Assembly (NCBI GenBank): GCA_003162395.1
Contig: PMON01000078.1
Coordinates: forward strand, 1 to 64,000
Direction: 5' to 3'
DNA from: Acidimicrobiaceae bacterium
Lineage (GTDB): Bacteria > Actinomycetota > Acidimicrobiia > Acidimicrobiales > RAAP-2
Length of the DNA: 64,000 bases
The position numbers and the translations under genes were made by a program. Under the pieces are notes generated by a model. That model was not told where the DNA came from, did no database searches, and saw only the letters and a program-made list of their open reading frames with translations. Each line of letters opens with the position of its first letter. Within the stretch, counting starts at the first letter, position 1. Below, piece after piece: positions 1 through 64,000 of the stretch.

Positions 1-1
1 C

Positions 2-154
2 TGGCACATGCTGAGCGACGGCACCCTCTACTCAGATCCAGGGGATGACTTCTACACCCGTCGCACGCCCGACCGATCACGGCTGCGCGCTGTCGAGCAG
101 CTCCAGCGGATGGGCTACAAGGTCACGCTCGAACCAGTCTCCGAAGTGGCTTAG
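2..154 (+). pseudogene. C-terminal fragment of a transposase-like protein (IS110-like), truncated by window edge
   Basis: Open frame from window start: WHMLSDGTLYSDPGDDFYTRRTPDRSRLRAVEQLQRMGYKVTLEPVSEVA*; resembles transposase C-termini from memory only. Confidence 0.45.
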
Positions 155-348
155 CCAGAATCTTCGCGTCAGCGGTGGCTCCATGGAGCGGCACGTCGCA
201 GGGTCCACCAAGTTGCTTGCACGTCATTGTCTTCATGGTCTCGCTTCCTCTCTGCGGGCAACGGGGACGGGTTGAAGGCGACGAGAGATCTCATCCCCGC
301 CCAGCGCGATGCCGTCGATGCAGCTGTTGGACTCGATCGACGGATGAC

Positions 349-750
349 TCAGCGCAGCTGTTGGATTCGGATGAGGTTGCCCGAGGGGTCTCTGAACGCG
401 CAGTCACGCACTCCCCAGGGCTGTGATGCCGGCTCCTGGAGCACCTCGGCGCCCGACGCCCGAACCTTCTCGAAGGTGGCGTCGAGGTCATCAGAGCCGA
501 AGATCGCAGCCTGCAGCGACCCCTGGGTCACGAGTGCCAGGAGGGCATCGCCCTCGGCTTGCGAACGACCGCCGTGCGGCTGGGACAGCACGATGTCGAC
601 GGGTTGCCCCTGGGCCCCAACGGTGACCCAGCGGAAGCCCTGGGACGCGACGTCGGCGCGGACCTCGAGGCCGAGGGCGTCGCGGTAGAAGCCGAGCGCG
701 GCGTCGGGGTCGTGGACCGGGATGAACATTGCGGAAACAGTGACCGTCAT
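349..750 (-). CDS. VOC/glyoxalase-family protein
   Basis: MTVTVSAMFIPVHDPDAALGFYRDALGLEVRADV...FRDPSGNLIRIQQLR, typical VOC fold motifs; start at internal ATG. Confidence 0.85.
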   Translation of the reverse strand: MTVTVSAMFIPVHDPDAALGFYRDALGLEVRADVASQGFRWVTVGAQGQPVDIVLSQPHGGRSQAEGDALLALVTQGSLQAAIFGSDDLDATFEKVRASGAEVLQEPASQPWGVRDCAFRDPSGNLIRIQQLR

Positions 751-868
751 GCGACAACAGTAGGAGCACCGAGCCGTCGTGTGCTTCTCCGATCCTGCTT
801 GGTCCGAGTGCGAGCCGGGCACCCGGTGCGCCGACGACGCCGCGCTCGGAGCCGAACAGGTCGGCAGC

Positions 869-1324
869 TCAGACCGTGGCCGTGGTACGCGGTGGTCGCG
901 TCGCGAACATGCTCACGCACGACGGAACGACCTCGAGGTCGCGGTGGTCGAGCGCGCGGTATTGCGACGGTGTCACGCCGATGATCTCCGTGAAGCGCGA
1001 ACTGAACGAGCCGAGCGACGTGCAGCCGACGGCGACACAGGTGTCGGTGACCGACTTGCCCTGACGCAGCAGCGCCTTCGCTCGTTCGATGCGTCGGGTC
1101 ATCAGATAGGAGTAGGGAGTCTCGCCATACGCCGCGCGGAACTTCCGCGAGAAGTGCGCAGGCGACATGAGCGCGGTGCGCGCCACGGCCTGGACATCGA
1201 GGGGCTGCGCGTAGTTGCGGTCCACGAAGTCGCGCGCCCGACGCAGGTGCGCGAGATCGGCGATCTCCTCGGGCGACATGCCGACGACCGTACCCGACAG
1301 GTCGCCTGGGCGGTCGATGATCAC
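869..1324 (-). CDS. AraC-family transcriptional regulator
   Basis: Two HTH units: AQPLDVQAVARTALMSPAHFSRKFRAAYGETPYSYLMTRRIERAKALLRQGKSVTDTCVAVGCTSLGSFSSRFTEIIGVTPSQYR. Confidence 0.88.
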   Translation of the reverse strand: MIIDRPGDLSGTVVGMSPEEIADLAHLRRARDFVDRNYAQPLDVQAVARTALMSPAHFSRKFRAAYGETPYSYLMTRRIERAKALLRQGKSVTDTCVAVGCTSLGSFSSRFTEIIGVTPSQYRALDHRDLEVVPSCVSMFATRPPRTTATV

Positions 1325-1546
1325 GGGTCGAAGCTCGAGGTACCTGGTTGCTTACTTCGTCGATCGCGGATGTCGCGCTGCCCCGGCATCTGGAACGGCG
1401 ACTCCACCTCTGCCCCCCCACACGCCGATCTGGGAGTGTCCGATGTCGACACACGGCGTCTGTCGAAGGGTCGACTGGGCAACGCAACGGGTTCGGACTT
1501 CGACGTTGGTCTCGGTGAGCGAACGGAGCCGAACCGGCTGCTGGAC

Positions 1547-2785
1547 CTAGTGGTGATCGAGTTCGTGTTCGCCGTCAGGCGATCCTCCCATCAACTTCAG
1601 CATCGCCATGCCGCCGGTTCGCACAAACCGGACTATGAGGGCGGCAGCCACGATCAGGGCAATGATGTTGAGCACCGTCGTGTAGTTCCACTGGATGGCT
1701 AGCTCGCCGACCTTGGCGTCGCGCACGGTCGGGACCAAACCGAGCAGGCTGAAGAGAAATTCAACCAGATAGCCGGCGAACACCATCGTCACGTAGAAGC
1801 TCGCCAAGATAAAGATCATCATCTTCGTGCCGTAGTACTTCCGATAGATGACCAGAATCGGCAGGATGATCAGGTCCGCAAAAATGAAGCTGATCACGCC
1901 TCCGAAGCTGATGCCCCCGTTCCAAAGCACACCCGCCAGCGGCACGTTGCCGATCGAGCAGACGAAACTGAGGAGACCAACCACCGGTCCGATGATCGGA
2001 CCCCAGATCTTCGACAGCAGCGGGTGGCCAACGGCGAAGAAGTGCTCCCAGAAGCTGTTCGGCACCCAGGCCGCGATGGCTCCGGCGATCAAGAGCCCAA
2101 TGACGACGTCCCTGATGACCGCCGCCCACTCCATGATGAAGATGTTCGAAATGGAGCTGTAGGCCTGTTTCGAACCGAGCCGGTGCCATGGGCCGCCCTC
2201 CTCTTGGATGGTCATGTCCATGGCGGCATGACCTTCCATGGCACCGGCCAAATTCTGGTTGGCCTGCGTGCGTGCGGCCTCGATGAGGCGCTGGCGAAGA
2301 AGGAGCCGGAAGATCAGCGCAATCAGGATGATCATGATCGGACCGCCCACAAACTCAGCGGCCGTGAACTGCCATCCGATCAGGACGGCCAAGATCACGC
2401 CCAGTTCGACCACGAGGTTGGTCGAGGCAATCTCAAAGGCCATCGCCGCGGCGAAACTGGCCCCCTTCTTGAAGAGCGAACGTGCCAGGGCCACCGCGGC
2501 GTAGGAACACGAAGAGGACGCAGCCCCGATGCCCGCGGCGAGCAGGAGGGTCCGAGCACCATCGCCGCCAAGTCGCTTGATGATCGTCTCTCTGCGAACG
2601 ACCGCCTGAACGATCGCCGAAAGCAGGAAGCCGAAGATCAGAGCCCAGAGGATCTGCCACGTCATCGAGGCGGCGTTGGAGAGCGCGTGACCAAGCGCAC
2701 CAAGCCATCTCACTCCCTCGTTCCATCCATGCGTTTCACTCGCCTCCTGACGAGGAATTGTCTCATGGACACTCGCACTGCCCAA
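1547..2785 (-). CDS. Polytopic permease (UPF0718/ArsP-like family)
   Basis: Multi-TM protein with GIGAASSSCSYAAVALARSLFKKGASFAAAMAFEIASTNLVVELG and paired VCSIGNVPLAGVLW repeat. Confidence 0.7.
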   Translation of the reverse strand: MGSASVHETIPRQEASETHGWNEGVRWLGALGHALSNAASMTWQILWALIFGFLLSAIVQAVVRRETIIKRLGGDGARTLLLAAGIGAASSSCSYAAVALARSLFKKGASFAAAMAFEIASTNLVVELGVILAVLIGWQFTAAEFVGGPIMIILIALIFRLLLRQRLIEAARTQANQNLAGAMEGHAAMDMTIQEEGGPWHRLGSKQAYSSISNIFIMEWAAVIRDVVIGLLIAGAIAAWVPNSFWEHFFAVGHPLLSKIWGPIIGPVVGLLSFVCSIGNVPLAGVLWNGGISFGGVISFIFADLIILPILVIYRKYYGTKMMIFILASFYVTMVFAGYLVEFLFSLLGLVPTVRDAKVGELAIQWNYTTVLNIIALIVAAALIVRFVRTGGMAMLKLMGGSPDGEHELDHH

Positions 2786-2960
2786 GACCTGAGGGTTGGA
2801 GTGCGCGCATTCTTCGGACCGAGCGACCGGACAAGTGAAATCCGGCTGACCGGCAATGACGGCGTTACCTAGCCCAACTTCCCGAGAGCCCGGACGACTT
2901 CGCGGCCGGTGACTCGAGGCAGTGACGACATCGCGGCCACCGTTGGCGAGCGCTACAGAC

Positions 2961-2979
2961 AGCCGTCCGCGGAACGGCT
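2961..2979 (-). terminator. Hairpin that would lie just downstream of the ancestral (pre-integration) tRNA-Val 3' end
   Basis: AGCCGT-CCGCGGA-ACGGCT perfect 6-bp stem adjacent to the left att copy. Confidence 0.45.
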
Positions 2980-2995
2980 CTCATGAAGAAACGTT

Positions 2996-3026
2996 GTGGG
3001 CGCTGAGGGACAAAACTCGAACCCCC
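2996..3026. repeat. Left att copy: gtgggcgctgagggaCAAActcgaaccccc
   Basis: 15-bp identity to the tRNA-Val 3' end followed by a 4-nt insertion and 11 further matching bases (ctcgaaccccc). Confidence 0.8.
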
Positions 3027-3136
3027 TACTTTCCTTTGATGAAGGGATAATTGGCCTGTTCAGCCGGGGTCTGAGCGACCCTCAGTTCCGGCAGGCGCTC
3101 AAGGACCTGCACGCCACACTGAGCGATGAGGCCTAG
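2996..3136 (+). other. Start-less open frame, candidate alternate 3' exon-like end of the serine recombinase gene (used only in the excised circle)
   Basis: Frame VGAEGQNSNPLLSFDEGIIGLFSRGLSDPQFRQALKDLHATLSDEA* is in register with the recombinase frame across the shared att core. Confidence 0.6.
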
Positions 3137-3144
3137 GTACACAC

Positions 3145-3384
3145 CTACTTCGCCTCCAGTGCGATGAGTCGCTCCTTGGTGTCATTGAGCTCCCCGGACT
3201 GCTCGGTCACGACGGCCCTGATTACGTGAACGTCGTCTTTCAAGGTAGACATGTTGGTGGAGAGAGTGCCGACGTCTTGCTTGAGGGTGGTTACGTCTTC
3301 AGCCATGCCGGAAACGAGCTCCGTAACGGCATCGAACTTGGAGTGCATGTCCTCCAGCAAGACCTCTAAGTGATTCTTCTCCAT
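3145..3384 (-). CDS. Small coiled-coil protein
   Basis: 79 aa; heptad-like LKQDVGTLSTNMSTLKDDVHVIRAVVTEQSGELNDTKERLIALEAK. Confidence 0.6.
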   Translation of the reverse strand: MEKNHLEVLLEDMHSKFDAVTELVSGMAEDVTTLKQDVGTLSTNMSTLKDDVHVIRAVVTEQSGELNDTKERLIALEAK

Positions 3385-3441
3385 GTCAGTTTGATTGTCC
3401 GGCGCAACGGGAAAAGAGTCAATACTTGAAGTTCAACCCAC

Positions 3442-3675
3442 CTAGTCCCCGTCAGCTCTGGTCAGTTCCTGCTTGAGAGCATCAAGACGCTCAATTGCAG
3501 TGTTTACAAATTTCAAACCACACCCGATGCAATAGTGCCGTTCGTCTCGCCCGTCCTTTACTATGAAGACTGGTTCTCCCTTTGGTAGAGCGTGACTGCG
3601 GCTCTGCCGGCAATAATGAAGGCGACCCGATTCCGCGATCGAGACTGGCTTCAGTAGCGATTTCTCTCTACTCAC
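3442..3675 (-). CDS. Small putative zinc-ribbon protein
   Basis: Alternative GTG start overlapping the helicase stop; HYCRQSRSHALPKGEPVFIVKDGRDERHYCIGCGLKF (Cys/His pattern). Confidence 0.6.
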   Translation of the reverse strand: MSREKSLLKPVSIAESGRLHYCRQSRSHALPKGEPVFIVKDGRDERHYCIGCGLKFVNTAIERLDALKQELTRADGD

Positions 3676-5506
3676 TGAACAGTTCCCGTTCGGCAGTTTC
3701 CGCAATTTCATCTAGTCCCAGCAGAATCTGATCCAACTCTTCCTGTGAGAACTGGCTCCTACTTTTCGTGCCTTGCCCCACGCTCGAATTGGCTTGCCGA
3801 TCAATCGCACCCTTTATGACTTGGAAATTGTTGCGGCCTCGTCGGGTTCGATCCAGGTCTCTTCCCCCGTGCTGCAAGTGCCTTCGACCTAGGATCTGCC
3901 CCACTTTGGTCTTAATCCGTTCATCTAAGAGTTTCCTCTTTGCCTGTCGCGACGCCTGCCTCGTGGGCTGGATTCTTCTCAGCTGCTCGAATTGCTCACC
4001 TGTGCTGACCCCTGCCTCACGCAGTAGTCTCATCGCTTCGGCCACAAGAGGGTCGCCGCTCAGTAACTCAAGGTCCTCGAGGCGCACGTCGTCCTGCGAA
4101 GTAATTGTCGGCAGCTCTCCGGCTGGCCTCGCTGCGACATCGGAGAGTGGGTCCACGTCGTCCTCATCCAGCCCCTCAGGAATGTCTTCGTCAACCAATT
4201 GCGCCAACCAGTCACGGTCGGCCTCTGCAAACTCCTGAAAGTCCTGCCAAACTCCTGTGATGTTTGCCCCAACGTGGAACACAACTACACCTTCGTTCTC
4301 TTGATCGAAGGGATCGATTCCAGGGATCACCCTCATTATGCGGCCGACAAACTGCACGAATGGCCCCAAGTTACTGAAGATGCTGAAGACAGCAGCAACT
4401 GCAAGAAGCGGATGATCGAAACCCTCTCCGAGTTTTCTCACCTGTACGATTACGTCAAGTTCGTGTCGATCGAGCTTTGAGTGGACAAGATCATTGGCCC
4501 TACCTTCTTGCCTACTATGAACGAAGTCTGCCCTCAGACCCCGCTCCGTGTACTTCGCGACAATCTGCTTACAGTGCTCCATGTTTAGAGCGGACGCAAT
4601 GATTTTCAGCCGATTGTCGCCAGACCTCTCTCGAAGCTCCCGCAGCTTTCTAATCGAGGCGTCCGCGATTGTGGAGAGTGACTCGTCGGAACTAACTATG
4701 CTCCGACGGAAGCTTGCGTCCTCTTCTCCAAGCCTTTTTACTTCATCGAGGTCAACTTCTATTTCATGAGAGTCGTCTCCGTCGCGACGAACGTATCTCA
4801 ACGTCCGCGGATTCAGCCTATGCCCGCTGATTCGCTTGACATAACCGTTGCGAACGGCTTCCCGAATGGGGTAGTTGTAAATGATCTCCCCTGCCATGAG
4901 TCGGCCGTCAGCTCTAGATGGAGTCCCACTGACGTTAATGATGCGTGCTCGAGGGAACTTGGCCCTCAGGGTATCCCAGCTCTCAGCAACGTTGTGATGG
5001 CCCTCGTCAAACATTATGAGATCAAAAAAGTCTTCGTCGAGTTGTGAAAGCCACTTGTTATTGTCCCGCTGCAATTGCTGGATATTTGTTACGACAATGT
5101 CTGCTGACTCGAGATCGGATAAGTTGGTACTAGTACCTCGGATCTCTGCTAGTTCCGGGAAGATATCTCCGTCTAGGACTCCACGCTTTTCGTAGAAGAA
5201 CCTGTCGCTACTAGGAGTTAGGTCAGCAACCAACTGCCCAGTGATCCCAACGTTGGGAGCCACTAGCAGCGCACGCTTGGCCCCCACAGCAAATGGCGCC
5301 AGTGCAAGCAATCCTGATTTTCCACAGCCCACGGGAAGTACGAGACCTACTTCACGAGCAGGCTCCTCGCTCGCAAAGTGTTCAGATATCTTCTGAAACG
5401 CCTCTGCCTGGGGCACACGTAGAGCAGGGTTACCTGCAATTGATGGGTTGAGTAGTGCAAATTGGTCTGCTTTCAAGTCGCTCCTCTGCCACATCGCAAT
5501 GCCCAA
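3668..5506 (-). CDS. SF2 DEAD/DEAH-type helicase
   Basis: Walker A-like PVGCGKSGLLAL, motif II DLIMFDEGHHN, motif III VSGTPSR, motif VI QFVGRIMRV. Confidence 0.88.
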   Translation of the reverse strand: MGIAMWQRSDLKADQFALLNPSIAGNPALRVPQAEAFQKISEHFASEEPAREVGLVLPVGCGKSGLLALAPFAVGAKRALLVAPNVGITGQLVADLTPSSDRFFYEKRGVLDGDIFPELAEIRGTSTNLSDLESADIVVTNIQQLQRDNNKWLSQLDEDFFDLIMFDEGHHNVAESWDTLRAKFPRARIINVSGTPSRADGRLMAGEIIYNYPIREAVRNGYVKRISGHRLNPRTLRYVRRDGDDSHEIEVDLDEVKRLGEEDASFRRSIVSSDESLSTIADASIRKLRELRERSGDNRLKIIASALNMEHCKQIVAKYTERGLRADFVHSRQEGRANDLVHSKLDRHELDVIVQVRKLGEGFDHPLLAVAAVFSIFSNLGPFVQFVGRIMRVIPGIDPFDQENEGVVVFHVGANITGVWQDFQEFAEADRDWLAQLVDEDIPEGLDEDDVDPLSDVAARPAGELPTITSQDDVRLEDLELLSGDPLVAEAMRLLREAGVSTGEQFEQLRRIQPTRQASRQAKRKLLDERIKTKVGQILGRRHLQHGGRDLDRTRRGRNNFQVIKGAIDRQANSSVGQGTKSRSQFSQEELDQILLGLDEIAETAERELFSE

Positions 5507-5585
5507 TACGCTAGCGAAATTAGCACTCTCATTATCTGACTGCTAGTGAGCTTCGTCAAGCGGGGCTGAGGAACTCGAAACAGTG

Positions 5586-5599
5586 TTGCAGATATGCAA
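5586..5599. promoter_or_regulatory. Putative operator TTGCAGATATGCAA (minus strand TTGCAT-ATC-TGCAA)
   Basis: Same TTGCAT-N3-TGCAA pattern as the sites upstream of the XRE gene and transfer operon; intergenic, upstream of the SF2 helicase. Confidence 0.5.
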
Positions 5600-5658
5600 A
5601 AGAAGAAACACCATTTTCATGGTGCTCTGTCAAATCAGAGGAGCGCATGAACGCCATG

Positions 5659-6261
5659 CTATCGAAGTTCGCGTCCCTCGCCCTCGACAACGAGATCCGC
5701 ATTCCTCCAAGGCTTGACGTGAGAACTGTAGAAACTGTAGGCGGCAATCCACTTTCGAATCCACTCGTCGGGATTCTCACCGCGCGCCATTAGCCGTCCC
5801 CACGTTGTCTCTTCGCTCGCTCGGACATATACCGCGTAATCAAGCAAGCCCCGTAACTGAGGACGGAGCATGTAGACACCCTCGACGATAACCACTTCAG
5901 GCACTGGAAGTTCGATCCAACTTCCCATTCTGGCAGCGTTCCAGTCGAAACGCTGATAACGCAGATCCTTCGCCCCGCTACGGATAGATTCCAAGACTTC
6001 TGATTGCAGTCTTCGCCAATCGAAGTAGTCTTCATAGCCACCCTCGGGGCTTAGCAATGTCCTATCTTTCTCGGACATATCACTGTAGAAGTCATCCCCA
6101 TGAACGATGGCGACGGGTACACACAAATAGTCAGCCAAATCACGCGCAAGAGTTGACTTTCCAGATCCATCCGGACCATCTATACCAACGACGACTGGTC
6201 GGCTTTTCACGGCCAGAACGCTTGTCGCAATCTCAGAGACTTCAGATTCGGGGAAAGTCAT
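5659..6261 (-). CDS. P-loop kinase (uridine kinase-like)
   Basis: VVVGIDGPDGSGKSTLARDLADYL...HGDDFYSDM...VIVEGVYMLRPQL. Confidence 0.78.
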   Translation of the reverse strand: MTFPESEVSEIATSVLAVKSRPVVVGIDGPDGSGKSTLARDLADYLCVPVAIVHGDDFYSDMSEKDRTLLSPEGGYEDYFDWRRLQSEVLESIRSGAKDLRYQRFDWNAARMGSWIELPVPEVVIVEGVYMLRPQLRGLLDYAVYVRASEETTWGRLMARGENPDEWIRKWIAAYSFYSSHVKPWRNADLVVEGEGRELR

Positions 6262-6698
6262 GTACTCATTGTTTCACGACGCATTTTGCGAGTCAGAGCG
6301 GTATCGACACGTCGATCACGCTCATCATACTCCGATTCGTCCGGAATACGCAGCGGTGAGGGAAGGCGCATCCACTGTGGATTCGCCAAGAGAAGTCGAA
6401 GCGCAAGCAAGTGCACTGTTGTCACTGGAACGGCAACTTCCTCCGAGAGTGCTCGATTGGCAAGCTCGCGGGTGGCCGCTCTCGTGAAGGTTGCGATCCT
6501 TACCGCGCCGGAGGAGCGATCCGCGCTCAGAATTCGAGCAAGCTCAATCATTGTTGTGCTCTTACCTGTGCCTGGTCCAGCCTGCAGACGTGCGTTCCCG
6601 CCTTCATGGCTCAGAATCGCTCGTTGCTCGTCACTCCAATCAATCAACTTTACCTCAGGTGGTTTAGTTCTCCCTAATTGCAAATCGGTAGGCCACAA
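6258..6698 (-). CDS. UvrD/Rep-like helicase N-terminal fragment (146 aa only)
   Basis: SDEQRAILSHEGGNARLQAGPGTGKSTTMIELARIL...IATFTRAATRELANR (motifs Q, I, Ia); later helicase motifs absent. Confidence 0.7.
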   Translation of the reverse strand: MWPTDLQLGRTKPPEVKLIDWSDEQRAILSHEGGNARLQAGPGTGKSTTMIELARILSADRSSGAVRIATFTRAATRELANRALSEEVAVPVTTVHLLALRLLLANPQWMRLPSPLRIPDESEYDERDRRVDTALTRKMRRETMST

Positions 6699-6739
6699 TA
6701 ACTACTGGGCCCGGTCATCGGTGGCTGCCAGTTCCCTCG

Positions 6740-8224
6740 CTATGCCCTTGACCCTGATGGCTTATTATCACTCCGTGCATCGATCACAAGGATGCTGGCC
6801 TCATTCTCTAGCCCAAGATCCTTGAGAATCTTCGCAACTCGAACCTGGTCGCTCGCGGTATAACAGACGATTACCTTGACCGACTTCCGAGTCATATTTG
6901 CTGCTTCATAGATTGGCAGCTGCTTCACAAGGTTTCTCTTGAGACTGGTGTTACTTCCTAGCTTGAACTCGATCAGCGACTTGTCGCCGGCGCCGTAACT
7001 AATCTTGAAATCAACCGGACCGCGGCCATTATTCACTTCACGATTGACATCAAAGTCAGTCTTGCACCAGATCAGTCCAAAGAAGAGTTGCACTTCGGAT
7101 TCCTTTGAGAACGGCTGCCCGTCTCTGTTTATGAGTTTGTAGCCATCCTGATTCTCGACATACTGCTTGAACAAACCAACGCGATCGAGAGCCTCCTCAT
7201 AACTAGTCCACGGTCGCTTGTAAAAGTCAGTCCTAGACTCGAGATCCGCCAAGGTTCGCTTGAGCTGGTCCACCATGACGGACCGTGTATCCGCGACCCG
7301 GGCGGCACTGACATTGTGTGCGCGATTGCCGTCATCCTCCTTGAGCCTGATGTAATAGTCCACCAACTCAGGGAATTTTCCGATTGTGTCTTGCGCCGCT
7401 GCCCGACGGTCCTTCGCAGAAGGTCTTCGCCCCAATCTCGAACGCAAGTAGCTGTTCATTTGGGCTCTTAACTGATCATTTGGAACTGCATCAGGCAGAG
7501 AAGCGGCTTGGCGGATCATGTCCGGATAGCTGATCCATGTGTCATCTCGGGTGAGAATGTCAATCGGAGTAAGCAAGACATAGTCGTTATTACGAACTGG
7601 CAGGCAATACCGTCGCGTCTCCCACGTCTCCGTCGAGTAGTTGAATTGAGCCCGCGGAACCGATACATCTCTACGATGTTTCGGTTGAAGATGTAGCTTG
7701 GCAAATTCTTGGGTGTACTCCAACAGGAAGTGCTTTATGAGATTCGTAGTGAAGTCACTGATACTGTCGCGACCCACGCCACCTCTAATGAGACACAGCT
7801 TCTCTAGGTGGCTCCCACGAGTCACCTCTTCGTTGCCAAAATTCGCCAATATGCTTCCGAGTGACGCAATCAGCGCGGACGCGAAGTCAGCCCCAAGGGC
7901 GTGGCCGCCATTGCCGAGAACTGTGAAGCCCAACCAGTTCTGCTTGACCTCCTTGAATCGGTACCAAGCCGCAGCCAAACCCGGGTCCAGTTCATCGGAC
8001 GCCTTGTCACGTAGGAACAACAGATATTTGATGATTCCTTCATGCAGATCCTGATACTTCCGATTGTCGCTGTTGAAAAGAAGAAAGGGGTCGACAAACA
8101 GGGGCAAGTCTGACACCACGCTTATGTCGAAGGCTCCGTAGTCATCGACTAACTTTGGCTCCACCTCAAAGTGTTGAGAGAAGTAGAGATCCATTATGGA
8201 CATCTCGACGGGTTCGCAGACCAC
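6740..8224 (-). CDS. Large uncharacterised protein with C-terminal PD-(D/E)XK nuclease-like motif
   Basis: C-terminal GPVDFKISYGAGDKSLIEFKLGSNTSLKRNLVKQLPIYEAAN (D...ExK); true start may be 8203 or 8194. Confidence 0.65.
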   Translation of the reverse strand: MVCEPVEMSIMDLYFSQHFEVEPKLVDDYGAFDISVVSDLPLFVDPFLLFNSDNRKYQDLHEGIIKYLLFLRDKASDELDPGLAAAWYRFKEVKQNWLGFTVLGNGGHALGADFASALIASLGSILANFGNEEVTRGSHLEKLCLIRGGVGRDSISDFTTNLIKHFLLEYTQEFAKLHLQPKHRRDVSVPRAQFNYSTETWETRRYCLPVRNNDYVLLTPIDILTRDDTWISYPDMIRQAASLPDAVPNDQLRAQMNSYLRSRLGRRPSAKDRRAAAQDTIGKFPELVDYYIRLKEDDGNRAHNVSAARVADTRSVMVDQLKRTLADLESRTDFYKRPWTSYEEALDRVGLFKQYVENQDGYKLINRDGQPFSKESEVQLFFGLIWCKTDFDVNREVNNGRGPVDFKISYGAGDKSLIEFKLGSNTSLKRNLVKQLPIYEAANMTRKSVKVIVCYTASDQVRVAKILKDLGLENEASILVIDARSDNKPSGSRA

Positions 8225-8321
8225 CCACTCCTACGCGCATCCATGGAGTCGACACCAGGACATTCGCCGCTGAGTTGGAGACTCCGATTACGGAAGTGAA
8301 GGGGTTCCACCTTCGAATGTC

Positions 8322-11252
8322 TCAAGAGAGGTTCCATCTGTCTGGACTCGCCTTTGCGAAGTCACTTATACCGATTGCCGCGAAATGCTTCTTGCCGCAG
8401 TTGACCTTCGCGGCTTCACTCGGGCGCAACAGATTGTCTTGCATGGTGCTCTTTGTCTCACGGATCATGTAGATCCTGTCCTGGCCCTCTTCCTGTTTGA
8501 TGATTGCCCAGTCCGGGTTGTAGTCGCCTACCGGGGTCGGCACTCTGAACCTGGGCGGCAACTTCATGAACAATTTGATGTCCTCGCGAGAGTCGAGCAG
8601 CTCCGCGAACTGTCTCTCGACGTCGGAGTCGTACACCACATAGTCAAAGTCAGTCTTCTGCTCGTTCTTAACCTTGTACATCTGGTCGATGAATCGGTCC
8701 CGCTCATCAAGGCCATCCTTCTGGAGCTCGCGCAACTCATAAAGGCTGCCTGCGATTTGTTCGTACTGAATGCCCTCGACAACCGAGGCTGCGAGAGTTG
8801 TCAGGATGCCTCGTTTGACCAGCTGAATGAAGTCATTCGGATTGTGCAGGAAATCACCGAGCCTGTCGCTCTGTATCAGAACATCTACGAGTGTCTTCCG
8901 AGTCAGGGAGGTCGCCTCTTGAAGTTCGGTGAGGATGTCAGGCATGTCGAAGGAGTCACTGAGGCCGGTGGACCGCGTTCCAAGTTCCTCTCCGCGTGCT
9001 CCACCTCGCATGATCTTCACACCCGCGCGAGTGATTTGGATCCTCAGAGGCTCGATTGTCTCTGCGGACTTGATGGCTTGGACCGAGTCACGGATGATGT
9101 CGTCTCGGTCAACTCGCACCCGATATGTCGTGCGTCGGCTGATGCGACTCCAGAACTCTACGAACTCGGGGCTCGTGTACAACTCCTTGTTCAACTTCCT
9201 GGGAGTGCGTTGGCGTGCCGTCTTGACGAAATGTTCGATTTTGCACTTATCAATGATGCTGATGATGTCTACTTCGTATCCCTCGAATTCTTGAGGAAGA
9301 CTCAGGGTGAATCCGATCTGATCTGGTACAAACGTCACAAGGACGCGGCCGTCGGCATCTAAGAATCCCGCGAGTCTGAGATGATCCCAAATCTGCTCCG
9401 ACCTCCGGTATCCAAGAAGCACCTCACGGTCATTCTCAAGATGCGCAAGTTTTGCAAACTCTCCCCGGCGAACAAAGCCGATACTTATTCCTGCTTTGAC
9501 GTAGTCTTCCTGCAAGCCTTTCGCGAATTCACGGTATGACTCATTCGCAATGACGGTCAGTTGGGCAATGCCCCTGTCGTTTACGCGTTCACCATCCTGA
9601 TCGACGGGGAGCCGTAAGCCCCGTCCAATCGTCTGCCGTCGTTCGAGCGCCTCCCCCATCTCTCGCAGTGCGCAGATCTGAAAGACGTTCGGATTGTCCC
9701 AACCTTCACGCAAGGCCGAATGACTGAAGATGAAACGCACTGGCTCTTTGTTGTCGAGCAAGCGAGCCTTGGCACGCATAATGAGGTCGTATGCGTCGTC
9801 GTCGCGCGAACTACCACGCTCGGTACTGTCAACATAGTGACTCTTACCCCTAGATTTCATCTCTGCGAAGTAAGCGCGGCGAAGCGCCTGTGGGTCCTCA
9901 GGAAGGAGTGATCTGTAGCGCTCCGATTTATCTCGTTCCTCGACAAACAGCTCATCGAACCATTGGGCGAACTTGCCATCAATCGTACTGTCATCTTCCG
10001 CGTAGCTCAGATAATTCGCGACCCGATCGATGAAGAAGAGGCTAAGCACCTTGATGCCCTTGCTCCGAAGTAGCACCTCCTTTCGTAGGTGTTCTTTGAT
10101 CGTTTCGCGAATCATTTCCCGATAGATAATGTCCGTACTGCCACCAATGGACTCTCCAAGCTGAAGAACTCCGCCATTGGTCAACTCTATGAACGCTGGT
10201 TCGAGACTCATCTCGTTGATCCGCCAGTTATTAGCGTAGGCGCTGTTGTTCGTCGCATCAGCCAAGTCCTTGTGCTGTGGAACGCTCACGAGCTTTCGTT
10301 CGAGCGAGCCGTCGGCCTTGCGGCAGACAAGTTCCAACTTCGCACGCCATGGATCACGTTGAACTTGGATCAGTTTGATGTACGGCTTGGCTTCCGCTCC
10401 TTCTTGGTGCACATCTGCCACGACAATTTGTTTGACGAGCCCAAGATCATGGGCGTCGATGGGATCAAGTCTGTATACGACATTTCTCTGCCGACGGTGT
10501 GTGGCACTGTAGCGAAGCGTGCAAAGTGGATTAAGTTCGCTTATCGCGCTTTGCGAAAGCTCCGATTCCATGTTCTGTGGCTCGTCCATGATGACTACCG
10601 GCCTGGTTGCACTAAGGTAGTCGATCGGACGTAGCCCATTGAGTTTGTCTCGGTACTGGTGAATGATGCGGGTACTCTTGTCGCCGCGGATTGCATCGAT
10701 CGTCACCACCATGATCTGAACCGTCGTGGATGTCGCGAACGGCTGGACCTCCTCTGCGGTCTTCCCACTGTAAATCGAGGCGTCGAACGGGATCGAGTAC
10801 AACTTCTTAAAGTGGTCTCGCATCAGATTGATGCTGGTTGTTACGCCTTCCTTAATGGCGGTGCTCGGAACCAGAATCACGAACTTAGTGAAGTTGTATC
10901 GCTTTCTCAACTCGAAGATCGTTCGCAGATAGACATAGGTCTTGCCAGTTCCAGTCTCCATTTCAACGTCAAAATCGAGGGAATCGTTTGCCAGCGATTC
11001 GCGCACCTCGAGCCCGTTCCGGTCCTGAATTCGCTGGAGATTGCTAAGAATCGCGGGGTCATCGAGGAGGAGATTGTTCCCGACGGCTCCAATTTCCAAC
11101 GTCAACAGCTGCGGCCCTGAGTCCTCTGTGTGATGATTCCGAAGGGCCGTGACGAGCCGCTCAGCGTCATTCGGTTGACCCTCAAAGAGGTCTACGACAG
11201 AACTTATGGCGTCGAGCTGGAACGGCTGATTTGGATCGAACTTGAACTCCAT
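8322..11252 (-). CDS. res: Type III restriction enzyme Res subunit (helicase-nuclease)
   Basis: FDVEMETGTGKTYVYLRTIFEL, VVIMDEPQNM, ALREGWDNPNVFQ, RRQTIGRGLRLPVDQDG, C-terminal YNPDWAIIKQEEGQDRIYMIRETKST; TGATG overlap with mod. Confidence 0.93.
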   Translation of the reverse strand: MEFKFDPNQPFQLDAISSVVDLFEGQPNDAERLVTALRNHHTEDSGPQLLTLEIGAVGNNLLLDDPAILSNLQRIQDRNGLEVRESLANDSLDFDVEMETGTGKTYVYLRTIFELRKRYNFTKFVILVPSTAIKEGVTTSINLMRDHFKKLYSIPFDASIYSGKTAEEVQPFATSTTVQIMVVTIDAIRGDKSTRIIHQYRDKLNGLRPIDYLSATRPVVIMDEPQNMESELSQSAISELNPLCTLRYSATHRRQRNVVYRLDPIDAHDLGLVKQIVVADVHQEGAEAKPYIKLIQVQRDPWRAKLELVCRKADGSLERKLVSVPQHKDLADATNNSAYANNWRINEMSLEPAFIELTNGGVLQLGESIGGSTDIIYREMIRETIKEHLRKEVLLRSKGIKVLSLFFIDRVANYLSYAEDDSTIDGKFAQWFDELFVEERDKSERYRSLLPEDPQALRRAYFAEMKSRGKSHYVDSTERGSSRDDDAYDLIMRAKARLLDNKEPVRFIFSHSALREGWDNPNVFQICALREMGEALERRQTIGRGLRLPVDQDGERVNDRGIAQLTVIANESYREFAKGLQEDYVKAGISIGFVRRGEFAKLAHLENDREVLLGYRRSEQIWDHLRLAGFLDADGRVLVTFVPDQIGFTLSLPQEFEGYEVDIISIIDKCKIEHFVKTARQRTPRKLNKELYTSPEFVEFWSRISRRTTYRVRVDRDDIIRDSVQAIKSAETIEPLRIQITRAGVKIMRGGARGEELGTRSTGLSDSFDMPDILTELQEATSLTRKTLVDVLIQSDRLGDFLHNPNDFIQLVKRGILTTLAASVVEGIQYEQIAGSLYELRELQKDGLDERDRFIDQMYKVKNEQKTDFDYVVYDSDVERQFAELLDSREDIKLFMKLPPRFRVPTPVGDYNPDWAIIKQEEGQDRIYMIRETKSTMQDNLLRPSEAAKVNCGKKHFAAIGISDFAKASPDRWNLS

Positions 11253-13231
11253 CAAGCCGTCCACAGCTCGACGGCTTTGGTCTTGCAGAGTTGTACCAAG
11301 TTGGTCTTGAGCTCGTCATCACCTTGAAACGCATCCTCAAGGATTACGATCTTTCCTGGCTTAGCATCGACAAGAGTACGCAGTTGCTCAAGCGTTGGCT
11401 TTACCTGCTCTGCGAGATAAGCGAGGAGCACGTTGTCTCCGACAGAGTATACATTCAGACCTGCGATGTCGACGACCGAGATCAGTTCAGTCAGCGAATG
11501 ACCCAGTTTAAGGAGCAACTCAGTCAGGAGTTCGTCTGCCGATGCTGATTCCTCATTTCCGTCACGTAATTCGAGAAGACGTTGCTTCAAATCGCCTTCT
11601 TCGATGTCGCTCGAAACCTTCCACTTAGGGAAATTGGTGTCAACGAGTTTGTACGTGCGATAACCGACGTCGAGTGGTCGCTCCCGAGAGGTCAAGTTCG
11701 ATTGAAAACTCTTGGCGACGTGGTTACCTGCAAGATCTAGGCGCCTCCTTGCGATGTCAGCAATTGTCCGGAATCCAGCCTTGCTCGCTTCGGAGTCGTC
11801 CGGCACTGGTTCAGGTAACTGGACCTGGACACACTGACGGCTTCCGCCATCTTCGGCGTTCAACTGCATGACCGCGTGCGCTGTCGTACCCGAGCCAGCG
11901 AAAAAGTCCATGACAAGTGAATCTGAGTGAGTTGCGATCGAACAGAAGAGTTTGATCAGGTCGACCGGTTTGGGAAAATCAAATAGCTTTGGATCGAGTT
12001 CAATCGCAGCGATGTCCTTTGAGCCAGCGGTTGTGCTGATATCCATCACCAGATCTTTTACTGATGTCGAGTCGACATCTCTCACCTTGGTGAATACCTT
12101 GTAGCCCTGAGGTCCTTCGACAAATTCAAGGTCGTATGACTCTGACTCAACCTTCTTCGCACTCCAACGGAATGCGTGATACTTATTGACGCCGTTGTTG
12201 TTCTGTTTTGGCTCGATCTTGACGTACCCCTCATGTAGATGCTCCTTTGACACCGGTTCAGTGCGAACGTCCTGGGTCGTGGGATTGAAGTAGATGTCGT
12301 AGACAAGATTGGCTCGCGTTACTTCGTTGAATGCAGAGTTGGTGTTGTACAACTCATTCTTCAGAACGTAAGGCCCGCGTTCGTCATGTTGCGCGGTGTA
12401 GTTGAAGCCCTTGTAGACCGTCGGCATGAGTGCCTTCAGTGCGGTCGCAGATGTACGAAAGTCTCCGATCTCGTCAATCTTGCGGGCGTAACAAAGTACA
12501 TATTCCTTTGTGCCGACTGCCCCTTCACTCGAGATCTGACGGCCCTTGAGGTTGCTTACCCACACGAAAGTGTTTAGGTAGTTACTCTCACTGAACACGA
12601 GATCACACAACTTCTTCAGATTGTCCAACTCGTGATCGTCGATGCTTATGAAGATGACACCGTCATCGGTGAGCAGATTGCGTGCGAGCTTCAACCGGGG
12701 GTACATCATATTTAGCCAATTACTGTGGAAGCGACCCTCTGTCTCGCTGTTTGTGCGAAGCGCGCGACGTTCTTCGTCCACTTGACGCGTGAACTCAAGG
12801 TAACTCTGCAATCCCTCCTGATAATTGTCAGGGTAGATGAAGTCCTTACCTGTGTTATAGGGCGGATCAATATATATCATTTTGATCTGGTTGTGATATC
12901 GCTTCTGAAGGATCTTGAGCACTTCCAGATTGTCACCTTCGATGAATACGTTTTGGGTGGTATTCCAATCTTTGCTCTCTTCCTTGGCTGGCCGCAGCGT
13001 TGCAGTCGTCGGTTCCTGCGCTGAACGCAAGGCAAGGCCCTTGCCTGGCCAAAACAATCCGAATCTCTCGCTGCCGTCTCCTCCGTAGTCTTCGCCGAGG
13101 AGTTCCTTGAGCTTGGCAACATCCACCTTGCCATCAGCGATCACTTCTGGGACTAGTTCCTCTAGCTGGCGAGCGAGCTCGCTGCGAAGGTTTGGACTAA
13201 CTCTTGGCACTTGCTGGGCATCGTCGGTCAT
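11252..13231 (-). CDS. mod: Type III DNA methyltransferase Mod subunit
   Basis: NVFIEGDNLEVLKILQKRYHNQIKMIYIDPPYNTGKDFIYPDN...DFFAGSGTTAHAVMQLN. Confidence 0.94.
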   Translation of the reverse strand: MTDDAQQVPRVSPNLRSELARQLEELVPEVIADGKVDVAKLKELLGEDYGGDGSERFGLFWPGKGLALRSAQEPTTATLRPAKEESKDWNTTQNVFIEGDNLEVLKILQKRYHNQIKMIYIDPPYNTGKDFIYPDNYQEGLQSYLEFTRQVDEERRALRTNSETEGRFHSNWLNMMYPRLKLARNLLTDDGVIFISIDDHELDNLKKLCDLVFSESNYLNTFVWVSNLKGRQISSEGAVGTKEYVLCYARKIDEIGDFRTSATALKALMPTVYKGFNYTAQHDERGPYVLKNELYNTNSAFNEVTRANLVYDIYFNPTTQDVRTEPVSKEHLHEGYVKIEPKQNNNGVNKYHAFRWSAKKVESESYDLEFVEGPQGYKVFTKVRDVDSTSVKDLVMDISTTAGSKDIAAIELDPKLFDFPKPVDLIKLFCSIATHSDSLVMDFFAGSGTTAHAVMQLNAEDGGSRQCVQVQLPEPVPDDSEASKAGFRTIADIARRRLDLAGNHVAKSFQSNLTSRERPLDVGYRTYKLVDTNFPKWKVSSDIEEGDLKQRLLELRDGNEESASADELLTELLLKLGHSLTELISVVDIAGLNVYSVGDNVLLAYLAEQVKPTLEQLRTLVDAKPGKIVILEDAFQGDDELKTNLVQLCKTKAVELWTA

Positions 13232-13413
13232 TCAGTTGTCCCTCTTATGCATCTCATTCATGATCCGTTCCACTGAATCATACCCAAACATATGTTCGCT
13301 GCCTAGTCCTTGACCCATCGTTGCACCTTGCCAATGCGTTCGCGAGGTGAGCGAAGCGTGTCGAGATGTACGCCGGGCGGTTGCTTCAGTCAGCAGCCGA
13401 CCCGCCAACTCTC

Positions 13414-14295
13414 CTAGACGGCGCCGATGGCTTGCGACACGTACGACAGCAAGACCTTCATTAGGTTGATGGCCAACCCCGCGTCCTGGTGGTCGACGGG
13501 GAATCCTTTGTCGCCTGCCACAATGACATTGACGTGTCGACCGGCGTGGAGATACTGCGATAGTGCCTTCACCAGCGAGTCGATCTCAGACTTCTTCGGC
13601 TCGGGAAGTGAGTCGAAGATGTTCTGCTTCGCCCCCGGTAGCGAGTCGAACGCTCCACGGAGATGGTTGAAGACTGCCGCATCGTCACCAATCGTGTACG
13701 CCCGCTCGGCTTGGTTGAGCAGAGTCGCGGTCGCTCTCCACGCATCCCCGATGGTCCCCTTTGGAATCCGGATCTCAACGTGCAGAAAGTCAGTGGCTCC
13801 AATCGGAGCGATGACCTTGGAGTACCAGTCGCTTCGCGGAATCGAGACCTGCATCCGATGATTCCCCTCCACGAGGTGCATCTCCGTCGGCTCCCCTGAT
13901 GAGGGTTCTCCGACCATCGTTTGCATGTCTGGTCCGGGCGTCCATGTCACCCGGATCTGGCCATAGAGACTTAGCTCGAGGGGAACGGCGTCCGTCTGTC
14001 CGAGTTTCTCGGTTACGTGGTGAATTAGGCGGTGGGTTGTGGGGAACTCAAGATCGAACGCCGAGGCCGATCCGCGAGCCGTCTCGCCGATGATTAGGGA
14101 CTGCCCCAAGAGTTCGTCCTGAGAAATCAGGCGCGCCCGCACACACTGAATCTCTGTCGTGACATGATCCAGTGGCGCGCGTACAGACAACGTTATGAGG
14201 ATCCGAGGGCGTAGGTGCCCCACGGACTGGACTGATCGAACTTGGGAGATGACCCACGAACGGGAACCCACATTCCAGTACCAGTCGTCGGCCAC
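13414..14295 (-). CDS. Hypothetical protein
   Basis: 293-aa ORF with coherent composition upstream of mod; no family recognised. Confidence 0.6.
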   Translation of the reverse strand: MADDWYWNVGSRSWVISQVRSVQSVGHLRPRILITLSVRAPLDHVTTEIQCVRARLISQDELLGQSLIIGETARGSASAFDLEFPTTHRLIHHVTEKLGQTDAVPLELSLYGQIRVTWTPGPDMQTMVGEPSSGEPTEMHLVEGNHRMQVSIPRSDWYSKVIAPIGATDFLHVEIRIPKGTIGDAWRATATLLNQAERAYTIGDDAAVFNHLRGAFDSLPGAKQNIFDSLPEPKKSEIDSLVKALSQYLHAGRHVNVIVAGDKGFPVDHQDAGLAINLMKVLLSYVSQAIGAV

Positions 14296-14518
14296 TTCGC
14301 TCCTCCCACTTCACCATCGGTCGCTGTGTCGAAGGTAGCAGCGGTCCGTGACAAAGGCCGACCTGATCAGGAACTTTGCGCACCAAGCCGCCCTCTTGAC
14401 AGACGGCATCTCCGTCGGCGTGGCCGAATACATTGGGACCGGCGGAACTTCCGCCAAGGAGGTACCCAGTGAATCAGATCCAAGACCTGTTTGGAATCAC
14501 TGAGATGACCGGGCAGCA

Positions 14519-14812
14519 GTGGACGAACTCGTTCGTCTCGCGCTGCACCCGGCTGTAGCCGCCTACCTATTTGGACAGGGCTATGTCGACGAGACGTATG
14601 GACGAGGGAGTCGGGAGCACAGGCGATACTCAATACTCGTTCACGCCACAGACGGACGCCCCCAGGTATGGAAGGCGTACTACATGGCACACGTACTGCC
14701 GGAGTACATTCCGGACGCCAGACCACCAAGCAACAAGCAGTACCACAACATGCGAAGTGCGCTCGACAGAGCGCGGACTCAGCTGGAAGGGAGTGGAAGG
14801 ATTCGGGGCTAG
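14519..14812 (+). CDS. Hypothetical small protein
   Basis: GTG start; MDELVRLALHPAVAAYLFGQGYVDETYGRGSREHRRYSILVHATDGRPQVWKAYYMAHVLPEY... Confidence 0.5.
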   Translation: MDELVRLALHPAVAAYLFGQGYVDETYGRGSREHRRYSILVHATDGRPQVWKAYYMAHVLPEYIPDARPPSNKQYHNMRSALDRARTQLEGSGRIRG

Positions 14813-14923
14813 TCCTCGTTTCGCGACCCTCCATGTAGCCAATCGCTCTCACTCCCGAGGTGATATGCAGAAGTAACCACTTATCGATCCTTGAGATCGA
14901 CACCAATCATGATCAAAGAATTA

Positions 14924-14951
14924 GCCCCCCCGAGTCAAGGCTCGGGGGGGC
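14924..14951. terminator. Strong (possibly bidirectional) hairpin terminator
   Basis: CCCCCCCGAG-TCAAGG-CTCGGGGGGG perfect 10-bp stem between convergent ORFs. Confidence 0.8.
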
Positions 14952-14966
14952 ATTCATTTCGTGCGA

Positions 14967-15443
14967 TCAATCTTGATCGCGCTCGGCATCCAACTCTTCG
15001 AACATCTGGTCCATCCGATCCAGGATTCGAGAAGCCCGAGCTGGATCGGCGAAGACGATGCCCATCTGACGAGCCATCTCTGGATCCGGCATCGGCCGGA
15101 GGGTGTTGGATTCGCCCAACTCCCTGACGTTCGCCCACAGCTCTGTCATGGGTGCTAGCTCGGCGTCGTTGACATCGAACACGGTCTCCGCATTTTGCCC
15201 TGTCCGAACGAGGCCTTGCACAACCCCCCAAATCGTGGGACCGACGAGACCGCGCAAGATTCGCCACGAACCGATCGGCTCATCTTCAAATGGATCGCGA
15301 AGGTAGCCGTCCACGCCCGAAAGGCGGGTTGGCTGAGCCTCTACGAACATCACGCCCATGTCTTGAGTGACTTGAACATCTACTTCCAGCCCGTCGGGGT
15401 CGACCCCAGGCCACTCCAGATAGACCTCGACGTTCTGCGGCAT
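14967..15443 (-). CDS. Hypothetical protein
   Basis: MPQNVEVYLEWPGVDPDGLEVDVQVTQDMGVMFVEAQP...; internal ATG preferred to the longer track ORF. Confidence 0.55.
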   Translation of the reverse strand: MPQNVEVYLEWPGVDPDGLEVDVQVTQDMGVMFVEAQPTRLSGVDGYLRDPFEDEPIGSWRILRGLVGPTIWGVVQGLVRTGQNAETVFDVNDAELAPMTELWANVRELGESNTLRPMPDPEMARQMGIVFADPARASRILDRMDQMFEELDAERDQD

Positions 15444-15738
15444 CGTGACATCTCCCTCGGGAAATGTCGTCGTCGTGCTCTTTCCGTACCCCACTGTGAC
15501 GCGCAACGACGCCTCCCTCCCCAGAAGTCCCACGCCGACACTCGGCAAGGGACTGAGGGGTGCGAGGAGCGCAACACTCGTCATCGCGTCACATGGTGCG
15601 GGAATTGGCTCCATTTGTCAAGCATGACCGCTTCCCTATTTCCATTTGACAGAGAGGTTCTCAATTGCGACCTGTCTGGTTCACTCAAGGGCGACTCGCG
15701 ATCCAGCGAGCGCAATGTGCCGAAGGGAACGGAGAACC

Positions 15739-15879
15739 ATGAAGCGAACAGATCGGATCGAATCTCGCGAGCACAGCTGTCCATGGCCCCATTGTGGAGA
15801 TGCAATGCACCGAGCCTGCTCGTCCTGTCACAAGTGCCACAACAGCTCACGACTCTCGAATCGAGGTGCAACGAAGTGA
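15739..15879 (+). CDS. 46-aa Cys/His-rich small protein
   Basis: MKRTDRIESREHSCPWPHCGDAMHRACSSCHKCHNSSRLSNRGATK; purine-rich RBS; stop overlaps the next GTG. Confidence 0.5.
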   Translation: MKRTDRIESREHSCPWPHCGDAMHRACSSCHKCHNSSRLSNRGATK

Positions 15880-16187
15880 ACGACTCCATCGTCCCATACA
15901 CGGGCGGGCTGGTTCAGCGGGGACGTACCGCACGCGGGCTTGCCGAGATCTCATCTGTCACGACGTTGGCAGAGGCTCGGGAAGATTCCCTCGCCCGCTT
16001 GGCTGACGTCAGAATCGCTAACGGCTGCGTGCTCCTGGAGCGCACGGTCCTCCGATTCGCTGCCCTTGACGGCCTGATCTCAAGCGTTTCTCACGACCGA
16101 CCTGGCCTTGAGATGACGCTGCGCGCAATTCAGCAGGACGTCGGGATGGCAACTGCCGGCGTGATCAGGGGGTACATGCAGAGATGA
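15876..16187 (+). CDS. Hypothetical protein of the transfer-like module
   Basis: GTGA overlap with upstream ORF and ATGA overlap with 16184; MNDSIVPYTGGLVQRGRTARGLAEISSVTTLAEAREDSLARLADV... Confidence 0.55.
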   Translation: MNDSIVPYTGGLVQRGRTARGLAEISSVTTLAEAREDSLARLADVRIANGCVLLERTVLRFAALDGLISSVSHDRPGLEMTLRAIQQDVGMATAGVIRGYMQR

Positions 16188-16441
16188 CTGCCGTCGTCTC
16201 TCAACTGCAGCAGTACCACGAGATGGCGATCACCTTTGGATGTCTCGCTGGGGCCTTCTTCCTGTTGCTCGGTATCGCCGTGGTGTTGCATGAGAACAAA
16301 AGGGCAGAGAACGAGCAGCTCAAGCAGGAGCTTCGCGATCTACACACCGAGATTCGAATCTTCCACCGGGCCGAGGGCGAGATCGATCGGCAGTTCGGTG
16401 CCGCATTCACGGAGGTACAGCGTCGAAGTCGGTTGAGGTAG
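16184..16441 (+). CDS. Small single-TM coiled-coil protein
   Basis: ITFGCLAGAFFLLLGIAVVLH TM segment then charged coiled coil. Confidence 0.6.
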   Translation: MTAVVSQLQQYHEMAITFGCLAGAFFLLLGIAVVLHENKRAENEQLKQELRDLHTEIRIFHRAEGEIDRQFGAAFTEVQRRSRLR

Positions 16442-16453
16442 TCGAGCAGTCCG

Positions 16454-16624
16454 ATGAAAGGCGGCCTCTACAACAGGGTGTTGTCCGCCCTCGTCTTGGT
16501 TGTAGTCGTTTGTATCGGTGTACGCATTGCGAGCTGGTTGATCGGCGGAGAGCTCGGAGTTCTTTTGGCAATCCTCTTCGTCGTCCTTCTCCTCGGCTTT
16601 CTAGTCCGAGGTCGCCGCCTGTAG
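16454..16624 (+). CDS. Small two-TM membrane protein
   Basis: MKGGLYNRVLSALVLVVVVCIGVRIASWLIGGELGVLLAILFVVLLLGFLVRGRRL. Confidence 0.5.
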   Translation: MKGGLYNRVLSALVLVVVVCIGVRIASWLIGGELGVLLAILFVVLLLGFLVRGRRL

Positions 16625-16656
16625 CCAAGCAAGAGACAAAGAAAGGACTTGACTCT

Positions 16657-16670
16657 TTGCATCAATGCAA
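16657..16670. promoter_or_regulatory. Putative operator TTGCATCAATGCAA
   Basis: TTGCA-N4-TGCAA palindrome upstream of the ATPase operon. Confidence 0.6.
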
Positions 16671-16738
16671 CGACAATCGAATCAGCGTCTGTCGAGCACC
16701 GTATAACCGCTCCAGTCGTTTCACCTTGCACAACTTCG

Positions 16739-16752
16739 TTGCATCTGTGCAA
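16739..16752. promoter_or_regulatory. Putative operator TTGCATCTGTGCAA
   Basis: Extended palindrome GTTGCA-TCTG-TGCAAC, centred 82 bp from the 16657 site. Confidence 0.6.
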
Positions 16753-16784
16753 CTGAGACCAAGCAAGTCGAAAGGGGGAAAACC

Positions 16785-16934
16785 ATGTCTAAGCAACTAC
16801 GCGCCACTGTCGTTCGACGTCGGCCATTGCCGATCGACGAATTCGTCAAGCTGCTCCTCGAGCAGGTCCGAGCCAACCAAGCGCAAGCACATAAGGAGGA
16901 AGAGACCAACGAAGACGAACGAGGTGCTGCATGA
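16785..16934 (+). CDS. 49-aa small protein preceding the ATPase
   Basis: RBS aaagggggaa; MSKQLRATVVRRRPLPIDEFVKLLLEQVRANQAQAHKEEETNEDERGAA; ATGA overlap with 16931. Confidence 0.55.
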   Translation: MSKQLRATVVRRRPLPIDEFVKLLLEQVRANQAQAHKEEETNEDERGAA

Positions 16935-19183
16935 ATGGCGAGCTCTCGATTCTGTTTGTCGTCGCACTTCTCGGCGCAGCATTCGTCCCAATGAGTCGCA
17001 TGGTTGATCAGCGCCGACTCGATGCTTCTCGGCAGGGCTACGAGATCACGTTTCCGAAGGATGTGGCGTTTGAAGACGTCGTGAAATTCTGTCGTTCGCT
17101 TGTGATATTGCGTCGCTCCACGAGCCTGTTGGCAGGCGGGCGACCATCTGTCGTGTTCGAGTGCCATGCCAAACATGAGCGGATTGCCCATCGCTTGTGG
17201 CTCCCGGCCATCCGAGCTAGCGAAATCCTCCTTCAGCTGCACGCCTCGGTTCCGGATCTCGTAATAGAGCCAGTCACAGGTGCGACTCGCGTAGGGGCTG
17301 CTGTGTCGCTTCGGCTGACCTCCACCACAGCCATGCTCCGGACCGATCAACCCTCCCCCGCGTCGGCTTCTCTCCTGGCGGCCCTGCTCCCTCTCAGTCG
17401 CGGGGAGTCCGTCGTGGTGCAGTGGGTCGTTTCTGCAAAGGCGGACTGGCGCATGGACGACGCAACCTCCGAAGCGTCTAGCGCAACGACGGTTGCACTC
17501 CTCCCGTCGCTGCTGCGGAGCATCGGCGTTTCCCCCTCCGCGACGGCATCTCCGAAGGACCTTAGGGACAAGACATCTGAGCCGCCCTTCTCAGTGTCGC
17601 TGCGAATTGGCGCACAGGCAGGAAATCAACGACGTGCCGGTGAACTCGTACGACGGCTGACTTCGGTCTTACACGGGGTCGAACGACCCGGCCAGCACTT
17701 CCGTCGAACCTGGGCTTCCGATACCACGGTCGCGAAGGCAATCGAAGGCCGCACCACCAACACAGTCGCACCGACGTCGACCCTCAATGCCAAGGAGCTA
17801 GCGACCGTCATCGCATGGCCCATCGACTCTCCTCAGGTGCAGGGCCTCAACGTGCAGCGGAGTCGTCGCATGACGGCTCCCGATCAGCTACCAGAGAACG
17901 GGCGAGTCTTCGGAACTGGCATCGATAGGCGGGGTCCACGGCAGCTCGCACACTCTGCATCGGACAGCCTCCACCACACCCTTTGCTGCGGTCCAACCGG
18001 TGTCGGAAAGTCGACGTTGCTCGCGAATCTTGCATTGCAGGACATACGGGCCGGCCGATCCGTCATCGTGGTTGATCCCAAGCGCCAACTCGTCGAATCC
18101 ATCGCAGATTCGATACCTCAAGAGCGAACTCGGGACGTGATTCTGATGGACCTCTCCGACACGGAGTACCCCGTGCCGTTATCACTTTTTGACTCCGTGG
18201 GAACACCCGAACGAGTCGCCGATGATGTCGTCTCAATCTTCTTGCGCCGCTACGGAGCGGCCTTAGGTCCTCGTTCGACCGACCTGCTTCACGCCAGTGT
18301 GCTCACGCTGGCACAAGTGCCGGGGATGACCTTGGCAGAGCTGCCCGCACTGATCGGTGACGCCAGTTTTAGAAGGAAGGTGCTGGCACAGATTTCGGAC
18401 CGGCTTGGAGTCGAACCATTCTGGAGCGCCTTCGACTCGATGAGTGCTGGCGAGCAGAGTGCCGTAATCGCACCCCTCGGCAACAAGCTCGGGCCCGTGT
18501 TGCGCCGCGTCTCGATTCGAAATTCGATCGGCCAGTTCTCATCGACGTGGTCCATGGGCGACGTGCTCGATCACCAGAAGATCTTGCTCGTCTGCCTCGA
18601 TGGCGGCGAACTTGGAGAGGAGACGGCAGGGATCTTCGGCAGCCTGCTGGTAGCTCGGCTGTGGCAGGAGATCCGACGCCGTGCCATCCGACTTCCTGTC
18701 GGTGTCTACCTCGATGAGTACCAGAGCCTGATCGGGACCACCGTCGACCTAGGAGAAGTCCTGGCGCAAGCCCGCGGCTTCGGGATTGGGGTCACGCTCG
18801 GATTCCAACACGCCGGACAACTGGGACCGCAGCTCAAGGCGTCCACGTTCGCGAATGCCAGAACAAAGGTCGTTTTCCAGACTTCGGCGGACGACGCCGG
18901 TCAGATGGCTCGTCAGCTTGGAGGTGGTCTTACAGCAGACGACCTGATGGGGCTGTCCGCCCATCACGCATACCTCGCCGCCTGCGTTGGATCGGAGGTC
19001 CTGCCGCCAGCAAGCCTCGCCACTCTCCCGCCGTCCACACCGCTAGGGACTTTCGAGCGAGTGCGAGAAGCCAGTCGGTCTCAGTACGCCCGCGACCGAG
19101 CCGCCGTCGAGGATGGGATCGCCGCGCGACGTGAACCTGCTGCTGGAGAAGGCTCGGTCGGCAGGCGAAGGAGGGCGTCGTGA
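16931..19183 (+). CDS. VirD4/TraG/TraD-like type IV coupling ATPase
   Basis: CGPTGVGKSTLLANLALQDIRAGRSVIVVDPKRQLVESIADSIP ... PVGVYLDEYQSLIG ... GVTLGFQHAGQL; N-terminal TM. Confidence 0.85.
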   Translation: MNGELSILFVVALLGAAFVPMSRMVDQRRLDASRQGYEITFPKDVAFEDVVKFCRSLVILRRSTSLLAGGRPSVVFECHAKHERIAHRLWLPAIRASEILLQLHASVPDLVIEPVTGATRVGAAVSLRLTSTTAMLRTDQPSPASASLLAALLPLSRGESVVVQWVVSAKADWRMDDATSEASSATTVALLPSLLRSIGVSPSATASPKDLRDKTSEPPFSVSLRIGAQAGNQRRAGELVRRLTSVLHGVERPGQHFRRTWASDTTVAKAIEGRTTNTVAPTSTLNAKELATVIAWPIDSPQVQGLNVQRSRRMTAPDQLPENGRVFGTGIDRRGPRQLAHSASDSLHHTLCCGPTGVGKSTLLANLALQDIRAGRSVIVVDPKRQLVESIADSIPQERTRDVILMDLSDTEYPVPLSLFDSVGTPERVADDVVSIFLRRYGAALGPRSTDLLHASVLTLAQVPGMTLAELPALIGDASFRRKVLAQISDRLGVEPFWSAFDSMSAGEQSAVIAPLGNKLGPVLRRVSIRNSIGQFSSTWSMGDVLDHQKILLVCLDGGELGEETAGIFGSLLVARLWQEIRRRAIRLPVGVYLDEYQSLIGTTVDLGEVLAQARGFGIGVTLGFQHAGQLGPQLKASTFANARTKVVFQTSADDAGQMARQLGGGLTADDLMGLSAHHAYLAACVGSEVLPPASLATLPPSTPLGTFERVREASRSQYARDRAAVEDGIAARREPAAGEGSVGRRRRAS

Positions 19184-19295
19184 GATGTCCGGTCGCTCGT
19201 CCCATCGCGTTGTTCATTCAGGCGCGCAGCCCACGGCCCTACGGGCACGTCGCCGGAGGTGCTGCAACGAATGTCGGTTGTCATGGAGTCTTGTC

Positions 19296-20105
19296 ATGAC
19301 GCCCGCCCGTACCACCGCGACCCGGCTGGCAGACATCGACCGGCAACTCACCGAGCGTGACCGCGAAGTGATCGCCCTCCTGTCGCGCGTCCGGATTGCG
19401 ACGACCAAGCAGGTTGAGCGTGTGTGCTTCGTTGAGAGCACCGCCGGTGCCAATGCTCGTGCGTCACGGCGCGTGCTCTCCAAGCTCGAGCAACTGGGCC
19501 TCGCCGCCCGCCTCAGCCGACGCGTTGGCGGCGTGCGGGCCGGTTCGGCCGGCCTGACTTGGAGCCTTGGGGTCACGGGGCAACACTTTGCCAATCGCCT
19601 CGGACCGGCTGGTGCGGACAGGCGCTCGCCTTGGACTCCCTCGCAGCCCTACCTCGCCCACCATGTTGCCGTCACAGACGTATTTGTCCGACTCCGGGAA
19701 GCCCAAGATCGTGGCGATGGCGAACTCCTTGCCTTCGACACGGAACCCGCCTGCTGGCGTCGCTTCATCGGACCGGGCTCCCAAGTCCTCACACTGAAGC
19801 CGGACGCCTACGTCGTTACGGCCACTGCCGCCTTTGAAGACTCAGCATTCCTGGAGATCGACCTTGGATCTGAGAGCCCATCCGTCCTGCGACGCAAGAT
19901 TGCGGCGTACCTTCTCTATCGGCGGACCGGACGAGAAGAGCGAGAACACGGCGTTTTTCCGTTCGTCGTGTTCATAGTTCCGGGCGAACGTCGGGCAGCC
20001 GCAGTCGCCCAGGTGCTGGCTCCGCTTCCAACGTCGGACCTAGCGCTCTTTCGCGTGGTGCTGTCGACGGAATCGAGCGCTGCCCTCATGGGAGGCACGC
20101 CATGA
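19296..20105 (+). CDS. Replication-relaxation family protein
   Basis: RLADIDRQLTERDREVIALLSRVRIATTKQVERVCF...SRRVLSKLEQLGLAARLSRRVGG winged-helix pattern; follows the coupling ATPase. Confidence 0.72.
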   Translation: MTPARTTATRLADIDRQLTERDREVIALLSRVRIATTKQVERVCFVESTAGANARASRRVLSKLEQLGLAARLSRRVGGVRAGSAGLTWSLGVTGQHFANRLGPAGADRRSPWTPSQPYLAHHVAVTDVFVRLREAQDRGDGELLAFDTEPACWRRFIGPGSQVLTLKPDAYVVTATAAFEDSAFLEIDLGSESPSVLRRKIAAYLLYRRTGREEREHGVFPFVVFIVPGERRAAAVAQVLAPLPTSDLALFRVVLSTESSAALMGGTP

Positions 20106-21061
20106 GAGATATGCCGCGAAACACGATTCTAGTTGGAGATGCTTACGAGACCCTGACGGGCCTTCCGGCCGAATCAGTGCACTGTGTGATTTCGTCGCCG
20201 CCGTTCTTCGCGCTACGCGACTACGGGGTGACCGGACAGATTGGACTCGAAGGTTCAGTCGACCAGTGGGTCGAGCGGCTTCACTCAGTAATGGTGGAGT
20301 TGCACCGAGTACTCACACCAACCGGAAGCCTGTGGTTGGACTTCGGCGACGCCTACTCGAGAAACGTCCGCTCGGGTGCCCCATCCAAGAGTCTGTACCT
20401 CTCGGGCGAACGCCTTGCACTACGAATGATTGGCGACGGCTGGATCTTGCGCAATCGCATCTGTTGGCTCAAGACGAACCCGATGCCGCAGGCTGTCACT
20501 GACAGGTTGTCGAACACCTACGACCTCGTGTTCCACTTCGTCAGGGAGAATCGCTACTTCTATGACGTTGACTCACTTCGCCTTCCCTACGGCGAGGGAT
20601 CGCTCGTTGGCAAGGACCCCGGCGATTCATGGCGATTGCCAGCAGCGAACTATCGCGGACCCCATCACGCGACGTTTCCAGAGCAGCTTGTCGAGCGTCC
20701 CCTCCTGGCCACTTGCCCACTGCGAGTCTGCTCTGCTTGCAACCTCCCATGGAAACGGGAACCGGCCAAGATCATCACTGTCGGCAAGAAAGTGGCGCCC
20801 GGGAACGACCAATACGTCCGGCGCTACCGAGGCAGCTGGCGAACACTCCGTCGACCCGGACCGCTGGCAGCGGGCTGTGTGTGCGGCGCCCCTACGCAAC
20901 CGGGGCTCGTTCTCGATCCATTCTTCGGAACCGGAACGGTAGGAGTCGCGGCCGAACGGCTTGGAAGAGATTGGTGTGGCATCGAGCTGAGTAGCACCTA
21001 CGCGAGCCTCGCCTACGAGCGGCTTGGTCGCGCCGGACCCGAACAAGCGGTTGCGGCATGA
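20102..21061 (+). CDS. Orphan site-specific DNA methyltransferase
   Basis: VHCVISSPPFFALRDYG catalytic motif and LVLDPFFGTGTVGVAAERLGRDWCGIEL SAM motif; Cys cluster CPLRVCSACNLPW...CVCG. Confidence 0.9.
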   Translation: MRDMPRNTILVGDAYETLTGLPAESVHCVISSPPFFALRDYGVTGQIGLEGSVDQWVERLHSVMVELHRVLTPTGSLWLDFGDAYSRNVRSGAPSKSLYLSGERLALRMIGDGWILRNRICWLKTNPMPQAVTDRLSNTYDLVFHFVRENRYFYDVDSLRLPYGEGSLVGKDPGDSWRLPAANYRGPHHATFPEQLVERPLLATCPLRVCSACNLPWKREPAKIITVGKKVAPGNDQYVRRYRGSWRTLRRPGPLAAGCVCGAPTQPGLVLDPFFGTGTVGVAAERLGRDWCGIELSSTYASLAYERLGRAGPEQAVAA

Positions 21062-21111
21062 CACCTCGGGGGTGTCAGGCGGCCGTCGTCGTGATCCCCA
21101 TCCGGGATCAC
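21059..21111 (+). promoter_or_regulatory. Two tandem hairpins between methyltransferase and RHH gene
   Basis: TGACACC-tcggg-GGTGTCA (21059-21077) and GTGATCCC-catcc-GGGATCAC (21091-21111). Confidence 0.5.
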
Positions 21112-21225
21112 CGGTCGCCGAGCACCAAGGAGGTTCTCCGTGTACATACGGACAACGTACGGCTACTGCCGGAAGCAGCGCAGGCTCACTGTGCGACCGC
21201 TTCCCCGGCATCGAAGGGGGTTCTG

Positions 21226-21600
21226 ATGAAGACCATCGCATGTCGGTTCGAGGATGGACTCATGGAGCTGCTGTCAATCACGGCTCAGCTTGAGGGTACG
21301 AGCATCGCGGAAGAGATTCGCGACGCTGTCGAGGCTCACGTCGCCCGGAAGATGGAATCCGGGGTCCTCGCCGCCAAGGCCGAAGAGGCGATGGCCGAAA
21401 TCGATCAGGAGGCGAAGGACCGCAAGGATGCCATCGCAATACTGATCGGCAAGTCCGGATCCTCAACCACCAAGGGCACGCAGCCACGCCGCGGAGGCAA
21501 GGCTGTCAACCCGGAGCCTGACGCCGCAACGGCAAGCGAACCGAGGTCCCGCAAGGGCCCGATGGGCTTCGCTGCACCGTCTGCACGAAAGGTTCAGTAG
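21226..21600 (+). CDS. Ribbon-helix-helix-like DNA-binding protein
   Basis: MKTIACRFEDGLMELLSITAQLEGTSIAEEIRDAVEAHVARKM, disordered basic tail. Confidence 0.6.
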   Translation: MKTIACRFEDGLMELLSITAQLEGTSIAEEIRDAVEAHVARKMESGVLAAKAEEAMAEIDQEAKDRKDAIAILIGKSGSSTTKGTQPRRGGKAVNPEPDAATASEPRSRKGPMGFAAPSARKVQ

Positions 21601-21604
21601 TCAT

Positions 21605-21642
21605 GGGGTCGGAGGGTTGTGGCAACGCAACTCTCCGACCCC
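21605..21642 (+). terminator. Transfer-operon terminator
   Basis: GGGGTCGGAG...CTCCGACCCC 10-bp perfect stem with inner GTTG/CAAC pairing, directly after stop at 21600. Confidence 0.75.
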
Positions 21643-21704
21643 GCTCACATACGCCTGATCAATGCAAGAGATCAGCGGCATCGTATTACGGCACTAATTT
21701 GGAC

Positions 21705-21733
21705 TTGCATTTGTGCAAAATACGCCATATACT
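21705..21733 (+). promoter_or_regulatory. Sigma70-like promoter of the XRE operon overlapped by operator TTGCATTTGTGCAA (21705-21718)
   Basis: -35 TTGCAT (21705-21710), 17-bp spacer, -10 TATACT (21728-21733); palindrome covers the -35 box. Confidence 0.75.
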
Positions 21734-21761
21734 TGGAGAGTTATATAAGAGGATGTACTAG

Positions 21762-22127
21762 ATGTCAGACCAAACTGCTTTACAACTCGGACGTTTGCTG
21801 AGGCGACACCGCGCAAGAGCTGGGCTCTCACTTGAAGGTGCCTCCGCGGCGGCCAAGCTCGACAAGAGCACTCTCTCGCGTCTGGAACAGGGGCTCATTG
21901 AATCGCCAGACCCCCAGAAACTCCAGAGATTGGCGTCTGTCCTCGGAACTGAAGTGGAGGACTACTACGCATTGGCTGGCTACCTGTCTCCCACCGGACT
22001 TCCGAGTTTCGCGCCGTACCTCCGGGCCAAATTTGATGCGACGCCCGAGGTGGCCAATGACGTCGAGAACTACTTCAACTGGCGCAAAGCCCAAACAGAA
22101 CAGGACGAGCAGAATTTGGCTGCATAA
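21762..22127 (+). CDS. XRE-family HTH transcriptional regulator
   Basis: LGRLLRRHRARAGLSLEGASAAAKLDKSTLSRLEQGLIESPDPQKLQRLASVLGTEVEDYY. Confidence 0.9.
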   Translation: MSDQTALQLGRLLRRHRARAGLSLEGASAAAKLDKSTLSRLEQGLIESPDPQKLQRLASVLGTEVEDYYALAGYLSPTGLPSFAPYLRAKFDATPEVANDVENYFNWRKAQTEQDEQNLAA

Positions 22128-22156
22128 GCCGTGTGAATTGGAAAAGGGAGGGATCC

Positions 22157-22789
22157 ATGTCAACCAAAACTTACAACCCGAGTGTCGTGACGCAACTGCG
22201 ATCCCTCATGCCCTCCCGTCATCTATCAGTACCCGAAGCGCTTCGGATCGCAGAGCTACAGGCGGGACGCCTTCTCTCACTCGCTGGAATTGTCGAAGCA
22301 CCGATTCCAGAGGATCTGATCTCCGCCCTCCCGAGAGTCGAAGTACGGCGCCTTAGCCCGCTTCCCGTCTCCGGATATGCGGATTGGCGTTCCGGCCAGT
22401 GGATCATCGTCGTCAATGGCTCCGAGCCCTTGGTTCGCCAGCGCTTCAGTCTGATGCATGAGTTCAAGCATGTTCTAGATCATCCGTTCGTACAGTCCGC
22501 CTATTCCGCAGATCGAACTCAGCCAAGCAGATTCGCCGAACAGGTTTGCGATTCGTTTGCCGCGAGCGTGCTCATGCCGAGGGCGTGGGTGAAAGCCGTC
22601 TTCTGCAACGAGGGAGTCCAAGACTTGGCGATTCTCGCTCGTCGCTTCGGAGTTTCGCAGATGGCCATGCGAGTGCGCCTACTGCAACTGGGGTTGGCCG
22701 AACCCGAACCGAGGTGCTCGCGCTACCGCCGCGCAAGTGGGTCTCTAGAGCTGATGCCCGCATTCGAACCGAAAGGAATCTCTGCATGA
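22157..22789 (+). CDS. ImmA/IrrE-type metallopeptidase
   Basis: HExxH motif RFSLMHEFKHVLDHP, ...FAEQVCDSFAASVLMPRAWVKAVF... typical of the family. Confidence 0.88.
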   Translation: MSTKTYNPSVVTQLRSLMPSRHLSVPEALRIAELQAGRLLSLAGIVEAPIPEDLISALPRVEVRRLSPLPVSGYADWRSGQWIIVVNGSEPLVRQRFSLMHEFKHVLDHPFVQSAYSADRTQPSRFAEQVCDSFAASVLMPRAWVKAVFCNEGVQDLAILARRFGVSQMAMRVRLLQLGLAEPEPRCSRYRRASGSLELMPAFEPKGISA

Positions 22790-24483
22790 CAGAAAGCCAC
22801 AGCGATTCGGCAGTTGCAAGCAACGAAGCCACTCCAGGTCGAGCGGTCATCTATCTGCGGGTCTCCACGAAGGAGCAGTCTGAACGCGACGGTGACCCGG
22901 AGGGCTACTCGATACCCGGTCAGCGAGAGGCATGTCTGCGCAAGGCCGAGTCACTCGGCGCGGTCGTGGTGGATGAGTACGTAGATCGCGGCGAGTCTGC
23001 TCGCAGTGCCAACCGGCCACAGCTGCAACGGATGCTCCAGCGCTTCGAATCGGAGCGAGATATCGACATGCTCATCGTGCACAAGGTGGATCGTCTTGCA
23101 CGAAACCGGGCCGACGACGTTCAGATCACGCTCGCATTGGAAGCATCAGGAGTCAGGTTGGTGTCGGCTTCCGAAGCCATCGACAACACGCCGTCGGGCT
23201 TGCTGCTTCACGGGATCATGGCGTCGATCGCGGAGTTCTATTCGCGGAACCTCGCGACCGAGGTCAAGAAGGGTGCGCTTCAGAAGGTCAAGACCGGCGG
23301 CACCGTTGGGATCGCTCCCACCGGCTATCTCAACGTCCGGAATCCTGACGGCGGGAAGCTCAAGGCGAGCATCGCGGTCGACCCAGTTAGGGCTCCGCTC
23401 ATCAAGTGGGCGTTTGAGGCATTCGCTACCGGCGACTATACCCTCCGCGGCATGACCGATCAGTTGGCGGAATTGGGACTCACCTGTCGCCCAACCGGAA
23501 AGTATCCCGAGGCTCCGCTTGCCCTCTCAAAGGTCAACAAGATCCTGAGGAATCCGTACTACGTCGGGGTGGTCCGATACATGGGTGTGGAATATCAGGG
23601 CAAGCACGAACCTTTGATCTCCCAGGAGGTCTTCGACGCAGTCCAGATGGTCCTAGATAGCCGCGTGCGGGCCGGAGAGAAGCAGAGGGTCCATCGCCAC
23701 TACCTGAAAGGCACCCTCTACTGCAGGCGCTGTGAGTCGCGTCTAACGATCTCCTATGCCAAGGGACGTCGGGGGGGCATCTACCCGTACTTTCACTGCC
23801 TTGGGCGGCAGCGCCGCAACGGGTGTGACCTTCCATACCTTTCAGTCGATCTTGTTGAGAAGTTTGTCGAGCGGATATATGCGGCCCTCCAACTGTCACC
23901 GGATGAGGCTGATGCAATCGAGAAGGGTCTGATTCGAGAGCTCAGGGCCTTGAAGAAGGCAACCGATCCAGAGCGAAAGCAACTTGCGGCGAAGATCGCT
24001 CAGTTGGATCGAGAGCGTCACACGTGGGCCGAGAAATCAATGAGCGGAGCAGTTCCGGATGATATCAGTCGCGAGAATCAGCAACTGCTTGCGAAGCAAC
24101 TCAGTAATGCACGCAGGAGACTGAAGGGCCTCGAAATACCGTTCGATGAGGTTGAGGAGACCCTCAGACAGTCAATCGAGTTGGCAAAGGTCTGTTGCAG
24201 TTCGTATCTCGATGCAGATCCGCGCATGAGACGCAAGTGGAACCACGTCTTCTTCGAAATGGTGCGGATGGACGAAAAGGAAGTCGGCAGTGCCAAGTTC
24301 ACTCCAGCAGTCGGAACTCTTTATCCACAGACGAGATTCGAACTTGAGTCCGACGAACCGGAAGTGACCTTTGAATACGGCAGAGACCAAGAAGACCCCC
24401 GCCTCGTTTCTGTTGGCGGGGGTTCGAGTGAGAGTTTGATGGTGGGCGCTGAGGGACTCGAACCCCCGACCTGCTGGTTGTAA
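22786..24483 (+). CDS. Large serine recombinase/integrase
   Basis: RAVIYLRVSTKEQSERDGDPEGYSIPGQREACLRKAE, recombinase domain, zinc ribbon YCRRCESRLTISY...FHCLGRQRRNGCD, coiled coil; ATGA overlap with protease; stop codon lies inside tRNA-Val. Confidence 0.95.
   Translation: MTESHSDSAVASNEATPGRAVIYLRVSTKEQSERDGDPEGYSIPGQREACLRKAESLGAVVVDEYVDRGESARSANRPQLQRMLQRFESERDIDMLIVHKVDRLARNRADDVQITLALEASGVRLVSASEAIDNTPSGLLLHGIMASIAEFYSRNLATEVKKGALQKVKTGGTVGIAPTGYLNVRNPDGGKLKASIAVDPVRAPLIKWAFEAFATGDYTLRGMTDQLAELGLTCRPTGKYPEAPLALSKVNKILRNPYYVGVVRYMGVEYQGKHEPLISQEVFDAVQMVLDSRVRAGEKQRVHRHYLKGTLYCRRCESRLTISYAKGRRGGIYPYFHCLGRQRRNGCDLPYLSVDLVEKFVERIYAALQLSPDEADAIEKGLIRELRALKKATDPERKQLAAKIAQLDRERHTWAEKSMSGAVPDDISRENQQLLAKQLSNARRRLKGLEIPFDEVEETLRQSIELAKVCCSSYLDADPRMRRKWNHVFFEMVRMDEKEVGSAKFTPAVGTLYPQTRFELESDEPEVTFEYGRDQEDPRLVSVGGGSSESLMVGAEGLEPPTCWL
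24395..24423 (-). terminator. Probable tRNA-Val terminator embedded in the recombinase 3' coding region
   Basis: ACCCCCGCC-N11-GGCGGGGGT perfect 9-bp stem about 17 bp past the tRNA 3' end. Confidence 0.6.
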
Positions 24484-24516
24484 ACCAGCTGCTCTAACCA
24501 ACTGAGCTAAGCGCCC
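24440..24516 (-). tRNA. tRNA-Val(UAC), CCA encoded
   Basis: Reverse complement GGGCGCTTAGCTCAGTTGGTTAGAGCAGCTGGTTTACAACCAGCAGGTCGGGGGTTCGAGTCCCTCAGCGCCCACCA folds as a cloverleaf; loop TTTACAA gives anticodon TAC. Confidence 0.95.
24442..24467. repeat. Right att copy within tRNA-Val: gtgggcgctgagggactcgaaccccc
   Basis: Matches 2996-3026 apart from the 4-nt insertion in the left copy. Confidence 0.8.
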
Positions 24517-24550
24517 GAACTCTCGCCTCGACAAGTGCGCACGTATCTCA

Positions 24551-25318
24551 TCACGTCGTCGATGACGGCCGGCGCTCCTCGCGGAGACGGCGGGCGAACT
24601 CGACCAGCTCGGTCGACAGCGACGCGGTCCCTGCCGCACAGAGCTGGTGAAGGGCCGCCGACGCCTCGACGAGCTCGGCGTCGTCCAGGTCGACCACGAT
24701 CCCCCCAGCCTCGTGGACGACGAGCAAGCCGCCGAGATAGTCCCATGGGCTGAGCCGGGCGGTGCCGACAACCCCGAACGCGTCGAGCGAGCCGTCGGCG
24801 ACCGCGCACAGCTCGAGAGCCGCCGATCCGAGCGCCCGGAGCTGGGCCCACCCGCCGTACCGCCCGGGGAAGCCCGAGAACGAGAGGATCGAGCCCTTGA
24901 TGCTCGTCGCCGAGGACGGTCGAATCGGCTCGCCGTCTCTGGTCGCGCCCCCCCCGAGTGTCGCCTCGTACCAGGTGTCCGTCGCGAGGTTGGCGACGAG
25001 GCTGCAGCGCATCCTCCCGGCTTCGAGGACGCACATGCTGGTCGAGTAGTACGGGATCCCCCTGTCGAAGTTCGTGGAGCCGTCGATCGGGTCCAACACG
25101 CACACGAGCGAACCCTCGCCCGAGCGACCTGACTCCTCGGAGAGCACCTGGAGGCCGGCGGCCGCCAGCACCTCGATGGCCGCGGCGTCGGCGACGAGAT
25201 CGGCGTGGTACTGCGTGGGCCGCAGGCCCGACAGCCCGCGACCCCGGTGCCCGCTGATCGCTGCCTGCACCGCACGCGCGGCGGTGCGGAGGAGTTGGGC
25301 CAACTCCTCGTCGCTCAC
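24551..25318 (-). CDS. Inositol monophosphatase-family protein
   Basis: CVLDPIDGSTNFDRGIPYYSTSMCV and SPWDYLGGLLVVHEAGG motifs. Confidence 0.92.
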   Translation of the reverse strand: MSDEELAQLLRTAARAVQAAISGHRGRGLSGLRPTQYHADLVADAAAIEVLAAAGLQVLSEESGRSGEGSLVCVLDPIDGSTNFDRGIPYYSTSMCVLEAGRMRCSLVANLATDTWYEATLGGGATRDGEPIRPSSATSIKGSILSFSGFPGRYGGWAQLRALGSAALELCAVADGSLDAFGVVGTARLSPWDYLGGLLVVHEAGGIVVDLDDAELVEASAALHQLCAAGTASLSTELVEFARRLREERRPSSTT

Positions 25319-25370
25319 GCCGAGAGCGTACCGTCGGTCGCTTCAACCACCCGCGGGTAGTGTCCACTTC

Positions 25371-25928
25371 GTGGCAGCCATCGACGTGGCCGGGTACGTC
25401 GCGGACCTGAAGGACCACTCCGTGGACCACGGGTTCCACGTGCACGACGAGCGCCACTTCGTCGAGACCTACTCGCTTCGACAGGTCTGGGAGGTCGACT
25501 TGCATCCCGAGGACGGCTGCGGCGGGCCGCTCGACCTGCACCTCGCTCTCGACGTGGACCCTCGGATCCTCCTCAGCTTCGAAGACGCGGTGATGGGCCT
25601 CCCCGAGGACGACGAGCCGCCCGACGAGTTTCACTTCCCGATCACGTTCACGTGGGCGCTCCCACCGCTCCCTCACGCGCCGGACCTGCTCCGGCTCGCG
25701 ATCGACCTCGCGCCCGTCGGCGGCATCGTGCTGCCGCTCGAGGTGTCCGCGTCCGACTCCTACGCGTCGGCGACCGACGGCTCGGAGCGCCGCGTCACGA
25801 TCATCGCTCGGCACCCGGTGTCCCTCGCGGCGGTGCTCAAGGGCGAGGAGCTCTTGTGCGATGTCTTCGATCGGTGCAGGGACGTGAGCGAGTTCCTGCT
25901 GGAGCGCGCCGAGGCGTGGCTCGACTGA
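25371..25928 (+). CDS. Hypothetical protein
   Basis: GTG-start ORF AAIDVAGYVADLKDHSVDHGFHVHDERHFVETYSLRQVWEVDLHPEDGCGGPLDLHLALDVDP... Confidence 0.65.
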   Translation: MAAIDVAGYVADLKDHSVDHGFHVHDERHFVETYSLRQVWEVDLHPEDGCGGPLDLHLALDVDPRILLSFEDAVMGLPEDDEPPDEFHFPITFTWALPPLPHAPDLLRLAIDLAPVGGIVLPLEVSASDSYASATDGSERRVTIIARHPVSLAAVLKGEELLCDVFDRCRDVSEFLLERAEAWLD

Positions 25929-26284
25929 CCCGGCGAGCCAGTGTCGCCGTGGCGATCGCCGCGGCGACGATCGGGCTTGCATCGTGCGGTGGTGGCGCCA
26001 ACCAAGATGCGCTCGCGGCGTGTCGAGGGATCCACCACGCTTTGATCTCCTATGACCGCTCGCTGCACGCGCCGAGCCCGGCCGTGGCAGCCGCCGAGCA
26101 GCAGCAGGCGACGCACGACGCGGCGGGCGTCGAGAGCGTGGCCGCGATGGCGGCCTCCGATGACGGTGCCTACGCGGGGCTCATGACGCTCCTGCAGCAG
26201 TCGCAGGAGCTGCCGTTCGCGAACGTCGCCCCAGCGCTGCGCAGCGCGTGCAGCTCGATCAGCGCCGGGACGAACGACCTCTGA
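25916..26284 (+). CDS. Putative small lipoprotein
   Basis: ASVAVAIAAATIGLASCGGGANQDALAACRG lipobox LASC. Confidence 0.6.
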   Translation: MARLTRRASVAVAIAAATIGLASCGGGANQDALAACRGIHHALISYDRSLHAPSPAVAAAEQQQATHDAAGVESVAAMAASDDGAYAGLMTLLQQSQELPFANVAPALRSACSSISAGTNDL

Positions 26285-28259
26285 GCACCTCGTCCGCCCG
26301 GCCCTCGGCGATGAGCACGCTGAAGATCCTCGGTGCGAAGAACGAACCCGAGGAGCTGGCGAAGTGGACGCCGTCGGGCCGCCGAACCGTGACGCCGTCG
26401 ACGGCCTGCTGATAGCGGCCCCCAGGGCAGACCATCGAGTACAGGTCGAGCACGCTCGTACCCGTTCGGTGGGCGACCGCCCGGACGATGCCGTTGTAGA
26501 TCGCGAGCCGGCTCGGCGAGTCCTCTGGCCACGGTTGGCCGTCAGGACGCTCCCCGCTGTCCGCGCACGGCTGGGTCACGAGCACGACGTTCGCGCCGCC
26601 TGACCTGCTGATCTCGACGGCCTTGGTGAGGCCCGCGGCCACCTGCTCTTGGAAAGCGCGCTGGGTGATGTTCACGGTGTGGAAGCCCACCAGGAGGTTG
26701 TGGACCTCCCAACGGCCGGCCAGGATCGCGACCACCTCGGGGCGGAACGTCGCGACCTCGCGCGCCCACGCCCCGTCCATCGTCACGAGCGCGCGGTCCG
26801 GGTTGAGGCTGCACGGCAGCGCCGTCGGGATCCTGGTGCCCTGCTCGATCTGTGCGTTGGAGAAGGTGACGCCGCAGCCGAGGGTCGCCGCGTCATCTTC
26901 GTCGACGTCGTAGAGGTGCGCCCACGGCGCGATCGCAATGCCGAGCGTGAGCATCGTCGAGTCGCCGATGAGCAGCGCTCGGACCGGGTCGTGGAACGGC
27001 GGCTGCGGGGGTGCAGCGCCGGCGCTCGGGATCGCCGCGGCGAGCGAGGTCGCGAAGATCACGGCCACGGTGGTGGCGACCGCGGCGGCGGTCGCGAACA
27101 CCGAAGAAGCGCCCCGCAGCACAAGGCCGTGCCGCACCGGGCGCTCCACGAGGTAGAAGGACGCGGTCGCGACGGCGAACGTCACGGCGAGCCGCAGCAC
27201 CAGCAGGCGAATGCCGAAGAGCCCGGTGCGCTCGTGGTCGAGCCAGATGAACAAGGGGTAGTGCCACAGGTACAGCCCGTAGGAGATCCTGCCCACGAAC
27301 CGGACCGGTGCGAACCCGAGCACCGCGGCGAGCGGGCCGCGCGGTGCGGTGACCGCGCTCAGGATCACCGAGGCCGTGGCGACGCCGGTGAGAAGGAAGC
27401 CGCCCCGGTACAGCCAGGCCGTCTCGCCGGTCACCTTGAGCGCCATCGCGCACAGCACCCCCGCGCCAGCGATGCCGGCGGCCTGGACCGCGAGGCCCAC
27501 CGCACCGGATGCACGCAGCGCAGAGGGGTCCCGACGCCCCGCGACCAGTGCGAGCGCGGCCGCGAGGGCGGCGCCGGTGAGCAGCGTCATGGCGTGCGTG
27601 TCGGTCCCGTAGTAGAGCCGCGTCGGGTCCGCACCAGGCGTGAACAGCCGCGCCATCCATGCCGTCGACGCGAGTGCGCCCAGCACCGACACGACGAGCA
27701 GTGCCACGGGCGCACGGCGGAGCTTGACGAGCGCGAGGACGAGCAGGGGCCACACGACGTAGAACTGCTCTTCGATCGCAAGGGACCACGTGTGGGTGAG
27801 CGGTGAGGGTGCAAGTGCTGCCTTGAAGTAGCTGGACCCCTCAAGGATGAAGTGCCAGTTCGCGACGTACAGCAGCGTCGAGAGCGAGTCGAGGCGGAGC
27901 CCCGGATAGGTCCCCTCGGGCGAGGCGAGCCACGAGAGCAGCCCGACGAAGCACAGCACCAAGAAGAGCGCGGGCAGCAGTCGTCGGGCGCGACGGGCCC
28001 AGAACTGCCCGAGGCGGACGGAGCCGGTGTGCCGGGCCTCGCCCAAGAGCAGCGACGTGATGAGGAAGCCTGAGAGGCAGAAGAACACGTCGACGCCGAG
28101 GAACCCGCCGGTCACGTGCGTGACCCCCGCGTGGTACGCGATGACCGCGGCAACAGCGAACGCGCGGACCCCGTCGAGCCCCGCGACGTAGCTCAGGCGC
28201 TCGCCGACCGGCGACGCGTCGGGATCCTGGACGGTGGTCACGTGCTCAGGGGTCGTCAC
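26259..28259 (-). CDS. Acyltransferase 3 with C-terminal SGNH-like domain (OatA-like)
   Basis: SYVAGLDGVRAFAVAAVIAYHAGVTHVTGGFLGVDVFFCLSGFLITSLLL; C-terminal ALLIGDSTMLTLG. Confidence 0.9.
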   Translation of the reverse strand: MTTPEHVTTVQDPDASPVGERLSYVAGLDGVRAFAVAAVIAYHAGVTHVTGGFLGVDVFFCLSGFLITSLLLGEARHTGSVRLGQFWARRARRLLPALFLVLCFVGLLSWLASPEGTYPGLRLDSLSTLLYVANWHFILEGSSYFKAALAPSPLTHTWSLAIEEQFYVVWPLLVLALVKLRRAPVALLVVSVLGALASTAWMARLFTPGADPTRLYYGTDTHAMTLLTGAALAAALALVAGRRDPSALRASGAVGLAVQAAGIAGAGVLCAMALKVTGETAWLYRGGFLLTGVATASVILSAVTAPRGPLAAVLGFAPVRFVGRISYGLYLWHYPLFIWLDHERTGLFGIRLLVLRLAVTFAVATASFYLVERPVRHGLVLRGASSVFATAAAVATTVAVIFATSLAAAIPSAGAAPPQPPFHDPVRALLIGDSTMLTLGIAIAPWAHLYDVDEDDAATLGCGVTFSNAQIEQGTRIPTALPCSLNPDRALVTMDGAWAREVATFRPEVVAILAGRWEVHNLLVGFHTVNITQRAFQEQVAAGLTKAVEISRSGGANVVLVTQPCADSGERPDGQPWPEDSPSRLAIYNGIVRAVAHRTGTSVLDLYSMVCPGGRYQQAVDGVTVRRPDGVHFASSSGSFFAPRIFSVLIAEGRADEVLRGRSSRR

Positions 28260-28323
28260 GAGTCAGCCGCCCACCCCGACGGCATTCCTGAAGCGCTCCG
28301 CGAATCCGACAACCTCTGGCCCG

Positions 28324-28674
28324 TCAGGCAGCGCCGAAGGTGGCAAGCCTCGACCGCAGCCACTCGACGGACGAGGGCTTCTGCATGGCGCCCTCCCAGC
28401 CCTCGAGCGCGCGGCGCAGCTCTGCAGAGCTGGGGACGATCGCGATCACGTCGACGGTGAGCGCCTCGACGGGCTCCTTGTCGACGGCCATGTCACCGAA
28501 AGCGTCCTCGAGCACCTCGACGGGGGGTGCCGACATCAGGTACACCTCGCCCGTCTCGACGACGTAGCTCAGCTCGCAGCGACGACCCGAGGCATCGAGC
28601 CATGCGTTGCCGAGCTCGATCTCCTCACTCTCACGACGACGCTCGTCTTGGTCGTAGAACTCCTCGATGTTCAT
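28324..28674 (-). CDS. Hypothetical protein
   Basis: MNIEEFYDQDERRRESEEIELGNAWLDASGRRCELSYVVETGEVYLM...; internal ATG start. Confidence 0.7.
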   Translation of the reverse strand: MNIEEFYDQDERRRESEEIELGNAWLDASGRRCELSYVVETGEVYLMSAPPVEVLEDAFGDMAVDKEPVEALTVDVIAIVPSSAELRRALEGWEGAMQKPSSVEWLRSRLATFGAA

Positions 28675-28787
28675 CTGCGCGACGCTACTTGCACGCGTCG
28701 ACGGTCCCAGGCTGACCCGGTCCATCGACGGTGACGGCCTGGCGTCGTGGGGAGGTATGAGGGGAACGAGGCTCGCAGGGTGGGTCC

Positions 28788-29507
28788 ATGACCCTCGCCA
28801 CCTCGCACGACGTCCTCGCCCAGCTGCGCTCGGAATGGCGGCGCGTGGGCAGGTCGCTCGAAGCCCGAGCTTCCCTCGAACGGCTTCGAGCGCAGAGCCC
28901 CCGCGAGATCCCGTTCTTCGTCGTCGACCTCGCCGGGCTCGTGGCGGCGCTCGAGCCCACGGGGGGTCTCGAGCGGCTGCACCGAGCACGCATCCTCGCG
29001 GCACTCCTGCTCGGCTCGGGCGACCCCCTGGCTCGGCGCTGCCTGCTCCAGACGCTGCTGCCCGGGATCGTCGCGGTCGCGCGGAAGCTGCGATTCGGCG
29101 AGGGGATCGCGGACTGCCCGAGAACGTTTCTCGCCGATGCCGTCGCCGAGTCGATCGAGCTCTTGGAGGACTGGTCAGGTCAGTCCCGCCCGTATGCCGG
29201 GCCGGACCTCCTCGGCGCGCTGCGCTGTCGACTGCGACGCAAGATGCTCGCCGACAAGGCACGTCGATTCGAGCTGCTCGCCGTACGCGAGCAGTCGGTG
29301 ACCGGCAGCGACGACGACAGCGACGATCTCGCGCGTCGACTTGCCGTCGCGGCCGCCGCCGGAGTAACCGATGTTGACCTTGTCTACGCGAGGTGCGTCC
29401 TCGGTCACACCGCCGCCGAGCTGGCTGCCGCGCTCGGGGTGTCGAACAGGGCGCTGCACCGTCGGCTCGTCGCGGCGGCCACGCCGTTCGTCGTCGCGTC
29501 GTCGTAG
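28788..29507 (+). CDS. Hypothetical protein with sigma region 4-like C-terminal HTH
   Basis: C-terminal DVDLVYARCVLGHTAAELAAALGVSNRALHRRLVAA. Confidence 0.55.
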   Translation: MTLATSHDVLAQLRSEWRRVGRSLEARASLERLRAQSPREIPFFVVDLAGLVAALEPTGGLERLHRARILAALLLGSGDPLARRCLLQTLLPGIVAVARKLRFGEGIADCPRTFLADAVAESIELLEDWSGQSRPYAGPDLLGALRCRLRRKMLADKARRFELLAVREQSVTGSDDDSDDLARRLAVAAAAGVTDVDLVYARCVLGHTAAELAAALGVSNRALHRRLVAAATPFVVASS

Positions 29508-29517
29508 CCTCCCGACA

Positions 29518-30132
29518 ATGCCCACTCGACGCATCCCGTCAGGCGGACTGGCGGCACTCGCGGTGCTGCTCGCCGCGCTCGCCGTCATCGTCGTGGCGGG
29601 CGCACCCCTCGTACGAACGATCGTGACCCTCGGCCAGCCGCGCCCCCTCCAGACAACGACCACGACCCCGACCACGAAGGAGCCCACCACGACGACGCTC
29701 GTCGCCATCGCCGCGTCGCGCGCGACCCAGCCCGGCGAGTACGAGACGGTCCCGAGCAGTCCGCCTCGCACGTCGACGCCGGCACGGCACCGCACGAGCA
29801 CGCCCACGACGTCGACGCCAACCACCACCAGCACGACGACGACCTCGCAGCCCCCCGTCACGCCTGCGATCGTCCCGTCTATGAGCGGCACCTTCGAGGC
29901 CGGCGAGACCACGGTGGTGGCAAGGCTCGGTGCGGTCCGCACGGTGACCGTGTCGGTCCCGGTGGGGATGCGCGTGACGCTCTCGGTCACCTGCGGCATC
30001 TCGAGCAGCACGAAGTCCCACACGACGTCGGTGACCGTCCGCATGACGGCTCCCACCGCGACGTGCGTCGCGACGATTCGGGTGCCGCCGTCTGCCCCGG
30101 AGCCGGCGACCTGGCACCTGGCGGCGAGGTGA
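29518..30132 (+). CDS. Secreted/anchored protein with Thr/Pro-rich linker
   Basis: N-terminal TM then TTTTTPTTKEPTTTTLV...RTSTPTTSTPTTTSTTTTSQPP. Confidence 0.65.
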   Translation: MPTRRIPSGGLAALAVLLAALAVIVVAGAPLVRTIVTLGQPRPLQTTTTTPTTKEPTTTTLVAIAASRATQPGEYETVPSSPPRTSTPARHRTSTPTTSTPTTTSTTTTSQPPVTPAIVPSMSGTFEAGETTVVARLGAVRTVTVSVPVGMRVTLSVTCGISSSTKSHTTSVTVRMTAPTATCVATIRVPPSAPEPATWHLAAR

Positions 30133-32114
30133 ACGGCCGCGCTCGTGTGGGCCTGGTGGAGGGCGCGCTCGTCCTCGGTGCGGTCCTGCTCGTCCCGATC
30201 GCGCTGCTCGCCGCGCTGCACGCCCCGATCGACGCGGGCATCGGCCCCGTGGTCCTTGCACTCGTCCTCGCCGCGGCAGTGGCCTGGGGGGTCGTCACCG
30301 TTGGCCTCGCGCGACTCGTGCTCGCACAGCTCGGTCACGGCGCCGCACCCACCGAGTCCGGGCCGATCGCCTGGGCTGCCGTGCGAGTCGCCGCGCTCAT
30401 CCTCGTCGTGGCTCCCTTCCTCGAGGCGAGCGCGCAGCACGCGTCCGCGCAGCGTCCCCCCCTCGCACAACCGAGGAGCACCTCGAGCATCGTTGCGCAC
30501 ACCACGGCGCCGGCACGCGTGCTCGATCGCGGCGACGTCGTGCGCGACGAGCCGACGCCTGCACGCGGCCAGGCGGTGCGCACCGGGTCCGCTCGATCGA
30601 CGCACGCGCCGCGGCGAGCAAGGGGAGGGCACCGAGGACAGCACGGCGGTGTTCCGCCGACGACCATCGGGACGGGCTCGATCCTCGTCGCCCTCGCCGC
30701 CGACCTGCGACGTCGCTCGCGAATGTGGCGCCGTGTGGTGCTGGACGACGAGGCAGCCATCGACGTGGAGACCGCGCTGCTCGGCGCGCCGACCGCGCCC
30801 ACGTCGCTGCTCGCCGCGGCCGCTCGACGCCTCGCCGCAGCGGGTCGACTCGACGACACGGCGCACGTCGTCGTCGCGGACGGGACCGCGTGGCTCGACG
30901 ACGGCAGCTGGTGCTTCGACCCTGACGACCAGGCGATCGACGTTCGCTGCCTCGTGGTGGTGCTGGGCGAGGACCGGGGCGAGACCCATCTCGCGCTCGT
31001 CCCCCGCGGCGCGTCGCTGCGGCTCGAGGGCGACGGTGCCGCTTCGGTCGTCGCCGACGCACTTCGGGTGGCGCCCGCCATCGGGCTCGGCATTCCGCTG
31101 CGCGCCGAGCCCGCCGGGCTCCTGCACGCGCTCGCGACTCGTGGGGACGACGACCTCGTGGTCGTCGTGGGCGAGTGCGAGAGCATGACGCCGACGCTCC
31201 TCGAGCACTGCGTGTGCGTCGCGATGCCGTCGCCGGCCCCGCACGTCACCGTCACGGCGAGCACCGCGACGCTGCCCGACGGGCGCATGCTCGTGCGATC
31301 GTCGCTCGCCGCGATCGTTCGCGAGCTGCTGGACGGGCGGCATGATCGACGCTTCACGCCGTCGGTCACCCCGGTCGCCAACGAGCACGACCTCTTCGTC
31401 CCGATCGAGGACCACGGGACCGTCGTCAGGCTCTTGACCGCGGTGCCCCGCGTCGACGGCCTCGTCGAGCCGCTCGCCACCGGGCGCGAGCGGCGAGCGG
31501 TCGAGCTCGTCGCCTACCTCGCACTGCGCGCGGGGGAGCCCGTGACCGGGGAGCGACTCCGCGTCCGCGTCCTCGGCACGACGTCGAGCGACGCCGCGGC
31601 GAAGACGCTCTTTAACGTCGCGTCGTCACTGCGCCGCGCCCTCGGCGACGGGCCGTTCGGCCCGAGGCTGCCGCCCGCGGGGCGCCTCGGCCACTACGCG
31701 GTCGCACCCGACGTCGTCTGCGACGTGGCGATCCTTGAGGCCTGGGTCACTCGCGCGCGGGCGTGCGAGGAGCCCGACGAGCAGATGGCATGGCTGCGAG
31801 CGGCGCTCGAGCTCATCGATGGCGAGCCGTTCGCGACGGTGCTCGAGGGCTACGACTGGTTCCTCACCGAAGGGCACCTGACGCGCCTCCAGGCCGTCTG
31901 CGAGGACGCCGCGTGCGAGCTCGTGGACCTCGCGCTCGACCACGGCCTCATCGCCCTCGCGCGGCTCGCGGTGGACCGCGCCCTGCTCGTCGATCCCTAC
32001 GCCGATCGGCTCGCGGCCGCCGCGGCGCGCGTGGCCGCGGCCCGTCAGGCGAGCTTCGCTGCGATCGACCCAGCCGTGCGCAGCACCGCGCCGTCCGCAC
32101 CCGTCATCTCGTAA
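30129..32114 (+). CDS. Membrane protein with C-terminal BTAD-like domain
   Basis: GTGA overlap with upstream gene; N-terminal TMs; VELVAYLALRAGEPVTGERLRVRVLG...SSLRRALGD...YAVAPDVVCDVAILEAWV. Confidence 0.75.
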   Translation: MNGRARVGLVEGALVLGAVLLVPIALLAALHAPIDAGIGPVVLALVLAAAVAWGVVTVGLARLVLAQLGHGAAPTESGPIAWAAVRVAALILVVAPFLEASAQHASAQRPPLAQPRSTSSIVAHTTAPARVLDRGDVVRDEPTPARGQAVRTGSARSTHAPRRARGGHRGQHGGVPPTTIGTGSILVALAADLRRRSRMWRRVVLDDEAAIDVETALLGAPTAPTSLLAAAARRLAAAGRLDDTAHVVVADGTAWLDDGSWCFDPDDQAIDVRCLVVVLGEDRGETHLALVPRGASLRLEGDGAASVVADALRVAPAIGLGIPLRAEPAGLLHALATRGDDDLVVVVGECESMTPTLLEHCVCVAMPSPAPHVTVTASTATLPDGRMLVRSSLAAIVRELLDGRHDRRFTPSVTPVANEHDLFVPIEDHGTVVRLLTAVPRVDGLVEPLATGRERRAVELVAYLALRAGEPVTGERLRVRVLGTTSSDAAAKTLFNVASSLRRALGDGPFGPRLPPAGRLGHYAVAPDVVCDVAILEAWVTRARACEEPDEQMAWLRAALELIDGEPFATVLEGYDWFLTEGHLTRLQAVCEDAACELVDLALDHGLIALARLAVDRALLVDPYADRLAAAAARVAAARQASFAAIDPAVRSTAPSAPVIS

Positions 32115-33151
32115 CGGTGCGAGGGCACGTCGGTTGCTTCGCCGACCATGTCGTCGAGCAGCTCGAGGAAGCCTCGCGCGGGGTCGACGAACAAGTAGCG
32201 CGAGAGCGAGCCGGGGATCGTGTTGACCTCGTTCACGTACAGCCCCTCGTTGCCCTCGAGGAAGTCGATCCGCGCGATGCCGCGGACCTGGCAGGCGTCC
32301 GCGACCAGGGCCGCGGCGGCATGGACCTCGGTGAGGCGGGCTCCGTCGAGCACGGCGGGCAGCTCGCGGGGGGCCGCGGCCATTCCCTCGCCGGCCACGT
32401 ACTTGTCCGCGTAGTCGAGGATCTCGGCGCCGCCCGCGCGGCGGATTGGGCGCTCGATCGCCGAGAGCTCGAGCGCCGGGTACCGCCGCACGGCAACCTG
32501 CAGGTCCGCGAGGTCGGCGCGGTAGGGCTCGATCACCGCGCCAGCAGCGAGGTGCAGGTTCGCGTGCAGCCTCGCTCGAGCCGTGCCGAGGTCGCCGACG
32601 ACGTCGATCCCGATCGAGGACCCGCCGAATCGCGGCTTGACGATGAAGGGCGGATCGAACGGCACCACGGTGGTCGTCTCGGTGAGGGCCACGCGCGGCA
32701 GGGTGGTCACCCCCGCCGCGCGGACCACCGCGGTGAAGGCGAGCTTGTCCATCCCGAGCGCTGCCCCCGCCACGCTCGGCCCGGTGAACGCGACGCCCGC
32801 GAGGTCGAGCGCGGCCTGCAGCGAGCCGTCCTCGCCCGGACCGCCGTGCGTGCACAGGATCACCGCGTCGAGCGCGAGGTCACGGCTTCTCCCGAGCCGG
32901 CCCTCGCTCGAGAACCCACCGTTCCTGCCGATGCGGAGCACGAGCGGCTCGGCGCCTCGTGGCACGCCGTCGAGGAACGCGGCTGCCTCCGAGGTGGGCT
33001 CGACGGCATGGAACGCGCCGGTCTTGGACCAGTGGATCGCGACCACCGACCGACCGGCCCCCGCGAGCTCCCGGGTGGCCTGGAGGCCCGTCAGGATGCT
33101 GACGTCGTGCTCGGGGGCGGGACCACCGAACAGCACGGCCACCTGACCCAC
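32045..33151 (-). CDS. ddl: D-alanine--D-alanine ligase
   Basis: VAVLFGGPAPEHDVSILTG, CTHGGPGEDGSLQAALDLAGVAFTG, PRFGGSSIGI, ARIDFLEGNEGLYVNEVNTIPG. Confidence 0.93.
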   Translation of the reverse strand: MGQVAVLFGGPAPEHDVSILTGLQATRELAGAGRSVVAIHWSKTGAFHAVEPTSEAAAFLDGVPRGAEPLVLRIGRNGGFSSEGRLGRSRDLALDAVILCTHGGPGEDGSLQAALDLAGVAFTGPSVAGAALGMDKLAFTAVVRAAGVTTLPRVALTETTTVVPFDPPFIVKPRFGGSSIGIDVVGDLGTARARLHANLHLAAGAVIEPYRADLADLQVAVRRYPALELSAIERPIRRAGGAEILDYADKYVAGEGMAAAPRELPAVLDGARLTEVHAAAALVADACQVRGIARIDFLEGNEGLYVNEVNTIPGSLSRYLFVDPARGFLELLDDMVGEATDVPSHRYEMTGADGAVLRTAGSIAAKLA

Positions 33152-33185
33152 GTCGCGCCTCCTCGTGCCGCCCGATCGCGGTCGG

Positions 33186-34685
33186 TCAAGGGTAGTGGTC
33201 GGGCAGGTCGTTCTCGTAGAGGACGGCGTCGCCGCGGCCGAGCGTGCTGCGGACCCACTCGACGGCGCGCTCCCGTGTCGCCACGCGCACCACGTCCGCG
33301 CCACCGTCGAGAGCGCCGCGGCGCAGCGCGGACACGTTCGTGCGCCCAATGACCACGACAGCCGCGGCAACCTGGGCGGCGGCGCCCGCAAAGGCCTCGT
33401 TCTCCGTCCGCTGGCGCGTGCCGAGCTCGATCATCCCCGGGGTGACCACGACGCGACGGCCGTCGACCGGGAGGCTGCGCAAGAGCTCGAGTGCGGCGCC
33501 CGCGCCCGCGGGGTTCGCGTTGTAGGTGTCGTCGACCACGAGCACACCCGACGGTGCGCTCGCGACCGTGAGCCGGTGCGCGACCGGCGCGACGTGCGGG
33601 ATCCGTGTGGCGATCGCGTGCGCGTCGACGCCGAGACCGACGCCCGCGGCGATCGCGCACGCGAGGTTGGTGGGCTGCACGCCTGGGATGGGGATCGTGA
33701 CGAGCACCGTCTCGCCGCGCACCACGACGCGCCAGCGCTCCCCCACCACCTCGACCCGCACGTCGGCGTCCCCGTTCGCCGAGCCCGCCGTCAGCACCTC
33801 GCACATCGGCGACGCGAGTGAGCCGGCGAGCACGCGCAGCCGCTCGTCGTCCACGTTGCACACGACGACGCGTGCACGCTCGGCGATCTCGGCCTTTGCC
33901 GCGACGATGCGCTCGAGCGTCCCGAACCGCTCGAGGTGCACGGGCCCGATGGCGGTGAGCACGGCGACGTCGGGCCGGCACCAGTCGCACATCGCGCGGA
34001 TCTCGCCGGTGCGGTAGGTGCCCATCTCGGCGATGAAGACCTGAGTCCCCTCGGCGAGGTGGTCGTTGACGGCGATCGCGAGGCCGGCGCGGTTGTTGAA
34101 GCTTCGAGGCGTCGGGACCACCGACGTCGACCCGGCGAGCAGCTCGGCGAGGTGGTGCTTGGTCGAGGTCTTCCCGTAGCTGCCGGTGATCGCGACCACC
34201 GACGGGCCAACCTCGCTGAGCCGCCGCCGGGCGCGCTCGACGTAGGGCATCGCGAGGTGGTCCTCGATCGGGCTGAGGACGGCCGCGGCGGCGTCGACCA
34301 CGACGTCGCTGAGGGCCACGACCAGCGCGCCCGCCGCGAACGGCCACGGCGTGTACGCCGCGGCGACCCCGAGACCAGCGAGCATCGCCCCCGACAGTGC
34401 CGCGAGCGAGGTGAGGCGCCTCGTCCAGGCGAGTGGGCTGGTGCGCCCGCGCACCCCGAGCCCGAGCGGCCCGACGACGAGGGCCGCCCCGGTGACGACC
34501 GCGACGGCGGGCACCGCCACCGCCCCTGCGATCCCCGCGACCGCGAGGAGCCCGAGGGCGATCGAGGCCCTCGACGACGTCCACCACCGCCGCGCGAAGC
34601 GGCTCACCGACCCGCCGAGGTAGTGCTCGCGCTGGGCGACGCGGAGCCACCGCAGCCAGCTGGAGGCGGCCCCGGACGCGAGCAC
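33186..34685 (-). CDS. murF: MurF-like UDP-MurNAc-tripeptide--D-Ala-D-Ala ligase with N-terminal TM region
   Basis: VVAITGSYGKTSTKHHLAELLAG, VDDTYNANPAGAGAALELL. Confidence 0.9.
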   Translation of the reverse strand: MLASGAASSWLRWLRVAQREHYLGGSVSRFARRWWTSSRASIALGLLAVAGIAGAVAVPAVAVVTGAALVVGPLGLGVRGRTSPLAWTRRLTSLAALSGAMLAGLGVAAAYTPWPFAAGALVVALSDVVVDAAAAVLSPIEDHLAMPYVERARRRLSEVGPSVVAITGSYGKTSTKHHLAELLAGSTSVVPTPRSFNNRAGLAIAVNDHLAEGTQVFIAEMGTYRTGEIRAMCDWCRPDVAVLTAIGPVHLERFGTLERIVAAKAEIAERARVVVCNVDDERLRVLAGSLASPMCEVLTAGSANGDADVRVEVVGERWRVVVRGETVLVTIPIPGVQPTNLACAIAAGVGLGVDAHAIATRIPHVAPVAHRLTVASAPSGVLVVDDTYNANPAGAGAALELLRSLPVDGRRVVVTPGMIELGTRQRTENEAFAGAAAQVAAAVVVIGRTNVSALRRGALDGGADVVRVATRERAVEWVRSTLGRGDAVLYENDLPDHYP

Positions 34686-34714
34686 GAGGGCGACCGCGGC
34701 CGAGGCGAGGGGGC

Positions 34715-35479
34715 TCAGCTCGTGCCCCGCAGCATCGTCAGGGCTGCTGCCGCCAGGCGCTCGGGGGCCTCGGTGGGGACGAGGTGGCCGACCCCGTCGA
34801 GGACCTCAAGGGACGCGGTCGGCGCGACGAGCTGGGCCGCCCGGGCGACGCCGAGCGGCGCGGTCGTGTCGTCGCGGCCCCAGACGAGGGCCACAGGGCA
34901 TCGCAGCTGGGCGAGTTCGGCCTCGTAGGACTCCGCCACGGTCGCGACGAGCACGTCGCGGACGACCCCGGTCGCGGCTCGATAGTCGGCCGACCCGTAC
35001 CGGCGACGGATCGCCTCCAGGCGCGCCGGTGGCACCAGACCGAGGCGCGATGCGGCCCTGACCGCTCGGTAGCGTCGAGATGGCCGGGTCCGGGGCAACG
35101 ACGACCGCACGAGCGGCACCCCGCTGAGGACGACCCCTGCGACGGCGTCGGGGCTCGACGCCGCGAGGCACACCGCCACGCGGCCGCCGAACGAGTGGCC
35201 CACGAGGATCGGCTTCGCGCCGCTCGCCGCGACGGACTCGACGAGACCGACGAGCTGTGCTGCATAGCCCCTCGCCCCCATCCCAGCAGCAGGCGGCGGT
35301 GTCGCCCCGAAGCCCGGCAGGTCGATGGCCACCGAGCTCACGCCCTCGGCGACGAGAATGTCGGCCACTTGGGCGAAGTCTTCGTGGGTGCGGCGCCAGC
35401 CGTGCAAGAGCAGCACGCCCGGCGCGCCGTCGCCCGTCGTGGTGCCGAACACCGCGCCATCGAGGAAGGCACGCAGCAC
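34715..35479 (-). CDS. Alpha/beta hydrolase
   Basis: VLLLHGWRRTHEDFAQ, ILVGHSFGGRVAVCLAA, DGVGHLVPTEAPERLA. Confidence 0.9.
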   Translation of the reverse strand: MLRAFLDGAVFGTTTGDGAPGVLLLHGWRRTHEDFAQVADILVAEGVSSVAIDLPGFGATPPPAAGMGARGYAAQLVGLVESVAASGAKPILVGHSFGGRVAVCLAASSPDAVAGVVLSGVPLVRSSLPRTRPSRRYRAVRAASRLGLVPPARLEAIRRRYGSADYRAATGVVRDVLVATVAESYEAELAQLRCPVALVWGRDDTTAPLGVARAAQLVAPTASLEVLDGVGHLVPTEAPERLAAAALTMLRGTS

Positions 35480-35595
35480 ACCTGCAGGCTACCAACGGGT
35501 TTTCTCGGAACCGGGCGCACGCGATCCGTCCCCGAGCGTCGCACGGTCGCCCGCGCGACCAGGAACGGGTTACCACGCCTCGGTAGGTTGCCGAC

Positions 35596-37140
35596 ATGGC
35601 GCACGCTGAGGACGGCGAGGCGCTCGGCTTCACGCCCGAGCAGCTCGAGGCGATCGAGGCGACGGACCGCCGCGTCGTCGTCCGCGCGGGCGCGGGTGCC
35701 GGCAAAACGCGCGTACTGACCCAGCGCGTCGTGCGCAGGGTGACCGACGAGCAGCTCGACCCTCGCCACGTGCTCGTCGCGACCTTCACCCGCAAAGCCG
35801 CAGGCGACCTGCGCACGCGCCTGCACCGCGCAGGGGTCGAGGGCGTCCGGGCAGGCACGTTCCACCGCGCCGCGCTCGAGCTCGTGCGCGACGTGCGCTC
35901 CCAGCGTGGACAGGCGCTGCCCGTGATCGCGTCGGACCGGCACCGGCTCTTCGTCGAGCTCGCCTCGGATCTCGGACTCACGCTGCCCGCGCCAGCGATC
36001 ACTCGACTCGAGGCCGAGGTGTCGTGGGCGAAGTCCCGACGCCTCGACGCGACGACCTACGAGGCGGGCGCGCGCGCCGCGCGGCGCCGCGTCCCGACCT
36101 CGATCGATCAGATGCAGCGCGTCCTCGAGGGCTACGACCAGCTCTGTCGGCGACGCGGCGTGCTCGACTTCGACGGTCTGCTCGAGGAGGCGACGACGCT
36201 GCTCGAGCGCGACCAGGAGGTGGCCGACGCGTTCCGATGGCGCACACGGCTCCTCTTCGTCGACGAGCTCCAGGACATGAACCCCGCGCAGTTCGACCTT
36301 CTCGCCGCCATGGCGGGCGACGACCCGGACCTGTTCGGCGTCGGTGACCCCAACCAGTCCATCTATGGCTGGAACGGCGCGGACGCGAACCTCCTCGACC
36401 AGATCGCCGCTCGATGGCCGCCGACCAAGGTCCTGACCTTGCCGCGCAACCACCGCTCGACAGAGGCCATCGTGCGCGCCGCGACTGCCGCCCTCGACGA
36501 GGGGCCCCTCGACCTCGTCGCGGCGACCGAGGGCGGCGAGCTCCCGCAGATCCTCGCCTTCGAGGACGCCGCGGCGGAGGCGGCCGGGGTCGCGTCGTGG
36601 TGCCGCGCGATGCACGGGCCCTCGTGGTGGTGGCACCAGACCGCCGTACTCGCGCGCACCAACGCCGCGCTCGACGGGCTCGCGGCGGCCTGTGCGGCCG
36701 CGGGCGTGCCCACCCTCCGGCTTGGCGCCGAGCACACCCCGGCGTCGGACCTCGAGGCCGACCTCCCGCGGCGCTCGGACCCGAGCCACGTCCCCGACGC
36801 GGTCGTGCTCTCCACGATCCATCGCGCCAAGGGGCTCGAGTGGGACAGCGTCGCGGTGACGGGACTGACGGAGGGCTCGTTGCCGATCTCGAGTGCGACG
36901 ACGACCGCCCAGCTCGACGAGGAGCGGCGGCTTCTGTACGTCGCGATGACGAGGCCCGAGTCGAACCTGCTGTGCACGTGGTCGTCCGACGGCGGCACCA
37001 AGGCGCGCTCGAGGTTCCTCGCCCCGGTCGCCGCGGCGCTCGAGACGATGGCCGCGGAGCGTCGGCCGCTCGAGGGCGACGCGCGGTCGCGACGAATCGC
37101 CGAGCTACGAGCCGCGCTCCCGCCGAGGGACGAGGGGTAA
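35596..37140 (+). CDS. UvrD/Rep-family DNA helicase
   Basis: VVRAGAGAGKTRVLTQRVV, LLFVDELQDMNPAQ, LLYVAMTRPESNL. Confidence 0.92.
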   Translation: MAHAEDGEALGFTPEQLEAIEATDRRVVVRAGAGAGKTRVLTQRVVRRVTDEQLDPRHVLVATFTRKAAGDLRTRLHRAGVEGVRAGTFHRAALELVRDVRSQRGQALPVIASDRHRLFVELASDLGLTLPAPAITRLEAEVSWAKSRRLDATTYEAGARAARRRVPTSIDQMQRVLEGYDQLCRRRGVLDFDGLLEEATTLLERDQEVADAFRWRTRLLFVDELQDMNPAQFDLLAAMAGDDPDLFGVGDPNQSIYGWNGADANLLDQIAARWPPTKVLTLPRNHRSTEAIVRAATAALDEGPLDLVAATEGGELPQILAFEDAAAEAAGVASWCRAMHGPSWWWHQTAVLARTNAALDGLAAACAAAGVPTLRLGAEHTPASDLEADLPRRSDPSHVPDAVVLSTIHRAKGLEWDSVAVTGLTEGSLPISSATTTAQLDEERRLLYVAMTRPESNLLCTWSSDGGTKARSRFLAPVAAALETMAAERRPLEGDARSRRIAELRAALPPRDEG

Positions 37141-37151
37141 CCTTCGCGGCG

Positions 37152-38552
37152 ATGGCCGCCACCGATCACCCGGTGGTCGCCGAGCTCACGAGTGGGCTTG
37201 GCCCGGGGCGCGTGACTGCGGGCGAGGAGATCAGCGCCGACGACTGCCACGACGAGTCGCTGCACGCGCTCGGGACCCGGCCGCGGTGCGTCGTGCGGCC
37301 CCAGACGACCGACGAGGTCGCCTACGTCGTTGGCGTGTGCGCGAGCCACGACGTGCCGATCGTCGCGCGCGGGTCGGGTACGGGGCTCTCGGGCGCGGCG
37401 ACGCCCCTCGCGAACGGAGTCGTCGTCGCGTTCGACGCGATGTCGCGCATCAAAGAGGTCGACCTCGACAACCAGGTGGCCGTCGTCGAGCCCGGCGTCA
37501 CGCTGCGAGACCTCGACGACGCGCTCGCGGCGACCGGTCTTCGCTACCCGGTGTACCCCGGCGAGCTGTCGGGCTCGATCGGCGGCAACGTGAACACGAA
37601 CGCCGGGGGCATGCGCGCGGTCCGGCACGGCGTGACGCGCAACCACGTCATCGGCCTCGAGCTGGTCCTCGCTGACGCGACCGTGCTCCGCACCGGCGGC
37701 AAGGTCATGAAGTCCTCGTCCGGCTACGACCTCACCCAGCTCGTCATCGGCTCGGAGGGCACGCTTGCGCTCGTCACGGAGGTGACCGTCCGGCTCGCGT
37801 CTGCCCTCCCCAACGCCTCGACGCTGCTCGTCGCGTTCCCCGAGCTGGGCGCGGTGACCGCCGCGGTCCCCCGCCTGCTCGCCGCGGGCCTCGCGCCGTC
37901 GATCCTCGAGTACCTGGACGCGGTCACCATGGTCGGGATCTCACGGGCCGCGTCGCTCGAGTTCGGGGTGCCCGACGAGGTCACGGCAAAGACGGCCGCG
38001 TGGCTCGTGGTCCTCCTCGAGACGCGCACCGCCGCCGCACTCGAGGCGGACACCGAGGCCGCCGCGGCGATCCTCGGGGACCTCGGCGCCCTCGACGTCT
38101 TCGTGTTGCCGCCGGCATCGGCTCGAGCGCTGATCGAGGCGAGGGAGCGCGCCTTTTACGTGGCCAAGGCGGCCGGCGCCGACGAGATCGTCGACGTCGT
38201 GGTCCCGAGGGCCGCGGTCACCGACTACCTGGGGGTCGTCGCCTCGCTCGCCGAAGCACACGGCGCCTTCATGGCTGGCTGCGGGCACGTGGGTGACGGC
38301 AACGTGCACCTGTCGGTGTACCTGCCCGACGAGTCGCGGCGCACGACCCTCCTCGACGAGCTGTTCGCCGCAGGGGTGGCCGCGGGCGGGCAGGTCTCCG
38401 GCGAGCACGGCATCGGGCTCGACAAGCTCCGGCCGTACCTTTCGCTCGTCGACCCCGCGGTGCTGTCGCTCCAGCGCGGGATCAAGGCAGTCTTCGACCC
38501 CGAGGGTCGACTCAACCCGGGCAAGCTGCTCGGTGACGGGAGGACGACATGA
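37152..38552 (+). CDS. FAD-linked oxidase, glycolate oxidase GlcD-like
   Basis: VPIVARGSGTGLSGAATPL, GELSGSIGGNVNTNAGGMRAVRHGVTRNHVIG, GEHGIGLDK. Confidence 0.92.
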   Translation: MAATDHPVVAELTSGLGPGRVTAGEEISADDCHDESLHALGTRPRCVVRPQTTDEVAYVVGVCASHDVPIVARGSGTGLSGAATPLANGVVVAFDAMSRIKEVDLDNQVAVVEPGVTLRDLDDALAATGLRYPVYPGELSGSIGGNVNTNAGGMRAVRHGVTRNHVIGLELVLADATVLRTGGKVMKSSSGYDLTQLVIGSEGTLALVTEVTVRLASALPNASTLLVAFPELGAVTAAVPRLLAAGLAPSILEYLDAVTMVGISRAASLEFGVPDEVTAKTAAWLVVLLETRTAAALEADTEAAAAILGDLGALDVFVLPPASARALIEARERAFYVAKAAGADEIVDVVVPRAAVTDYLGVVASLAEAHGAFMAGCGHVGDGNVHLSVYLPDESRRTTLLDELFAAGVAAGGQVSGEHGIGLDKLRPYLSLVDPAVLSLQRGIKAVFDPEGRLNPGKLLGDGRTT

Positions 38553-40108
38553 ACGGTGCGGTCTCGCTGCTGGGCGCGCTCGCTCGAAACGACGTGACGA
38601 CGTGCTTCATGAACCCGGGCACCTCTGAGATGCACTTCGTCGCCGCGCTCGACGACGTCCACGAGGTCCGCGGGATCCTGTGCCTCTTCGAGGGCGTGGC
38701 CTCGGGGGCAGCCGACGGCTTCGCGAGGGTCACGGACCGGCCCGCGGCCACGCTGCTCCACCTCGGCCCGGGCCTCGGCAATGCGTTCGCCAACCTCCAC
38801 AACGCACGTCGAGCGCACGTCCCGATCCTCAACATCGTGGGCGACCACGCCACCTACCACGCGAGGTACGACGCCCCGCTCACCTCGGACATCGAAGCGG
38901 TGGCCTCGGCACTCGACGGCTGGTACCGCAGCTCGGCGCGGCCTGACGACGTCGCCTCGGATGCAGCCGACGCGATCGCCGCGTCCTACGGCCCCCCGGG
39001 CTGCGTCGCGACGCTCGTCTTGCCCGCTGACGTCTCGTGGTCCGAGGTCACCCACAATGGCGCGCCGCTCGCTCGACGCGCCATCGTGGGCGACGTGCCC
39101 GGCCACGTCGTCGACGCGGTCGCCACGGCGGTTCGAAACCGCGCCGCGGTCCTCCTCTTGGGGGGGACGGCGCTTCGTGCGCGGGGACTCGCCGCGGCGG
39201 CGCGCATCTCGGCGAAGACGGGGTGCAAGGTCCTCCACGAGACGTTCCCGACGGTGCTCGATCGGGGTGCCGGCGTCTTCGCGCCCGAGCGCCTCAACTA
39301 CCTGGCGGAGTTCGCCGCGGCCCAGCTCGACGGCGCCGGGGTCCTGGTCCTGTGCGGGGCCGTCGAGCCGGCGAGCTTCTTTGCGTACCCAAGCATCCCG
39401 TCGCGGCTCGTCCCCGACGGCTGCGAGGTGCTCGAGCTCGCCGGCCTCACCGTCGACGTGCCCGGGGCGCTCGAGGCCCTCGCCGACGCGCTCGGCGCGC
39501 CGGACCACCCCGCGGTGCCCGAGGCCCTCGAGCGGCCCGGCCGGCCCACCGGCGCGCTCGACACCCGCTCGCTCGCCGCGGCGATCGGGTCGCTCCTCCC
39601 CGAGGGCTGCGTCGTGGTCGACGAGTCCAACACCTCAGGCGTCGGCCTTCTCGGGGCCACCGTCAGCGCACCGCGCCACGAGTGGCTGACCAACACCGGC
39701 GGTGCGATCGGCTTCGGGCTGCCCGCCGCGGTGGGCGCCGCGGTGGGGGCGGGCGGGCGGCGCGTCGTGTGCATCGAGTCGGACGGATCGATGTCCTACA
39801 CGCCCCAGGCCCTGTGGACCATGGCGCGCGAGGGCCTCGACGTGACCGTCGTGTGCTGCTCCAACGACAGCTACGCGATCCTCAACTACGAGTTGTCGAG
39901 GGTGGGCGCGACCGCGAGCGGCGAGCGAGCCAAGGCGATGCTCGATCTCACGGGCCCGACACTCGACCTCGCTGCCACGTCGCGCAGCTATGGGGTGCCC
40001 GCAGAGACCGTGACGACCGCCGACGAGCTGGTCGTCGCGTTCGAGAAGAGCCTGGCCACGCCCGGACCATCCTTCATCAACGCGCGGCTGGCGTCGATCT
40101 TTCGGTGA
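38549..40108 (+). CDS. ThDP-dependent acetolactate synthase-like enzyme
   Basis: CFMNPGTSEMHFVAAL, FEGVASGAADGFARVTDRPA, ThDP motif ESDGSMSYTPQALWTMAREGLDVTVVCCSNDSYAILN; ATGA overlap with upstream gene. Confidence 0.9.
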   Translation: MNGAVSLLGALARNDVTTCFMNPGTSEMHFVAALDDVHEVRGILCLFEGVASGAADGFARVTDRPAATLLHLGPGLGNAFANLHNARRAHVPILNIVGDHATYHARYDAPLTSDIEAVASALDGWYRSSARPDDVASDAADAIAASYGPPGCVATLVLPADVSWSEVTHNGAPLARRAIVGDVPGHVVDAVATAVRNRAAVLLLGGTALRARGLAAAARISAKTGCKVLHETFPTVLDRGAGVFAPERLNYLAEFAAAQLDGAGVLVLCGAVEPASFFAYPSIPSRLVPDGCEVLELAGLTVDVPGALEALADALGAPDHPAVPEALERPGRPTGALDTRSLAAAIGSLLPEGCVVVDESNTSGVGLLGATVSAPRHEWLTNTGGAIGFGLPAAVGAAVGAGGRRVVCIESDGSMSYTPQALWTMAREGLDVTVVCCSNDSYAILNYELSRVGATASGERAKAMLDLTGPTLDLAATSRSYGVPAETVTTADELVVAFEKSLATPGPSFINARLASIFR

Positions 40109-40135
40109 CCGCCGCGAGCTGGCGTCGACGGCGGC

Positions 40136-42121
40136 TCACTTGCGCCACGACTCGGGCGTGATCGCCCCGAGCGGCGAGACCACCACCCCGGCGATCGACG
40201 CGCGGGTCTCGACCAAGCTGACGGCACTCGGCAGCCAGACGACCGGCAGCTCGGTCTCGAGGTACGACGTGTAGCTCGAAAGCGCCGCGGACGACCGGAG
40301 CGTCGCGGTGACGAGCTCGGTCGCGTGCGGGTCGTCGTAGTGACCGACGTTCCACGGCGAGCCCGCCGCGAAGTTCCACTCACCCGAGGGGTAGTAGTCC
40401 GGCGCGTACTGCCAGCCGCCGTCCCAGCTCGCGAGGTCCCACCCCCCGAGCGGGCCCGCGAGGTCGGTCAGGACCTCGGCGGGGGTCTGCTCATGGAGCG
40501 TGAGCTTGATGCCGACGCGCCCCGCGTCGAGGCGGAGCGTGGCCAGCGAGACGACGAGCGCGTGCGACGAGGGCGCGAAGTCGATCGTGAACGACAGCGG
40601 CGTGCCGGTCGGGATGCCGGGGCCGCACTTGGTCGCGACGGTGCACGTGGCGACCTTCCCGGGGGCCACGTGCCAGCCGTGCGCCGCGAGGAGCGCGGCG
40701 GCCTTGCCGATGCTGAATCGATAGGGCGACGAGACGGACGAGGCATAGGCGCTGGGCGGGTTCGTCGGGACGGGACCGTCGGTCGCGACGCCGTAGCCGT
40801 TCACCCCCTTGTCGATCATGGCCACCTGGTCGACCAGCTCTTGGAGGGCCTGTCGGAAGTAGGGCTGCCGGAAGACCATGCCCGCGTGGCCGCCAGCACC
40901 GAGCCGCGAGTCGAGGTTGTAGGGCATGTAGCTGGTCGCCCAGGGGGCCGCGACGGACTCTCGGTACCCCTTTTTTGCGAGCGGGTTCCGGTGCGCGGCC
41001 GCACCGAGCGAGGTCACCTTGGGGGCGTCCGACAGCGGCAGCGGACCCTGGTCGACCTGCCCTGCGGCGACCAGGGCCTCGCATGCCGCCGCCCCGGCGC
41101 ACGGGACGAACGCGACGGCCGCGGCCGATGGCCTGGCACCCGACGCGCCCGCGGCACGGTTCGGCGTGAGGGTGATCGCCCCGGTCCCCACGTCGTACGC
41201 AGCGAGACGCCAGGGGCCGTCGCTCGTCCGCCACGTGGCGGCGACCGCCGTGCCCGGCGCCGAGTAGTCCCTCGTGTCCGCGGACAGCGAGCGCATGAGG
41301 TACACCACGTCGACGCAGCGCTGCGCCTGGGCGATGCTCGTCGCGGCGACGACGGTCTTCGTGCCGAGCGGGTCGAGGAAAGTGCGGCTCGGACCGCTGT
41401 TGGCGTCCCCGATCCAGTGGGTGCCGTAGCAGCCCGCCGAAGCGGCCGGTGCTGTGTAGTGGCCCGAGGCGCCGCGGATGCTCGTCGGTCCCGTGGTCGG
41501 CAGGTGCGGGTGCGCCGGCTCGTAGACGTCCCAGGTTCCGGGCAACGGCGTGATCTGGCTGAGCTCGTTGTCCGTGAACCACGTCGGGTCGACGGGTCCG
41601 GCGAGCGTGAACGTGACCGTGTTCCCATCGACCGAGACGTCCCGGACGTCGTCGGGGATGCCGACGAGTTGGCTGCCCCGAAGCGGCGCGAGGTAGTCGC
41701 CCCACATCCCGGGGTACGCCGCAAGCAGGTTCATCCACTCCACCACGCCCTCGGCGGTGACGTCCTCGCCGTTCGACCACTTGCGCCCGGGCTTGAGCGT
41801 CACCGACACGCTCGCGTCGCCCGCGGCGTAGACGGGCGGGTACGCGAGCGAGGCCGCGGCGTCCAGCGAGACAGACCTCGTCGAGCCGAAGTTGTACAGC
41901 GGCCGGTACATCAGCTGCTCGAAACGATCGACGTTCGAGGGTGTCAACTGGTCGGCCGACGCGTAGGGGTACGCCCAGTCCGGCGTCGACGCGGTGTCCG
42001 ACGCGATCTTGATGGTCCAGGGCGCGCGCGACGTCGCCCGCACGGTCGCCGAGGAAATGCCGCTCGACACCAGCGCGCCGACCAGCACCGTCGCTCCGAT
42101 CAACTGCGCACGACGCCTCAC
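40136..42121 (-). CDS. ABC transporter substrate-binding protein, family 5
   Basis: VSVTLKPGRKWSNGEDVTAEGVVEWMN, YFRQALQELVDQ, C-terminal ITPESWRK. Confidence 0.85.
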   Translation of the reverse strand: MRRRAQLIGATVLVGALVSSGISSATVRATSRAPWTIKIASDTASTPDWAYPYASADQLTPSNVDRFEQLMYRPLYNFGSTRSVSLDAAASLAYPPVYAAGDASVSVTLKPGRKWSNGEDVTAEGVVEWMNLLAAYPGMWGDYLAPLRGSQLVGIPDDVRDVSVDGNTVTFTLAGPVDPTWFTDNELSQITPLPGTWDVYEPAHPHLPTTGPTSIRGASGHYTAPAASAGCYGTHWIGDANSGPSRTFLDPLGTKTVVAATSIAQAQRCVDVVYLMRSLSADTRDYSAPGTAVAATWRTSDGPWRLAAYDVGTGAITLTPNRAAGASGARPSAAAVAFVPCAGAAACEALVAAGQVDQGPLPLSDAPKVTSLGAAAHRNPLAKKGYRESVAAPWATSYMPYNLDSRLGAGGHAGMVFRQPYFRQALQELVDQVAMIDKGVNGYGVATDGPVPTNPPSAYASSVSSPYRFSIGKAAALLAAHGWHVAPGKVATCTVATKCGPGIPTGTPLSFTIDFAPSSHALVVSLATLRLDAGRVGIKLTLHEQTPAEVLTDLAGPLGGWDLASWDGGWQYAPDYYPSGEWNFAAGSPWNVGHYDDPHATELVTATLRSSAALSSYTSYLETELPVVWLPSAVSLVETRASIAGVVVSPLGAITPESWRK

Positions 42122-42250
42122 CGGCTGCACCTCGTGATCTCCGCGGCTTCCGGCCCGCTGGGCATCGCGGCCCGCACGGTGCCGTCGAGCCAACCGTAGT
42201 TGGTCGCCCCAACGAGGTGGTGCCTGGTCAGCGTCGACGCGCGGGCCGCG

Positions 42251-42715
42251 TCAGGCGAGTAGCTCGCGCTCGAGCACCACGAAGCGAGACCCGTCGCGCG
42301 AGGCGAGGAACGAGCCCGTCTCGCAGAACCCGAGCCGGACGGCGAGTCGGATCGACCGTTCGTTCGTCGCGAGCACGCTCGCACGTAGTGCGGTGTGCCC
42401 GGCCATCTGGAGCGTCTCGAGCACGAGCTCGCCCGCCCTCGTGCCGAGCCGCTCGCTCAGCACGTCGGGACGGATCCCGATCCCGACGTCGGTGACGTCG
42501 TCGCGCGGCTCGGGCCCGCCCGGCACGCGCGACTCGACGCCAAGGCAGACGAAGCCCACGAACTCGCCGTCGTCCAGGATCGCGAGGTGGCTGCCGTCGA
42601 GCATCGCCCCGACGCTGTCGAGGCTCGGGTTGTAGATGTCGAGGGGCGCCTCGTAACGCCAGTCGGCGATCTGCGACGCCCAGTCGACGGTCATCGGCGC
42701 GAGCGACAGCGTCAC
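42251..42715 (-). CDS. GNAT-family acetyltransferase
   Basis: LSERLGTRAGELVLETLQMAGHTALRASVLATNERSIRLAVRLGFCETGSF. Confidence 0.85.
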   Translation of the reverse strand: MTLSLAPMTVDWASQIADWRYEAPLDIYNPSLDSVGAMLDGSHLAILDDGEFVGFVCLGVESRVPGGPEPRDDVTDVGIGIRPDVLSERLGTRAGELVLETLQMAGHTALRASVLATNERSIRLAVRLGFCETGSFLASRDGSRFVVLERELLA

Positions 42716-42773
42716 GGCGCGCGGCGCACCCGTGCCGGACTGGAGCTGCCGCCGCGGCCGCGGACCGGCGAGG

Positions 42774-43553
42774 TCACGCGGGCTCGGGCCAGTCGAACTC
42801 GATCACGACCGGCGCGTGGTCCGAGGGCTTGACCCCCTTGCGCGCGTCGCGATCCACACGGGCGTCGGTGATCGCCGCTGCCACCACGCTCGAGCACAGG
42901 ACGAGGTCGATACGCAGCCCCCAGCCCCGGTGGAACGACCCGTTTCGGTAGTCCCACCACGTGAACAGCTGCTCGTCGCCGTACCTGGCCCTGATCACGT
43001 CGTCCAGTCCGAGGGCGCAGATCGCGCTGACGCGATCGCGCTCCGAAGGCGTCACGTGCGTCGCGCCGACGAACGCTGCAGGATCCCAGACATCGAGATC
43101 CGTGGGGGCCACGTTGAAGTCGCCTGCCACGACAAGCGCGCGCGACGGCGAGATCTCGCCGATGTCGAGCTCCAGGCGGTCGAGCCAGGCGAGCTTCTTC
43201 TCGAAGAACGGGTCGTCGAGCGCGCGGCCGTTCGGGACGTAACAGCTCATCACGTCGACACCGCCGCACGACGCGGCAATCATCCTCGCCCCGTGCTCGT
43301 CTTCGATCGTGCCGAACCCGCGCCGCACGGCCTCGATGCCAACGCGGCTCGCGACCGCGACCCCGTTCCACCGCCCCTCGCCGTGGTGGACCGCCTCGTA
43401 GCCAAGGTCCTTGAAGGCTGCGAAGGGGAACCGCTCGTCGTCTTGCTTCGTCTCTTGCATGCAGAGCACGTCGGGCGCGTTCGCCTCGATCCAGCCCGCG
43501 ACGCGATCCCATCGCGCCGTGAGCGAGTTCACGTTCCAGGTGGCGAGCTTCAT
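42774..43553 (-). CDS. xth: Exodeoxyribonuclease III
   Basis: MKLATWNVNSLTARWDRVAGWIEANAPDVLCMQETKQ, VAGDFNVAPTDLDV, GLRIDLVL, SDHAPVVIEF. Confidence 0.95.
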   Translation of the reverse strand: MKLATWNVNSLTARWDRVAGWIEANAPDVLCMQETKQDDERFPFAAFKDLGYEAVHHGEGRWNGVAVASRVGIEAVRRGFGTIEDEHGARMIAASCGGVDVMSCYVPNGRALDDPFFEKKLAWLDRLELDIGEISPSRALVVAGDFNVAPTDLDVWDPAAFVGATHVTPSERDRVSAICALGLDDVIRARYGDEQLFTWWDYRNGSFHRGWGLRIDLVLCSSVVAAAITDARVDRDARKGVKPSDHAPVVIEFDWPEPA

Positions 43554-44047
43554 CGAGTCGCCACCCCGGCGTCGACCACCACGAAGAGCAGTGCCGCCTC
43601 GGCACACGTGGCACCGTCGACCGACGCACGGCCAGTACCGCGCCCGCCGCGCGCCGACATGCGCTCGAGCTCCACTTCGAGGTCGAGCGTCTCGCCCGGC
43701 GTCACCTGCCGACGGAACCTGGCGCGCTCGATGCCGCCGAACAAGGGCAGCTTGCCCGCGAACCGATCGTCGAGCAGGACGGCAACGGCGCCGAGCTGGG
43801 CGAGCGACTCCACCATGAGCACGCCCGGCAACGTCGGGCGACCTGGGAAGTGACCCGAGAAGAACCACTCGTCCGCGCCCACGTGCCATCGCCCGCGTGC
43901 GCGCCGACTCGGCTCGACCTCGGTGACCTCTGTCACGAAGAGGAAGGGCGCGCGGTGCGGGATCACGAGCGACGGATCAAAGGGCACCTGTGGCCGACTG
44001 CGTGGCGACGTGGCGTCGTCCGGCGCGGGCACGTCGCGATCGGTCAC
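43550..44047 (-). CDS. FabZ-like hotdog-fold hydroxyacyl dehydratase
   Basis: IPHRAPFLFVTEVTEVEPSRRARGRWHVGADEWFFSGHFPGRPTLPGVLMVESLAQLGAV. Confidence 0.9.
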   Translation of the reverse strand: MTDRDVPAPDDATSPRSRPQVPFDPSLVIPHRAPFLFVTEVTEVEPSRRARGRWHVGADEWFFSGHFPGRPTLPGVLMVESLAQLGAVAVLLDDRFAGKLPLFGGIERARFRRQVTPGETLDLEVELERMSARGGRGTGRASVDGATCAEAALLFVVVDAGVATR

Positions 44048-44173
44048 GGACGCGAACCTACCTCCCGACCTTGTCGTCGTCCCATGGGGCCGCGGCGCCG
44101 CAGAATCACCGAACCGCTCGTCGGTGGAACGACCTCGGCCAGTAATCGAGACCTCGACAATTAGTCTTGCCCC

Positions 44174-47100
44174 ATGCCAGGCGTCCCTGAGTCGACGTCC
44201 GGCGGCCGGACGCCTGCGCCCGGACCTCCGGGGGCGTCGGGGCACTTCGGCCCCAACGCCTGGCTCGTCGAGGACCTCTACGAGCGCTACCTCGCGGACC
44301 CGAGCTCGGTCGCCGAGAGCTGGCGGGAGTTCTTCAGCGACTACCAGCCCGTGCAGCGACCCGCGCCCGCGCGGCCGCCGGCAGCCCCTGCGGCGGCGGC
44401 CCCCGTTCACGCTGCGGTCGCACTGCGTGGGGCGTCGCTGCTCATCGCGTCGAACATGGCCGCGAGCCTGGCGATCCCGACGGCCACGAGCGTGCGAACC
44501 GTGCCGGCCCGCCTCCTTGAGATCAACCGGGCGACGGTCAACGAGTACCTCTCGAGGACGACGGGTGCCAAGGTCTCGTTCACCCACGTGATCGCGTTTG
44601 CCGTGCTGCGTGGACTCGACGCGGTCCCCGCGCTCAACTCGACCTTCGTCGACGCCATGGACGACAAAGGCACGCCGGGCGTCGTGCGGCACGAGCACGT
44701 CGGCCTCGGCATCGCCGTTGACCTCGAGAAGTCCGACGGCTCGAGGACCCTCATGGTCCCCGTCATCCGCCACGCTGACATGCTCGACTTCAGTGCCTTC
44801 GTGCTGGCCTATGAGGACCTCGTGCGGCGCGTGCACACGGGGACCGCCAAGGCGGACGATCTCACGGGTGCAACCGTGTCGATCACGAACCCGGGCACCC
44901 TCGGCACCGTCCAGTCAGTACCGCGCCTGATGCCCGGACAGGGCGCCATCGTCGGCGTCGGCGCCCTCGGCTGGCCAGCGGGCTTCGAGGCTGCAGATCC
45001 CGCGGCGCTCGCGAGCCTCGGCGTGGGCAAGGTCGTCACCTTGACCTCGACGTACGACCACCGGATCATCCAGGGCGCCCAGTCCGGCCTGTTCCTCCGC
45101 CACGTCGAGCAGTGCCTCACCGGCGAGCACGACTTCTACGACGAGCTGTTCTCCGACCTGGGCGTGCCCTACGAGCCGGCCCGCTGGAGCGCGGACCACG
45201 CCGCGGCGGGCGCGGCGTCCGACGCGGCGCTCCGCGAGGTCCGGGTCCAAGAGCTGATCAACATGTATCGGGTGCGCGGCCACCTGAACGCGCACCTCGA
45301 CCCCCTCGACGCCGAGCCGCCCGCGCTGCACCCCGAGCTCGACATCGCGAACTACGGCTTGTCGATCTGGGACCTCGGTCGCACCTTCCTCACCGACGGG
45401 CTCGCCGGGCGGCGGCACGCCACGCTCCAAGAGATACTCACGCTCCTCCGCGACGCGTACTGCCGAACACTCGGCATCGAGTACATGCACATTCAAGACC
45501 CCGTCCAGAAGCGCTGGATACAGTCGCGCGTCGAAGGGGCTTCGACCGTGATCAGCGTCGAAGAACAGCACCGGCTCCTCGATCGGCTGAATGCTGCGGA
45601 GGTGTTCGAGCGCTTCCTCCACACGAGGTACGTCGGCCAGAAGCGATTCGGGCTGGAGGGCGCAGAATCGACCATCGTCGCGCTCGACACGGTGTTCGAT
45701 GCCGCCGCCCAGCGTGGCGTCACCGACGCCGTCATCGGCATGGCGCATCGAGGGCGGCTCAATGTCCTCGCCAACGTCGTGGGCAAGAGCTACAGCGAGA
45801 TCTTCGGCGAGTTCGAGGGCAACCTCGACCCTGACAGCGTCCAGGGATCCGGTGACGTCAAATACCACAGGGGGGCGACGGGGGTCTTCAAGGGCGCCTC
45901 GGGAGCGACGCTGCGTCTCACGATGGCGTCGAACCCCTCGCACCTCGAAGCCGTCGACCCAGTCGTCGAGGGCATCGCGAGGGCGATGCAGGACCGAGTG
46001 ATCCCGCCGTCGACGGGCGAGAACCCCGTGACCGCCTTACCGAGCCACCCGGTCCTCGCGGTGCTCGTCCACGGCGACGCGGCCTTCGCCGGCCAGGGCG
46101 TCGTAGCTGAGACCCTCAACCTCTCGGGTCTGTCCGGCTATCGAATCGGCGGCACCGTGCACCTCGTCATCAACAACCAGCTGGGCTTCACGACGTCGCC
46201 CCAGGACGCGCGCACCTCGTACTACCCGACCGACGTCGCCAAGATGATTCAGGCTCCCATCTTCCACGTGAACGGCGACGACCCGGAGGCCTGCGCCAGG
46301 GCCATGCGACTCGCGTTCGAGTTCCGCGAAGCCTTCAGCTCTGATGTCGTGGTCGACCTCGTCTGCTACCGCCGCCACGGGCACAACGAAGGGGACGACC
46401 CCAGCTACACACAGCCGCTCATGTATCGGGCCATCGAGGCGAAGCGCTCCGTGCGAAAGCTCTACACCGAGTCGCTCGTTCGCCGGGGCGACCTCACCTT
46501 GGAGGAGGCAGAGCGCGCGCTCGACGACTTCCAGGACAAGCTGCAGGCCGCCCTCGACGAGGTGCGAGAGCGACCCGTCCCGGTGCTGACCTCGCTGCGC
46601 GCGCCCGCGGTCCCCGAGGACGCCGACGCGCCGCCCACCGGCGTCGACAGCACCACGCTGCACGCCGTCGCCGCCGCGACGACCTCGGTTCCCGAGAGCT
46701 TCACGCCGCACCCGAAGCTCGCCCGTCAGTTCGCCGCTCGCCGCTCGCTCGTGGCGAGCGGCGAGATCGACTGGTCCCTCGCCGAGGCGCTCGCCATCGG
46801 CACGCTCCTCCTTGAGGGGACCGACGTGCGGCTGGTCGGCCAGGACACTCGGCGGGGCACGTTCTCCCAGCGCCACGCGGCACTCATCGACTACGAGACC
46901 GGGCGGCCGTACGTCCCTTTGTGCCACCTCCATGGCGCCGAGGGCCAGTTCACGGTTCGTGACACGCTGCTAAGCGAGTACGCGGCGCTCGGCTTCGAGT
47001 ACGGCTACTCGGTCGAGCGGCCCGATGCGCTCGTCGCGTGGGAGGCGCAGTTCGGCGATTTCATGAACGGTGCCCAGATCATCATCGACAACTTCCTCGT

Positions 47101-47806
47101 CGCCGCCGAGGACAAGTGGGGCCAGCTCGCGAGCCTCGTCATGCTCCTTCCCCACGGCTATGAAGGTCAAGGTCCCGAGCACTCGAGTGCCCGGATCGAG
47201 CGCTTCCTCTCGCTGTGCGCCCGCAACAACATGCGGATCGTCCTGCCGGCAACCTCGTCGCAGTACTTCCATCTCCTGCGATCCCAAGTCCGCCGCCCGC
47301 GGCCGACACCGCTCATCTGCTTCACACCCAAGTCGCTGCTGCGCGCAGCAGCGACCAAGGCACCGATCGCCGAGTTCCAGACCGGCGGCTTCGAGTCGGT
47401 GCTCCGCGAGCACGTGGACGACCCTCGCAGCATCCGGTCGATCATCATCGCCTCGGGCAAGGTCGCCCATGAGGTGGTCGCGCGACGCGACGAGCTCGTG
47501 GCGGCTGGCGAGCTCGTGGCGGACACCGTGGCGGTCGTGCGCATCCAGCAGCTCTACCCCTGGCCCGACGCGGCGCTCGGTGCGCTCCTCACGGCCTACG
47601 CCGAGGCGACCGACGTCTGCTGGCTCCAAGAAGAGCCCGAGAACATGGGGCCGTGGCCCTATGTGCACCACCAGCTCCACCGGGACCTGCGAGCGACGCA
47701 CACGTTGCGACACGTGTCCAGGGCGGAGTCCGCGAGTCCTGCGACCGGCAGCGCGCTGGTGCACGAGGCCGAACAGGCGGACCTGCTCGTCCGAGCCCTG
47801 CAGTGA
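44174..47806 (+). CDS. kgd: Multifunctional 2-oxoglutarate decarboxylase/dehydrogenase E1-E2 fusion
   Basis: N-terminal NAWLVEDLYERYLADPSSVAESWREFF, E2 catalytic domain, E1 domain GMAHRGRLNVLANVVGK and YRRHGHNEGDDPS. Confidence 0.96.
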   Translation: MPGVPESTSGGRTPAPGPPGASGHFGPNAWLVEDLYERYLADPSSVAESWREFFSDYQPVQRPAPARPPAAPAAAAPVHAAVALRGASLLIASNMAASLAIPTATSVRTVPARLLEINRATVNEYLSRTTGAKVSFTHVIAFAVLRGLDAVPALNSTFVDAMDDKGTPGVVRHEHVGLGIAVDLEKSDGSRTLMVPVIRHADMLDFSAFVLAYEDLVRRVHTGTAKADDLTGATVSITNPGTLGTVQSVPRLMPGQGAIVGVGALGWPAGFEAADPAALASLGVGKVVTLTSTYDHRIIQGAQSGLFLRHVEQCLTGEHDFYDELFSDLGVPYEPARWSADHAAAGAASDAALREVRVQELINMYRVRGHLNAHLDPLDAEPPALHPELDIANYGLSIWDLGRTFLTDGLAGRRHATLQEILTLLRDAYCRTLGIEYMHIQDPVQKRWIQSRVEGASTVISVEEQHRLLDRLNAAEVFERFLHTRYVGQKRFGLEGAESTIVALDTVFDAAAQRGVTDAVIGMAHRGRLNVLANVVGKSYSEIFGEFEGNLDPDSVQGSGDVKYHRGATGVFKGASGATLRLTMASNPSHLEAVDPVVEGIARAMQDRVIPPSTGENPVTALPSHPVLAVLVHGDAAFAGQGVVAETLNLSGLSGYRIGGTVHLVINNQLGFTTSPQDARTSYYPTDVAKMIQAPIFHVNGDDPEACARAMRLAFEFREAFSSDVVVDLVCYRRHGHNEGDDPSYTQPLMYRAIEAKRSVRKLYTESLVRRGDLTLEEAERALDDFQDKLQAALDEVRERPVPVLTSLRAPAVPEDADAPPTGVDSTTLHAVAAATTSVPESFTPHPKLARQFAARRSLVASGEIDWSLAEALAIGTLLLEGTDVRLVGQDTRRGTFSQRHAALIDYETGRPYVPLCHLHGAEGQFTVRDTLLSEYAALGFEYGYSVERPDALVAWEAQFGDFMNGAQIIIDNFLVAAEDKWGQLASLVMLLPHGYEGQGPEHSSARIERFLSLCARNNMRIVLPATSSQYFHLLRSQVRRPRPTPLICFTPKSLLRAAATKAPIAEFQTGGFESVLREHVDDPRSIRSIIIASGKVAHEVVARRDELVAAGELVADTVAVVRIQQLYPWPDAALGALLTAYAEATDVCWLQEEPENMGPWPYVHHQLHRDLRATHTLRHVSRAESASPATGSALVHEAEQADLLVRALQ

Positions 47807-48996
47807 CCCGACGAAAGGTCGTCGTTGTCGACGGGTCGAACCTCGCCACCGAGGCGCGCGTGTTCCCGAGCCTCGCGCAGCTCGACGAGAGCGTGAAGGC
47901 GTTCCTCGCCGAAGAGCCGGGTGCGGAGATGATCGTCGTCGTCGACGCGACCTTCGAGCATCGGATCGACAAGTCGGAACGCGCTCGTTTCAAGGAGGCC
48001 GAGCTCGCGGGCGAGCTCGTGACGCCTCCCGCGGGCGCGATCGGGCGCGGCGACGCGTTCATCCTCAAGATCGCCAAGCGCGCCGGCGCGGTGGTGCTCT
48101 CGAACGACTCGTTCCAGGAGTTCCACGCCGAGCACCCGTGGCTCTTCGACGAGGGCCGACTCGTCGGCGGCAAGCCCATTCCCGGGGTTGGCTGGATCTT
48201 CACCGCGAGGAATCCGGTGCGCGGGCCGGTGAGCCGAGCAGCTCGCGCCCGGGCGACAACGGCCACGGGTCCAGAGGCAGCCGCGCCCGTCGGAGGCTCG
48301 AAGCGGCGTGGACGAGCGACCAGCGGGGCCACTGCCGACGATGCAGCGCGTCAGCTCCGGGGCAGGGCCACCGTGCCTGCCGGGAAATCGCACTCGAAGG
48401 TCGCGGCTCCCAAGCCGGCGAGTTCGCCCACGAGCTCCAAGCGAGCGGCAAAGCCAGCGGCTGATGGACCGACGCCACCAAAGGCGACCCGCAGGGCGTC
48501 TCCGGCCAAGGCTGGCGCTCGGGCGAAATCCCCAGCTCCCGCTGCAGTCACGCCCAAGGCGGTGACGAACAGGCGAGCCCCTTCCAAGTCGTCGCGCGGC
48601 GGTGCGCAAAGCGCACCCACGACGCAACGGACGGCATCGCAGCCCTCTGGGAAGTCCGCCAGCAGGGCCGAGCGACAGGCACCCACTACTGCTAGGTCGA
48701 AGCCGAGCGCCGAGCCCGTCAATACCGAGCGCTCCTTCCGCTCTCTCACGACCAAGTTCGAGCTCGGTGGCGAAGTCGAGGGCGAAGTCGTTCAGTTCAC
48801 CTCCCATGGGGCCATGGTCTCGGTGTCGGTCTCACGGTCATCCAAGGTGGTCTGCTACGCACCCCTTGCTGGTCTTGGGACCCCCGCTCCGACCAAGGCA
48901 CGAGACGTGCTCAAGATGGGCGAGAAGCGACGCTTCACCATCGTGGCCTTCGACCCGACGCGCCGTCGAGCGGAGCTTGCACTCGTATTCGCGTGA
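47803..48996 (+). CDS. PIN/NYN-like ribonuclease domain plus Ala/Lys/Pro-rich linker plus S1-like C-terminus
   Basis: VVVVDGSNLATEARVFPSLAQL...IVVVDATFEHRID...RGDAFILKIAKRAGAVVLSNDSFQEF; C-terminal GGEVEGEVVQFTSHGAMVSVS...GEKRRFTIVAFDPTRRRAELAL; GTGA overlap with kgd. Confidence 0.8.
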   Translation: MTRRKVVVVDGSNLATEARVFPSLAQLDESVKAFLAEEPGAEMIVVVDATFEHRIDKSERARFKEAELAGELVTPPAGAIGRGDAFILKIAKRAGAVVLSNDSFQEFHAEHPWLFDEGRLVGGKPIPGVGWIFTARNPVRGPVSRAARARATTATGPEAAAPVGGSKRRGRATSGATADDAARQLRGRATVPAGKSHSKVAAPKPASSPTSSKRAAKPAADGPTPPKATRRASPAKAGARAKSPAPAAVTPKAVTNRRAPSKSSRGGAQSAPTTQRTASQPSGKSASRAERQAPTTARSKPSAEPVNTERSFRSLTTKFELGGEVEGEVVQFTSHGAMVSVSVSRSSKVVCYAPLAGLGTPAPTKARDVLKMGEKRRFTIVAFDPTRRRAELALVFA

Positions 48997-49118
48997 TCTG
49001 CGGGGTCGAACGAGGGAGCACGCCGACTCGTGCAAGGTGAATGGGTCGGAGGGGTGATTCGCGCCTAGTGTTGGCCGACTTCGGCATCGTCGGATGCCTG
49101 ACGAGGAGACGTTGACGT

Positions 49119-49646
49119 ATGGCGCCTGCACGAGTCCCCGAACAGCCGACAGGCCGGGTGGGGCCGAGGGCGTACGCCGTAGCTGGCGTGATCGGGATTG
49201 TCGTAGCGCTCGCGCTGTGGCTCGGGGTGAGCCTGTCGTCGTCGACAACCACCACGACCACCACCTCGACGACGACCACGACAAGTCCGCCGAACCTCAC
49301 GACCCCCCGCAATGAGGTCATCAAGGCCATGCAGGACACGGTGGCGATTGCCTCAACATTCAAGCGGCTGAAGGCTTCCTGCCCCACGGTCATCTGCATG
49401 TATGACGCCGCGAACAACGCCCTCATGGCCGAGGGCGCCGCGTCCCTACTGATCAAGCCCGATGACTTCCCATCTCGCGCTGATCCCTCGGGCTATTTGG
49501 CCGCACTTGAGTCCTTGCAGAAGGTCTACCTCCAGATCGCAGAGGTGAGCACCGTGAGCGCGATCGACGGGTACCTACCGTCGTTGCACCAAGCGCAGGC
49601 TGGCGCTGCTCTGAATGGCAATGCACTGCTCGCGGCCATCGGCTAG
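49119..49646 (+). CDS. Membrane-anchored protein with Thr-rich linker
   Basis: AYAVAGVIGIVVALALWLGVSLSSSTTTTTTTSTTTTT. Confidence 0.6.
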   Translation: MAPARVPEQPTGRVGPRAYAVAGVIGIVVALALWLGVSLSSSTTTTTTTSTTTTTSPPNLTTPRNEVIKAMQDTVAIASTFKRLKASCPTVICMYDAANNALMAEGAASLLIKPDDFPSRADPSGYLAALESLQKVYLQIAEVSTVSAIDGYLPSLHQAQAGAALNGNALLAAIG

Positions 49647-49738
49647 AGGAAAGCAGGGCCGATGACCGTCACGACCGGGTCCCCGATGATCCATTCTGCG
49701 GAGGATTGGCCGCCGGAAGCTTCACTAGGATCGCGCGG

Positions 49739-51787
49739 ATGAGTCTCCTCAGGGTCTCCAATCTGCAGACCACGTACTCGATGCGGACGACAAGCGTGCG
49801 TGCCGTCGACGACGTCTCGTTCGACATCGAAGCGGGCGAATGCCTGGGCATCGTCGGCGAGTCGGGTTGCGGGAAGACCACGATCGGCATGTCGCTCATG
49901 CGGCTCCTCTCCGCAAACGGCCACATCACCGGCGGGGAGATCGACTTCGACGGCAGGGACCTCGTCAGTATCTCCGAGCACCAAATGCGCAAGGTGCGCG
50001 GCAACGCCATCGCCTTGGTCCCACAGGATCCGATGACGTCGCTGAACCCCGTCACGCGCATCGGGACGCAGATCGCCGAGGGCTTCCGCATCCACGGTGG
50101 TTCCAAGGCGCGCGCCATGACGAGGGCGCTCGAGACGCTTCGAATGGTCGAGATGCCGAACCCAGAAGAACGTCTTCGCCAGTTCCCATTTGAGCTGTCA
50201 GGCGGGCTCCGACAGCGCGTGATGATCGCAATGGCGCTCGTGAACGAGCCGAAGCTCCTGATCGCCGACGAGCCCACCACTGCCCTCGACGTCACGATCC
50301 AGGCGCAAATCCTCGACGTCCTCGACGGGCTCCGCGAGAAGCTTGGCATGGCGATCATGCTGATCACCCACGACATGGGCGTCATCGCGGGACGTACGGA
50401 CCGTGTCGTCGTCATGTACGCCGGCCGCAAGGCCGAAGAGGGTCCGACGACGCCGATCTTCAAGCAGATGCGCCACCCCTACACGAGAGCACTGCTGTCC
50501 TCGGTGCCTTCAATCGACGCAGAGCACACCGAGCGACTGTTGACGATCCCTGGCCTGCCGCCGGACCTCTCCAAGGAGATCGTCGGCTGCCGTTTCGCTC
50601 CGCGCTGCAGGTTCGCCACGGACGAGTGCACCGCCGTCGAACCCCAGCTTGGAGGTGACGACGGGCACGTCTACGCCTGCTATCACCCCGTGGACGGGCC
50701 GGAGCTAATCGGTGCCTCGGTTGCCGGATTGACGAAGGACGACGACGTGAGGGACTCGGCGACCCGGGAGTCCCTCCTCACCGTCACGAACCTGGTGAAG
50801 GACTTCCCCATCAAGTCAAAGCGCCTCGTTCCTGGGGGCGAGCACCTGGCAGTGAGCGCAGTGGCCAACGTCAGCTTCGAGATCGGCCAGGGAGAGACCT
50901 TCGGGCTTGTGGGCGAGTCAGGTTGCGGGAAGACAACCATCGGTCGGCTCGTCGTCGGGCTCGAGACGCCGACGTCGGGCTCGATCGTCTTTGCAGGTCG
51001 CCCAGAAGGTCTTTCCGGACACAAGGCAAAGGTGGCGGACGCGAAGCTGCGCCAGATGATGTTCCAAGACCCCTATGCCTCGCTCAACCCGCGCAAACGG
51101 ATCCGCGACATCATCGCAGAGCCGCTCGAGATCCAAGCTGAGGGCACGAACAAGACCCGCTTTGCGCGCGTGCTCGAGCTTCTCGGCGAGGTCGGTCTCC
51201 CCGCCGATGCCGTTGACCGCTACCCGCACGAGTTCTCCGGTGGCCAGCGTCAGCGCGTCGGTTTCGCGCGAGCGCTGGCGGTCCGACCGAAGATGGTCAT
51301 CGCCGACGAGCCGGTCTCCGCACTCGACGTCTCGATTCAGGCCCAGATCCTGAACCTGATGGAGGACCTGCGAGACGAGCACGGGCTCTCCTACATCTTC
51401 ATCAGCCACGACTTGGCTGTCGTGCGTCACATCGCGGATCGAATCGGCGTCATGTACCTCGGTCGACTCGTCGAGGTCGGTCCCGCGAAACAGGTCTTCT
51501 CCGAGCCCGCCCATCACTACACACAAGGGCTGCTCGACGCGGTTCCGATCGCAGATCCGGTGCTGGCGAAGACGCGGAAGAACAAGATCACCGGCGAGCT
51601 GCCAAGTGCGATCCACCCCCCCTCTGGCTGCAGGTTCAGAACCCGCTGCCCCGCCGCCACCGAGGTGTGTGCCGCAGAAGTGCCGCCACCTTCGGAGGTC
51701 TCATCTGGCCACATCGTCGCCTGTCACCACCCCCTTCGCACCACCGTTGCCATCGAGGCCACGACCGCCTCGGTGCCACTGCTGTGA
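49739..51787 (+). CDS. Oligopeptide ABC transporter, fused dual ATPase
   Basis: Two Walker A sites ([11 protein letters not shown] twice), LSGG(L)RQR and [15 protein letters not shown] signatures. Confidence 0.95.
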
Positions 51788-51855
51788 GCAACAACCGGGG
51801 TCTCGAACGCTGGCCCGCCCCACAGGATCAAGTGCACGGCTGGTAGGTTTGATCG

Positions 51856-52854
51856 ATGCGTTATCTCTTGCGACGCTTCGTCCAGGGCATCTTCATCCTG
51901 CTCGGCGTGTCGATGATCACCTTCTTCCTTCCCACGCTGTACTTCTCGCCGCTTGCGCTTGCGATCCAAGTTCTCGGGCACAACCGCACCGGATCGACGG
52001 CGTACCACATATGGGCGACGCAGCACGGACTGTACCGCCCCATTTACGAGCGGTACTGGTCATGGCTGGATGGTGTGCTGCACGGCAACTTCGGGATCTC
52101 CTACACAAACTCGAATCGGTACCACACCGTCACGGTCAATGAGGTCCTCGGTGGCAACATCTGGCGGTCGGTGTGGCTCGTCACGATTCCGACGATCGCC
52201 TCGATCCTGATAGCGATTCCAATTGGTCTGACGCAAGCAATGCGCCGCAACAAGCCCTACGACCACATAATGACCACTGGTGTCTACGTTCTGTACTCGA
52301 CGCCAGCGGTCCTCGTGTGCATCCTCCTCGCCTTCTACTTCGCAATCAAGCTGCACATCGGGACAGTCGGGGTGAACCCACTCGCCCAGCAGCAATCGCC
52401 GTCCCAGTTCCCGGGCTTCATGTTGCACAACTGGACCCAGTTCCTACTGCCCTTCGCCGCGATCCTGTTCCTCTCGATCGGTGGACTCAGCCGGTACATG
52501 CGAGGCTCGGCACTCGACACCCTCGTGCAGGACTACGTGCGGACGGCACGCGCAAAGGGTGCGAGTCCCGCCCGAGTGCTGTTCCGCCACGTCCTGCGGC
52601 CTTCGGTGATCCCACTTCTTCAGATCGTTGGCCTCACACTGCCCGCAATCATCGGCGGCGCCCTCATCGTCGAGGACATCTTCAACTTCCCAGGCATGGG
52701 CCTCCTCGCCGTCCAATCCGTCGAGATGGGTGACTTCAACACGGTGCTCGCGATCACGCTCTTCACGGCCGTGCTCACGGTCGTCGGAAACCTCCTTGCG
52801 GACGTCTTGACCGCGGCGGCCGACCCGAGGATCCGCCTCGGAGCGCGGATCTAA
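51856..52854 (+). CDS. ABC transporter permease (DppB-like)
   Basis: MRYLLRRFVQGIFILLGVSMITFFL; DYVRTARAKGASPARVLFRHVLRPSVIPLLQ EAA loop. Confidence 0.93.
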   Translation: MRYLLRRFVQGIFILLGVSMITFFLPTLYFSPLALAIQVLGHNRTGSTAYHIWATQHGLYRPIYERYWSWLDGVLHGNFGISYTNSNRYHTVTVNEVLGGNIWRSVWLVTIPTIASILIAIPIGLTQAMRRNKPYDHIMTTGVYVLYSTPAVLVCILLAFYFAIKLHIGTVGVNPLAQQQSPSQFPGFMLHNWTQFLLPFAAILFLSIGGLSRYMRGSALDTLVQDYVRTARAKGASPARVLFRHVLRPSVIPLLQIVGLTLPAIIGGALIVEDIFNFPGMGLLAVQSVEMGDFNTVLAITLFTAVLTVVGNLLADVLTAAADPRIRLGARI

Positions 52855-52859
52855 CGGCG

Positions 52860-53858
52860 ATGTCCCACGTCGAGATCGAGCCGGCGGTCAGCCAGCTGCA
52901 CGTCGAGGGGACCGCGGTCGCCAGTGAGCACGGCACGTTGGCCGACGGTGGAGAGGTACGCGGTAGCGGCTCGATCTTCATCCAGATGTTCCGAGTGTTC
53001 ATGCAGAACAAGCTCGCCGTGGGCGCATGCCTGTACATCTTCTTCGTGGTGATGCTGTGCATCGTCGTTCCGCAGCTGTACCCACAGCACTACTGGGCTA
53101 CGGCCGGGGCTGACTACGGAAGTTCGTGCTACCTGCCGATCGGCAGCGTCACAGGAAACCCGGGGAATGCCGCGCCCAACGCGGCGCACTGGCTCGGCTG
53201 CACTGGGGGCTTCGACAACGTCGGCCTTTTGGCGTACGCGGGGCGGTTCTCCCTGATGATCGGCCTCTTGTCGGCGTTCGTCACCATGACCGTCGGCACC
53301 GCCTACGGCATCGTCGCTGGCTACCGTGGCGGCTGGCTCGACTCTGTGCTGATGCGGTTCGACGACGTGTTCCTCTCGATTCCGGTCCTCTACCTCCTCC
53401 TACTCGTCATCACGATCTATGGACAGGGTCTCTGGAGCCTCATCGGGGTGATTGGCTTCACCAGTTGGTTTGGCGTCGCGCGACTCATGCGTTCAGAGGC
53501 ACAGCTCCTCCGGAATCGCGAGTACGCGCAGGCGGCGAGGTCCATGGGTGCGACTGGGCGACGAGTGATGTGGCGTCACGTGCTACCCAATGCGGTCTCC
53601 ACGATGGTGACCGCAGGAACCTTCGCGCTTGGCGATGCGGTACTCACGCTGTCGGCGCTTGGATTCCTTGGACTTGGACTCCGGCCGCCTGACTACGACT
53701 GGGGCACGATGATTCAGAGCGCCTCGAGCGGATTCGAGCAGGGGTGGTGGTGGACCCTCTGGCCGGTCGCATTCATCTTTATCCTTTTTGTGCTGTCAAC
53801 CAACTACATCGGCGATGCCCTGCGTGACTCCTTCGAGGTCCGCCTCCAGGAGCGCTAG
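52860..53858 (+). CDS. ABC transporter permease (DppC-like)
   Basis: EYAQAARSMGATGRRVMWRHVLPNAVSTMV; GDALRDSFEVRLQER C-terminus. Confidence 0.93.
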   Translation: MSHVEIEPAVSQLHVEGTAVASEHGTLADGGEVRGSGSIFIQMFRVFMQNKLAVGACLYIFFVVMLCIVVPQLYPQHYWATAGADYGSSCYLPIGSVTGNPGNAAPNAAHWLGCTGGFDNVGLLAYAGRFSLMIGLLSAFVTMTVGTAYGIVAGYRGGWLDSVLMRFDDVFLSIPVLYLLLLVITIYGQGLWSLIGVIGFTSWFGVARLMRSEAQLLRNREYAQAARSMGATGRRVMWRHVLPNAVSTMVTAGTFALGDAVLTLSALGFLGLGLRPPDYDWGTMIQSASSGFEQGWWWTLWPVAFIFILFVLSTNYIGDALRDSFEVRLQER

Positions 53859-54109
53859 TCGCAGGTCACGGTTCCGCGCACCTCGCTCGTGCTGCTGGAA
53901 TCCATACTGGACCCAGGTGGTCCAAAGCGACGACCAGTGTGAACGATCTCAGCGATCGCGTCGTCAACGCCGCCAATCCGGCACTTGTCAGGTAGGCCAC
54001 TGGTTCGGCGAGCGACGGTAGGACGGTCGGGCTCAGTCCTGTCGGTTTCCCGCGCAGGTGCGTTGTGTCCGGCCCGCCGTGGTCGTCACCTCCCCAGCAG
54101 CCCCCTATC

Positions 54110-54142
54110 GAACCGTGCATGCGGTTCTCCCGCACACGGCTC
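54110..54142 (-). ncRNA. Group II intron domain V
   Basis: Minus strand GAGCCGTGTGCGGGAGAACCGCATGCACGGTTC, canonical domain V hairpin. Confidence 0.88.
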
Positions 54143-54159
54143 TCCGACACCGTTCACCG

Positions 54160-55515
54160 TCAGGCATTCGCACTCCAGTAGCGCACCGTTCCCGTCAACC
54201 GGTAGATCCCGAGCGTCGTGAGCCACTCGTAAGTGAAGCGGGTGGTCCAGTTCCGTCCCGAGATGCCGTGCTTGACGCTCGCCAGCTTGGCCAAGCGTTC
54301 GTGGACGTAGCCGTCGAGAGCGCTGAACTTCCGCGACGAGTTGCCGTGACGAAAGTATGCGCCCCAGCCCCGTAGCACTGGGTTGAGTTCCTCGACAACG
54401 ATGGCCAGGTCACGCCCGGCGTAGCCCCGTGGGGTCCGATCCCGAACCTTGGCCTTGATGGAGGCCATGGCCCGAGGACGAAGGCCACTTCTGTAGGTAG
54501 TAGCGACCCTTTCGCTTCCGAGGACTTCCCTCATGCGGTGATGAAAGCCCAAGAAGTCGAACCCCTCCTTGCCCTGATAGAGACAGGCGATCCTGGTCTT
54601 GTCGGGATGCAGACGCAGCCCGATCGGAGCCAGCGTCACCGCCGCCAGGTCCCGAGCCTGCTTTGGCCCGTTCTTCGGTGGGGCACAGCACGACGAAGTC
54701 GTCGCAGTAACGGACCAGGACACCCGCTCGTGGCCCCGCCGCCCGCCACGCCCGGTCAAGGACGTGAAGAGCGATGTTGGCGAGCAACGGCGAAATGGGT
54801 GAGCCCTGCGGGGTTCCCGACTCCGTGTCGGAGATGATCCCGCCCTCGAACACCCCTGCTCGCAGCCAGCTGCGCAGCAGCTTCAACATCTGCCGGTCGA
54901 TCAACCCGGCGCTCGACCTCGCCTATGAGGGCGTCGTGGTCGATCTCGTCGAAGCATGCCTTGATGTCGGCGTCGAGCACCCACACCGCAGCCCCTGTTG
55001 GCCGCCAGTCGGACGGCGTCGAGAGCCTGGTGAGCGGAGCGCTTCGGCCGAAAGCCGAAGCTCTGGGGCGTAGAAGTCCGCCTCGAAGACTGGTCTCGAG
55101 GACGATCTTCGCCGCCGCCATCACCACCCGGTCGGTGACCGTAGGGAATGCCGAGCGGCCGGGTTTCCCCCGGCTTGCCCGGCTTGGGGATCCGGACCCG
55201 CCGCAGAGGCTTCGGGCGGTAGGACTTCTCCCGGAGCTGGGCGGCGAGGCCGTCGAGGAACCGGCGCACCCCTTCTGGACCCCCGTCGGTGATGGCGGCG
55301 ATGGTGACGCCGTCGACACCGGGGGCACCCTGGTTGGTGGCCACGTCGACCCATGCCCGCCACATCACGTCGCTGCGGGCGAGCTTGTCGTAGAGGGCAT
55401 GGAACCGACGCTCTGGTTCTTGCTTGGCACTGCGGTAGAGCACGCGTTGGAGGGCTCGAACGGGGTCCAGGCCATCGGCCTGTCTGACGGTCCTAGCCGA
55501 TTGCTCGGCACTCAT
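54160..55515 (-). pseudogene. ltrA: Group II intron reverse transcriptase/maturase, multiple frameshifts
   Basis: RT blocks spread over different frames: TRPLGIP and [53 protein letters not shown] plus [42 protein letters not shown]. Confidence 0.9.
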
Positions 55516-56272
55516 CAGCGCTCCTCACCTCCTTCGTCGTGCACCGGTGAAGCAGGGGCCCTTCGCTCTGGGTGGGTTGTGTTGTCCCAACCGTCGTCAC
55601 TACTACGACCCCCTCCGACTCCCTCTCGGCTATCTGTCACTTCCCGGGGTCACCGGTTATAGACACACGCGCTCCGTATCCCCGCAGGACACGGGCCGAG
55701 GAGGGCCTCTCCAGTTCCCACGGCAACCTTCTTGACGTTCCACGCTCCATACGCCGGAGAGTTCTTCGGCATCCGCTCCAAGCTCATAGATGCCTTCCAT
55801 GGCCTTCGCCCATTTCCGACAGGCTCGGCTCTCTCTATACCTGCTTTCGCAGATCCGCTTGACGACGCTGCAAGCTTCACTTCATGTTTCGGACCGACAA
55901 GTTGATTCACTCCGCTTCGCCGCTGGCATCTCGACCAACGCCGGGAGCTTCACTACCAGGGAACTTGGCTTCTCCCCGGACCGGACTTCCACCGGCTGGC
56001 TGTCGTGAGCTTTTCGCTCGGTTAGGTAATGACTACTCCTTTGTACTCATGGCGTCCGAGCTGCTGGACGCACCGGATTTGAGCGGGGTCTGCACGCGCT
56101 GACGACCACGGCCGTCGTCGACGCCTCGCGGCAGAACCTGACACATCCCTAAGGATTTTGAGGTCCACGCCCGATCGCAGTCGCAAGAGCCAGCGCGCAT
56201 GAGTCTGGGGGACTCCCGCCGTCCCCTGGGAGCTTCCTTGGGGAGCCGCATTGCCAGTAGGGGGTACTCCTC

Positions 56273-56717
56273 ATGTTGATTCGCAAGCGTCCAAGCTGGA
56301 CGGTCGCCGTATTGCTATCCATCCCAGCCTTCGGGGCAGGTCTCGCGGTTTCGGCCGCTGCGTCTGGTACGTCCTCGACGACGTTCCACGCCTGCCTGCA
56401 CAAGGGGGGCGCTGTCGAATGTCTCGACAAGTGCGCACACCTGTTCGACGGGCTTCAAGGCCGTCAGCTGGAATGCGGTCGGGCCAAAGGGCATCCAGGG
56501 AGCCCAGGGCATCCAGGGCATCCAGGGAGCCCAGGGAGCGACAGGCGCAGCAGGCTCCCCCGTCGCGTGCATCCTCGTGACGTTGTGCACCTGGGGCATC
56601 ACCCTTTCTGGCGGGTCCTACGGGTTCAGCAGCCCCTTCGGCGTCACCTTTGACGGCACGCACCTTTGGGTGATGAACCACGGCGGCAACTCGGTGACCG
56701 AGCTTTGGAGCCACTGA
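56273..56717 (+). pseudogene. Frameshifted collagen-like repeat protein
   Basis: Signal-like MLIRKRPSWTVAVLLSIPAFGAGLAVSAAASG...TFHACLHKGG in one frame; FKAVSWNAVGPKGIQGAQGIQGIQGAQGATGAAGSP...YGFSSPFGVTFDGTHLWVMNHGGNSVTELWSH* in another. Confidence 0.7.
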
Positions 56718-58170
56718 GCAGCCCCCTAATGACACCCGCGAACGGCCCCCGGTCACTGTGCCCGCCGCCGACTTCGACGTTCTAACGACGACACGACGGC
56801 CGGCGAAGGGCGGTCGTGGTCGACATTCGGGGCTGTCGGACGCTTCGAGCTTGTTGGGCAGTGCAGACAACCCGTCTCGCCCGTCAACTGTCGAAGACCG
56901 AACAGCAGACCTCGTTGTGCAATCGCTGTTCCTTTGGGACGACTCGCGAATCACATCCGTGAGCTGTTCGCGCTGCCAACGGCACTCGAGCCTGCCGGCG
57001 CTCTCACCAATCCGACCGGGGGCCGCCGCGCGCACGGCCTTGACCGCGACGGCCGCAGTACCAAGTTCGTGTGCGGCGACGTGCGCCACCTGCCGCCTGG
57101 CCGGCAGCATGTGCGACATATTGAGCGGCTCCGCAGCCATGGCATGGCCACCTGTCGCTCGGGACTGAGACATCCGGATCTCGCCGCACGCCCACTCTCG
57201 AATCTGCTCGTTCGCCTCGCGCGGGCACGGGTCCGAGGGCTGGCCCGAAGAGGTGCAGGACGTGCTCCGCGGACGCGGCAGCCCACAAGCCAGAGCCGAT
57301 GGTCGGAGAGTCCGTAAGCGTCCCCCCACGGCGGATGGAGATGGAGCGGGGGTCTCGATCTCTGGGGAGGATCATGGTGGTGGAGTCCCGTGGTCTGGTT
57401 CGGTTCTTTGTCGATCTACTCGGTATGGCTCAGTCGCCAGGCGTGAGCTCGACAACGTGAACGGGATCAGTCTTCGTGACGCGCGGAGCTGCGCCATCGA
57501 TGTGTCTCGGTCAGGTGGCGGCGGGCGACGACCCACTCGTCGTGACGATCCCAGGACGGCGGCGACGAGACGGGATCGCTGCCTCGCCGTTGGCGAAGAT
57601 GCCGACGACCTTGGTGCCACGCTAGGTCTCCTTGTTGAGCGGCTCGAGCGGTTGTTCGAACTCATCTTCCGCCAACGATCGAGCGAGAACCGGTGAATGC
57701 GAGCATGTCGGCCTTTGCGGGCGTGCATGCATGCCGTGGCCTTCGGGAGCCGGTCAGCGAGCTGGCCGGCGACCTCGTCCCGGTGGGCCGACGCTTCCTC
57801 ATGTGGGCTGGGCGGACACGGTCCGGAACGCGGCGGCGACCTTTCTCGGCGACGGCTTGGGCACGGTGGCTAGCAGGGTTGCGGGCGAAGTGCGCGCGAC
57901 GGCGCTGCCACGTCGCACCCAGAACGACCGTCGGAGCGACGACGTTGGCTGGCTACCTCGACAAGCTGTGCTGCCTCCGTTGCTGCACCCGGCGCCGAGG
58001 TGCTCGCAGCCGCGCTGCAGCGCGCCATCGAATTCGGTCGGCTCCGCGCCCACGACGCGCGGTCGGTCCTCGAAACCGGCAGTCGGAATCGGATCAGAAG
58101 CCAACGACTCAAGCCAACGGCGGAGCGTCACAACAAGATCTCGAGCGATCAGATCCTTGACCTCAATTGC

Positions 58171-58206
58171 GAAGGACCCCTCGCCCTTGAGGGCGAGGGG
58201 TCCTTC
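58171..58206. terminator. Strong hairpin terminator
   Basis: GAAGGACCCCTCGCCC-TTGA-GGGCGAGGGGTCCTTC, 16-bp perfect stem, just past the SBP stop. Confidence 0.9.
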
Positions 58207-58240
58207 GCTGCGAGTTGCCTCGCGTCTGACGATCGACTTA

Positions 58241-60229
58241 CTAGATCGCCGTGATGGTCTCCGGGTTGAAGTCACCAATTGGGTTGTTGGGCAGTGCGCC
58301 CTTGACCGACCTCAACTGCTCGGTGAACCCAGCTGGAGTCGGCTGCCACAGGAACGGAAGGTCCGTGCCGGTGTACTCCGCGTAGCTGGTGTGGTACTTG
58401 GGGGAAATCCCGTTCAGCGCCAGCTTCCCGTTGTCCGTGGTTGCGTGAAGCAGTCCGTTCATCTCGGCGTTGGAGTAGCCACCAGAGTTGGAGCCTGCAC
58501 CGATTCCGAAGAGAACCTCACCACTCGGGAAGAAGTCCGGTGCGTAGAGCCAGCCACCGTAACCACAAACCTGCCACTCGCCAGCGCCACCGAAGCAGTC
58601 AGGAGCAACTGTGCTCGCCGGCTGGGGGTTCAGCGACATGTTGATGCCAGCCGCCGCCATCGTGGTCGCCTCGTCGCCAACCTGGTTGGTGAAGGCCGCG
58701 TCACCCGATGGGAAGATCATGCTGAACGTCAACTGTGAGCCAGCCGGGATTGCGAACCCAGAAGAGCCACAACCGTTGCCGGCGGAGATGTCGCAGACCG
58801 CAGGGAACTTGCCCACGTCAGCCGGCGCCGAGTCCCAACCGTGCGCCTTGAGGAGCGCCTTGGCCTTGTTCGTGTTGAACGGGAACGGGTTCTTGATGCC
58901 CTTCGAGTAGTTGTTGGGTGGCTCGACCGGCACTGCTGAGTAGGTGTCAAGCGAGTACCCATTCAGGCGGTGCGCGATGATGCCAGGCTGGTTGATCGAC
59001 TCCTGCAACGCCTGCCGGAAGTACAACTGGTTGTTCAACTTTGCCCACAACGGGAGCGGCCCAGAGGTCTGGTACGTCGAGTTGGTGTTGTCGAAGTTGA
59101 ACATGAAGTAGAAGGCACCGAAGTCAACACTGCCAACCGTCCTGTAGTTGCCCATGTTCGGCTTGATGTTCGCACCGGCCTTGCCTGGTCCCGGCGAAGG
59201 CGCAACGTCGGTCCCGTCGGCGAAACCGAAGGTGATCGCGTTACCACCGTGCCCGTAGTCCTGAAGCTGTGCGAACTCGGCGGCCGTAGTGGCCTCCGGG
59301 AAGTACACAATCCTCTTGACCGCGTGCACCCTGTCAGCCTTGTCGCTGTAGTGGGTGTTCGCGACCAGGACGTTGTTGCCCGTGGGCTTGCCACTGCTGT
59401 AGCCAGCGGACTGCTGACGGTACGGACCGTCGGCCCATGACCACAGCGCGTTGCTGATCCGAAGACCGTTCAGGTAGTTGAAGACAGCCAGGCACGGGCC
59501 AGAGCCCCGCGCGACGGTCGAGTACTTCTCGGTCGAGCAGTGACCAGAGCCAGGCGCAGCACCGTTGTGGGTGATGTCCCAGACGTAGGGCATGGGGTCG
59601 ATCTGGGAGATCTGGTTGTACAGGACCCAGAACGGGTTCTCATGACCCTTGAACGTGATGTGCACGGTCTGCCCAGAGGCAGTGGCTGCGAGAGCCTCGC
59701 CCGGAAGGCCGAAGCCTGGGACGTAGCCGCAGGCGACGTTGCCCTGCTGCTGCTCTGCGTGCGTGCCGGTTGCCTTGTCCATGTTGAGCCAGAACATGAT
59801 GTCGCGAGACGTCATCTTGTAGAGCTTGCCGGCCGCGTTTGACCAGAGCCAACCCTTAGACGTGACGGTTGCGACCGTGTTGGGCCCGACGTCCTTGACG
59901 GTTGCCGTCAACGGGGACAGGGAAGGAATGAGCGAGATGCTCGATCCGAGTCCGAACCAAAGACCTGGACGGTCGAACAGGTTCCAGTAGTCGATGTTCA
60001 CTGTCAGGCACGTGTTGGCCGAGTAGAACGGGAACACGCTCTGCACAGTGGACCCCGGCCCCAATGGGATGTTAATCGTCGACGTCGCCCTCGAGCTCAC
60101 GCTCGAATGCGTCGCCGCGCCGGCCGCCACCGGAACCGCGAGGGCGCCCATCGTGAGTCCGCCGGCCACAAGGCCCGTCCCCACGAGGCGCCGGATGCTT
60201 CGGTATTGCATGTGATGCCTCCTCTGCAC
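58241..60229 (-). CDS. ABC transporter substrate-binding protein, family 5
   Basis: Signal peptide; LYFRQALQESINQPGIIAHRLNGYSLDTYSAVPVEPPNNY; DLPFLWQPTP. Confidence 0.88.
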   Translation of the reverse strand: MQRRHHMQYRSIRRLVGTGLVAGGLTMGALAVPVAAGAATHSSVSSRATSTINIPLGPGSTVQSVFPFYSANTCLTVNIDYWNLFDRPGLWFGLGSSISLIPSLSPLTATVKDVGPNTVATVTSKGWLWSNAAGKLYKMTSRDIMFWLNMDKATGTHAEQQQGNVACGYVPGFGLPGEALAATASGQTVHITFKGHENPFWVLYNQISQIDPMPYVWDITHNGAAPGSGHCSTEKYSTVARGSGPCLAVFNYLNGLRISNALWSWADGPYRQQSAGYSSGKPTGNNVLVANTHYSDKADRVHAVKRIVYFPEATTAAEFAQLQDYGHGGNAITFGFADGTDVAPSPGPGKAGANIKPNMGNYRTVGSVDFGAFYFMFNFDNTNSTYQTSGPLPLWAKLNNQLYFRQALQESINQPGIIAHRLNGYSLDTYSAVPVEPPNNYSKGIKNPFPFNTNKAKALLKAHGWDSAPADVGKFPAVCDISAGNGCGSSGFAIPAGSQLTFSMIFPSGDAAFTNQVGDEATTMAAAGINMSLNPQPASTVAPDCFGGAGEWQVCGYGGWLYAPDFFPSGEVLFGIGAGSNSGGYSNAEMNGLLHATTDNGKLALNGISPKYHTSYAEYTGTDLPFLWQPTPAGFTEQLRSVKGALPNNPIGDFNPETITAI

Positions 60230-60403
60230 CGGCTCTGCCGGCGCTCTCCCATGTCACTCGCCGATGAAGTTCGCCGAGTGAGGGGACTATAGGCGAGGCA
60301 AGCCACCCAATCTGTGCAGGCCCACCAGAAATTACTTACCAGAGGATCGATCCGCTTTCCTTCTCTGGATTGAGGAAGCCACGTCGAATCAGGGCAGCGA
60401 AGA

Positions 60404-61165
60404 TCACCATTGGTTAATTGAATTTGGCGCAATTGCCCCTTCCGCGATGAGGTTTGTGCACTCGGTGCTACGGCGTGTCGGTGCGATCGACCAGGACTGG
60501 CGGTGCACGCCCGAAAGGAGCCCAAGATCTTCGACGGCCGCCGCGTGCGCGCCAGTGCCGTAGCCCTTGTGCTGCTCGAACCCGTAGTCAGGGTGACGGC
60601 GTCCGAGCGCTGACATCGTCCTGTCGCGCGCAACCTTTGCCAGCACCGAAGCGGCCGCCACCGTGCCGCACGATCTGTCCGCGGCAACGATGCTGCGAAC
60701 ATGGATCGGCTCGGATCGTCTCTTGAGCCCCGGCGTCACGAAGTCAATCGGTCCGTCGACGATGACGGCGCTGGGCCGGCTCGGCAGCGAGGCGATCGCG
60801 CGAGCAACCGCGAGGCGCAGCGCCCGCGTGAGGCCGACGTTGTCGATCTCCCTCGACGAGGAGATCCCTATCCCCCAACCGACGCACCATGCCTCCAGTT
60901 CGGGGCACAGCGATTCTCTCGCCCTTGGCGTCATGAGCTTGGAGTCCCGAGTCCCCTCGGGCACCGGTGCTGTCGCGCGATCGATGGTGACGATGCCGAC
61001 GTAGAGCGGTCCGGCCCAGGCGCCCCGACCCACCTCGTCGATCCCGGCGACCAGGTGGTGGCCCGCGGCGAGCAGCTCCATCTCGACGGCGAGGTCGGGT
61101 GTAGGGCGCGCGGTCGGGGCGTTCGGAGGGGCGACTGATGGTTCCACGGCGTCTCGCGATGACAC
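60404..61165 (-). CDS. rnhB: Ribonuclease HII
   Basis: LVAGIDEVGRGAWAGPLYVGIV, RDSKLMTPRARE, ASVLAKVARDRTMSALGRRHPDYGFEQHKGYGT. Confidence 0.95.
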   Translation of the reverse strand: MSSRDAVEPSVAPPNAPTARPTPDLAVEMELLAAGHHLVAGIDEVGRGAWAGPLYVGIVTIDRATAPVPEGTRDSKLMTPRARESLCPELEAWCVGWGIGISSSREIDNVGLTRALRLAVARAIASLPSRPSAVIVDGPIDFVTPGLKRRSEPIHVRSIVAADRSCGTVAAASVLAKVARDRTMSALGRRHPDYGFEQHKGYGTGAHAAAVEDLGLLSGVHRQSWSIAPTRRSTECTNLIAEGAIAPNSINQW

Positions 61166-61271
61166 TACGACCCGCGGTCGTCCCCGCTGGTGTCCTCGGC
61201 TCGTCCACCCGGCATGCGGGCCGGGCCGGGCGCCGTCATGGTGCGGCGCCGGGGCGTCCTACATTGGCCGG

Positions 61272-63932
61272 ATGCCCAGCCGCAGAGTCGCTGTCGTCCC
61301 CCATACGCACTGGGACCGAGAGTGGCACGAGCCGTTCCAGACGTTCCGCCTCCGCCTGGTCGAGACCCTGGATGCCCTCCTCGACCTCCTCGAGTCGGAT
61401 CCCTCCTACGCGCGGTACCTGCTGGACGGCCAGTTGGCGGTGATCGACGACTACCTCGAGGTCCGGCCAGAGAACGAGGACCGGCTCCGCCGCCTCGTCG
61501 CGGCGGGACGGCTGAGCATCGGGCCGTGGTACATCCTCATGGACGAGTTCTTGGTCTCGCCTGAGACGATCATCCGAGACCTGCAGCTCGGCATCCGCAG
61601 GGGTGCGGCATTCGGCGGCGTCACCGAGATCGGCTATCTCCCGGACATGTTCGGCCATATCGCCCAGATGCCCCAGATCCTTCGGCTCGCGGGCTTCAAG
61701 GACGCGGTCGTCTGGCGAGGGGTACCGAGCGACGTCACCGCGACAGCATTCCTGTGGCGCTCCCCCGACGGCAGCTCGGTTCGCGCCGAGTACCTGGTGG
61801 ACGGCTATGGCAGCGGGGCCTCGCTGCCCAACGACGCCAAGGCCGTCGTGGGCCGGGTGCGTGACCACGTCGAGACCTTCTCCACCTTCATCCATGGCGA
61901 CGTGCTGTTCATGAACGGCTCGGACCACCTCCCGCCCCAGCCATGGCTCGGACGGGTCGTGGCAGAGGCGAACGCGATCCAGGACGACTACGAGCTCGTG
62001 ATCTCGAGCCTGCGCGAGCACCTGGACCGAGCGCCGAGGGACGGCCTGGAGGTGTGGGAGGGCGAGCTGCGCAGCGGCTACCGCGCCAACGTGCTCATGG
62101 GCGTCGCGTCGAACCGCGTCGACGTCAAGCGAGCCGCGGCACACGTCGAGCACGCACTCGAGCACAGGGCCGAGCCGCTCGCTGCACTGTTCGTGCCCTC
62201 CACCGACTGGCCCAGCTCGTTCCTCGACATCGCGTGGCGCGAGGTCATCCGCAATGCCGCGCACGACTCGATCTGTGCGTGCAGCGTCGATGACGTCGTC
62301 AGTGCGGTGCTCCACCGGTTCGCTGAGGCACGCGCGATCGCCGACGGGGTCGCTGGCTCGGCCCTCAAGGTGCTCGGCGCGTCGATGCAATCGAGCGGGT
62401 ACGTGGTCGCGAACGCGCGGGCTCGTCCGCGTGCGGGGATGGTCGAGCTGGTGCTCCTCGGCGACGACCTCGACCTCGATCGGGTCCAGGTGATGAGCGA
62501 GAGGACGTCGTTGCCGGGCGAGTTGGTCCTCGACACCGGCACGGCCCGGACGTTGCTCGGCATGTTCCAAGGACCGCGCCTCGACGACGACGCGTGGATC
62601 GAGGAGGTCAACGTCGCGTTGAACGACGACGAGATCGTCCTCACCGTAAAGGTCGGGCCTTTCGAGCGCCCGGGCGTCCGGCTCGACGATGCTCGAGAGC
62701 GACTCGCGGCGCTGCTCGGCGCGCATCCGGCAGCCACCGTCCGCGTCCGGCTCGACCAGCCCGCCATTCGCAGGGTCCTCGCGAGGGCCACCTCTGTGGA
62801 GGGCCTCGGGTGGGCTCGCTTCAAGCCGGCCGCGCTCGCACACCCCGCCGTGGCGGATGACGACGGCAGCGTGATCGGCAACGGCCTCCTGACCGTCAGC
62901 GTCGACGCCGAGACCGGCACCTTTAGCATCGACGGCCACGGGGGGTTCGGCCGGCTCGTCGACGTCGGGGACCTCGGCGACTCGTACAACTATTCCCCGC
63001 CCGGCAGCGACACCGTCGTCGACCGGCCGACGTCCGTCCGCGTCGAGGTGACCGAGCGCGGCCCCGTTCGCGCGAGCTGCGTCATCCACTCGGAGTACTC
63101 GTGGCCAGAGTTCGTTGAGACCTCGACGCAGCGCAGGACCGGCTCGGTGCACGTCGCGGTGACCACGACGCTCCAGGTGCTCGCCGACGAGGGGGCCGTG
63201 CGCGTGACGACCAGCTTCGTCAACCCCGCACGCGACCACCGCCTGCGCGTGCACCATCCGACAGTCGCGCCGGCCCCGGGATCGGTCGCAGAGTGCGCCT
63301 TCGGCACCGTGCTGCGCGGCCTGACGGCCGAGGGGCGACCGGACGAGTTCGGGCTCCCGACGTTCCCGTCGCGGCGATTCGTGACCGCCGGTCGCGTCAC
63401 CATCGCGCACCTCGGCCTCCACGAGTACGAGGTGACCGACGTCCGCAACGGCGTCGGCCACGAGCTCGCGATCACGCTGCTGCGCTCGACGGGCATGCTC
63501 TCTCGGCTCGGCATGGCCATGCGCCCAATGCCCGCCGGGCCGCTCACGCCGGTCGAGGGGCTCCAGCTCGTCGGCACGCGGATCGAGGCGCAGTACGCGA
63601 TCGCGATCGACTGCGAGGACCCGTGGCGGCTGTGCGACGACGTGCTCGCCCCGCTCGAGGTGACCACTGCGGCTGGCGGCGGCGGGCGAGCCGACTCGGG
63701 GTGCGAGCTGCTCCTCACCGGCGCCGAACTGTCGAGCATCCAGGTCGTCGACGGCCTCACCGAGCTGCGAGTCTTCAATCCCTCCGATGTCCCCGCGGTC
63801 GTCAGCGTCGAAGCACGTCGCGGCTGGGAGGTCGACCTCCGCGGGACGATGCTCCGCGAGTTCGAGGGATCCCTCGAGGTGCGCGCGCACGGCATCGCGA
63901 CGCTCCGACTCGCGCCCGCCAAGGAGCGCTAG
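61272..63932 (+). CDS. Alpha-mannosidase, GH38 family
   Basis: VAVVPHTHWDREWHEPFQTFRLRLVETLDALLDLL; GPWYILMDEFLVSPETIIRDLQLG; NAAHDSICACSVDDVV. Confidence 0.93.
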   Translation: MPSRRVAVVPHTHWDREWHEPFQTFRLRLVETLDALLDLLESDPSYARYLLDGQLAVIDDYLEVRPENEDRLRRLVAAGRLSIGPWYILMDEFLVSPETIIRDLQLGIRRGAAFGGVTEIGYLPDMFGHIAQMPQILRLAGFKDAVVWRGVPSDVTATAFLWRSPDGSSVRAEYLVDGYGSGASLPNDAKAVVGRVRDHVETFSTFIHGDVLFMNGSDHLPPQPWLGRVVAEANAIQDDYELVISSLREHLDRAPRDGLEVWEGELRSGYRANVLMGVASNRVDVKRAAAHVEHALEHRAEPLAALFVPSTDWPSSFLDIAWREVIRNAAHDSICACSVDDVVSAVLHRFAEARAIADGVAGSALKVLGASMQSSGYVVANARARPRAGMVELVLLGDDLDLDRVQVMSERTSLPGELVLDTGTARTLLGMFQGPRLDDDAWIEEVNVALNDDEIVLTVKVGPFERPGVRLDDARERLAALLGAHPAATVRVRLDQPAIRRVLARATSVEGLGWARFKPAALAHPAVADDDGSVIGNGLLTVSVDAETGTFSIDGHGGFGRLVDVGDLGDSYNYSPPGSDTVVDRPTSVRVEVTERGPVRASCVIHSEYSWPEFVETSTQRRTGSVHVAVTTTLQVLADEGAVRVTTSFVNPARDHRLRVHHPTVAPAPGSVAECAFGTVLRGLTAEGRPDEFGLPTFPSRRFVTAGRVTIAHLGLHEYEVTDVRNGVGHELAITLLRSTGMLSRLGMAMRPMPAGPLTPVEGLQLVGTRIEAQYAIAIDCEDPWRLCDDVLAPLEVTTAAGGGGRADSGCELLLTGAELSSIQVVDGLTELRVFNPSDVPAVVSVEARRGWEVDLRGTMLREFEGSLEVRAHGIATLRLAPAKER

Positions 63933-64000
63933 TCACGGGGCTCGCCCCTCATCGCACGATCTCGCTCTTCGCGCGCGGGACGCGCCGTCAGCGCGGCGAG

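Follow-up and report, generated by a model that had tools for sequence, protein, structure and literature searches.

The closest described relatives of the genes considered here are found among helicase-containing repair, restriction, and defence systems, and among candidate defence nucleases. In RadD (YejH), an SF2 protein of DNA repair, the zinc ribbons are part of the helicase chain itself and come immediately behind the second RecA-like domain (PMC9049331). The translocases of type I and type III restriction systems, as well as XPB, are built on an SF2 core with a ResIII domain, and Hachiman, Gabija, and other helicase-based defence systems combine a helicase with a small or second subunit in mobile DNA. 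The PDC profiles in PADLOC describe candidates, not validated systems, that were identified through guilt by embedding (PMC12988326); for one of these, PDC-M36, we found no published test or paper in the open-access literature.

The locus described here shares features with each of these but departs from them in several respects. Its SF2 helicase has the core of the restriction translocases, but has neither an endonuclease domain nor its own methylase or specificity partner; and it resembles Hachiman and Gabija in pairing a helicase with a small protein in mobile DNA, but has neither a HamA-type nor a GajA-type partner, and its PADLOC matches are weak or absent. We think it reasonably probable that the cargo at this locus is best explained as at least three independent units (a type III R-M system, a nuclease, and a helicase/zinc-finger pair) together with debris, with the roles proposed below.

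An integrative element at a tRNA-Val gene

The window, which is the whole stretch of 64,000 nucleotides of Acidimicrobiaceae DNA that was analysed, contains an integrative element of 21.4 kb with the cargo genes at its left end (Table 1). Direct repeats bound the element at a tRNA-Val gene, it encodes a large serine recombinase, and a genome of the same genus has the corresponding empty site, in which window positions 29134-24494 are followed, no more than 7 bp on, by 3011-2864 (contig G001:C149); the mobile element recognised in an earlier sequence-only reading is thus confirmed. The cargo has a G+C content of 51–54%, lower than the 63.6% of the left flank and the 69.2% of the right. A coupling protein and a relaxase are also encoded, and the element is probably mobilizable.

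Table 1. Coordinates of features in the integrative element and its target site
Feature	Coordinates	Strand	Remarks
attL core	2996..3011	.	GTGGGCGCTGAGGGAC; 16-bp direct repeat of 24442-24457; junction contiguous in congener G001
Coiled-coil ORF, 79 aa, adjoining attL	3145..3384	-	Sub-threshold coiled-coil matches only
Zinc-finger-like helicase partner, 77 aa	3442..3675	-	C-x5-H ... YC-x2-C; GTG start inside helicase stop
SF2 helicase	3668..5506	-	RadD/XPB/HsdR-like core, helical C-terminal domain, no nuclease domain
PRK/uridine-kinase-like P-loop kinase	5659..6261	-	PRK-type nucleoside kinase matches
5′ remnant of UvrD/SF1 helicase gene	6258..6698	-	Walker A present; all from motif II on missing
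PDC-M36A-related nuclease (P0006)	6740..8224	-	N-terminal domain of unknown fold; C-terminal PD-(D/E)XK: E375, D405, E419-x-K421, Q435
Type III R-M res (helicase + endonuclease domain)	8322..11264	-	PADLOC REase_III 2.5e-272; RE_endonuc 4.9e-34
Type III R-M mod (N6/N4 adenine methylase)	11252..13231	-	PADLOC MTase_III 2.1e-170; N6_N4_Mtase 4.4e-31
TrwB-like coupling protein	16931-19183	+	TrwB_AAD_bind 4.4e-9
Replic_Relax relaxase	19113-20105	+	Replic_Relax 3.9e-36
Large serine recombinase (integrase)	22546..24483	+	Resolvase 3.2e-33, Recombinase 8.9e-12, Zn_ribbon_recom 5.2e-9
attR core	24442..24457	.	GTGGGCGCTGAGGGAC; in 3′ part of tRNA-Val
tRNA-Val	24440-24516	-	Holds attR core

Three further observations concern the element and its surroundings. 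The recombinase reading frame, whose real start is probably downstream of the listed TTG, extends beyond the attR core into the tRNA-Val gene, so that its last residues are encoded by host DNA once the element is integrated and would differ in the excised circle. A second DNA methylase gene (20102-21061; N6_N4_Mtase 1e-35) lies beside the relaxase gene, apart from the type III mod. Adjoining attL on the outside is an ArsP-type permease gene (1547-2785) whose product has 81% identity to one encoded in a different genus of this family and only about 47% to other relatives, and the left flank itself may therefore be a recent transfer.

Organization of the left-end cargo

All six open reading frames are present. 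They follow one another on the minus strand, and a complete type III R-M pair lies upstream of them; the order is mod, res, nuclease, UvrD fragment, kinase, SF2 helicase, zinc finger, and coiled coil. The Mod protein has DPPY and AdoMet motifs, Res has both helicase and endonuclease domains, and the two genes are adjacent. The UvrD fragment and the kinase gene overlap in an ATGA (6261-6258), and the helicase gene stops with TAG (3670-3668) within the first codons of the zinc-finger gene, which probably starts with GTG AGT AGA at 3675; because this GTG aligns with the start of the zinc-finger homologues, 3675-3442 (77 aa) is preferable to 3711-3442 as the extent of the gene.

The sequence-only reading had drawn attention to the common strand and tight junctions of these genes and had suspected a defence module that is not a named system. 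Both junctions are as it described, the combination indeed corresponds to no named system, and a defence flavour can be upheld for the nuclease, whose family is located in defence islands. The domain calls also stand, with the PD-(D/E)XK nuclease recognisable by its motif set and core topology, the SF2 helicase by its ResIII domain and motifs, and the small protein by its zinc-binding pattern. The helicase and the 'zinc ribbon', listed as separate items, are both there but together make one conserved pair, and the 'UvrD N-terminus' does have UvrD homology but belongs to a remnant, with about 105 residues aligned to a family about 630 residues long.

What did not survive is the suggestion that the six genes belong together. 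A single new multi-gene defence system downstream of mod and res would accord with the shared strand, the tight junctions, and the location in a mobile element, but the families are unlinked elsewhere. A genome-wide scan for relatives of the nuclease yielded 30 loci, in Actinomycetota, Pseudomonadota, Bacteroidota, Bacillota, Acidobacteriota, and candidate phyla, and in none of the 30, searched up to 10 kb on each side, did we find relatives of mod, res, the helicase, the UvrD fragment, the kinase, the zinc finger, or the coiled coil. A full-length helicase relative (35–38%) is present in only two of 26 host genomes, where it lies on a different contig or in a different place from the nuclease gene; the co-occurrence of the 6740-8224 and 3668-5506 families, which had been named as a check, thus amounts to none of 30 loci and to two genomes without linkage. 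Plasmids and islands carry the helicase/zinc-finger pair in the absence of the nuclease, and plasmids carry it without the other genes; one member of the supposed system, the UvrD gene, is moreover broken. We therefore reject a single six-gene system, which seems very improbable on this evidence.

A smaller unit, made up of the UvrD fragment and the kinase, might be suspected from their ATGA overlap. Homology in the fragment stops at about residue 129 of 146. The fragment can be aligned to the initial 130 residues of a helicase, 633 residues long, from a related genome, and neither the later helicase motifs nor the remaining sequence turn up within the first 26 kb of the window. We conclude from these alignments that the gene is a truncated remnant. 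Among 100 related genomes, a single further one encodes a close relative of the fragment, and there it is a full-length helicase; none of seven kinase relatives has the fragment nearby. A functional two-gene unit is thus hardly to be expected, and we reject it, as kinase relatives in related genomes occur without the fragment. Two other assignments of the fragment were considered and discarded: it is truncated before motif II and is not a functional helicase, and it is not the GajB of a Gabija system, as the match is N-terminal only, the protein is not full-length, and there is no GajA. The kinase itself is probably metabolic and housekeeping-like, judging by its matches. The coiled-coil frame matched no family above threshold in profile searches.

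A nuclease related to PDC-M36A

The PADLOC profile PDC-M36A matches the N-terminal part of P0006 (5.4e-18, 63 bits), although the match is partial, covering only residues 32-242 of the protein and positions 23-227 of the 457 in the profile. The same profile is matched by all 25 aligned members of the nuclease family, and the neighbour of one member, in a Streptomyces locus (L008), is itself a PDC-M36A protein of nearly full length. None of the proteins in the window matches a further PDC-M36 model, nor did we recognise a gene that could be the partner in a two-gene M36 system. By these sequence comparisons the nuclease is a diverged relative of the unvalidated candidate PDC-M36A. We note that in the Streptomyces locus two PDC-M36-type genes lie tail to tail, 9884-11461 (+) and 11556-13256 (-), one from each subfamily.

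The catalytic motif set sits in the C-terminal 120 residues, and E375, D405, E419, and Q435 are invariant in the 25 sequences, with K421 nearly so. In an AlphaFold2 model (mean pLDDT 80.6) these residues, in the order E, D, E-x-K, Q, fall on the alpha-beta-beta-beta-alpha-beta arrangement of PD-(D/E)XK enzymes. The motif set and core topology are shared with NucS/EndoMS, PspGI, and Cdn1, which are the top Foldseek matches, but these matches are individually weak (best E 0.099, to 2vld), with no significant whole-chain fold match, as is that to the PDDEXK_9 profile (0.078), and it is on motifs and topology that the domain call is based. Neither a full PDB profile search nor Foldseek gave a match to a solved structure for the N-terminal 300 residues, the full PDB profile search with the whole nuclease gave no relative, and there are no viral homologues in phage records or viral contigs. 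The start is probably at the ATG of residue 8.

A C-terminal tail, IDARxDNKPSASKA (residues 480-494 in the window protein), is present in most of the nuclease relatives and is nearly invariant across phyla; it was not seen in other neighbouring reading frames. Its conservation suggests a docking or regulatory peptide. We also note that a gene for a DUF5677 protein directly follows the nuclease gene in L004 (11455-13041) and L025 (11470-13044), the two closest relatives of this kind.

The nuclease family is a solo gene located in defence islands. Its members are found beside DrmA and DrmB of DISARM (L011), GajA and GajB of Gabija (L016), and ZorD of Zorya (L014); HsdR is a neighbour in L006 and L031, and type I R-M is represented three times overall among the neighbours, all counts of R-M neighbours given here being descriptive. 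From its sequence and setting the nuclease is most likely a stand-alone, island-borne, single-gene defence effector, in which an N-terminal domain may act as sensor or regulator of the C-terminal PD-(D/E)XK domain, and which would cut nucleic acid upon recognising an invader or the failure of a neighbouring R-M system.

A conserved helicase and zinc-finger gene pair

The helicase has intact SF2 motifs (VGCGKSG, DEGHH, SGTP, and QFVGRIMR), a domain search identifies ResIII, and its closest folds are RadD (E 1.8e-15), XPB, SauUSI, and HsdR (3h1t). It is not RadD itself, as the match to the RadD NCBIfam equivalog (2.8e-8) scores 32.5 bits against a cut-off of 720. Moreover, whereas RadD has its zinc ribbons in its own chain, the window helicase contains only two cysteines, neither of them in a pair, so that any zinc element must come from a separate small protein. 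By analogy rather than by sequence match, the small partner may be that element, supplied in trans. The partners have a C-x5-H or C-x2-C motif followed by (Y/F)C-x2-C, but the second pair is lost in five divergent partners, and zinc binding is thus not universal. PADLOC names neither gene, viral homologues of the helicase are generic SF2 matches only, and we found nothing on the pair in the open-access literature.

A tblastn search with the small protein returned 24 plasmid records, all of which have a helicase relative, adjacent wherever coordinates were compared. With a profile made from ten partners, the zinc-finger gene is found immediately downstream of the helicase gene in 21 of 23 loci, eleven of these partners not having been used in the profile; the two exceptions are L041, where the locus ends at that point, and a Leptospira plasmid (L056), where an unrelated small gene takes its place. 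The helicase and zinc-finger genes are a genuinely conserved two-gene unit, which ranges from enterobacterial plasmids of 5.9 kb to a genome of the Peregrinibacteria and includes actinobacterial examples.

The helicase family is common on plasmids and rare in chromosomes. At an E-value of 1e-40 it is present in one of 397 genomes of its own phylum (the source genome itself), in one of 321 in the class of a Xanthomonas genome, and in four of 385 in the class of a Neorhizobium genome. R-M genes adjoin the pair in the window (type III), in L034 (a type III methylase), in L050 (BsuBI/PstI type), and in L051 (DpnII type), and lie further off in L053; near the closest chromosomal copy of the helicase (L076) there is an HmaA protein 4 kb away. 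In chromosomes, the genes around the divergent helicases are in many cases ordinary metabolic ones.

Two of these loci have features of their own. In L034, a Xanthomonas plasmid, the type III mod is split into two overlapping frames (9180-9926 and 9890-11398) that are unannotated in the record, possibly because of a frameshift or phase variation. On the Leptospira plasmid (L056, 4164-6890) the divergent helicase gene directly follows a caspase-family gene.

Proposed roles and alternatives

We infer from sequence all of the biological activities proposed here for the cargo, the defence role of the pair included. In the window, in L014, and in L031 (HsdR), the nuclease gene comes directly after that for a restriction nuclease; in L038 it is the last gene of a methylase-helicase-GIY-YIG operon, where it follows the GIY-YIG nuclease gene. 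This raises the possibility that the nuclease is no independent system, but a fail-safe of the adjoining R-M genes that is triggered by blocked restriction, as with PrrC or PARIS. Most relatives, however, are alone or beside Gabija or DISARM genes, and we regard such a dependent role as unlikely.

For the helicase/zinc-finger pair there is a serious rival. The pair is most likely a DNA translocase with a zinc-binding DNA-contact element contributed by the separate small protein, and, as the helicase has no nuclease of its own, it would probably remodel or displace DNA intermediates of competing replicons or phages. We tentatively suggest an unnamed two-subunit system of immunity or inter-plasmid competition, with a RadD-like translocase whose zinc ribbon is now a separate subunit, distributed over very small plasmids, integrative elements, and chromosomal islands in at least three phyla; this is a possibility to be entertained rather than a firm expectation. 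On the 5.9-kb plasmids of Klebsiella, Salmonella, and Serratia the genes form a rep-helicase-zinc finger operon in which the helicase gene overlaps the replication gene, an arrangement that suits replicon maintenance (replication restart, copy control, or recombination) as well as it does defence, and the nearest solved fold is that of a repair protein. The pair also resides, however, in an integrative element, on chromosomal islands that have no rep gene, and beside R-M modules on other plasmids, and a maintenance function is likewise conceivable without being probable.

The case shows that a neat run of same-strand genes in a mobile element is not necessarily one system. The neighbours of the nuclease family provide independent support for the PADLOC candidate PDC-M36A. 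The helicase has kept its partner of 75–90 residues all the way from 5.9-kb plasmids of Klebsiella and Salmonella to genomes of actinobacteria and Peregrinibacteria, and selection must be acting on the two as a unit; this pair, unnamed in the defence libraries searched, is the part of the cargo most worth following up. If it has an immunity or plasmid-competition function, it would be a compact and easily tested system, and one that occupies over a third of some natural plasmids.
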